Origin: Ignavibacterium sp.
Lineage (GTDB): Bacteria > Bacteroidota > Ignavibacteria > Ignavibacteriales > Ignavibacteriaceae
Length of the DNA: 36,147 nt
Assembly: GCA_025056745.1 (NCBI GenBank)
Contig: JANWVQ010000065.1
Span: 1 to 36,147 of the forward strand
Reading direction: 5' to 3'
Within the stretch, counting starts at the first letter, position 1; the number at the start of each line of letters is the position of its first letter. The notes beneath the pieces are model-generated. The model worked only from the letters and a program-made list of their open reading frames with translations, did not search any database and was not told the DNA's origin. The translations under genes were made by a program, and so were the position numbers. Below are positions 1 through 36,147 of the stretch, piece after piece.

Positions 1-1344
1 CTTGGAATGAATGTTACACTAATTGACCTTGAGAAAAATCCAGGAGGAGTTTGCTTATATCGAGGATGTATTCCTTCAAAAGCATTATTGCACGTTGCAA
101 AACTGATTCACGAAGTAGAACAAGCAAAAAACTGGGGAATTGAATTTGGAAAACCTAAAATTGATTTAGATAAACTTCGTAATTTCAAAAATAGCGTTGT
201 AAACAAACTAACTGGTGGATTAGGTCAGATTGCGAAACAACGAAAAGTAAATTTTATACAAGGAAGAGCTAGTTTTATTAGTTCATCAAAATTAAAAATT
301 GAAAAGTTTGATGGTAAGGCAATTGAACATAATTTTGATAAAGCAATAATTGCAACTGGATCTGTTATTGCAACAATTCCTTCTCTTGATATTCAATCAA
401 AAAGAATACTCAACTCGACATCAGCACTTGATTTGCCTGAAATTCCTGAATCTTTATTAGTAGTTGGTGGAGGTTATATCGGACTTGAGCTTGGTTCTGT
501 TTATCAAGCTCTTGGCACTAAAGTATCAGTTGTTGAAATGATGCCGGGATTGTTGCCAGGTGCAGATCGTGATCTCGTAAACTTTCTTGTAAAAAAAGTG
601 AAAGAAAGTTTTGCTGAGGTTATGACAAGTAGTAAAGTTCTTGAAATGACGGAAGTTGAAAATGGGATTTCTGTAAAAATTCAGGATGAAAAAGGAAATG
701 TTGTTGAAAAGACTTATGACTATGTCCTGATGTCAATTGGAAGAAAACCAGAAACTCGCGGTCTTGGATTAGAGAACACCAAAGTAACCGTAAACGAAAG
801 AGGTTGGATTAAAGTCAATAAGCAAATGCAAACTACCGATCCAAATATTTATGCTATAGGCGATATTGCTGGAGAACCAATGCTTGCACATAAAGCAAGT
901 CACGAAGGAAGAGTAGCAGTAGAAGCAATCGCAGGACATAAAGTAGCTTTTGAACCAATGGCAATTCCTGCTGTCGTATTCACTGATCCTGAAGTTGCTT
1001 GGGCTGGTTTAACTGAAGAAGAAGCGAAAAAGCAAGGCATTAAATACGAAGTTGCAAAGTTTCCTTGGGCCGCTAGCGGAAGAGCAATAACACTTGACAG
1101 AACAGACGGCTTAACAAAATTAATTATTGATCCTGATACTCAGCGTTTACTTGGAATTGGAATTTGTGGACCTAATGCTGGTGAACTAATTTCTGAAGGT
1201 GTTCTTGCAATTGAAATGGGTGCTAATGTCACTGATCTTAAATTAACTATTCATCCGCATCCGACTCTTTCAGAAACTATTATGGATGCAGCAGAGGTTT
1301 TCTTCGGTCAGAGCGCACATTATTATGTTAAACCTAAAAAATAG
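1..1344 (+). CDS. lpdA: Dihydrolipoamide dehydrogenase (E3), 5' end cut by window edge
   Basis: FAD/NAD disulfide oxidoreductase that reoxidises lipoamide on 2-oxoacid dehydrogenase and glycine-cleavage complexes in the cytoplasm. The frame is open to base 1. The residues before the first ATG (L-G) continue the usual '..AAQLGMNVTLID' region, so the true start and the first FAD-binding glycine motif lie upstream. Visible are the redox-active disulfide CLYRGC just after GGV, the NAD-binding GGGYIGLELGS, the second FAD motif ending in AIGDIAGEPMLAHKA, and the C-terminal catalytic pair in HPHPTLSE (His and Glu of the dimer interface). The disulfide context reads GGVCLYRGC rather than the common GGTCLNxGC, a minor variation. 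The gene stops 91 nt before prs, which appears to have its own promoter. The family assignment is certain; which complex it serves cannot be told from here. Confidence 0.95.
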   Translation, partial: LGMNVTLIDLEKNPGGVCLYRGCIPSKALLHVAKLIHEVEQAKNWGIEFGKPKIDLDKLRNFKNSVVNKLTGGLGQIAKQRKVNFIQGRASFISSSKLKIEKFDGKAIEHNFDKAIIATGSVIATIPSLDIQSKRILNSTSALDLPEIPESLLVVGGGYIGLELGSVYQALGTKVSVVEMMPGLLPGADRDLVNFLVKKVKESFAEVMTSSKVLEMTEVENGISVKIQDEKGNVVEKTYDYVLMSIGRKPETRGLGLENTKVTVNERGWIKVNKQMQTTDPNIYAIGDIAGEPMLAHKASHEGRVAVEAIAGHKVAFEPMAIPAVVFTDPEVAWAGLTEEEAKKQGIKYEVAKFPWAASGRAITLDRTDGLTKLIIDPDTQRLLGIGICGPNAGELISEGVLAIEMGANVTDLKLTIHPHPTLSETIMDAAEVFFGQSAHYYVKPKK

Positions 1345-1367
1345 TTTTGATCAGCAAATAAATATTA

Positions 1368-1400
1368 TTTGACTTAGCAAGAAACTTTTGGTTATATTTG
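1368..1400 (+). promoter_or_regulatory. Candidate Bacteroidota-type promoter for prs
   Basis: TTTG at 1368-1371 is followed after 21 nt by TATATTTG at 1393-1400. This matches the Bacteroidota housekeeping pattern (TTTG/TTG near -33, TAnnTTTG near -7). It lies in the 91-nt gap after lpdA and would start transcription about 25-30 nt before the prs ATG at 1436. It was found by eye; no transcript data. Confidence 0.5.
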
Positions 1401-1435
1401 AAGCCTGATTTTATTAAGAAATTGAGATTGTCTGT

Positions 1436-2380
1436 ATGCCCAATGAATTTATGATTTTTGCAGGTAGTGCTAATGTGTCTTTAGCTAACAAAATAGCTGC
1501 TCATTTGGGTATTGAGCTAGGTGGAATTGAGAAAAAAAGATTTAGTGATGGAGAGATTTGGATTAAATACTCTGAGAACATTAGAGGTAGAGATATCTTT
1601 ATTATTCAACCAACGCATCCACCTGCTGAAAATATTTTAGAACTCTTAATTATGTTGGATGCTGCCAAAAGAGCATCTGCAAAAAGAGTAACTGCTGTAA
1701 TTCCATATTTTGGATACTCTAGACAAGATAGAAAAGATCAACCAAGAGTAGCTATCACAGCCAAATTGATGGCTAATTTAATAACAAAAGCTGGTGCTGA
1801 TCGTGTAATTTCGATGGATTTACACGCAGCTCAAATTCAGGGATTTTTTGATATCCCATTTGACCATTTATACGGCTCTTCTGTTTTGCTAGGAAGAGTT
1901 CAAAATATTTCAAACAATTTAGCTGTTGTATCTCCTGATGTCGGAGGTATTAAAATTGCAAGAGCTTATGCAAAAATGTTAAATAGTTCTTTGATAGTAA
2001 TTGATAAAAGAAGACCTGCACAGAATGTTTCAGAAGTAATGCACATAATCGGAGAGTTTGAAGGAAAAGATATTTTATTAGTTGATGATTTGATTGATAC
2101 AGCGGGAACTTTTATTGGTGCCGTTGATGCTTTAAAATCAAAAGGTGCTAATAAAATATATGGAGCTATTACGCATCCAATCTTGTCAGGCAAGGCTTGT
2201 GAGAGAATTCAAGAATCGAAAAATCTTGAAAAACTTTTCGTCACTGACACTATTGATATTGGTGAACATTCTTGTGATAAAATAGAAATCGTTTCAGCTG
2301 CAAAACTATTTGCTGAAGCTATCGTAAGAACTCATTATAACGAGTCAATTAGTTCATTATTTAATATAGATAAAGGTTAA
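1436..2380 (+). CDS. prs: Ribose-phosphate pyrophosphokinase (PRPP synthetase)
   Basis: Makes 5-phosphoribosyl-1-pyrophosphate from ribose 5-phosphate and ATP, the precursor for purines, pyrimidines, His, Trp and NAD. At 314 aa it has the normal class I length. Motifs seen: the catalytic flexible loop region PYFGYSRQDRKDQPR (about residue 97 on), the PRPP-synthetase signature starting DLHAAQIQGFFDIP (about 128 on), and the PRPP-binding loop DDLIDTAGT (about 217-225). It is followed after 16 nt by rplY and then pth, a widespread prs-rplY-pth grouping. It probably shares a transcript with those genes from the promoter at 1368-1400. The ATG at 1436 is preceded by no strong Shine-Dalgarno sequence but gives a standard N-terminus. 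Confidence 0.97.
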   Translation: MPNEFMIFAGSANVSLANKIAAHLGIELGGIEKKRFSDGEIWIKYSENIRGRDIFIIQPTHPPAENILELLIMLDAAKRASAKRVTAVIPYFGYSRQDRKDQPRVAITAKLMANLITKAGADRVISMDLHAAQIQGFFDIPFDHLYGSSVLLGRVQNISNNLAVVSPDVGGIKIARAYAKMLNSSLIVIDKRRPAQNVSEVMHIIGEFEGKDILLVDDLIDTAGTFIGAVDALKSKGANKIYGAITHPILSGKACERIQESKNLEKLFVTDTIDIGEHSCDKIEIVSAAKLFAEAIVRTHYNESISSLFNIDKG

Positions 2381-2396
2381 AAGAATCGGAGTAACT

Positions 2397-3035
2397 ATGG
2401 AAAAAGTCATTTTAGAAGCAAAAAAAAGAGAAATATCAACAAAATCTGTTTTAACACAATTAAGAAAAAATGGTAGAGTACCTGGAGTATTTTATTCAAA
2501 ACATCATCAATCTCTACCTATTGATGTTGATGCGAATTCATTAAATCCTTTGGTATTCACATCAAAAACTCATCTAATAAGTCTGAAAGTTGACTCTGGT
2601 GAAACTTTCGATTGTGTGATTAAAGATGTGCAACTTGATCCCGTTACAGATAAGATCGTTCACTTTGACTTAATTGGTTTAGAAACTGGTGAAAAAGTTC
2701 ATATTGAAGTTCCTGTCCAATTAGTTGGAAATGCAATTGGTGTAAAAGAGGGTGGTCTGTTACAACAATTCTTACATAAACTTGAAATTGAATGTTTACC
2801 AACCGATATACCTGAGCACATAGAAATTGATGTTACAAATCTCAAAAAAGGTAGCTCATTACACGTTGGCGACATTAAACTTGATAAAATAACAATTAAA
2901 AATTCTCCTGATTCTATTATTGTATCAATTACTCATCAAAGAACAGATAAAGAAGTTACAACTGTTACTGAGGTTGAAGAAATAAAAGAACCTGAAGTAA
3001 TTAGTAAAGGAAAAGCTCAGGAAGAAGAAGAGTAG
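2397..3035 (+). CDS. rplY: 50S ribosomal protein L25, long CTC-type
   Basis: 5S rRNA-binding protein of the large subunit. At 212 aa this is the long form (general stress protein CTC type): an N-terminal L25 beta-barrel (about 1-92, with the typical LRKNGRVPGVFY near residue 22), a second TL5/CTC beta domain (about 98-180) and a low-complexity acidic tail ending EEEE. A Shine-Dalgarno-like CGGAG (2387-2391) sits 5 nt before the ATG. It lies between prs and pth with 16-nt and 8-nt gaps, consistent with one operon. The acidic tail is variable in this family and should not be read as functional evidence. Confidence 0.95.
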   Translation: MEKVILEAKKREISTKSVLTQLRKNGRVPGVFYSKHHQSLPIDVDANSLNPLVFTSKTHLISLKVDSGETFDCVIKDVQLDPVTDKIVHFDLIGLETGEKVHIEVPVQLVGNAIGVKEGGLLQQFLHKLEIECLPTDIPEHIEIDVTNLKKGSSLHVGDIKLDKITIKNSPDSIIVSITHQRTDKEVTTVTEVEEIKEPEVISKGKAQEEEE

Positions 3036-3043
3036 TAATTTTT

Positions 3044-3640
3044 GTGCGTGCTGTTATTGGAATTGGTAACCCTGGTGATAAGTATAAATTAAACAGACAT
3101 AATATTGGCTTTTTAATTTTAGATCATTTTGCTCGAATTAATAATCTTAAATTTTCTCCTTCTAGATATCAATATGATTATGTAGAAGGAGATTTTAATT
3201 TTAAGGAATTTGTTCTCATTAAACCAAATACTTATGTGAACAATAGTGGGATAGCAGTTTCAAAAGTTTGCAGTAATTATAATTTGACTTCAGAAAATAT
3301 TTTGGTTGTAGTTGACGATATTTACTTAAAAAAATTTGACTTTCGATTAAAAAAGTCTGGAAGAGATGGTGGACATAATGGTTTGGCTTCAATCATTTAC
3401 CACCTAAACACTATTGACTTTCCAAGACTTAGGATAGGTATTGGTAATGAATTTCAAGATGGGGAACTATCCCAATACGTGCTATCTGATTTTTCTCAGG
3501 AAGAATTAAATACATTTGAAAAACTTTTTCAATGTTTTTCAGATATTATTATGTCATTTATAATCGATGGATATCAATCAGCGCTTTCAGTTTATAGTCG
3601 AGTTAAAGAAAAATTAAAACAAAATTTAAATTCAAACTAG
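3044..3640 (+). CDS. pth: Peptidyl-tRNA hydrolase
   Basis: Releases tRNA from peptidyl-tRNA dropped by the ribosome. At 198 aa it has the usual length. Motifs: GIGNPG at the N-terminus (Asn9 in substrate binding), the catalytic His19 in LNRHNIGF, the VVVDDI acidic motif near residue 92 and GGHNGLAS near 107. The start is GTG at 3044; it begins exactly at the conserved [11 protein letters not shown] edge of the protein, so no upstream start is needed. It lies 8 nt after rplY and 16 nt before hppA, so translation and PPi-metabolism genes appear to be co-transcribed. Confidence 0.96.
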
Positions 3641-3656
3641 TAGTGAGGAGAAAGTA

Positions 3657-5843
3657 ATGGACCTAATTATTCATCTTATTCCAGTTTTCGGACTACTTGC
3701 ATTGGCATACACATTATGGAGAACCAAATGGATCTCTAAAAAAGATGCTGGTTCAGAAAAAATGCAGAAAATTGCAAAGCATATTTCAGAGGGAGCAATG
3801 GCTTTCCTTAAAGCTGAATATAAAGTTTTAATTTTCTTTGTCATTCTAGTAGCAATTTTATTAGCCTATGGCGGTTCTACCTCGGAGAATTCTTCTCCAT
3901 TAGTTGGTGTGTCTTTTATAGTTGGAGCTTTCTGCTCAGCATTAGCTGGGTATATTGGAATGAAAGTAGCAACAAAGGCAAATGTTAGAACTACAAATGC
4001 CGCAAGGGAAAGTTTAAGCAAAGCCCTCGAAATTGCTTTTGCAGGCGGCTCTGTTATGGGTATGGGCGTTGTTGGACTTGGAGTTTTAGGATTAGGATTA
4101 TTATTCATTTTTTATAGTGATGTTTTTGGAATTAATAATGTTAATGATTTGAACAAAATAATTACTGTCATAACTGGATTTTCTTTCGGCGCATCTTCTA
4201 TAGCCCTTTTCGCAAGAGTTGGTGGTGGTATTTATACAAAAGCTGCTGATGTTGGTGCTGATTTAGTGGGTAAAGTAGAGGCTGGTATTCCAGAAGACCA
4301 TCCTCTTAATCCTGCTACTATTGCTGATAACGTTGGTGACAATGTAGGTGATGTCGCTGGAATGGGCGCAGATTTATTTGAATCTTACGTCGGGTCAATT
4401 ATTGGAACAATGGTACTTGGTGCAGCATTTTTTGCATTACCAGAATTCAATCAAAAATTCCAACTTGGTGCTGTTATTCTACCTTTATCAATTGCAGCAT
4501 TTGGTATCCTTGCATCTATCATTGGAACTTTCTTCGTTAGAGTTAAAGAAGGGGGAGATCCTCAGAAGGCTTTAAATTTTGGTAATATTGTAGCCGGAAC
4601 TTTGATGATTATCGCCTCATACTTCATAATAAAATGGTTGCTTCCTGAATATTGGACTTATTCAGATCCTTTGTATGATGAAACAAGACAATATTCAAGT
4701 TTAAATATTTTTGCTGCTACTTTTATCGGTATCGTTAGTGGAGCAATGATAGGAATGATAACAGAGTATTTTACTGGAAGTGGGAAAAAACCAGTTATAA
4801 GTATTGCACGTCAATCAGTTACTGGGACGGCAACCAACATAATAGCAGGTTTAAGTATTGGAATGCTCTCAACAGCTTTACCAATAATAGTAATTGCTGC
4901 ATCAATTATTCTCTCATTTAACTTTGGTGGTTTATATGGAATTGCAATTGCAGCAGTTGGAATGCTTTCAATTCTTGGAATTCAACTAGCAGTAGATGCT
5001 TATGGTCCTATTTCAGATAATGCAGGTGGAATTGCTGAAATGTCAGAGTTACCAAAAGAAGTAAGAAGTCGTACTGATAAATTAGATGCTGTTGGCAATA
5101 CAACAGCAGCAATTGGAAAAGGTTTTGCAATTGGCTCTGCTGCTCTTACTGCTTTAGCTCTATTTGGTGCTTATATGACTGCATCTGATTTGAAATCTAT
5201 TGACATTTCAAAAGCAACAGTTATGGCAGGATTATTTGTAGGAGCAATGATTCCGTTCTTATTCTCATCTCTTGCGATGATGGCCGTTGGTAAGGCAGCA
5301 ATGTCTATGATACAAGAAGTAAGAAGACAATTTACATCTATTCCACAATTAAAGGCAGCGCTCGAAGTTATGAGAAAAAATCAAGGAAAAGATTTTTCTG
5401 AGTGGTCTGCAGATGATAAAAATGTCTTTGAAAATGCTCACGGAACAGCTGAATATGCTAAATGTGTTGAAATATCAACTACCTCTGCAATTAAACAAAT
5501 GGTAATCCCAGGTTTATTAGCAGTTCTTGTCCCAATAATAACTGGATTTTTAGGTGGCAAAGAAATGTTAGGTGGTTTAATTGCGGGAGTTACAGTTTCT
5601 GGTGTTTTGATGGCTATATTTCAAGCAAATGCAGGAGGTGCCTGGGATAATGCTAAAAAAATGTTTGAAGAAGGAATAGAATTTCAAGGACAGAAATACT
5701 ATAAGGGCTCTGATGCTCATAAAGCTGCTGTTGTCGGAGATACAGTTGGTGATCCATTTAAGGATACATCTGGTCCGTCATTAAATATTTTACTTAAATT
5801 AATGTCTGTTGTGGCTCTTGTAATTGCACCAATAATTAAATAG
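3657..5843 (+). CDS. hppA: Membrane-bound ion-translocating pyrophosphatase, predicted K+-dependent
   Basis: Integral membrane pump that couples PPi hydrolysis to H+ and/or Na+ export. At 728 aa with about 16 membrane segments it has family-normal size. Catalytic features: the family signature [11 protein letters not shown] (residues 198-208), the Mg-binding DNVGDNVGD (224-232) and the second acidic cluster [12 protein letters not shown]. The segment [10 protein letters not shown] starts at residue 480. Ala at 484 and Gly at 487 occupy the positions that are Lys and Thr in K+-independent enzymes, so this protein falls with the K+-dependent class. Whether it pumps Na+ or H+ is not decided here. 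A good Shine-Dalgarno GAGGAG (3645-3650) lies 6 nt before the ATG. It follows pth by 16 nt, so it may use PPi from biosynthesis, including the adjacent PRPP-consuming pathways. Confidence 0.96.
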
Positions 5844-5848
5844 ATTTG
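5818..5848 (+). promoter_or_regulatory. Candidate promoter for the rpsF operon, overlapping the end of hppA
   Basis: TTG at 5818-5820, a 20-nt spacer, then TAGATTTG at 5841-5848, an exact TAnnTTTG match. The first three bases of that box are the hppA stop codon. A start around 5855 would leave a leader of roughly 85 nt that contains the hairpin at 5882-5910. Pattern match only. Confidence 0.5.
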
Positions 5849-5877
5849 CAAACGCTTTTAATTAAATTATTTTTTAA

Positions 5878-5930
5878 CCCTGTCATTGTAAGTATATGAT
5901 TTACAATGACCAAAAGTCCAAAGGGAGGTG
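5878..5930 (+). promoter_or_regulatory. rpsF leader hairpin that can pair with the ribosome binding site
   Basis: A perfect 10-bp inverted repeat, GTCATTGTAA (5882-5891) and TTACAATGAC (5901-5910), encloses a 9-nt loop. Directly outside it, CCCT (5878-5881) can pair with AGGG (5922-5925), which is part of the rpsF Shine-Dalgarno GGGAGGTG (5923-5930); this leaves an 11-nt bulge on the 3' side. There is no U-run after the hairpin, so it does not look like a terminator. Leaders of rpsF in many bacteria bind the S6:S18 complex for feedback control. The bulge here has no obvious CCG, which that known motif uses, so the link is an inference. Confidence 0.45.
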
Positions 5931-5938
5931 ATAGTAAA

Positions 5939-6346
5939 ATGAAAACTGCTATTTACGAATCTGCAGTTATTATAAATGCAACTTTAGAAGATTCAATAAT
6001 TGAATCTCAAATAAACAAAATCAAAGAATTCATATCAAATAATGGTGGAAGCATCACAGACCTTGAAAATTGGGGGAGAAAAAGGTTGGCTTATCCGATT
6101 GACAAAAATAAAATCGGATACTATGTGATATTTCGCTTCTCTGCACCATCAAATCTTTTAGCGAAGCTTGAAAGATTTTACAACCTTGATGAAAATATCT
6201 TAAGGTATCTAACTATCAAGCTTAATAAGTATGCTTTAGAGCAAATTGAAAAAAATAAAATTCAATCAACTTCATCAAAAGAAGAAACAGCTTCGTTTGA
6301 TAATAATCAGATTGAAGCAGGAATTAAAAATGAAGACAATGGTTAA
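5939..6346 (+). CDS. rpsF: 30S ribosomal protein S6
   Basis: Binds 16S rRNA with S18 on the platform of the small subunit. The 135-aa product begins MKTAIYESAVIINATL. The central segment LENWGRKRLAYPIDKNKIGYY is the S6 core (RRLAYPI-type motif), followed by the variable tail. The frame is open further upstream to an ATG at 5906, but the strong Shine-Dalgarno GGGAGGTG (5923-5930), 8 nt before the ATG at 5939, fixes the start there. It is the first gene of rpsF-ssb-rpsR-rplI, with a 35-nt gap to ssb. The tail after about residue 95 is poorly conserved and Lys/Glu-rich, as in other Bacteroidota-group S6 proteins. Confidence 0.95.
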   Translation: MKTAIYESAVIINATLEDSIIESQINKIKEFISNNGGSITDLENWGRKRLAYPIDKNKIGYYVIFRFSAPSNLLAKLERFYNLDENILRYLTIKLNKYALEQIEKNKIQSTSSKEETASFDNNQIEAGIKNEDNG

Positions 6347-6381
6347 TTAATTCATCAAATGTTAAGTATGGAGGTAATACA

Positions 6382-6891
6382 ATGGCTGAATTGAAAATGC
6401 CCGAAATCAACTACGTGATCATAGCAGGAAATCTAACAAAGGATCCTGTTTTCAGAGAAACAACTAACGGAACACCCGTTGTTAATTTCTCTATTGCTTC
6501 AAATAGAAAATTTAAAGACAGTTCAAATCAATGGCAGGAAGATGTCTGCTATGTCGGTGTTGTTGCCTGGAATAAATTAGCAGAAAGCTGCCGTGACAGA
6601 CTCAAAAAAGGTTCTGCTGTCCTTGTTGATGGAGAACTTCAGAGTCGTAGTTGGAAGACCGAAGATGGTCATAACAGAAGTATTGTCGAAATAAAAGCAC
6701 GAAGAATCCAATTCTTAAATAAAAGATTAATTGGTTCCGAAAATGGAACTATGAAAGAAGATGAAGTTAATAGCGTCTCAGAAGATGAAAGCGTATATCA
6801 AGAAGATTCTTATGATAAATTTATTCCTGAAGAAGAATCCAATTTAATAAAGGAACCAGAGACAGGTAAGGATAATGAAGAAAGAAATTAA
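6382..6891 (+). CDS. ssb: Single-stranded DNA-binding protein
   Basis: OB-fold protein that coats single-stranded DNA in replication and repair. Residues about 8-118 form the OB domain ([19 protein letters not shown]..., [11 protein letters not shown] near 35, [12 protein letters not shown] near 57, [10 protein letters not shown] near 88). The rest is an acidic, Ser/Glu-rich linker. The protein ends in KDNEERN and lacks the DDDIPF-type acidic tip with terminal Phe that recruits partner proteins in most bacterial SSBs. GGAGG (6370-6374) lies 7 nt before the ATG. The last 17 nt overlap the start of rpsR, so the tail codons are shared with the S18 start region. The locus position between rpsF and rpsR is the classic one. 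Confidence 0.95.
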
Positions 6892-7105
6892 ACCAAAAAA
6901 AGTCTGCCGCTTTACAGAATTAGGAATCAAGTACATTGATTATAAAGATGTAAAGTTGTTGCAGAAATTTATCACTGAGCAAGGTAAAATAATTCCTAAA
7001 AGAATAACAGGAACATCGTCAAAATATCAAAGACAACTTGCTATAGCCATTAAGCGTGCGCGTCACCTTGCTTTGTTGCCATTCGTTTCAGATTCAGTTA
7101 AATAG
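6875..7105 (+). CDS. rpsR: 30S ribosomal protein S18
   Basis: Small-subunit platform protein that forms a heterodimer with S6. The 76-aa product has the S18 core: [18 protein letters not shown] near the N-terminus, [19 protein letters not shown] in the middle and the basic helix [14 protein letters not shown] at the end. Its ATG lies inside the ssb coding region (17-nt overlap, different frame), which suggests translational coupling to ssb. It is followed after 15 nt by rplI. Confidence 0.96.
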
Positions 7106-7120
7106 ATAAAGAGGATGTCT

Positions 7121-7564
7121 ATGAAAGTGATATTAAGAAAAGATATCGAGCAACTCGGGAAAGTTGGACAAGTAATAGATGTTAAAGATGGCTATGCCAT
7201 AAATTATTTGATCCCACGTGGTTTGGCTTATGTCGCAGTCGAAGGAAATCTAAAAGCTCTAGAAGAAGAAAAGAAAGTAATAGAAAAACGTAATCTTCAG
7301 GAATTGAAAAATGCTCAGCAACTTGCTGCAGATCTCGAGAAAATTTCTATCACAATTCCTGTTCAGGTAGGTGAAGAAGATAAGATTTTCGGAACTGTTA
7401 CTACTCAGATGATTGCTGATTCTTTGAGCGAAAAAGGTTATCAAATAGATAAAAGAAAGATTGAGTTAGAAGAAGCAATTAAAACCTTAGGTATTTATAC
7501 TGCAAGTATTAAATTACATCCAAACGTTACAGCTAAAATAAAAGTCTGGGTAGTAAGAGAATAA
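7121..7564 (+). CDS. rplI: 50S ribosomal protein L9
   Basis: Large-subunit protein near the L1 stalk. The 147-aa product starts MKVILRKDIEQLGKVGQVIDVKDGYAINYLIPRG, the conserved N-terminal rRNA-binding domain, followed by the long connecting helix (about 42-75) and the C-terminal domain (TVTTQMIADSL... HPNVTAKIKVWVV). An in-frame ATG at 7115 directly abuts GAGG (7111-7114). The ATG at 7121 is 6 nt away from GAGG and matches the family N-terminus, so it is chosen. Last gene of the rpsF operon, followed by a clear terminator. Confidence 0.96.
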   Translation: MKVILRKDIEQLGKVGQVIDVKDGYAINYLIPRGLAYVAVEGNLKALEEEKKVIEKRNLQELKNAQQLAADLEKISITIPVQVGEEDKIFGTVTTQMIADSLSEKGYQIDKRKIELEEAIKTLGIYTASIKLHPNVTAKIKVWVVRE

Positions 7565-7577
7565 CATTTTCATAAGA

Positions 7578-7615
7578 GCCGCTCGTAAATCTGTTCCTGG
7601 TTTAGAACGAGCGGC
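7578..7615 (+). terminator. Rho-independent terminator of the rpsF-ssb-rpsR-rplI operon
   Basis: A perfect 9-bp GC-rich stem, GCCGCTCGT (7578-7586) with ACGAGCGGC (7607-7615), has a 20-nt loop and is followed by ATTTATTTTT. It lies 13 nt after the rplI stop. The GC-rich stem stands out against the AT-rich surroundings. Confidence 0.85.
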
Positions 7616-7645
7616 ATTTATTTTTAACATTTATCCTTGCATTTG

Positions 7646-7876
7646 ATGTCTAAAAAAAACAAAAATATTAATAAGGAAAAAAAAATCGGTTCTACAGTAG
7701 TTTCAAAAAAATCATTTTGGAGCTACAAAAAGAACAGAAGTCGTGTTTATACTTTGATTATTTTGCTAATAATGTTGTATTTCTTTATAGTTAATAACAC
7801 ACGAGAAGAGCCTAAAGAAGGACCTTATCCCCCCGGTTACAATCCCACTCAGGTAAATTCAAGAAATTCTGAATAA
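7646..7876 (+). CDS. Small single-pass membrane protein of unknown function
   Basis: I do not recognise this gene. The 76-aa product is built as a very basic N-terminus (Lys/Asn/Ser-rich, about 1-31), one hydrophobic helix (VYTLIILLIMLYFFIV, about 35-50) and a short Pro-rich tail with GPYPPGYNP. The positive-inside rule puts the long basic segment in the cytoplasm and the Pro-rich tail outside. The frame extends to a TTG at 7637; the ATG at 7646 is preferred, though no Shine-Dalgarno is visible. It follows the rplI terminator by 30 nt, so it needs its own promoter, and it ends 2 nt from the convergent reductase gene. Its codon use resembles the neighbours. A real gene is likely, but homologues would be needed for proof. 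Confidence 0.6.
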   Translation: MSKKNKNINKEKKIGSTVVSKKSFWSYKKNRSRVYTLIILLIMLYFFIVNNTREEPKEGPYPPGYNPTQVNSRNSE

Positions 7877-7878
7877 TT

Positions 7879-9048
7879 TTAGATAACAAACACTTTTGCT
7901 ATATCTAATAGAAGTGAGGGATTATTCCAAAGAGCTACAGAGAATACTCTTCCAAGAGTTCTTTTTTCGATAGGAATTTTTAATAATGAATGTGCGATGC
8001 TATTAAATTTCTCATCTGAGAAATTATAAATTCCCTCTTTGATTCGATTAAAAATTTCGTGTCTTTTCCCAAGTCTATCACTCCAGGCTTTATCGTAGGT
8101 TAAAATATGATCAAGTTTATTCATCAGAATAGCTTCTGCAGCAATTCTTCCAGCAATTGAACCTCCAATCATACCGCTTGCGATTCCACCCCCACTTAAC
8201 GGATTGACTTGCCGAGCAGCATCCCCAACTAACATTATTCCAGGAGCAGAGATTTTATCAAGAGTTATTGAACAAGGAACTCCACCAGCAATTTTTGTCA
8301 GTATTGGTGCATTAGGATAATGTTTATTCATAAAATCATCAAGAAAGGACTGAGCTGACTTTTTTTTGCCGATTATACCGCTTATTCCTAAACCAATATT
8401 TGCTTTATTGTGTCCTTTGGGAAAAATCCAAAAATATCCATTTGGTGCCACATTTTTTCCAAAGAAGAAATATAAAGTATTTTGATCGACTGGAATATTG
8501 GCAGCAGTTATTTGTACAGCGCTTTCCATATCGCGAAAATCAATATGTGTTTTTAATCCTGCCCATCTTCCAACACGTGATTCAACTCCATCAGCAGCAA
8601 TTACAACTTTACATTTAATTTCTTTTTGCTCTCCGTGATATTCGTACTTAACACCAGAGACCTTTCCATCATCATCAAATAATAATCCATTTACATAAGC
8701 ACGAGTTAAAATATCAGCACCTGCATCAGCTGCAGTTCGAGCAAGCTCGTAATCAAAAATTCTTCTTTCAAGGACATAACCTGCTTCACCAAATTCAATT
8801 ATAACCTCTGATCCATCAGGGGCATTGAAGGAAAATTTACTAATTCGCGCTGCTATCCATTTATCGTCACTTTGTATGAATTCCTCAACACCGGCTTTGC
8901 TTATTGCTTCACCACATCGAACTGGATATCCAACATCTCTATCTTTTTCAAGCATTAAAACAGATACACCTTTTTCAGCAGCAAATCTCGCAGCCATACT
9001 TCCAGCAGGACCAGCACCAACAACGATAACATCATATTCTTTTTGCAT
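7879..9048 (-). CDS. Geranylgeranyl reductase family flavoprotein (archaeal-type)
   Basis: FAD-dependent oxidoreductase of the group that saturates prenyl chains, such as archaeal digeranylgeranylglycerophospholipid reductase. In 389 aa: N-terminal dinucleotide fold VVGAGPAGSMAA (about 9-20), the family motif GYPVRCGEA (about 40-48), the substrate-cavity motif NGYFWIFPKG near 215, and the second FAD motif GDAARQVNPLSGGGIASGM near 280. The last two motifs are closer to archaeal GGRs than to plant/cyanobacterial ChlP. A 2[4Fe-4S] ferredoxin gene lies 56 nt upstream on the same strand, and archaeal GGRs are known to take electrons from such ferredoxins. Possible substrates are archaeal-like ether lipids, menaquinone side chains or other polyprenyl groups; the sequence does not decide. 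It sits downstream of hslVU, probably on the same transcript. Confidence 0.85.
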   Translation of the reverse strand: MQKEYDVIVVGAGPAGSMAARFAAEKGVSVLMLEKDRDVGYPVRCGEAISKAGVEEFIQSDDKWIAARISKFSFNAPDGSEVIIEFGEAGYVLERRIFDYELARTAADAGADILTRAYVNGLLFDDDGKVSGVKYEYHGEQKEIKCKVVIAADGVESRVGRWAGLKTHIDFRDMESAVQITAANIPVDQNTLYFFFGKNVAPNGYFWIFPKGHNKANIGLGISGIIGKKKSAQSFLDDFMNKHYPNAPILTKIAGGVPCSITLDKISAPGIMLVGDAARQVNPLSGGGIASGMIGGSIAGRIAAEAILMNKLDHILTYDKAWSDRLGKRHEIFNRIKEGIYNFSDEKFNSIAHSLLKIPIEKRTLGRVFSVALWNNPSLLLDIAKVFVI

Positions 9049-9104
9049 AGATCAAAAGTCTGGGTATTAATTCCGCTTACAAATTGATAAAAAACTTTTG
9101 AAGA

Positions 9105-9326
9105 TTATTTTGGTATTCCATTTTTGTTAAACTTAATTACTTCTATCGGGCAAGACCACACACATTTAGCACAGTTTGTGCATCTTGGATCAATTATAAA
9201 AATTTCTGCTTCTTTTAGTTCGATTGCATCTTCAGGGCAAACTCCAACACAACATCCACAAAAGTCACATCTATCTGGAAGAATTTCAATCATAAGTTTC
9301 CCAGTTTTTGCCTGGCGATATTCCAT
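9105..9326 (-). CDS. 2[4Fe-4S] ferredoxin, likely electron donor for the reductase
   Basis: Small soluble electron carrier of 73 aa. Two complete cluster-binding motifs of the form CxxCxxCxxxCP are present: CDFCGCCVGVCP (about 20-31) and CTNCAKCVWSCP (about 49-60). The gene starts 8 nt after the hslU stop and ends 56 nt before the geranylgeranyl reductase start, all on the minus strand. This placement makes the reductase the obvious partner. An internal ATG (residue 12, at 9293) would give a more compact ferredoxin; neither start has a clear Shine-Dalgarno, so the N-terminus is uncertain. Confidence 0.9.
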   Translation of the reverse strand: MEYRQAKTGKLMIEILPDRCDFCGCCVGVCPEDAIELKEAEIFIIDPRCTNCAKCVWSCPIEVIKFNKNGIPK

Positions 9327-9334
9327 ATTAAAAT

Positions 9335-10747
9335 TTACAAAATGTATTTACTCAAGTCTCTGTTTTTAACGATTTTACCTAATTTATCACGAACAAAATC
9401 ACCATTAATTGTAATTTTTTTATCGTTTATCAAATCAGGAACACCAAAAAGAATGTCATCTAGTAGGGTTGTCAGAATAGTATGCAATCTTCTTGCTCCA
9501 ATATTTTCTACTTGTTCATTTACCTCTGAGGCGACTTTTGCAATTTCTTTGATCGCATCATCAGTAAATTCCAAACTAACGCCTTCTGTTTGTATTAAAG
9601 AATTATATTGCTTAAGAAGAGCATTTTCAGGCATAGTTAAAATTTTTATAAAATCCTCTTCTGTAAGACTATTTAGCTCAACTCTTATTGGAAATCGTCC
9701 TTGTAGTTCTGGAATTAAGTCCGAAGGTTTTGCAACGTGAAATGCTCCAGAAGCAATAAAAAGAATATGATCTGTTTTAACAACACCATATTTAGTGTTT
9801 ACATTTGATCCTTCAACAATTGGTAACAAATCTCTTTGAACTCCTTCTCTACTTACATCAGGGCCGTGCGATTTACCTGTAGCAGCTATTTTGTCGATTT
9901 CATCTATAAAAATTATCCCAGAATTTTCAACGCGTTGAATAGCTTCTTTTTGAACAGCTTCCATATCAATTAGTTTTTGAGCTTCTTCTTGAGTGAGAAT
10001 TTTTCGAGCTTCTTTAATTGTAGTTTTCTTTTTTCTTTTTTTCTTTGGCATCATACTTCCAACTATTTCTTGAATATTGATACCCATATCATCCATTCCA
10101 AAAGGACCTAAAATTTGCATCCCAACTGCAGGTACTTCTTGAGAGTCAAATTCTATAATTTTATCATCAAGTTCACCATTTTTGAGTTTTTTCCTCATCC
10201 ATTCGCGAGTAGAGCGGTTCTTTATAATTTCATTAGCGTGATCTTCTGGTGTGGTTTGTATTTCTCCTTCAATGGAATTATTTGCTTCTTCAGAGGAAGT
10301 ATGTATTTTCACTGGTGGAATCAAAATATCAAGAATTTTTTCTTCCGCTAATTCAGTTGCTTTTTGTTGAACTTCGATTGTTTTTTCAGATTTAACCATA
10401 TTTACAGCTACATCAACTAAGTCTCTTACCATTGATTCAACATCTCTACCAACGTATCCAACTTCTGTAAATTTAGAAGCCTCTACTTTTATGAAGGGAG
10501 CCTGAGCAAGTTTTGATAATCTTCGAGCAATTTCTGTTTTACCAACACCAGTAGGACCGATTAGAATTATATTATTCGGCATAATTTCTTCGCGCATATC
10601 ATCTTTAACCTGTTGTCTTCGCCATCTATTTCTTAAAGCAATAGCGACCGCACGCTTCGCATCACTTTGACCAATTATGTATTTGTCTAGCTCTTTAACA
10701 ATTTCAGATGGGGTTAATGCTGCAATTTTTTGATCTTTTTTCTCCAT
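9335..10747 (-). CDS. hslU: HslU, ATPase subunit of the HslVU protease
   Basis: AAA+ unfoldase that feeds proteins into the HslV peptidase in the cytoplasm. In 470 aa: the N-terminal [17 protein letters not shown], Walker [12 protein letters not shown] (about 63-73), the pore motif GYVGRDVE near 98, an intermediate (I) domain from about 110 to 240 that is charged and variable, Walker [13 protein letters not shown] near 274, the sensor and arginine-finger region [21 protein letters not shown], and a C-terminus ending SKYIL, the tail that docks into HslV. It starts 2 nt after the hslV stop. The following ferredoxin begins 8 nt after its stop, so the protease and redox genes look co-transcribed. 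Confidence 0.96.
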
Positions 10748-10749
10748 AA

Positions 10750-11286
10750 TTATTCAATTACCTCTACATTTATTTTATCATTTGTATAAATGCAAATTTC
10801 AGAAGCGGTTTTTAGTGATTCTATTACAATTTCTTTTGCACTTAGATTACTATGTTTAATAAGCATTTTGGCGGCTGCTAATGCATACATTGAACCAGAT
10901 CCAATTGCTACAATTTTATCATCAGGTTCAATTACATCACCATTACCTGAAATGATTAATGCTGTATCTTTACTAATAACTGAAAGCATAGCTTCAAGTC
11001 TTCGAAGGTATTTGTCAGTTCGCCAATCTTTTGCTAGTTCAACAGATGCTCTAAAAATATTTCCACGATATTGCTGAAGTTTATCTTCAAATCTTTCCAT
11101 TAACGTGAAAGCATCAGCAGATGCACCAGCGAAACCGCATAGAACTTTTCCGTCTAATAGTTTTCTTATTTTAGTGGCATTATGTTTCATAACAGTGTTG
11201 CCTAATGTTACTTGACCATCGCCGCCAATAGCAGCCATACCATTATGAATTAAGCCAATTATTGTTGTCGATTTTATCTGTTCCAT
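10750..11286 (-). CDS. hslV: HslV, peptidase subunit of the HslVU protease
   Basis: Proteasome-related threonine peptidase. The 178-aa product starts [16 protein letters not shown]. The nucleophile should be the first Thr of TTI (residue 7), exposed after removal of a six-residue propeptide, as in other HslV with a short leader. [23 protein letters not shown] and the internal [12 protein letters not shown] (about 51-62) are family motifs, and [11 protein letters not shown] is near residue 128. It heads hslV-hslU on the minus strand. The 89 nt upstream separate it from the DUF6029-like gene and hold no clear promoter match or terminator. Confidence 0.96.
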
Positions 11287-11375
11287 TTTCTTAAAAATTT
11301 AATTAATAGTTCTATTAAAATAATCAAAATAATTTTAATTGATTGAAGAAATCGAATTGAATGATGAAGATGATT

Positions 11376-12917
11376 TCAGATTCTTGTAAGAATTTTTAAT
11401 TCAACTCCTCTGAATTCAGGCTCAAATCTGCAAACACCACCGATACAAATATTTCCAGCCTGTCTTGACCCAATAAGTAAGCTTAAGTCTGTATTTGAAA
11501 AAATTTTATAACCAAATTCAATAAAGCTCCAAAATTTTCTTACTAACTTTCCGTTGTCTCTTTCTTTGGTTTGCATTTCCGTCAATAGGATTACATTAAA
11601 TGATGGGGAACGTAAATATTCTAATGCAAGAACATTGGAAAAATATTTTTCATTGGTTAAAGTGTTAGTTGTATGTTGATGTTCTAGTACTACCTTTATT
11701 GTGTTAATATCATCAAAATAAAATTTGTTCTCAATTATTGGAGTAATGTTTTTTGTGGAACTTGATAATTCCTCACTATAACCAAATGCAAAAGTTGAAT
11801 TAAAACCTTCATCCCATATTCTGTTTGCTTGCAAGAAAAATTCCTTAAATTGAAGTTGAGAAGGAATATTTAATCTGTTAATTCTTTGATAATATGAGTT
11901 TTTATTCAGAGAATTAGTTATTCCATAAGTTGTTTGAAAATTTGTTTGATCGTCAAATGAATAATTTAATTCAACTTGGAATCCTTTTTCATTATTTGCA
12001 TTCAGTGGAGAGGGATGTCTGTTTAATAGCAAATAAGTATATTCTTTTCTTAAGGCTGGTGGCGTATTGTATGAAATAGTTTGATCACTTGAAGTAAATG
12101 AAAAATTATCGTATAACTTATATTCCGCAGAAATAGATAACTGTCCAATATAAAAACTTGATCCAGCATAAAAACCTTTTCCGACAATTATTTCATTTTT
12201 GCTTAAAAATTGTTCTTTAATTTTTTGATTTTGCTTAGCACCAAATTCAAAATAAAAATCAAAATTCCAAATTGAAGGTTCTAATCTAAATGATGTTAAA
12301 CTTGTCTTTCCTAAATTTTGATCTTGAGGGATGTTAACAGCATAAGAAAAGCCAGGTCTTAGAAAATTAATTCCTAAGTAAGAAATATCTATAGCCTGAA
12401 TAATATCTTCTCTAATATTTTGTGAGTTCGCTGCGGTTCCACTTAATGCAGTTATAAAAAGATCATCATAGTATGCTTCTAATTTGAGACCTATCAAATT
12501 ATTATCCACTCGAATATTTCTATCTTCATAACTTTTTAATACCATACCTCTTCCAAACAATTCGTAGTAATTTCCAACAGTAAGTTTCAATCCGTAATTT
12601 AATTTAGATAAGTCAACTGAAAGATACTTAAAGGCAACATCAGCATAATAGAGCTTACCTCGATGGATTGAAGGATCAGGATCATTCGGTTGGAAAATTT
12701 CAAGTCTTAATCCTGCTGAAAAAATTCCTTTTGAATAATCAAGGTTTGTCCAACTTTCAAAGGTTTCCGAGCGATCTTTTATGTCAAAAGAATAATCTGT
12801 TTGATTTGAAAAACCTATTCCTGACGGTGTTTCAAAATTAGTCTCATCATTAGTCTGCGCAATATTTTTTTCTATTATGATAAAAAGTAAAATGATGATA
12901 ATTCTGAATAATTTCAT
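11376..12917 (-). CDS. Outer-membrane beta-barrel protein, DUF6029-like
   Basis: Uncharacterised 513-aa envelope protein. A signal peptide is clear (MKLFRIIIILLFIIIEKNIAQ, about 1-21). The rest is rich in alternating hydrophobic/polar strands with many Tyr/Phe/Asn, as in an outer-membrane barrel, including YGLKLTVGNYYELFGRGMVLKSYEDRNI near residue 108, which I associate with the Bacteroidota DUF6029 family. It ends GVELKILTRI. It follows the TlpA-like gene by 16 nt, and together with the short T9SS gene upstream the three look like one operon. The function is unknown; the assignment to DUF6029 rests on memory of the motif and needs a profile search. Confidence 0.65.
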   Translation of the reverse strand: MKLFRIIIILLFIIIEKNIAQTNDETNFETPSGIGFSNQTDYSFDIKDRSETFESWTNLDYSKGIFSAGLRLEIFQPNDPDPSIHRGKLYYADVAFKYLSVDLSKLNYGLKLTVGNYYELFGRGMVLKSYEDRNIRVDNNLIGLKLEAYYDDLFITALSGTAANSQNIREDIIQAIDISYLGINFLRPGFSYAVNIPQDQNLGKTSLTSFRLEPSIWNFDFYFEFGAKQNQKIKEQFLSKNEIIVGKGFYAGSSFYIGQLSISAEYKLYDNFSFTSSDQTISYNTPPALRKEYTYLLLNRHPSPLNANNEKGFQVELNYSFDDQTNFQTTYGITNSLNKNSYYQRINRLNIPSQLQFKEFFLQANRIWDEGFNSTFAFGYSEELSSSTKNITPIIENKFYFDDINTIKVVLEHQHTTNTLTNEKYFSNVLALEYLRSPSFNVILLTEMQTKERDNGKLVRKFWSFIEFGYKIFSNTDLSLLIGSRQAGNICIGGVCRFEPEFRGVELKILTRI

Positions 12918-12933
12918 AGAAGAATTTCTGGAA

Positions 12934-13437
12934 TTATTTTAATAAAGATATGATTAGCTCTCTAAGTTTTTTTTCATCACCTTTCATATATCCAAGATGG
13001 GTCTGAATTATTCTTCCATCTTTATCCAAAAGTACGGAGTAAGGTATTTGCTGAGCATAGTATTTGCGGGCAACCTCAGAATTTTTATCTAATAATACAG
13101 TGAAATTATATCCTCTTGATTTAATAAAAGGTTTTACTTTTGCGATAGTTTTTTCATTATCGGTTGATATTGCTAAAAGATTAAAACCTTTGTCTTTAAA
13201 TTCTTCGTAAATTTTATTTAATTCCACCATCTCTTCAATACAAGGTTTACACCAAGTAGCCCAGAAGCTAAGAAGAATTGGTCCTTTACCATAAAGCTTT
13301 GATAACTCCACTTGATTTCCATCAATGCTTTCAAGTTTAAAGTTTAATGCTTGTTTACCTTTTAGTTCATCTGTTTGTGAATTCAATTGATTAATAAAAA
13401 TAAAAGTTATAAAAACAATGGAAAGAAAATTTTTCAT
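12934..13437 (-). CDS. TlpA/ResA-like thiol-disulfide oxidoreductase
   Basis: Exported thioredoxin-fold protein of 167 aa. A signal peptide (MKNFLSIVFITFIFINQLNSQ) precedes a TlpA-type domain: KGKQALNFKLESIDGNQVELSKLYGKG, then the redox motif WATWCKPCIEEM (Cys-Lys-Pro-Cys near residues 62-65), the STDNEKT segment and the cis-Pro loop QIPYSVLLD. WCxPC enzymes of this type usually reduce disulfides or help cytochrome maturation. The ATG shares one base with the stop of the upstream T9SS-cargo gene (TAATG), implying translational coupling. That cargo carries a CxxxC pair, so it is a possible substrate. Without a lipobox it is probably a soluble or membrane-anchored periplasmic protein. Confidence 0.9.
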   Translation of the reverse strand: MKNFLSIVFITFIFINQLNSQTDELKGKQALNFKLESIDGNQVELSKLYGKGPILLSFWATWCKPCIEEMVELNKIYEEFKDKGFNLLAISTDNEKTIAKVKPFIKSRGYNFTVLLDKNSEVARKYYAQQIPYSVLLDKDGRIIQTHLGYMKGDEKKLRELIISLLK

Positions 13438-14186
13438 TATTTCTCCAGTATCATTTTTTTTGTTTCGACATTATAATCTGTTCTAAGTTGATAAAAATAG
13501 ATTCCTGCAGGTAATGTGGAATTTATTAAATATAATTTTGAGTGATTTCCACTTTCATAATATCCTTCAACAATTGTATCTACTTCCTGACCAAGTGAAT
13601 TATATAATTTTATTGATATCCAACCTGCTTTGGATAATTTCCAATTTATTGTTGTACTTGGGTTGAAAGAATTTAATGTTTTACCAAATGGATTGGGATA
13701 ATTTTGTTCTAGATTAAAGTCTTTAATTAAATATTCATCTTCAACAGAAGTTGGATTATAGGTATTTGCTGTAAAATTTCTGATGATAGTTTGAGTTGGA
13801 TTCCTAAAAGTTCCAGCTTTCAATTGAACAGTCCCTTGACCTGGTGTATTAGAACTTGTATAAACGTGTAGGGATACCTCTCTCATTTCACCGGGTTGAA
13901 GAGGATTACTTCCAAAATCAGGTGTTGTTGCAACACTATCAATAAAGGGCGGATAACAAAAGTCTAAACAAAGTGAAGAAGACCATCCAGATGGCAAATT
14001 ATTTTGAGTTCTAACTATAAACAAAGTTTGAGGACTTGAACTAATGTTTCTCACATCAATATAAAAAATCAATTCTTTGCCCATTGTATCAGAGATAGAT
14101 GTTTGTCTTGGAATAAAAGTAATATCTTGTGAAAATAATTTACTTACTATCAGAGTCGTGACTATTATTAAAAATCTAAGTTTCAT
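13437..14186 (-). CDS. Short secreted protein with T9SS C-terminal sorting domain
   Basis: The 249-aa product starts MKLRFLIIVTTLIVSKLFSQ, a clean signal peptide. The longer frame from 14228 would put 14 basic residues before it, so the ATG at 14186 is chosen. Residues about 20-150 look like an Ig-type beta domain (VRNISSSPQTLFIV, PGEMREVSLHVY) containing the pair CLDFC. The last about 80 residues are a type IX secretion sorting domain: NYPNPF, an insertion GKTLNSF, then NPSTTI, LYNSLGQEVDTI, LPAGIYFYQL and KKMILEK. The protein should cross the outer membrane through T9SS and be anchored or released. Its stop overlaps the start of the TlpA-like gene. No function can be assigned to the Ig-like part. 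Confidence 0.8.
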   Translation of the reverse strand: MKLRFLIIVTTLIVSKLFSQDITFIPRQTSISDTMGKELIFYIDVRNISSSPQTLFIVRTQNNLPSGWSSSLCLDFCYPPFIDSVATTPDFGSNPLQPGEMREVSLHVYTSSNTPGQGTVQLKAGTFRNPTQTIIRNFTANTYNPTSVEDEYLIKDFNLEQNYPNPFGKTLNSFNPSTTINWKLSKAGWISIKLYNSLGQEVDTIVEGYYESGNHSKLYLINSTLPAGIYFYQLRTDYNVETKKMILEK

Positions 14187-14283
14187 AATAATTTCTAATT
14201 TTTTATTAATTAACTTTCTTGAAAACAAAAATAATCAGAAAATCTGATTTTATTCTTTCATATAACCTTTAAAAAATAAAAAA

Positions 14284-14309
14284 GTCTTCTCCCGAATCAG
14301 AGAGAAGAC
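14284..14309 (-). terminator. Rho-independent terminator after the T9SS beta-propeller gene
   Basis: An 8-bp perfect stem, GTCTTCTC (14284-14291) with GAGAAGAC (14302-14309), has a 10-nt loop. On the minus strand it is followed by TTTTTTATTTTTT. It lies 27 nt after the stop of the 592-aa gene and separates it from the next operon. Confidence 0.85.
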
Positions 14310-14335
14310 ATAAATATTTTAATCAAAAAGAGTAT

Positions 14336-16114
14336 TTACTTAACTAAAATGAATTTCTTCACATCTGAATAATATTGTCCATTATTTGTTATAAATTCAA
14401 TTTTATAAAAGTAAATACCACTATTTAATTCATTAGCATTGTATGAAACTTCATAAGTTCCGGCAGAATAAAACTTATTAGTTAGTTCTGAGATTTTTTC
14501 CCCAGTTGGATTGTAAACACTCAATTTTACTTTTGCATCAACAGGAGTTGCAAATTTGATCTTAGTAATTGGATTAAATGGATTGGGATAGTTTTGATAA
14601 AGAATAAACTCATTTGGATTCAATATTTCAGCTTCAACAATATGTGAATATTCAAAACTACCATCAAAATCAATTTGTTTTAGTCTATAATAATATTTTC
14701 CAGATGATAAATTTTCGTCACGGAAAGAATAACTCTGTGGTTCTGATGTAGTGCCTTTCCCGTTTATAAATGCAATTGGATTCCAGTTTGAAAAAGTTCT
14801 GTCAGATGTTCTTTGAATTTCAAAACCATAATTATTTAGCTCTGTTGCCGTTGACCATCTTAATAAAACAGAGTTATCAATTGTTTGAGCCATAAAACTT
14901 GTTAGTTCAACTGGAATAAGTTGGAAATCAACAAAGTCAATATATTGTGCACTTGCACCAGATACAATTGTTCTTACCAGAGTATTTGATGTTGTTATCT
15001 CGTGAATTCCAGAGCCATTTGTAACCAAATAATTTCCATTGGGTAATCTGTAAGCTCCTCTCAAGCCAGTGACAACATTATAGGATGCTATTTGAGTACC
15101 ATTTGAGTTATAAACATATAGAGCAGATGGTGTAGAAAATCCTGCAACTGCAAAATTGCTATCACTCATTAAATGAATTTGTTGGGGGAACTGAATGCTT
15201 GCAACTATATCATTAATATATGTCCCATCCAATGTGTAACGATGAACTTTATTGCTACTGCTTGCACTCACAAGACAATCGTTTGAACGGAAAACTATAT
15301 CGAACGGACTATTTAATCCTCCAGATCCTGCAGTGATAAATTGATTTATAAAATTACCTGAAGCATCAAATTGAGGAATAGAGTTATTATTACCTCCACC
15401 TCCAACTGTAACTACAAGATTATTATTTGCTCTGTAATTATGTCCCCTGATATTGTCTAAAATAGCTGTGTTAACTCCACCAGCCGGTGCAAAAAATCCA
15501 AGATAATTTCCTGATGTATCAAATTTTTGAACGAGATCGCTTATTTGATCAGAAACACTGATAAAACCGTGTGGAGATAACCTGGATTGTTTTGGAGATT
15601 GTAGAGGACCTGAAGCAACAATGAAATTTGCATCTATCAAATCACCGTTAAATGGATTAAGTTTAATTACTTTGTCTGCATTCCATTCAGGGACAAGTAA
15701 ATATTTCCCACCAGTTGACTCAGTGGATATTGTGGATGGATATCCTAAATTCGGATTTATGGTGGGTTGTTTCATAAAATGCATTCTACCATTTACCAAA
15801 CTGAACCTTGATTCTATCTGCTCCCAAGTTAAAACTTCAGCATTATCATAAATGTCAGCAAGATTATTTATCACTGCAAAAAGAACTTTCTTATTTTTCA
15901 CTGCTCTCGCTTCCATATAAATCCCACTTGGCAAGTAAATAGCATAAGGAATATTTAATTCTCCAGTAGCTTCCTTTGCTTCTTGAATCATTGAGGGATT
16001 TTCTTCTGTAATTCGCATTAAATCAGCGAATCTGAAAAGCGGTTCAATCTGGGCAGAGGTTCGAACTGAAAGGATTAATAAGAGCAATCCGAGACCAAGT
16101 AGTTTTCGTCTCAT
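14336..16114 (-). CDS. Secreted beta-propeller protein with T9SS C-terminal sorting domain
   Basis: The 592-aa product has a signal peptide (MRRKLLGLGLLLLILSVRTSAQ). Residues about 125-390 carry repeated NHL-like blades (GKYLLVPEWNADKVIKLNP, ISDLVQKFDTSGNYLGFF, NSIPQFDASGNFINQF, SNKVHRYTLDGTYIND). A fibronectin-III-like domain follows from about 395 (VELTSFMAQTIDNSVLLRWSTA, a hallmark of Ignavibacteria/Bacteroidota secreted proteins). A Por/T9SS tail closes it (NYPNPFNPITKIKF, LNSGIYFYKIEF, VKKFILVK). GGGAG lies 8 nt before the ATG. The gene is monocistronic by position, with its own terminator. The propeller presumably binds a protein or surface ligand; nothing points to an enzyme activity. 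Confidence 0.85.
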   Translation of the reverse strand: MRRKLLGLGLLLLILSVRTSAQIEPLFRFADLMRITEENPSMIQEAKEATGELNIPYAIYLPSGIYMEARAVKNKKVLFAVINNLADIYDNAEVLTWEQIESRFSLVNGRMHFMKQPTINPNLGYPSTISTESTGGKYLLVPEWNADKVIKLNPFNGDLIDANFIVASGPLQSPKQSRLSPHGFISVSDQISDLVQKFDTSGNYLGFFAPAGGVNTAILDNIRGHNYRANNNLVVTVGGGGNNNSIPQFDASGNFINQFITAGSGGLNSPFDIVFRSNDCLVSASSSNKVHRYTLDGTYINDIVASIQFPQQIHLMSDSNFAVAGFSTPSALYVYNSNGTQIASYNVVTGLRGAYRLPNGNYLVTNGSGIHEITTSNTLVRTIVSGASAQYIDFVDFQLIPVELTSFMAQTIDNSVLLRWSTATELNNYGFEIQRTSDRTFSNWNPIAFINGKGTTSEPQSYSFRDENLSSGKYYYRLKQIDFDGSFEYSHIVEAEILNPNEFILYQNYPNPFNPITKIKFATPVDAKVKLSVYNPTGEKISELTNKFYSAGTYEVSYNANELNSGIYFYKIEFITNNGQYYSDVKKFILVK

Positions 16115-16186
16115 ATTTTTCTCCCGATTTGATTTTTAAAGGTTTACTCAATTATAAGAATAATGATGTTAGTTTCAAAGAGAAAA

Positions 16187-17197
16187 TTAGATTATATGAT
16201 TAAGGGATTTAATTATTTTATCTAATAAAGATTTATCAATGAAAACCTCTGAGAAAATTTCTTTGATTAATTCCTCATTTAATTTGTTGAAATCTTCTTC
16301 TCTTGGAAAAATACAAACTCCACCTAAATCAATAGCAGCAGGACTTACGAGAATTTGTTTGTCACTTTGTTCATAATAGTGATGAGAACGATGTTTGGCT
16401 CTCAAAAAAATAATTAACCTCCAGCCGAACTCACTGTCATAAAAGGAAATAATATTCAACAGTGGCTCTTGAGATTCATTCAAAATATCAGAATAAACCT
16501 TGTAAAAATGATTAAAGAACTTGATAAGTTGATTTTCATTAGCACTTTCAATGTGTAAAAATTTTCTTAATCCGTCATCAACAGCAAGAGCAACAATTTC
16601 TTCATTGTCAATTATTATCTCACCAAATTCATTAGAAATTAAATCTGCTTCATCATCAATTGGCATAAAGAATTTATTACCTGCTTGAAAATGTAAATGG
16701 TCAGGAGCAGAAGCACCACAGCGCGGTCCGTTGTAAATAACTGTAAATTTTTTTGACAAATCTTTACTAAAACTTAATAAGTCCGGAAAAGTATCAATTA
16801 TTCTCTGCGGTTGATGTTGAAGATTAGTAAGAGTAAAATGTATTGGAAAAATCGGGTATGGATTTATTAAAATTGAATAAGAATTTTTATAAATAATTCC
16901 TTTTTGTTCGGGGGGTAAATTTTCTTCACATAAAAAGCATTTTCTCTCTTGTATACTTTTAGGATCAACTTTAGCTGAAGTTGAAATTAAACGTCCGGGA
17001 TTATACTGTGCTTTAATTTTATAACTACCAAACCTGAATTCTTTCAATCTAACATTTTTAAGTTGTTCGTAATTATCTCTACACATTTGCCAATCATTAC
17101 ATTGTAATTCAAAAAGCATTTGAGCGGCTTCAGAGAGTTCCCCATTTTCTATAATATAATTTAATTGTTTATTATCAAAGTAAGTTCTGTGTTTCAT
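16187..17197 (-). CDS. DUF4922 family HIT-like nucleotidyltransferase
   Basis: Uncharacterised 336-aa cytoplasmic protein resembling the HIT/GalT-like nucleotidyl transferases. A Cys pair CFLC (near residue 85) followed by PPEQKGI resembles the zinc-type motif of ADP-glucose/ATP adenylyltransferase-like enzymes. The catalytic region reads GPRCGASAPDHLHFQAG (about 158-174), with His-x-His-x-Gln as in the HIT active site. A second His-rich segment, AKHRSHHYY, lies near residue 268. An expected activity is phosphorolysis or transfer on a nucleotide sugar. The frame reaches a TTG 6 nt upstream, but the ATG at 17197 follows the glycosyltransferase stop by 2 nt and is preferred. Third gene of the SpoIID-GT4-DUF4922 trio. 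Confidence 0.75.
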   Translation of the reverse strand: MKHRTYFDNKQLNYIIENGELSEAAQMLFELQCNDWQMCRDNYEQLKNVRLKEFRFGSYKIKAQYNPGRLISTSAKVDPKSIQERKCFLCEENLPPEQKGIIYKNSYSILINPYPIFPIHFTLTNLQHQPQRIIDTFPDLLSFSKDLSKKFTVIYNGPRCGASAPDHLHFQAGNKFFMPIDDEADLISNEFGEIIIDNEEIVALAVDDGLRKFLHIESANENQLIKFFNHFYKVYSDILNESQEPLLNIISFYDSEFGWRLIIFLRAKHRSHHYYEQSDKQILVSPAAIDLGGVCIFPREEDFNKLNEELIKEIFSEVFIDKSLLDKIIKSLNHII

Positions 17198-17199
17198 AT

Positions 17200-18318
17200 T
17201 CAATTTTTGTTTATTAATAGTTCATTATAAATTCTTATAGTTTTTTCCATTGTAATATTTAAATCAAACTTTTCAATGGCTCTTTTTCTTGAAGCATTAC
17301 TAAACTTTTTTCTAAGGCTTTCATCAATAATTAATCTCTCAATTTTGTCAGCAAGATCTACGGGATTTTTCTTCTCAAATAAAAGTGAAGTTTCTCCATC
17401 GATTACGATATCAAGCACTCCATCAGAATTTGCACAAACAGAGGGAACGCCTATCGAAAGGGCTTCTGCTAAAGCAATTCCAAATGCCTCTGAGTGTGAT
17501 GGAAAAACAAATATATCCATCGCAGATAAAACGTCAACTGTATCATTACGAAATCCAGTGAAAATCACATTACGTAAATCAAGTCTTTTAGCCAACAATT
17601 TTATATTATATGCATAATCATCTTCACCGCGACTCGCTTCACCAACAATAATAAATTTCAAGTTTGAAAATTTTTTTGAGAGAATTTTAGCGGCTTGTAA
17701 AAACTCTTCGTGTCCTTTTCCAGGGGTAAATCTTGCAAGCATTCCGATCAACAGTTCAGTATCCTCAATATTAAATTCATTCCGAATCTTTTTTCTATCA
17801 GAAATCTCGGGATTAAATTTTTTTGTATCAATTCCGTTATAAACAATTTCAATTTTATCTTCTTTTAGTGAGGTAGTTTCCAAAAGATTTTTTTTGATAA
17901 CATTACTAATTGCAAATGCTTTACTGACTCGGTTATATAAAAAGTTATGTAAGAGATCTTTTTTAATAATAAATGAACCAACTTGTTTGGTGAAAACTAA
18001 AGGTATTTTTGAGTTAATAATTTTCAGTGCAGGAACAAGTAACCACAAATCTTTTGATGCTTGAGTATGAATTAATTCATAACCTCTTTTTTTTATAAGA
18101 TTAGAAACAACAAATAAATTTTTTATCAAATCAATTAAAGAGGTTCTCAGAGGAATTGTTGTTATATTTTCTTTACTTGCCTCAGTGTGGATTTTGCTAT
18201 TTTCAATACATAACAACTCGACAATATGATTTCTTTTAATTAGTTCTTTAACAAAAGTTAGAGTTATCATTTCCATCCCACCCCAACTTTCCGATAAGCA
18301 CGAGTATAAGATTTTCAT
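17200..18318 (-). CDS. Glycosyltransferase family 4 protein
   Basis: GT-B fold retaining glycosyltransferase, 372 aa. N-terminal domain: MKILYSCLSESWGGMEMITLTFVKEL (the WGG-E acceptor-side motif), LIHTQASKD near 83. The linker IVYNGIDTKKFNP near 158 and GMLARFTPGKGHEEFLQAA near 193 begin the C-terminal nucleotide-sugar domain. The EX7E motif is SEAFGIALAEAL (about 284-295), followed by GVPSVCANSDGVLDIV. The sugar donor and acceptor are not predictable. AAGG lies next to the ATG, and the gene is separated by 4 nt from the SpoIID-like gene upstream and 2 nt from the DUF4922 gene downstream. This context suggests cell-wall or surface glycan work. Confidence 0.92.
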   Translation of the reverse strand: MKILYSCLSESWGGMEMITLTFVKELIKRNHIVELLCIENSKIHTEASKENITTIPLRTSLIDLIKNLFVVSNLIKKRGYELIHTQASKDLWLLVPALKIINSKIPLVFTKQVGSFIIKKDLLHNFLYNRVSKAFAISNVIKKNLLETTSLKEDKIEIVYNGIDTKKFNPEISDRKKIRNEFNIEDTELLIGMLARFTPGKGHEEFLQAAKILSKKFSNLKFIIVGEASRGEDDYAYNIKLLAKRLDLRNVIFTGFRNDTVDVLSAMDIFVFPSHSEAFGIALAEALSIGVPSVCANSDGVLDIVIDGETSLLFEKKNPVDLADKIERLIIDESLRKKFSNASRKRAIEKFDLNITMEKTIRIYNELLINKN

Positions 18319-18322
18319 CCTT

Positions 18323-19669
18323 TTAATAAATTTTTTTTATGTCGGTATTAGGGAAATAGTGGGTGAGAATTTCATCAAATTGATAACCTTTTTCAGCCAT
18401 AACTGCTGCACCAATTTGACAAAGCCCTACCCCGTGCCCCCAGCCTGCTCCGTGTAAAATGAATTTTTGTGGAATTCCATTTATGAAGTCCTTTTTCTCG
18501 ACATAAAATGCACTACTATAAAGATGAGTCGGAGATAAAACTCTACGTATCTCAAGTTCCTTTCCAATAATCAAAGTTTTTTTTGTTCCAACAATTTTTA
18601 ATTTGACTAATCTACCTGAGTATCCTCTTTCTACGGGAATTAAATCAATAATTTCACCAAAATCAATTTGTAATTTTCTCTTAATAAGCTCATTTAATTG
18701 ATCTTGAGAATATTCAACATTCCATCTATAAAAGTCTTTTGTCTCTTGATCATAATCAAGAAGGATTTGATTTAAAATTTTAGGATCCGTTGTATTACAA
18801 AATGCTTGAACATTAGTTTTGATCCATCTTTCGGCATTTTCCTCTTTTGTTAGATCTAAATTTAAATTTTCTGGTTCGTATTTATAATCAACGATTGGAA
18901 CTAGATATTTGTATTTAATTGGTTCCCATACATTTTCATACGATTCGCTTATACCACCACACGATTTAGAATATCTTGTATCACATATTTCATTGTCACT
19001 AATTAAAACAATGCCTCTTGTTTCTTTAATTGCCTGAATAACTGTATTTGTAGAGACCTTTGTAATACCTTGAAATCTTTGGCAATGGTCATCAGCACAG
19101 ACGTCAAATAATTTATGAGCCTCTCTGTCATACCAAGTAATTATCTCTTCTTCAGTAGAATAAGGCTTAAGTTTAGGGTCATTTGACTTTTCTTTGAATT
19201 TATTTTTCAATTGAGCCAATAACCAACTTCTTGCTACAACTGCTTGTGATTTTAACAGATTGACAGAACATTTAGCACTCATTTCTGATGATATAACACT
19301 TGTTAGATATGCTTCAATTGGAAGATAATTTATTGCAATTAGTTGATCACCATTTTTTATGATTTTCAAAAAATAATTAAATCTTTGCTTCTCTCTTCTC
19401 TCCCAATGAAATTTTACTCCTATAATAACATCTCTTAAAACAAAACTTTCTGAAATAGGGTCGGATGGTTCAAAGAAAATTTCTTCCTCTGCTTCTAAAG
19501 TTATTGATTTGCTTGAACATACAATTTTATTGTTCTTTAACTCTGCAGTGAAAACACCGCTAAGTATTGAATTTGTTTGAGAGGTTAAAAATTCTCCATA
19601 AAGTTCAAACTTTATTTGTCTGTCAGAAAGAATTCCAACATTTAGCCAGGGTTCTGATTCGAATTGCAT
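18323..19669 (-). CDS. SpoIID/LytB-domain protein without a visible signal peptide
   Basis: 448-aa protein of the SpoIID/LytB (amidase-enhancer) family; B. subtilis SpoIID is a peptidoglycan lytic transglycosylase. The N-terminal part (about 1-100) is beta-rich; the SpoIID domain spans about 105-440. Motifs: AYLTSVISSEMSAKCSVNLLKSQAVVARSWLL, with the putative catalytic Glu129 in SSEM; a Cys pair CADDHCQRFQG near 192; YSKSCGGISES near 233; and the C-terminal GAGWGHGVGLCQIGAAVMAEKG. The N-terminus MQFESEPWLNVGI has no hydrophobic signal segment and no in-frame upstream start is evident, so export is unclear. It heads a tight three-gene minus-strand run with a GT4 and a DUF4922 protein. Confidence 0.88.
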   Translation of the reverse strand: MQFESEPWLNVGILSDRQIKFELYGEFLTSQTNSILSGVFTAELKNNKIVCSSKSITLEAEEEIFFEPSDPISESFVLRDVIIGVKFHWERREKQRFNYFLKIIKNGDQLIAINYLPIEAYLTSVISSEMSAKCSVNLLKSQAVVARSWLLAQLKNKFKEKSNDPKLKPYSTEEEIITWYDREAHKLFDVCADDHCQRFQGITKVSTNTVIQAIKETRGIVLISDNEICDTRYSKSCGGISESYENVWEPIKYKYLVPIVDYKYEPENLNLDLTKEENAERWIKTNVQAFCNTTDPKILNQILLDYDQETKDFYRWNVEYSQDQLNELIKRKLQIDFGEIIDLIPVERGYSGRLVKLKIVGTKKTLIIGKELEIRRVLSPTHLYSSAFYVEKKDFINGIPQKFILHGAGWGHGVGLCQIGAAVMAEKGYQFDEILTHYFPNTDIKKIY

Positions 19670-19832
19670 AAAAAATCTTTTTTTTGTCCTAAAGTTATTA
19701 AGAAAAAGTTTAATAGCGTTTTAGTTAAGAAATGTTCTAATATTTGACAAAAATTTACTTTTGATTTTCAAATTGTGAGGATAATATTCTTTTATATTAG
19801 AATTTACGATAAGTGGTTTAATTAAAACCAGC

Positions 19833-19867
19833 TTAGTATTTTAACACACGTAAAATTTTAATACTAA
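19833..19867 (+). repeat. Inverted repeat immediately before the arginase start, in a 199-nt divergent intergenic region
   Basis: TTAGTATT (19833-19840) and AATACTAA (19860-19867) are perfect 8-bp inverted arms around 19 nt, ending one base before the arginase ATG. The rest of the gap 19670-19868 separates divergent genes. It contains AT-rich sequence and one isolated TAnnTTTG match (TACTTTTG, 19756-19763) with no partner TTG at the right distance. The repeat may be an operator or an mRNA hairpin over the initiation site; an AT-rich chance match is also possible. Confidence 0.3.
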
Positions 19868-19868
19868 A

Positions 19869-20783
19869 ATGTTAAAAGAAAAAATATCCGTAATCGGTTT
19901 TCCAATGGATTTAGGTTCAGGTAGAAGGGGCGTTGATATGGGTCCTTCTGCTTTGAGAATTGCTGACTTGGATAATAGATTAAGAAATCTTGGTTATGAA
20001 GTTGAAGATTTGGGGGATGTTTTTATTGAAATAATGGAAAAGCAGGAAATTGGTGATCCCAAAATGCGATATCTTAAGGAAGTATTAAAAACTTCTCAAA
20101 CTCTTGCACAAATTGTTGAGGAAGTTTTAGACGATGGAAAATTTCCATTGTGTATAGGTGGGGATCATTCAATGGCGATTGGAACTATTGCTGGAATAGC
20201 ATCTCATTGTAGAAAAGAAAAAAAATCTTTCGGTGTTATTTGGATTGATGCACACGCTGATATGAATACACACGAAACAACTCCAAGTGGTAATATTCAC
20301 GGAATGCCACTTGCAGCATCTATGGGGCTTGGACACGAATCTTTAGTAAATTTTTATGGCTTTTCTCCTAAACTAAAACCTGAAAATTGTGCTTTGATTG
20401 GAATAAGAAGCGTTGATGAAACTGAAAAACAGAATATAAAAATGCTTAATCCAACTGTTTACACTATGGCTGATATTGATAAAATTGGGATTCATAGAAT
20501 TATAACCAAAGTATTAAAGCAGTTCCGTAAACAAGTTGATCATATTCACGTTAGTTTTGATGTTGACAGTGTTGATCCGACTGTTGCCCCGGGAGTTGGA
20601 ACTCCGGTTAAAGGTGGTCTATCATACAGAGAGGCTCATTTGCTAATGGAAACTATTGCAGAATGTGGTTGTATGTCTTCTCTTGAAGTTGTTGAAGTTA
20701 ATCCTGTTTTAGATATTCAAAATAGTACTGCTGTATTTGCTGCAGAGTTAGTTGCTTCAAGTATGGGTCAAAGAATTTTATGA
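19869..20783 (+). CDS. rocF: Arginase
   Basis: Mn-dependent enzyme that hydrolyses L-arginine to ornithine and urea in the cytoplasm. At 304 aa it matches the family. Metal-binding motifs: GGDHSMAIGT (about 97-106, first His), WIDAHADMNTHETTPSGNIHGMPLA (about 122-146, DxHxD plus the arginase-type SGNxHGMP) and SFDVDSVDPTVAPGVGTPVKGG (about 232-253, DxDxxDP). The SGNIHGMPLA segment separates it from agmatinases. The N-terminus KISVIGFPMDLGSGRRGVDMGPSALR is also typical. The last 4 nt overlap the next gene (ATGA). Regulation is unknown; an inverted repeat ends one base before the ATG. Confidence 0.95.
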   Translation: MLKEKISVIGFPMDLGSGRRGVDMGPSALRIADLDNRLRNLGYEVEDLGDVFIEIMEKQEIGDPKMRYLKEVLKTSQTLAQIVEEVLDDGKFPLCIGGDHSMAIGTIAGIASHCRKEKKSFGVIWIDAHADMNTHETTPSGNIHGMPLAASMGLGHESLVNFYGFSPKLKPENCALIGIRSVDETEKQNIKMLNPTVYTMADIDKIGIHRIITKVLKQFRKQVDHIHVSFDVDSVDPTVAPGVGTPVKGGLSYREAHLLMETIAECGCMSSLEVVEVNPVLDIQNSTAVFAAELVASSMGQRIL

Positions 20784-21340
20784 GTAAAAGAAATATTGTT
20801 CTGATTGTTTTTACATTTTTGATTTCTTTTCTTTTAATTGAAATTACCTATCCAGAACTTTTTAGTAATAAAATAGTTTCTTATTTGGTTCTTGGATTTG
20901 GATTTTCACTTTGGATTTATTCATATCATACTCAAAACACTGCAGGCATCTTTTCTGGAGTTTTTATCTTTTTCAGCGGAATTATGTTATTTGTGATTTC
21001 ATCTTTCGTTATTTGGAATCCGTCGAGAATGATTTTCCCCGGACTTATTATCTCCTTAGGTCTTGCATCTTTTTTTAGTTACTTAAATGATAGAAAATTT
21101 TACTTCATAATTTTCGGTGTAATTTTCTTAATACTAGGTTTTAACTTTTTATATGCAAGAATGAGCTTCAAGTTTTATGTGTTCTTAAATGCAATTCCAG
21201 ATTTGATTTTAGGAGTTGGTGTTTTAGTTGTAATAATTTTTCTTATTTATGGGTTTTTAATGAAGAAGAAGTTAGAAGAAAATTCTTATATAAACAATCA
21301 ATCAATAATGACTGAAGAACAAAATAATGAGTTAAAGTAA
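20780..21340 (+). CDS. Multi-pass membrane protein of unknown function
   Basis: I do not recognise this 186-aa protein. It has about six hydrophobic helices (around residues 5-22, 32-48, 53-74, 83-98, 105-125 and 134-160) joined by short loops, then a hydrophilic cytoplasmic-looking tail (MKKKLEENSYINNQ...). The pattern of small paired helices resembles generic small membrane proteins of the DUF308/HdeD kind, but I see no diagnostic motif. Its ATG overlaps the arginase stop by 4 nt, so it is translationally coupled. Its last 9 nt overlap the 3' end of the convergent anti-sigma gene. Confidence 0.7.
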   Translation: MSKRNIVLIVFTFLISFLLIEITYPELFSNKIVSYLVLGFGFSLWIYSYHTQNTAGIFSGVFIFFSGIMLFVISSFVIWNPSRMIFPGLIISLGLASFFSYLNDRKFYFIIFGVIFLILGFNFLYARMSFKFYVFLNAIPDLILGVGVLVVIIFLIYGFLMKKKLEENSYINNQSIMTEEQNNELK

Positions 21341-22120
21341 AGAATCTGGAGATTCAATCTTGGGAGTTTTTATATCTTTTCTAATTTCAACTTTCTTTTC
21401 TATTGGAAAAAAGAATTGATAAATATTAAAAGCTGTAAGAAGTAAAAGTAAGAGAAGAATTATAGTAAGTAAAATTTTTATTGACCTATTTTTTGATTTT
21501 GTTTTGACTTCAAAATCTTCAAATTGAATTTGAATAGTTTTTTTTACTCTTTTCGTTACCTCTTCAACAATCTCTTCTTTTAGCTTAGGACCATAATCAA
21601 CACTTATTTTAACTTCAGGCTCTTTTGGTGAATCTGAATTGATTTGTGGATTTATTTCTGATAAAGAATTATCATCTGTCAACAAAACTTCATCTGTATC
21701 AGTTTGAAAATTATTAGAATCAAAACTCTTGACTGGTTCATTAATAATTTCATTATTTAATGGAATTTTATCTTCAACGGATTTAGCAGAAATTTGGTTG
21801 TCGCTTTCAAAAACTCTTTCGTCATAACCTCTTTGTTCATTTGATGGCGGAGCTTTTTCTTCGGTTAAATTCTTTGATGTAATTTGTTTTGTTCTTTCTT
21901 GAATTATTTTTTTTATACCTAAAACAACTCTCTTTTTAATTTCAGGAGCTGGTTGTTCTATTTGTAAAGAAAATGGAATAATAGACGCAATTTTCTGATA
22001 TTTACCAAATTCTTCCTTTAATTCATCATCCAAAGATTGTAAAAATTTATAATACTGATATGTATCCAAACATCCTAAAGCTGCTACCTCAAATTTATCC
22101 TTTAACTCATCTTTATTCAT
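21332..22120 (-). CDS. Putative membrane anti-sigma factor
   Basis: 262-aa single-pass membrane protein. The N-terminal about 50 residues (KFEVAALGCLDTYQYYKFLQSLDDELKEEFGKY...) resemble the small helical sigma-binding domain of RskA-like anti-sigma factors, but there is no HxxxCxxC zinc motif. Then comes a long acidic, low-complexity linker (about 80-205), a TM helix (about 213-239, SIKILLTIILLLLLLLTAF core) and only about 23 residues outside. It starts one base after the stop of the ECF sigma gene, the standard sigma/anti-sigma layout and the main reason for this call. The tiny outer part suggests that signal input is not through a large periplasmic sensor domain. Confidence 0.7.
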   Translation of the reverse strand: MNKDELKDKFEVAALGCLDTYQYYKFLQSLDDELKEEFGKYQKIASIIPFSLQIEQPAPEIKKRVVLGIKKIIQERTKQITSKNLTEEKAPPSNEQRGYDERVFESDNQISAKSVEDKIPLNNEIINEPVKSFDSNNFQTDTDEVLLTDDNSLSEINPQINSDSPKEPEVKISVDYGPKLKEEIVEEVTKRVKKTIQIQFEDFEVKTKSKNRSIKILLTIILLLLLLLTAFNIYQFFFPIEKKVEIRKDIKTPKIESPDSLL

Positions 22121-22121
22121 A

Positions 22122-22685
22122 TCAGAAACCGGCCATAATTAAATTTTCTTTTAAGCTCGTGAATGCTACTTTTATTTTATCATTTATCGTTGAAACAGGT
22201 AGATTAAGTTCTTTAGATATTTCATCAATAGTGAGTCCTTTGAAATAAGATAAAGAAAGAACATAGAATTGTGCTTCTGTCAGTTGTGAAAAAATCAAAT
22301 CAATAGATTCTTTTTCATTTAATAAAAAATCGATACTAATCTCATCTTTGCAGAAAATTTTTGGTAAAATAAATTCGTTTTCATATTCGTCATCATAAGG
22401 GGATGTTATTTTTCCATTTAATCTTCTTATAGTATCTAATGCTTTATTTTTTGCAAGATTTATAATAGTTAAATATAACTTATCAGAGTAATCTTTTAAT
22501 TTTTCAGCCTTCAACCATAATATTGCAAAAACTTCTGTAATAATTTTAATTGTTAAAGATTCATCTTTGGTGATTTTATTGATCATAGTGTAAAGTATAG
22601 GAGAATATTTATCATAGATTTGTTCTAAAGCTTTAGCGTTTTTATTAGCTACTTCGATAAGTAGTTTATTTTCAGGATATTCCAT
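22122..22685 (-). CDS. ECF-type RNA polymerase sigma factor
   Basis: 187-aa sigma-70 family protein with regions 2 and 4 only. Region 2 spans about 10-85 (NAKALEQIYDKYSPILYTMINKIT, VFAILWLKAEKLKDY, IINLAKNKALDTIRR), and region 4 about 125-180 (SQLTEAQFYVLSLSYFKGLTIDEISKELNLPVSTINDKIKVAFTSLKENL, with a helix-turn-helix). Region 2 is more divergent than usual. It is followed after 1 nt by its putative anti-sigma factor and preceded by a TonB-receptor-like gene 61 nt upstream. Such triplets often regulate envelope or nutrient-uptake genes, but here the target is unknown. Confidence 0.88.
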   Translation of the reverse strand: MEYPENKLLIEVANKNAKALEQIYDKYSPILYTMINKITKDESLTIKIITEVFAILWLKAEKLKDYSDKLYLTIINLAKNKALDTIRRLNGKITSPYDDEYENEFILPKIFCKDEISIDFLLNEKESIDLIFSQLTEAQFYVLSLSYFKGLTIDEISKELNLPVSTINDKIKVAFTSLKENLIMAGF

Positions 22686-22713
22686 AAATGATATTTAATT
22701 TGATTTTTGACTG

Positions 22714-22743
22714 CAAACTAATAGAGTTTTTCTAAAAAATCAA
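22714..22743 (-). promoter_or_regulatory. Possible promoter for the ECF sigma/anti-sigma pair
   Basis: Reading the minus strand, TTG (22743-22741) is followed after 19 nt by TTAGTTTG (22721-22714), which matches seven of eight positions of TAnnTTTG. It lies in the 61-nt gap before the sigma start at 22685. A weaker match than those at prs and rpsF. Confidence 0.3.
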
Positions 22744-22746
22744 TTT

Positions 22747-24732
22747 TCAGTTAGTAAATTCCCAACTTACTCCAAATCTTATATTTCTTTCTGGCATTGG
22801 ATAGTATGGAGTCAGAAAATATCGTTTATTAAACAGATTTTCCCAAGTAAAAAACAATGTTGCTCTTTTTTGTATTGTTCCACTCAGACTGAAATCAATA
22901 GTTTGAACAGGATTAGTGCTTATCAAATTAAATGAATTGTGATATTCTCTAATTGTAATCTGATTTCCAATTATATTAAAAATTACTCCTGCTTTCAAAT
23001 CGAGGTTTTTATTAAAAAGATTATCAATGTAAAATAAACCGATTTTTGAAGAGTAAGTTGGTATGTTAAAAATTTTCTTTGATTCTTTTTTCCAGAAGTA
23101 ATTTGTCGTTGACTCAAAAAGTATGAATTTATAATTAAGAGTAATATCAGAAGAAAGACCTGATAGGTCACCTAATGTATATGGGATGTAAATTTCAAAG
23201 AATCTTGGATTTGTTGTATTTATTAAATCTTCGTATTGATTAATAAAATATCTTATTGAAGCGTCAATAAAATCGTATTTAAAGTTAAACACAGATTCAA
23301 AAAGAGTATAATTCAAGCTAGTTTTCTGTAAATATTTCCCAATTAAAGAATAGCCAAGATAAACAGAAATATTATTTGTTATTTTAAAACTTAAGTCTAA
23401 TCCGATGGATGAGTTAGTTAAATTGTTTGAGTAATAAGACGCAAAATGGATAAAATTATTTGCCAAATAATATTTTGTATCAACTTGTTCTTTCATCAAA
23501 GAGTTTTTATAGAAGATTGATATTAGAAATTTATCTTCAAATGGTTTTAAACTAAAATAACTTCCAAAAGAAAATATGTCAGAGCTTTTTTTAGAATTAA
23601 TTTTAGAGAAATCTACAAAAATTGAAGCCAAATTAAAATCAATGTCTCTATCTAAATGAACTTTAACCTTTTCATAATCTAAGATTAATCCTAATTCAAT
23701 TTTATTAAAATTCATTTTACTTAAAGAATTAATTCCCCATACTTTTTCCTCTAAATAACCAAATCTTTCAGTTTTATATTCTGATTCGTTGAGTAAATAA
23801 AAAAAGTTCAAATCAGACTTTAACCAATTAAACAGTTTTGATTTAATTGTAATTCTTGGGAAATGATTAGTTAATTTTATTTTACCATTTGGTAATAAAA
23901 CGGGAGCACCAATCGGATCATAAAATAAATCATCTGGTTTTGGTGTAAGTTTTAATACACTATCATAATCAATTCCACCATTAAAGCCGGCTTTATAATC
24001 ATTTATGTTATAAGAAAAGCTCAAATTCAAATTATTTGATAATAAATATTTTAATTTGAAATTTCCTTGCCATATTGAAAAATCACTGTTTTGATAGACT
24101 GCATCTTTAATTCTGTTTGTAATTGAAAATGAAAAGAAAATTTTTTTCATTATTTCAGCATTGAAGTATCCATTTACGAATGCTTCTCTATCTGGTCCTT
24201 GATAATACCTGATTCTTGAATAGGGCTCTACAGGCAGGAAATCTTTTGTAATAATATTAACACTTGATGGAGTAATGTAAGAAGAATATAAAGCTCCGCG
24301 TGTTAGAGGAATTATTTCAATTGAGTCGATTTCTTCAGTTTGAATCAAATTCAAATTGAAATAGTTTGAAAATCTTTCATTTATCAAAATACCATCTTTA
24401 AGTATTGAAACAGAATTTGGAGAATTACCATATAGACTTAACGTGTTTGGATATCCTATAAATCCATAATCTCGAATATTCACGAAAGGATGAAATAATA
24501 AATCACCAAAGTAACGATAGCTCGAATTTCTAATTTTATCTTTAGAAATGAACGAACTACTATGATTTAGAGCCTCATTAAATAAAGGAATTAAATTCTT
24601 TTTATTTGAAGAATCTTTTATTTCATTTTTTGAAAAATTGTATAATGTATCTTTTAAGCTTAATGTATCATTTTCAATTTGAGCTAAAAGGTTAAATGAG
24701 ATAATAGCAAAGAGGCTTAATAATTTTAACAT
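22747..24732 (-). CDS. TonB-dependent-receptor-like outer-membrane barrel
   Basis: 661 aa with a signal peptide (MLKLLSLFAIISFNLLAQ). A degenerate plug domain follows (about 80-170: RYFGDLLFHPFVNIRDYGFIGYPNTLSLYGNSPNSVSILKDGILINERFSN, EEIDSIEIIPLTRGALYSSY, PSSVNIIT). A barrel with many Asn/Tyr/Phe strands runs to the end, closing with the typical WENLFNKRYFLTPYYPMPERNIRFGVSWEF. It has no N-terminal carboxypeptidase-like or STN signalling domain and no clear TonB box, and it is shorter than SusC-type receptors. GAGG precedes the ATG by 6 nt. It lies directly upstream of an ECF sigma/anti-sigma pair on the same strand. The substrate is unknown. Confidence 0.75.
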   Translation of the reverse strand: MLKLLSLFAIISFNLLAQIENDTLSLKDTLYNFSKNEIKDSSNKKNLIPLFNEALNHSSSFISKDKIRNSSYRYFGDLLFHPFVNIRDYGFIGYPNTLSLYGNSPNSVSILKDGILINERFSNYFNLNLIQTEEIDSIEIIPLTRGALYSSYITPSSVNIITKDFLPVEPYSRIRYYQGPDREAFVNGYFNAEIMKKIFFSFSITNRIKDAVYQNSDFSIWQGNFKLKYLLSNNLNLSFSYNINDYKAGFNGGIDYDSVLKLTPKPDDLFYDPIGAPVLLPNGKIKLTNHFPRITIKSKLFNWLKSDLNFFYLLNESEYKTERFGYLEEKVWGINSLSKMNFNKIELGLILDYEKVKVHLDRDIDFNLASIFVDFSKINSKKSSDIFSFGSYFSLKPFEDKFLISIFYKNSLMKEQVDTKYYLANNFIHFASYYSNNLTNSSIGLDLSFKITNNISVYLGYSLIGKYLQKTSLNYTLFESVFNFKYDFIDASIRYFINQYEDLINTTNPRFFEIYIPYTLGDLSGLSSDITLNYKFILFESTTNYFWKKESKKIFNIPTYSSKIGLFYIDNLFNKNLDLKAGVIFNIIGNQITIREYHNSFNLISTNPVQTIDFSLSGTIQKRATLFFTWENLFNKRYFLTPYYPMPERNIRFGVSWEFTN

Positions 24733-25059
24733 TTATTCCTCATTCAAAAACAAATAGTTCTAGTTTCACAATTCAATCTATTTAGAATATTTATCACTTT
24801 TTAGAATTACCTCAAAAAATATTACTATTATTTCCATATTTCTAAAATAAAGATTAAACCTATTTGATTTTAATAATTGATGAGAGAAATTCTTTACATA
24901 AATGCAGAGAAGAGTATATGATATTTAAAGTTTTAATAAATAACATTCTTAAGAAATTATATATCAAAACCTGATTTTTATAAATTCTTTTGATATTTTG
25001 CAGATAACTTTTCGCTTTTTCAATAAAAATTGGTCTTTAACAATCAAATAGGTTTATTT
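24733..25059. other. Divergent intergenic region, very AT-rich, no gene found
   Basis: About 327 nt between the divergent TonB-receptor-like gene (-) and the prenyl synthase gene (+). No ORF, tRNA or convincing hairpin was found. TATTTTG-like and TATTTG-like strings occur but none fits TAnnTTTG with a correctly spaced TTG. It must hold promoters for both directions, including the long downstream + strand run; I cannot place them. The in-frame TTG at 25030, a possible alternative start of the prenyl synthase, falls inside this span. Confidence 0.5.
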
Positions 25060-26052
25060 GTGAGAAATAAAGAAAAAAAATATGCTAAATTATATGAGCG
25101 TGAAAGAAACAAAATAAATGAAAAACTTTTCAATGCTCTTAAAAATAGAAAACCAGAGTCATTGTATAAACCATCAGATTATATTTTAAGCAATAGTGGA
25201 AAAAGATTAAGACCTATATTAGTATTATTCTCAGCAAAAGCTACTGGAGGAAATTTTAAGTCAGTTTATAATGCAGCACTATCAGTTGAGATGTTGCATA
25301 ATTTTACCTTGATCCACGATGATATAATGGACAACGCAGATCTAAGAAGAGGTAAAAAAACATTACATAAACTTTATGATTTGAATACAGCTATATTAGC
25401 TGGAGATAGCTTATTATCAATCGCTTATGAATATCTTCTGAAAGATTGCAAAATTAATGCAAGAGAGGCTGTTTCAGCGTTCACACAGGGTTTAATCGAA
25501 GTTTGTGAAGGGCAAAGTCTCGATACAGAATTTGAAAAGCGGTTTGAAGTAAGTCTTGATGAATATTTAGTGATGATTAGGAAAAAAACAGCTGCACTCG
25601 CAATGATGTGTTGCAAACTTGGAGCTATTCTTTCAAACGCAAAAAAATCAGATGTTGAAGCATTAGCTAATTATGGATTGAATCTCGGAATTGCTTTTCA
25701 AATTCAAGATGATTTACTAGATATAATGGGTGATGAAAAAGAAATTGGAAAAACTGTAGGCGGCGATTTAATTGTTGGCAAAAAAACTTTTTTATTTATT
25801 AAAGCCTTTGAAAAAGCAAAAGGAACTTATAAAAAAGATTTATTAAAAATGATCAAAAACAAAGGTATTTCACCCGATAAAGTTGAATACTTTAAAGAAA
25901 TGTTTATTAAACTTGGAGTTATTGATGATGCAAAATATGAAATAAAAAATTATACAGATAAAGCTTTAAAGTCTATAAGTTCATTAACAAACAAAGATGA
26001 AATAGGATTTTTTATTTGGCTTGCGGATTCTCTTATTGAAAGAAACAAGTAA
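25060..26052 (+). CDS. Prenyl diphosphate synthase, predicted geranylgeranyl (C20) type
   Basis: All-trans prenyl synthase that condenses IPP onto allylic diphosphates. First Asp-rich motif: FTLIHDDIMDNADLRRG; second: QIQDDLLDIMGDEKEIGK. GKRLRP (substrate Lys/Arg) is near residue 47. The first motif is DDxxD without a two-residue insertion and has Phe five residues before it. This is the type I pattern of archaeal GGPP synthase, where that aromatic residue limits chain length to about C20. A GTG at 25060 with AGG 7 nt upstream is taken as start (330 aa); the frame extends to a TTG at 25030 without a ribosome site, so the N-terminus is uncertain. Its stop overlaps the ptsH start (TAATG). Confidence 0.9.
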   Translation: MRNKEKKYAKLYERERNKINEKLFNALKNRKPESLYKPSDYILSNSGKRLRPILVLFSAKATGGNFKSVYNAALSVEMLHNFTLIHDDIMDNADLRRGKKTLHKLYDLNTAILAGDSLLSIAYEYLLKDCKINAREAVSAFTQGLIEVCEGQSLDTEFEKRFEVSLDEYLVMIRKKTAALAMMCCKLGAILSNAKKSDVEALANYGLNLGIAFQIQDDLLDIMGDEKEIGKTVGGDLIVGKKTFLFIKAFEKAKGTYKKDLLKMIKNKGISPDKVEYFKEMFIKLGVIDDAKYEIKNYTDKALKSISSLTNKDEIGFFIWLADSLIERNK

Positions 26053-26318
26053 TGATCGAAAAAAAAGTAAAGATTATCAATAAGGCGGGATTACATACAA
26101 GACCAGCAGCTACAATTGTTAAAATGGCTGCAAAATATAAATGTGATTTTTTTATTGATAGAGATGGAATGGAGATAAATGGAAAAAGTATAATTGGCGT
26201 TATGACTCTTGCTGCTGAAAATGGTTCAGAGTTAATTTTAAGATTTGATGGACCAGATGAACAACAAGCAGCTGAAGAAATCATATCCTATTTCGAAAGA
26301 GGTTTTGACGAACAATGA
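26052..26318 (+). CDS. ptsH: Phosphocarrier protein HPr
   Basis: PTS phosphocarrier that receives a phosphate from Enzyme I. The 88-aa product has the active-site motif AGLHTRPAA (His15) and NGKSIIGVMTLAA, which carries the Ser46-type regulatory site in the Gram-positive-like form KSIxGVM. That form suggests an HPr kinase/phosphorylase in the genome. It overlaps the prenyl synthase stop by one base and the ptsI start by 4 nt (ATGA), so the three are translationally coupled. No Enzyme II gene is in the window, so a regulatory or incomplete PTS is possible. Confidence 0.95.
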   Translation: MIEKKVKIINKAGLHTRPAATIVKMAAKYKCDFFIDRDGMEINGKSIIGVMTLAAENGSELILRFDGPDEQQAAEEIISYFERGFDEQ

Positions 26319-28081
26319 AAACATTCAAAGAAGTAATTACAAAAGCAGAAAATAAAATTGCAGGAATTGCTGCTGCTCCCGGAATTGTTATTGGAAAAGC
26401 TTATCTTTTTTCAAAAGAGAAAATTGAAATATCTAAAAGTCCAATTACTAATGTAGATGAAGCATTAAAAAATTTTGATGATGCTCTTTTGCAATCAAAA
26501 AAAGAAATGAATAAGATATTCAATATTGCAAAAGAGAAAATGGATGAAACAAGAGCTGCAATTTTTGAAGCACATTTGATGATTCTCGATGACCCCATCT
26601 TACTTGATTCAATAAGAAAAAGAATAATCGAAGAAAAAATTCAACCAGAATATATCGTCGCCACCGAAATTTCTAAGTATCAACAGATTATGACTCAATC
26701 CTCAGAGTTCTATATGAAAGAAAGAGCTCAGGATATTGAGGACATAAAAAATAGAATCATTCGTAATCTTCAGAAAAAAAGATGGCAATCAAAAATTGAA
26801 AAAGATGTTGTAGTAATAAGTGAATCTCTGACACCGGCAGATACTTTACTTTTCACAAAACATCAAACAAAGGGATTTGTAACAGATCACGGTGGATTAA
26901 CCTCTCACGCCGCAATAATCTCAAGATCATTAAACATCCCTGCTGTTGTTGGAACTCACAATGCAACCCAGATTATCAAAGACGGTGAATTAGTAATTGT
27001 TGATGGCTTTCACGGATATGTTTTCTTTAATCCAACTGAAGAACAAGTAAAATTCTATTCTGAAAAGCAAAAACGCTTGATTGAACTACAAAAAGGTTTA
27101 GAAGAGTTCAAAGACAAAGATGCAGTTACAACAGATGGAAAGAAAATTAATGTTGAAGCTAATGTAGATGTTACTGGTGAAATTGATTTAGTAATCTCAG
27201 CTGGAGCAAACGGAATTGGACTTTATAGATCAGAACAATTGCTTGATGAGTTCGGCTCTTTCCCAAGTGAAGAGGAACAAACTGTTATTTACTCTAAACT
27301 TGCTTCAAGAATTTACCCCCTGTTTTGTACAATTCGTGCTTTCGACGTTGGAGGTGATAAATTCAAACTTCAAGACTATAAAGAACCTAATCCCTTTTTA
27401 GGTTTAAGAGGGATAAGATTTTTGTTGGATAATGAAAAAATTTTCAAAGAACAAATTAGAGCTGTACTTAGGGCAAGTGTTCATAGAAACATAAAATTTA
27501 TGATTCCAATGGTTTCAACCTTAGATGAAATTTGGAGAACGAAGAGTTTAATTGAAGAATGTAAAAAAGAATTGAGAAGAGATAAAATCCATTTTGATTC
27601 TAAAATTAAGATTGGAATTATGGTTGAAGTCCCTTCAACAGCTGTTATGGCCAAAGAATTTGCAAGTGAAGTTGATTTCTTTAGTATCGGAACTAATGAT
27701 TTGATCCAATATCTTATGGCTGTTGATAGAGGTAATGATTTAGTTGCAGATTTATATCAGGAATTTAGTCCAGTTGTTTTGCGAACTATTCATCACATTG
27801 TTCAAGGAGCAAAAGAATTTGACACCCCGGTAAGTTTATGTGGTGAAATGGCGGCGGACACTTTAGCAATTCCTCTTCTTGTTGGATTAGGATTAGATTC
27901 AATTAGTATGTCTCCGGCAACTATCCTTTATGCAAAAAGAATTATTAACTCTTTTTCGTATAAGAAAGCCAAGGCTATGGCTGAAGAATGTCTACAGATG
28001 AAAACTGAAAAAGAAATTCAACAAAGAATCTTAAAATTCTTTGAAGAGAATAATATTTCAAGAACAAGAAACATAATTTGA
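26315..28081 (+). CDS. ptsI: PTS Enzyme I (PEP-protein phosphotransferase)
   Basis: Transfers phosphate from PEP to HPr. The 588-aa product has a 14-residue N-terminal extension before the usual IAGIAAAPGIVIGKAYLF start. The phosphorylated His lies in TDHGGLTSHAAIISRSLNIPAVVG (about 190-213). C-terminal PEP-binding domain: NGIGLYRSEQLL, FDVGGDKF, NPFLGLRGIRFLL, VPSTAVMAKEFASEVDFFSIGTNDLIQYLMAVDRGN and the catalytic Cys in SLCGEMAAD. All expected residues appear present. It begins inside the last codons of ptsH and is followed after 6 nt by the isomerase gene. Confidence 0.96.
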   Translation: MKTFKEVITKAENKIAGIAAAPGIVIGKAYLFSKEKIEISKSPITNVDEALKNFDDALLQSKKEMNKIFNIAKEKMDETRAAIFEAHLMILDDPILLDSIRKRIIEEKIQPEYIVATEISKYQQIMTQSSEFYMKERAQDIEDIKNRIIRNLQKKRWQSKIEKDVVVISESLTPADTLLFTKHQTKGFVTDHGGLTSHAAIISRSLNIPAVVGTHNATQIIKDGELVIVDGFHGYVFFNPTEEQVKFYSEKQKRLIELQKGLEEFKDKDAVTTDGKKINVEANVDVTGEIDLVISAGANGIGLYRSEQLLDEFGSFPSEEEQTVIYSKLASRIYPLFCTIRAFDVGGDKFKLQDYKEPNPFLGLRGIRFLLDNEKIFKEQIRAVLRASVHRNIKFMIPMVSTLDEIWRTKSLIEECKKELRRDKIHFDSKIKIGIMVEVPSTAVMAKEFASEVDFFSIGTNDLIQYLMAVDRGNDLVADLYQEFSPVVLRTIHHIVQGAKEFDTPVSLCGEMAADTLAIPLLVGLGLDSISMSPATILYAKRIINSFSYKKAKAMAEECLQMKTEKEIQQRILKFFEENNISRTRNII

Positions 28082-28087
28082 TTTTAT

Positions 28088-29125
28088 ATGAAATCAATAA
28101 ATGAATTTGTAAAAAAAAACGATCCTCAAAATCAATTTCAGATTCTTAAAGACTCTTATCAACAAATTGACTATGCATTAAACAATTCTTATCCAGATTT
28201 TTCTTCCTTTGAAATTAACAATATAATCATTTCTGGTCTTGGTGGTTCTGCTATAGCTGGAGATTTAATTAAAAATTTCTTAAAGGATGAATTAAGAATT
28301 CCTTTAATAGTAAATCGAAACTATACTTTACCAATTTTTGCAAACGAAAAAACACTTGTGATATGTTCTTCATACTCAGGAAACACTGAAGAAACTTTGT
28401 CTGCTTATAATGATGCACTTCAAAGAAAATGTAAAATAATATGTTTATCAACTGGTGGTGAATTAGAGAAATTAGCTTTTAAGAATAATATTCCATTTAT
28501 TCAACTAAAAAGGGGTTTCCAACCTCGCTATGCTTTAGGGCAAAGCTTTGCATCTGTTTTGGGTGTTTTTTCAAAGTTAAAACTAGTTCAAAACCAAGAA
28601 GATATTCTATGGAAAATAATAACTTTGTGGAAAAAGCGTGCCGATGAATATTCCAAAGAAAATAATCCTGCTTTTAATATAGCAGAGAGCCTCCTCGGAT
28701 TTATACCAATAATTTACTCAGTTAGTGATTTTAATAATTCTATTGGAATGAGATTCAAAGCTCAATTAAATGAAAATTCAAAACTTCATTGCTTTCATAA
28801 TGAACTGCCAGAAATGAATCACAACGAAATAATTGGGTGGGAATCTCACAAACAGAAAAATCTTTGTGCAAAAGTTATTTATATTCTTGATGATCAAATA
28901 CATCCTCAAATCAAAAGAAGGTTTGAGATCATCTCAGATATGATCAAATCTTCGGATGTCGAAATTATTACCCTGAAAAGTTCTGAAGAAAACTTTAAAA
29001 TGAGATTAATGGATTTAATCTATTTAACTGATTGGGTCAGTTATTATCTTGCTGTCCTTAGAGGTTTTGATCCAAGTGAAATAGATTTTATTCATAGTCT
29101 TAAAAACAAACTATCAGAAAATTAG
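28088..29125 (+). CDS. Bifunctional phosphoglucose/phosphomannose isomerase
   Basis: SIS-domain isomerase that interconverts fructose 6-phosphate with glucose 6-phosphate and mannose 6-phosphate. In 345 aa: the SIS fold starts at IIISGLGGSAIAGDLIKNFL (about 47-66), the phosphosugar-binding SSYSGNTEETLSAY lies near 97-110, and the second half contains NELPEMNHNEIIGWE, with the conserved Glu and His near 238-245. This is the archaeal/bacterial bifunctional PGI/PMI subfamily rather than classic Pgi. It sits 6 nt after ptsI, and its stop overlaps the GTG start of the next gene by one base. The grouping with HPr and Enzyme I fits sugar-phosphate metabolism. Confidence 0.9.
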   Translation: MKSINEFVKKNDPQNQFQILKDSYQQIDYALNNSYPDFSSFEINNIIISGLGGSAIAGDLIKNFLKDELRIPLIVNRNYTLPIFANEKTLVICSSYSGNTEETLSAYNDALQRKCKIICLSTGGELEKLAFKNNIPFIQLKRGFQPRYALGQSFASVLGVFSKLKLVQNQEDILWKIITLWKKRADEYSKENNPAFNIAESLLGFIPIIYSVSDFNNSIGMRFKAQLNENSKLHCFHNELPEMNHNEIIGWESHKQKNLCAKVIYILDDQIHPQIKRRFEIISDMIKSSDVEIITLKSSEENFKMRLMDLIYLTDWVSYYLAVLRGFDPSEIDFIHSLKNKLSEN

Positions 29126-31950
29126 TGAACTATAAATTCAGAATTATAAAACTCTTTTTTATAATTATTTTTTTTCTGTATAACACCATAAGTTATAGTC
29201 AATATTATTTCTTTGGTCGAAATAAAGTTCAGTATGAAGATTTTGATTGGAAAATAATCCGCACGAATCATTTTAATATTTATTACTATGGTAATGTTGA
29301 AAAAATTGCAGAGATTGGAGCAGCTTATGCAGAAGAAGTTTACGAGGAATTAAAAATAAAACTCAACCACGTTGTTACAAGAAAAATTCCTTTAATATTT
29401 TACAACACTTCTCTTCATTTTCAACAAACAAATATCACTCCAGGTCTTATTCCTGAGGGTGTTGGAGGATTTTTTGAATTTTTAAAGGGTAGAGTAGTAC
29501 TTCCATCGAATGGCTCTTTGAGTGAATTTAGACACGTAATTCGACACGAACTTGTTCACGTTTTTATGACTAATAAAATATTCAGAGTTTTAAGAGATCA
29601 TCGTTTACCAACAGATGCTATGCCACCTCTATGGTTTGTTGAAGGATTAGCTGAATATTTATCAACTGAGGTTGATGCTCAGGCTGAAATGGTTATGAGA
29701 GACGCTGTAATTAATAATTATTTCAGTGGAATGAAAGACTTTCCTAAAATTTATGGAACCTACTTGATGTATAAAGCTGGACAAAGCTTTTTAGAATTTG
29801 TTGAAAAAAGATATGGTGCTGATAAAATCCCACAAATACTTGATAACTTTTGGATGTTTAAGAAATTTGATGATATCCTTGAATACACACTTGGTGAATC
29901 TGTTGATAAAATTGATTCCGAGTGGAACTATGAATTAAAGAAAAAATATTTTCCACTATTGGCACATAAGAAACCTCAAGAGGTTGCTTCAGAAAAATTA
30001 ACTGAATCGGGATTTAATTTCTCTCCAGTGTATTATCAAAAAAGTGATAGTAGTTTTATTTATTTTAATGGAAATAGAGATGGATATTCATCAATATATA
30101 GATTAACATTATATAATAATAAAGAATTACCTAAAGTTGATTTAGTCTTAAGAGGTGAAAAAACAGATCAATTTGAGTCATTCCACTTATTTCAATCTTC
30201 AATAGATATTAATAAAAATGGTTTGTTAACTTTCGTTACAAAATCAGGAGCAACAGATGTAATTCACTTTTTCGATATCAAAACTAAGTTAATTCAAAAA
30301 ACTTTCCAGAATGATAACCTCATTTCAATATCATCGCCTAAATTTTCGAAAAATGGAGATAGAATAGTATTTCAAGCTATTGATACAAAAGGTTATAGTG
30401 ATCTATATATTTATCAAATCGATAATGATTCGCTAATTAGACTTACAAACGATTACTACGATGACAGAGATCCTTGTTTCGGTTTTGCTGATGAAAATTG
30501 TGTTATATTTTCATCAGACAGAACAGCTGGAAAATATAAAGGTAAATACAATATTTTCTTTTTAGAAATAGATACAAGAGATATTAGATATTTAACTTAT
30601 GCAAATGCAAATTTTTATAATCCTGTTCTTTCACCTTCAGAAAGTTTCCTGGTTTTTACTTCAGATTTAGACACAGTTAGGAATATTTGGAAACAAAATA
30701 TTATCAATAAAAAATTTAGTAAAACAATACATCAGATATCAAAATTTTATACTAGTGCATTTGACCCACGATTCATTAACGATTCAACTTTGGTATTTAC
30801 TGGATTTCAAAATTTCTCTTTTCATATTTATAAAAAACAAATCCCTCCAGATTCTTTATTAGATGTGTCTGTTATTATGGAAACAAATTCTGCAAAAGGA
30901 AAGTGGACTGCAGATTTAATAACTCAGACAGGAGAGTTTGAAAAATTAGAATACGAAAGAGAATATGCACTAGATTATGCACAAAGTGTTGTTGCAACAG
31001 ATCCAGTTTATGGAACAAGAGGAGGAGGGATTCTTACTATTAGTGATTTATTAGGAAATGATCAGTATTACATTCTTTTATATAACACTGCGGAAGTTCA
31101 AAGTGATTTCCTTAAAAGTTTCAACATTTCTTTAACAAGAATAAATCTTGGGAAAAGAGTGAATTATGGTTATGGAATTTTTCATTTCAATGGAAGACGT
31201 TATGATATAAGAGAATCTGATACTTATTTTTACGAAAAAAGTCACGGTGGAGTTTTCTTACTTAGTTATCCGCTTTCAAAATTTCATAGAATAGAAGCAT
31301 CAACTTCAATTGCAGATACTGAAAGAGAAATTGTTGAAGGTATATCGGAAAGAAAAGCGTTTATTTTAAGCAATTCAATTTCTGTTGTTCACGATAATTC
31401 TTTGTGGGTAACATCCGGTCCCGTTGATGGGACAAGATGGTTAATGTTGCTTGGTTATACAACTGATATAAGATACAGTAATGTTAATTATTACAGTGTG
31501 ATTTTGGATTATCGTCAATACGTTCGATTAGATTTAAGAACTGCAATTGCTTTCAGAGCTGCTATTTTTTACAATGATGGTAAAGATGCAAGAAGATATT
31601 TTATGGGAGGAAGTTGGGATTTGAGAGGTTGGAATCGCTGGTCAATTCGTGGTGAGAAAATGTGGCTATCATCTTTAGAATTTCGTTTCCCGCTTGTTGA
31701 TGAACTCTTGATTAAATTTCCTATTATTAATTTAGGCTTCAATGGAATTCGAGCTGCTACTTTTTTTGACGTTGGAAGTGCTTGGGATAAACAATATAAA
31801 ACAACTTATGGAAGTATCGGATTTGGCTTTAGATTTAATCTCTGGAATGTTTTGATTTTAAGATATGATATAGGTAAAAAAATCGAAAAACATTTTACAA
31901 GACTTCAACCAGGTTGGTTTTATCAATTTTTCTTTGGATGGGATTTTTGA
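29125..31950 (+). CDS. Zinc-protease / TolB-like propeller / Omp85-type barrel fusion
   Basis: Large 941-aa outer-membrane protein with three parts. (1) Signal peptide (about 1-25), then a gluzincin-like peptidase domain: HELVH at 141-145 and WFVEGLAEYLS at 170-180, giving two His and Glu (173 or 177) as zinc ligands and Glu142 as catalytic base, in the style of peptidase MA. (2) A propeller of PD40/TolB-like repeats, about 290-600 (FNGNRDGYSSIYRLTL, NGDRIVFQAIDTKGYSDLYIY, NCVIFSSDRTAGKYKGKYN, ESFLVFTSDLDTVRN). (3) A C-terminal beta-barrel from about 640, including MGGSWDLRGW (827-836), like the conserved (V)RG(F/Y) loop of Omp85/BamA, ATFFDVGSAWD, and a terminal Phe. The GTG start overlaps the isomerase stop (TAGTG). 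No POTRA domain is visible. A BamB-like lipoprotein follows directly. Confidence 0.82.
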   Translation: MNYKFRIIKLFFIIIFFLYNTISYSQYYFFGRNKVQYEDFDWKIIRTNHFNIYYYGNVEKIAEIGAAYAEEVYEELKIKLNHVVTRKIPLIFYNTSLHFQQTNITPGLIPEGVGGFFEFLKGRVVLPSNGSLSEFRHVIRHELVHVFMTNKIFRVLRDHRLPTDAMPPLWFVEGLAEYLSTEVDAQAEMVMRDAVINNYFSGMKDFPKIYGTYLMYKAGQSFLEFVEKRYGADKIPQILDNFWMFKKFDDILEYTLGESVDKIDSEWNYELKKKYFPLLAHKKPQEVASEKLTESGFNFSPVYYQKSDSSFIYFNGNRDGYSSIYRLTLYNNKELPKVDLVLRGEKTDQFESFHLFQSSIDINKNGLLTFVTKSGATDVIHFFDIKTKLIQKTFQNDNLISISSPKFSKNGDRIVFQAIDTKGYSDLYIYQIDNDSLIRLTNDYYDDRDPCFGFADENCVIFSSDRTAGKYKGKYNIFFLEIDTRDIRYLTYANANFYNPVLSPSESFLVFTSDLDTVRNIWKQNIINKKFSKTIHQISKFYTSAFDPRFINDSTLVFTGFQNFSFHIYKKQIPPDSLLDVSVIMETNSAKGKWTADLITQTGEFEKLEYEREYALDYAQSVVATDPVYGTRGGGILTISDLLGNDQYYILLYNTAEVQSDFLKSFNISLTRINLGKRVNYGYGIFHFNGRRYDIRESDTYFYEKSHGGVFLLSYPLSKFHRIEASTSIADTEREIVEGISERKAFILSNSISVVHDNSLWVTSGPVDGTRWLMLLGYTTDIRYSNVNYYSVILDYRQYVRLDLRTAIAFRAAIFYNDGKDARRYFMGGSWDLRGWNRWSIRGEKMWLSSLEFRFPLVDELLIKFPIINLGFNGIRAATFFDVGSAWDKQYKTTYGSIGFGFRFNLWNVLILRYDIGKKIEKHFTRLQPGWFYQFFFGWDF

Positions 31951-33074
31951 AAAAATTTTTTATCTATTTTTTGTTATTAATAACAGCTTGCTCAACTTCT
32001 TTAATAAAAGTTAATGTAAAATTACCGCAGACTACTCATCCAATATTTGGAGCGAGTGGTAATAGAAATTTTTACTACTCTATTTCATTATCAGACAGTT
32101 TGAAATTTCTTTGGCAAGCGAGCACTTATGGTGGTTTTAATAACTCCTCTGTTGTAGTATATGATTCATTATTATTTGTCGGTGAATTATCTGGAAGAGT
32201 GTATTGTTTTAACATTAATACAGGTAAACAACTTGGTGTGATAAAAACTAAAGGAGCAATTTTTTCAACTCCTTTAGTAACAAACTTTAGACTTTATTTC
32301 CCTCTTGTTAAAAGTGAAAGTAGAAAAACAGAAGTGATTGCCTATGATTTTTACGCTGGAAAAGAGGTTTTTATTGTTGAAATTGAAGACAGAATCACAA
32401 ATCAAATTTTATTTGATTCGGACGCAATTTATCTGACTGCTGCTGATGGTACTATCTACAAGTACAATCTAGAAATGAAACTAATTTGGACGGCAGAAAC
32501 TAATCAAAATATCAGTTGTGTTCCTGCTTTATTTGGTGAGTTTATTTTTATCGGTAATGAAGTAGGTGAAGTTCTGAAAATAGATAAATCTTTTGGTAGA
32601 ATTATTAAAAGACAAAAAATTTCTTCAAGATTTGTCTCAGGAATTTCAGTTGATGATGAAAAGTTATTCATTGGAGACGATGATGGAAATTTATTTTCTA
32701 TTAACTCAGAAAATTTAAATGTTAATTTCAAAATTCAAACTGGTTCAAGAATTTTAATGAATCCTGTAATTGATTTAGAGAATGTATTTATTGGAAATTT
32801 GAAAGGGGATTTATTTAGCATAAATAAGCATAATGGGAAAATCAATTGGTCAAAAAATTATAAAGGTTTATTCAATTCAACTCCAATTGTAAGTCAAAAT
32901 AAAATAATAATTCCAGATGCTTTCAAAGCTTATTGGATTTTAGATAAAAAGGATGGTAGTGTAATTAAAAAGCTAGAATTAGATGGTCGAGCTAAGCTCT
33001 CACCTGTTTTGATAGATAAAAAACTTTTTATTGGTTATGATGACGGAATTCTGGAGGCGTATGAGTTTAATTAA
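31938..33074 (+). CDS. BamB-like lipoprotein with eight-bladed PQQ-type propeller
   Basis: 378-aa lipoprotein: MGFLKKFFIYFLLLITACST is a signal peptide with lipobox ITAC, the Cys being lipidated. Eight PQQ-like blades can be counted by their closing strands, for example GELSGRVYCFNINTG, AADGTIYKYNLEM, GNEVGEVLKIDKSFG, GDDDGNLFSINSEN, GNLKGDLFSINKHNG and GYDDGILEAYEF. Size, lipidation and blade number match BamB, the propeller lipoprotein that binds the POTRA domains of BamA. The frame opens at a TTG at 31914; the ATG at 31938 (12 codons before the lipobox region) is preferred, and a TTG at 31947 is also possible. It overlaps the preceding fusion gene by 13 nt and the next gene by 14 nt, so the three are coupled. 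Confidence 0.8.
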   Translation: MGFLKKFFIYFLLLITACSTSLIKVNVKLPQTTHPIFGASGNRNFYYSISLSDSLKFLWQASTYGGFNNSSVVVYDSLLFVGELSGRVYCFNINTGKQLGVIKTKGAIFSTPLVTNFRLYFPLVKSESRKTEVIAYDFYAGKEVFIVEIEDRITNQILFDSDAIYLTAADGTIYKYNLEMKLIWTAETNQNISCVPALFGEFIFIGNEVGEVLKIDKSFGRIIKRQKISSRFVSGISVDDEKLFIGDDDGNLFSINSENLNVNFKIQTGSRILMNPVIDLENVFIGNLKGDLFSINKHNGKINWSKNYKGLFNSTPIVSQNKIIIPDAFKAYWILDKKDGSVIKKLELDGRAKLSPVLIDKKLFIGYDDGILEAYEFN

Positions 33075-33699
33075 ATATTTTCTTTTGTTATCATTTACTT
33101 CAATAATTATTGCGCAAGATTGTAAATCAGAATTAGTAATTAAAAGTGATTTTAACTCAGTAAATATTTTCATAAATGATTCTCTCGTTTCAGATAATGG
33201 TTATTTTGTAGGAAAAATTGAAAAAGGTAATTACAAAATAGTTGCTGATGAAGTTAGTGATCGATGGAACTCAATAACTTTTATTGATACAATTATCATT
33301 GATGATTGTAATCTTAGAAAGGAGCTTTTATTTTTATTTAAGGAAGATTCAATTAAAACTCAACTAAATCAGCACGATTCTACAGATTTTATTAATAAAA
33401 AATATTACCTTTCTGAAAAGGCATATAAGGAAATAGATTTTAGTATCCCAAATAAGGTTAAAAAAGAAAAGTTCGTTGATTCTCATCTTTTCAAAATATT
33501 TACGGTAACTTCAATAGTTTTAGGGGGAGTAACTGCATATTATAAGATCAAAGCTGATAAACTATTTGATGAATATCTTTCCAGCAGAGATAAATCAAAA
33601 TTAGATCAAACAAAAAAATATGATTTAATAAGTGGAATAACCTTAGCAGCATTTCAAATAAATTTTAGTTACATTCTTCTGAGATTTTTATTAGAATGA
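33061..33699 (+). CDS. Exported PEGA-like domain protein with C-terminal hydrophobic segments
   Basis: The 212-aa product starts MSLIKYFLLLSFTSIIIAQD, a signal peptide. GGAGG (33053-33057) lies 3 nt before the ATG at 33061, which is preferred over a longer frame from 33031. Residues about 22-90 resemble a PEGA-type surface domain (SELVIKSDFNSVNIFINDSLV, GYFVGKIEKGNYKIV). A charged linker follows, then two hydrophobic segments near the end (about 145-160 FKIFTVTSIVLGGVTAYY and about 190-208 ISGITLAAFQINFSYILL). I do not recognise a specific family. It is the last gene of the run, overlapping the BamB-like gene by 14 nt and followed by a strong hairpin. Confidence 0.65.
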   Translation: MSLIKYFLLLSFTSIIIAQDCKSELVIKSDFNSVNIFINDSLVSDNGYFVGKIEKGNYKIVADEVSDRWNSITFIDTIIIDDCNLRKELLFLFKEDSIKTQLNQHDSTDFINKKYYLSEKAYKEIDFSIPNKVKKEKFVDSHLFKIFTVTSIVLGGVTAYYKIKADKLFDEYLSSRDKSKLDQTKKYDLISGITLAAFQINFSYILLRFLLE

Positions 33700-33700
33700 A

Positions 33701-33738
33701 AATAACCTTCAGAGTTTAAAGTTACTCTGAAGGTTATT
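33701..33738. terminator. Bidirectional terminator between convergent operons
   Basis: A perfect 15-bp stem, AATAACCTTCAGAGT (33701-33715) with ACTCTGAAGGTTATT (33724-33738), has an 8-nt loop. It lies 1 nt after the PEGA-like gene and 5 nt from the stop of the convergent TonB receptor. A/T-rich stem ends provide the U-tract on both strands. It is the strongest hairpin in the window. Confidence 0.9.
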
Positions 33739-33743
33739 AATTG

Positions 33744-35981
33744 TTAGAAGTTTACCTTCAGTCCAATATTAAAACTAAAAGGTATATTAGGTCTATATCC
33801 TTGAGGCAAATTAGCAACAATTGCTTTATTATTTAACAAGTTATCAATTGTTAAAAATGTCGTAAACATTTCTGAGAATTTATAGTTTGATGAAAAATCT
33901 AATATTAAAAATTCTTTAAGCGCATTAACATATTTGTAAGCGACATTAGCATTTGGAACAATTATCTCACCCTGCCCTGGTTTTATACGCGTTGTACTAG
34001 TATATCGTGCAATGAATGTAGAACTGAAGTTTTTATAATTTAAGCTAAAACTTATTGTTAAAAGGTGAGGAGAAATGAAAGGTATCTTGTCCCCTTTGTT
34101 TATGAGTTCATTTCCCCAATCACCGCCACCGCCAATAAATGTCTCTTGAAATGAAGCATCTGTATACGTATAAGCTATATTTATTGGTATTGAAAATTCG
34201 GAAACTTTGTTGTTACTAAATAGTATGTATTCAAAATTCAATTCTAAACCTTTGATTATTGCTCTTCCTGCGTTATATATATTACCAGTTCCGGAGCCAC
34301 CACTTGAAAGATTATCTGAACCTAAGATGTTTTTATAATTATTTAAGAATCCTACTAATTGAAAGTTAAGGTTATTTTTTTCAAAACGATATCCGATTTC
34401 ATAATTTATTGAAGTCTCTGGCTTTGCTTGCCTTTGTGTTGAATTTATTGAGGGCATTCCCGGCGGGGAAAATCCCTTATGAATTCCTAAAAAGAAATTC
34501 ATATATTCATTAAAATCATAAGTCAATCCAAATCCAGGTAACAATACATCTAAATTGTTTTCAGCTGAAATTAAATTTGTTCCAAGTCTTGCATTGTCAT
34601 TGTTTCCATAATTTTTAACAGCAAGTTTTATTTTTTCAAATCTAAAGCCAGGACTTAGTTTCAATTTATCATAGCTAATTTCATAACTCAAAAATGTAGC
34701 AAAACTTCGTGCATTTCTTATTTGATTTTCTTGATTACCTTTGATACCTGCAGAAGTTAGAATCATCTTCCCATTATTCATCAAATAGGTAGAGCGCGTT
34801 GCAAATCTATCTGCTTGGTCAATATGATAACGAAAACCGAATATTATTCGATGAAACACATTAGAGGTATTAAAAAAGTATTGAGAATTTAATTGAATAC
34901 CTTTTGAAAAATAATTTCTTGCAGCACTTTGATAGTCAATGTTACCATTCAATTGACCAGTCATTATCAGATAAGATGTTTGATTAGTGATTGGATCTTG
35001 TAAAATATTATTCAAACTTTGACCATTAATTGAATTAACTCTTGACCAGTCTCTAAATACAGTGGAGTAATATGCGGTCGTGTTTATAGATAAACCAGTT
35101 ATTGGATTTATAGAATGAGTTAAAGATATGTTATTATGTTTCATATCCAAAAAATCATTCTGAGTTGCAGAATATCTTCTCAGTGGATTTTTCTTAAAAT
35201 CCTCGTAAGTTAATCCCAAATATGTCTCGTTTGCCTCTTCAGCAGCATTAATGAATTTTAATGTCAAAGATTGATGAATATTTGCATCTTCATCTGTTAG
35301 TAATCTTACCTTTGCCATAATGTCTCTTCTATCAAATCCAGTATTACCACCATTGTCTAATTGTTTAAAGCCATTACTACTTATTCGATTAATTTCAAAG
35401 ACATATTCAATATTTTCTCGGCTATCTCCAATCCATAATCTTTGTTGATTATTTCCATAAGAACCATAGGATAAATGAGCATATCCTTTAAATGAATTTG
35501 GAATAGCAGTAGATAATAAATTTATGGCACCACCTATTGTATATGGTCCATACTTAATCTGGCTACTACCTTTAAGTACTTCGACTCCCTGCATTCTAGA
35601 GAATGTTGGGAAATAGTAAGCAGCTGGATCTGAGTAAGGTGCTGGAGCAATTAGAATCCCATCTTCCATTAAAGTTATCTTGGCACTTCTATTAACTGGT
35701 GTTCCTCTCAAACCGATGTTAGGTCTTAAACCAAATCCTTCTTCATCACGAATATTTATTCCAGGAACTGTTCTTAAGACATTGTTTACATTTGTTTGAT
35801 TTAGTTTTTCTAATTTTGAAGAGCTAATATACTGCCCAGCACCAGGAATAGATCTAGCTTTATTTCCGATAATTACAACATTCTCAAGATTTACACTCAT
35901 AGTTGAATCGCTTGATGAATTTTGAGAATAAATTAAACCACTGAATGATAAATAGATTGAAAAAAGAATTAAAAATTTCAT
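33744..35981 (-). CDS. TonB-dependent outer-membrane receptor, FecA-like
   Basis: 745-aa receptor with a signal peptide (MKFLILFSIYLSFSGLIYSQ). The plug domain follows almost directly (about 30-150): VNLENVVIIGNKARSIPGAG, NVNNVLRTVPGINIRDEEGFGLRPNIGLRGT, KITLMEDGILIAPAPYSDPAAYYFPTFSRMQGVEVLKGSSQIKYGPYTIGGAINLL. The rest is a 22-strand-type barrel ending in NIGLKVNF with terminal Phe. PYSDPAAYYFP and the barrel segment NPLRRYSATQNDFLDMKHNNISLTH resemble FecA-type ferric-citrate receptors. There is no N-terminal STN signalling domain, so FecIR-style signalling is unlikely. An AraC-family gene lies 105 nt upstream on the same strand and may control it. The substrate (a ferric complex is most likely) is an inference. 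Confidence 0.88.
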   Translation of the reverse strand: MKFLILFSIYLSFSGLIYSQNSSSDSTMSVNLENVVIIGNKARSIPGAGQYISSSKLEKLNQTNVNNVLRTVPGINIRDEEGFGLRPNIGLRGTPVNRSAKITLMEDGILIAPAPYSDPAAYYFPTFSRMQGVEVLKGSSQIKYGPYTIGGAINLLSTAIPNSFKGYAHLSYGSYGNNQQRLWIGDSRENIEYVFEINRISSNGFKQLDNGGNTGFDRRDIMAKVRLLTDEDANIHQSLTLKFINAAEEANETYLGLTYEDFKKNPLRRYSATQNDFLDMKHNNISLTHSINPITGLSINTTAYYSTVFRDWSRVNSINGQSLNNILQDPITNQTSYLIMTGQLNGNIDYQSAARNYFSKGIQLNSQYFFNTSNVFHRIIFGFRYHIDQADRFATRSTYLMNNGKMILTSAGIKGNQENQIRNARSFATFLSYEISYDKLKLSPGFRFEKIKLAVKNYGNNDNARLGTNLISAENNLDVLLPGFGLTYDFNEYMNFFLGIHKGFSPPGMPSINSTQRQAKPETSINYEIGYRFEKNNLNFQLVGFLNNYKNILGSDNLSSGGSGTGNIYNAGRAIIKGLELNFEYILFSNNKVSEFSIPINIAYTYTDASFQETFIGGGGDWGNELINKGDKIPFISPHLLTISFSLNYKNFSSTFIARYTSTTRIKPGQGEIIVPNANVAYKYVNALKEFLILDFSSNYKFSEMFTTFLTIDNLLNNKAIVANLPQGYRPNIPFSFNIGLKVNF

Positions 35982-36086
35982 TTGTTTCCCTGTTAATGTT
36001 GAACATAAATTTCAATACGAAAATAGAAAGTTAGATTGCTTTAAGTTTTAGAATTTAGGAAAAAGGTTTTAGATATTAGGAAAATT

Positions 36087-36147
36087 TTAGATTTGTTTTA
36101 CGAATTCATTTGGTGAGATGCCAAAATAATTTTTATATGCTTGACTA
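36087..36147 (-). CDS. AraC-family transcriptional regulator, C-terminal end only
   Basis: Reading the minus strand from the window edge, 19 sense codons encode SQAYKNYFGISPNEFVKQI and then TAA at 36089-36087. Phe/Tyr-Lys-x-Tyr-Phe-Gly-x-(S/T)-Pro-x-x-(F/Y) is the signature end of the second helix-turn-helix of AraC/XylS regulators, so the gene continues beyond the right edge. It lies 105 nt upstream of, and on the same strand as, the FecA-like receptor, a common arrangement for iron-uptake control. The first base of the window edge splits a codon. The short length limits the evidence to one motif, but that motif is distinctive. Confidence 0.8.
   Translation of the reverse strand, partial: SQAYKNYFGISPNEFVKQI

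Follow-up and report, generated by a model that had tools for sequence, protein, structure and literature searches.

A protease-propeller-Omp85 fusion protein lacking POTRA domains and its partner genes in Ignavibacterium

The operon and the architecture of the fusion protein

The stretch of DNA analysed here, hereafter the window, is a contig of 36,147 nucleotides (JANWVQ010000065.1) from the 2.74 Mb genome of an Ignavibacterium sp.; coordinates refer to its forward strand unless stated otherwise. Three overlapping genes lie on that strand. The first (29125..31950) encodes a fusion protein of 941 residues in which the ORF, Pfam and NCBIfam searches, alignment and a structural model together delineate a signal peptide, a gluzincin-type protease, a TolB-like propeller and an Omp85 barrel devoid of POTRA domains. 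The second (31947..33074) encodes a lipoprotein of 375 residues, recognized from its sequence, alignment and model as an eight-bladed propeller of the PQQ type. The product of the third (33061..33699), described from its sequence and alignment, has 212 residues and comprises a signal peptide, a region that aligns with PEGA-bearing relatives, and a C-terminal hydrophobic pair. The ATG of this gene at 33061 is preceded by GGAGG and the gene overlaps that of the lipoprotein by 14 bases; it belongs to an operon with the other two. The first-pass annotation had drawn the module from 29125 to 33074, which captured the first two genes and left the third outside.

The fusion gene begins with GTG at 29125 and its coding sequence extends to 31947, followed by a stop codon at 31948-31950. 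The protein was aligned with those of 55 of 80 related loci, giving 56 sequences (alignment A3). Just behind the signal peptide (residues 1-25; 29125..29199, assigned from the sequence and the alignments) lies a conserved motif, FGRNKVQY (residues 30-37), and Q26, F30, G31, N33, K34 and Y37 are invariant in 56/56 aligned sequences. The peptidase domain (residues 45-283; 29257..29973) was located through Peptidase_MA_2 of Pfam, which matches residues 91-270 with an E-value of 9.6e-7 and 29.2 bits, just below the cut-off of 32.4; in the genome search the same family scored 33.0 bits, just above it. Since the score straddles the cut-off, the assignment rests mainly on the zinc-binding motif HELVH (residues 141-145; 29545..29559) and on the glutamate of WFVEGLAEY, E173 (29641..29643). 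The clan MA gluzincin signature, HExxH with a downstream glutamate, is present in all 56 aligned sequences, each of which has H141, E142, H145 and E173, and E173 is presumably the third zinc ligand, a role that we assign by comparison with the M1-like gluzincins. Judged from the alignment, the zinc-protease motif is intact and more than a product of chance.

The TolB-like propeller (residues 284-580; 29974..30864) was recognized through NCBIfam model TIGR02800, which matches residues 368-531 (E-value 1.4e-16; 60.5 bits, far below the cut-off of 343.15), and through a structural match to TolB. Behind it, the Omp85 barrel occupies residues 614-941 (30964..31947), with Pfam PF01103 matching residues 664-902 over its cut-off (E-value 9.9e-11). 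It contains LRGW (residues 833-836; 31621..31632), which we take to be the counterpart of the (V/I)RGF motif in loop 6 of BamA; G835 is found in 50 of the 56 sequences, and R834, E852 and D882 are identical in all of them. Domain profile searches of the fusion returned no match to POTRA, residues 284-580 being the propeller instead.

An AlphaFold2 model built from the 56 sequences has a mean pLDDT of 82.6 and a pTM of 0.80. In it, residues 45-283 are mostly helical, residues 284-580 form a propeller, and residues 614-938 hold 16 strands of at least seven residues. Compared with solved structures, the propeller matches TolB with Z 26.5 and an rmsd of 2.5 over 246 aligned residues. The barrel resembles BamA, with Z 25.1 and an rmsd of 3.5 over 312 residues for the Deinococcus protein and Z of about 22 for that of E. 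coli. As modelled, the C-terminal part is a genuine 16-strand Omp85 barrel. From the sequence, the first-pass annotation had read a signal peptide, a gluzincin motif, TolB-like repeats and a C-terminal Omp85-like barrel with LRGW, and had proposed that protease and barrel are fused and POTRA domains absent; these readings all held, the propeller lying between the two. Conservation in the fusion, expressed as the mean share of the commonest residue, is 0.70 in the protease, 0.67 in the barrel, 0.52 in the propeller and 0.31 in the linker, with peaks in loop 97-127 (0.89), barrel loop 6 (0.80), the FGRNKVQY motif (0.77) and the zinc site (0.75). Loop 97-127, the most conserved stretch of the protein, lies beside the active site in a part of the model that is of low confidence.

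The third protein has hydrophobic stretches within residues 139-160 and 190-211. PEGA domains were found by Pfam in 33 of its 38 aligned relatives (alignment A5, the window's protein with 37 of 48 further ones), and the window's own copy gave no Pfam match to PEGA. A terminator-like hairpin of 15 pairs (33701..33738, listed on the reverse strand) stands behind the operon, between it and a convergent gene for a TonB receptor. The upstream genes encode enzyme I of a PTS and a phosphoglucose/phosphomannose isomerase, and give no hint of a role in membrane quality. A promoter scan returned 42 sites against 50.4 expected, and an Rfam search gave no match.

A separate BamA of 830 residues with four POTRA stretches is encoded in the same genome at L053:8612-11101, beside what we take to be genes for undecaprenyl synthase and two OmpH/Skp proteins. 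The possibility that the fusion is the BamA of this genome is thereby ruled out, the fusion itself having no POTRA domain; it is additional to BamA. Three further POTRA-Omp85 proteins of this genome were scanned, one of which has a patatin domain on the plan of PlpD; the genome also encodes two further protease-propeller proteins of similar plan to the fusion.

The lipoprotein and its relation to BamB

The lipoprotein gene likely starts with TTG at 31947, where TTGA takes in the fusion's own stop codon and the two genes share four bases, and a start overlapping the end of the fusion gene can be selected in 23 of the 25 nearest loci, window included. The first-pass annotation was borne out on the overlap and on the lipobox; the start had to be moved from 31914, from which the ORF had been listed. 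Counted from the TTG, the lipobox cysteine is residue 15, and a cysteine is found there in 43/43 aligned sequences (alignment A4, comprising the window and 42 of 58 listed candidates). A simple lipobox pattern matches 58 of 68 adjacent lipoproteins, the rest not all having been inspected. The predicted structure, with a mean pLDDT of 95.7, is a propeller of eight blades, the number that had been read from the sequence.

Membership of the BamB family, raised by the BamB-like label of the first-pass annotation, was not supported. The best NCBIfam model for the lipoprotein is indeed that of BamB, TIGR03300 (E-value 9.6e-29), but the score of 100.2 bits misses the curated cut-off of 285.2 and so rules out an assignment to BamB on that basis. 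Pfam PQQ_2, which carries a BamB description, is matched with 84.9 bits over a cut-off of 27.6; it also matches in 11 of 14 control genomes, including those of archaea and of Gram-positives such as Bacillus. Searched by sequence against solved structures, the protein retrieved designed PQQ propellers (E-value 1.2e-37) and YxaL (2.1e-12) ahead of BamB (4.5e-10). By fold, the order depends on the measure: the VIA Z-scores of YxaL (42.5), tetrathionate hydrolase (41.8) and Rv3035 (40.5) all exceed that of BamB (36.6), whereas by Foldseek E-value BamB ranks fourth, above YxaL. Profile comparison with E. coli BamB gave a probability of 99.8 over 352 columns at 16% identity, with BamB positions 192-196 and 236-246 landing in gaps of the lipoprotein alignment; these are, we presume, the loops that contact POTRA3 of BamA. 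The lipoprotein is thus a propeller lipoprotein of the wider family, and its fold does not single out BamB. According to the available sections of a 2012 survey of proteobacteria (PMC3359395), the BamB model also catches dehydrogenases at low significance and BamB was proposed to have joined its complex late, which fits this conclusion.

Conservation of the operon

Relatives of the fusion were collected by scanning named genomes with two short motifs, a procedure that favours close relatives, and the best 80 of at least 324 were kept. Among these 80, the nearest named relatives are metagenome-assembled Ignavibacterium genomes, with up to 85% identity in the fusion, and the titles of the loci name Ignavibacteria, Kryptonia, Calditrichota, KSB1, Rhodothermota and Neomarinimicrobiota. 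The neighbourhood is conserved: within the best 80, the lipoprotein gene comes next after the fusion in 68 of 76 evaluable loci (four being too short), in one of them (L106) across a gap of about 860 bases, and eight loci (L114 to L121) have no adjacent lipoprotein. The third gene follows next in 51 of 58 evaluable loci, with seven lacking it there and ten too short to judge.

A phylum sample of 247 genomes was searched as well, with three fusion and seven lipoprotein candidates scored per genome. Sixty were counted as fusion genomes, meaning that a match reached the last profile column among the matches listed. The first-pass annotation had placed the propeller partner next door to the fusion, and in 58 of these 60 the lipoprotein is indeed encoded directly downstream (55 found by the genome-wide search, three by reading the DNA downstream of the fusion); it lies elsewhere in the remaining two. 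In G254 the operon is split with the lipoprotein and third genes still side by side, and in G118 no third gene was seen near the relocated lipoprotein. The full-length lipoprotein search missed three of the 60 known carriers (G080, G085 and G175), and a few others may therefore be missed too; this same search found no full-length lipoprotein in any of the 187 genomes for which no fusion barrel was listed. Altogether it matched 82 genomes, 57 of which were counted as lipoprotein carriers, several by one match each. In the other 25, the match began only at profile position 114 or later and covered the inner blades of PQQ proteins of 373 to 1882 residues; these were taken as other families, among which some could be distant relatives. 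The row for G085 in the genome-wide search is of this inner-blade type, its true copy having been found downstream of the fusion.

An earlier count with a narrower lipoprotein profile (A2), by which 14 of the 60 fusion genomes lacked the lipoprotein, was overturned: applied to the DNA downstream of the fusion, the wider profile (A4) finds it in all 14, with E-values from 1e-8 to 2.4e-93, and the third gene is present in 13 of them. The contig of G175 is too short to judge its third gene. With the narrower profile, a score of at least 100 bits was reached in 40 genomes, every one of which has the fusion (Fisher p about 2e-31, a value that ignores shared ancestry and is overstated), and the co-occurrence counts throughout include related genomes and are phylogenetically non-independent. 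The conserved gene order across the loci and the phylum sample rules out an adjacency that arose by chance or recently. The co-occurrence is near-strict, the partnership of fusion and lipoprotein is real, and the lipoprotein is a dedicated partner.

Related systems and a proposed function

Ten Omp85 subfamilies were defined by Heinz and Lithgow (2014; PMC4104836), including a WD40-Omp85 group with a TolB-like propeller that, in the available sections of that paper, is likened to fused BamA and BamB; the domain that marks their 'Metallo' subfamily is another one, PF00149. Like the fusion, WD40-Omp85 proteins possess an N-terminal TolB-like propeller and an Omp85 barrel without POTRA domains (PMC4104836, same sections). 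Their description there mentions no protease, lipoprotein partner or PEGA gene, whereas the fusion operon has these; the members of 2014 may have a protease domain as well. Within the extracts retrieved, a literature search for a protease-propeller-Omp85 protein returned no description beyond this one (PMC4104836). We consequently class the fusion with WD40-Omp85 by architecture, as a variant whose protease motif is intact and whose operon is defined. Propeller-Omp85 fusions as such have been known, uncharacterised, since 2014, and the novelty lies in the intact protease, in the pair of partners and in an occurrence that spans several phyla. POTRA domains have been called characteristic of the Omp85 superfamily in extracts of one paper (PMC11116518), while the barrel alone defines it in the extracts of Heinz and Lithgow (PMC4104836); of these features, the fusion has the barrel and the arginine motif of loop 6, and lacks even one POTRA.

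Several characterised systems share parts of this plan. PlpD likewise carries an enzyme domain N-terminal to an Omp85 barrel, but the enzyme is a lipase rather than a protease, a POTRA is present, and there is no propeller (PMC11116518, in extracts). Once thought to be secreted, the PlpD enzyme was placed in the periplasm by protease and disulphide experiments (PMC11116518, in extracts). By analogy, the protease and propeller of the fusion would be found on the periplasmic side of the outer membrane. BepA, an M48 protease that works with BAM, offers a periplasmic HExxH protease acting on an outer-membrane barrel client, an activity shown there and hypothetical for the fusion (PMC8423444, in extracts). 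Unlike BepA, the fusion has no Peptidase_M48 among its Pfam matches at E-values up to 0.1. BepA is not known to be fused to a barrel. The pairing of fusion and lipoprotein recalls that of BamA and BamB, an Omp85 barrel with a propeller lipoprotein, and differs in that BamA has POTRA domains and the fusion none, that the genome has its own BamA, and that the lipoprotein falls below the BamB cut-off. With TolB the fusion has a propeller fold in common; here the propeller is joined to a protease and a barrel and scores below the TolB cut-off.

To our knowledge, the characterised Omp85 proteins handle their clients with the help of POTRAs, and their N-terminal domains are periplasmic. We propose, with a probability of roughly 45%, that the operon encodes a dedicated three-protein outer-membrane module whose protease faces the periplasm, where it would capture and cleave clients in quality control or maturation; as far as sequence can tell, it may plausibly act in assembly or quality control. 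The Omp85 barrel of the fusion would sit in the outer membrane, with the TolB-like propeller and an active gluzincin-type protease taking the place of POTRAs on the periplasmic side. Serving as a scaffold or as a receptor for clients, the lipoprotein would dock on the fusion at the periplasmic surface of the outer membrane, and may do so on the fused propeller; because the fusion has no POTRA, the lipoprotein cannot use the contact that BamB uses. The C-terminal hairpin of the third protein probably anchors it in the inner membrane, with the PEGA region reaching into the periplasm. Proteins on their way to the outer membrane, or undelivered to it, would be captured and cleaved, a BepA-like job performed by a membrane-built protein next to its own Omp85 barrel. 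The orientation, the complex, the membrane of the third protein, and the proteolysis with its substrates are all what we infer from this arrangement.

It is unlikely that the barrel is only an anchor, leaving a protease that is bound to the outer membrane and serves nutrition or the turnover of the envelope, with propellers that hold substrates or the complex together. The intact protease motif agrees with such a role, as do the two further protease-propeller proteins of the genome, which would befit a diversified set of peptidases. The barrel, however, is conserved nearly as well as the protease, with R834, E852 and D882 in 56/56 sequences, which makes a mere anchor improbable if, as we suppose, anchors are usually less constrained; barrel conservation so near that of the catalytic domain would rather favour a protease action tied to the barrel. 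We give similarly poor odds to a device for translocation or lipid handling that resembles PlpD, TamA or the two-partner systems, in which the barrel would pass or insert clients or lipids and the protease would trim what passes. The barrel has all 16 strands, the genome encodes a patatin-POTRA-Omp85 protein of the PlpD plan, and a protein with PEGA and a membrane tail could conceivably bridge to the inner membrane as TamB does; yet the fusion has no POTRA domains, and among the 30 neighbour clusters listed no third recurrent downstream partner that might be an exoprotein was seen.

Very unlikely is an accessory role in BAM, with the lipoprotein serving as the BamB of this lineage on BamA and the fusion as a BAM-bound protease like BepA. 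Among the NCBIfam models that of BamB matches best, PQQ_2 is passed comfortably, the E. coli BamB profile aligns at high probability, Foldseek ranks BamB fourth, and PQQ_2 was found in just one other protein of the genome, a large one with a secretion-tail domain. Against this, PQQ_2 is no marker of BamB, given its matches in the control genomes, and the curated cut-off was missed. Moreover, the lipoprotein tracks the fusion: no full-length match came from the 187 genomes that lack a listed fusion barrel, all assumed to have BamA, which speaks against service to BamA and led us to reject that as its main task. In the available sections of a study of the Flavobacterium BAM, the core consists of BamA, D, G and H, of which G and H are conserved across most phyla of the FCB group; the name BamB does not appear there, and 'protease' occurs twice, for shielding and for an assay (PMC12611786).

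Returning to the dedicated quality-control module, a bolder version of it, speculative and rather unlikely as a whole, is that of a further outer-membrane machine beside BAM and TAM, with barrel and zinc protease in one protein. The barrel would open for or sense clients and the protease would decide their fate, with a private lipoprotein, a PEGA protein that ties the machine to the inner membrane, and loop 97-127 coupling the parts at the barrel mouth. As of 2024, Omp85 subfamilies with metalloprotease or WD40-like domains were described as poorly characterised and intriguing targets (PMC11116518, in extracts). In the present case, a family without POTRAs has an intact protease motif and has retained two partner genes in several phyla. 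For the WD40-Omp85 architecture, the module supplies a list of components, an active-site mutant to try and two proteins that may be partners, which opens its role to direct testing.

Conserved stretches of the fusion

Conservation of the 941-residue fusion protein peaks in a stretch comprising residues 97-127 (window 29413-29505), where it reaches 0.89, the highest value anywhere in the protein; the confidence of the structural model is low over these same residues. Several fold alignments of the fusion with the Omp85 protein BamA start at residues 97-102, and hence the stretch may be situated near the mouth of the modeled barrel. A near-invariant FGRNKVQY motif directly follows the signal peptide, in a region (residues 26-44, window 29200-29256) that was poorly predicted structurally.

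Related proteins of the same genome

The genome that contains the window encodes two paralogs of the fusion. The first, of 1057 aa (L049:8688-11858, contig 36), combines an HELVH motif and a propeller with an Omp85-type barrel, and it carries FGKNKVQY as the counterpart of the FGRNKVQY motif. Its barrel was recognized by profile comparison (99.8%, 31% identity, 300 columns); Pfam gave no report for it. The gene is adjoined by one encoding an RNB-domain ribonuclease, and no lipoprotein propeller was found among the ORFs listed around it. Among the matches listed, those resembling this paralog (over the first half only, in frames of approximately 1050-1190 aa) occurred in many genomes lacking the form of the fusion found in the window. 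The second paralog, of 1037 aa (L050:5953-9063, contig 172), has an HEFTH motif and PD40 repeats, and its only barrel match was weak (74.7% over 85 columns). A further protein of this genome, of 903 aa (L054:8297-11005, contig 140), has the patatin-POTRA-Omp85 plan of PlpD.

Neighboring genes and the rest of the window

The product of the third gene (window 33061-33699) ends in a pair of hydrophobic segments joined by a basic link, for which no Pfam family match was obtained; K162, A165, and D188 in this region are invariant in all 38 aligned sequences. Upstream of the fusion (window 25030-29125) are genes encoding a polyprenyl synthetase, PTS enzyme I, and a phosphoglucose/phosphomannose isomerase. 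Clusters of similar ORFs were present in 42, 50, and 44, respectively, of 81 sequences, and none of the three included a locus from Calditrichota, KSB1, or Kryptonia, some loci being short. Elsewhere in the window, the products of two genes (13437-16114) bear a C-terminal secretion-system C-terminal sorting domain, and adjacent genes for a proteasome-type peptidase and an AAA_2 ATPase (9335-11286) have the HslV-HslU plan.
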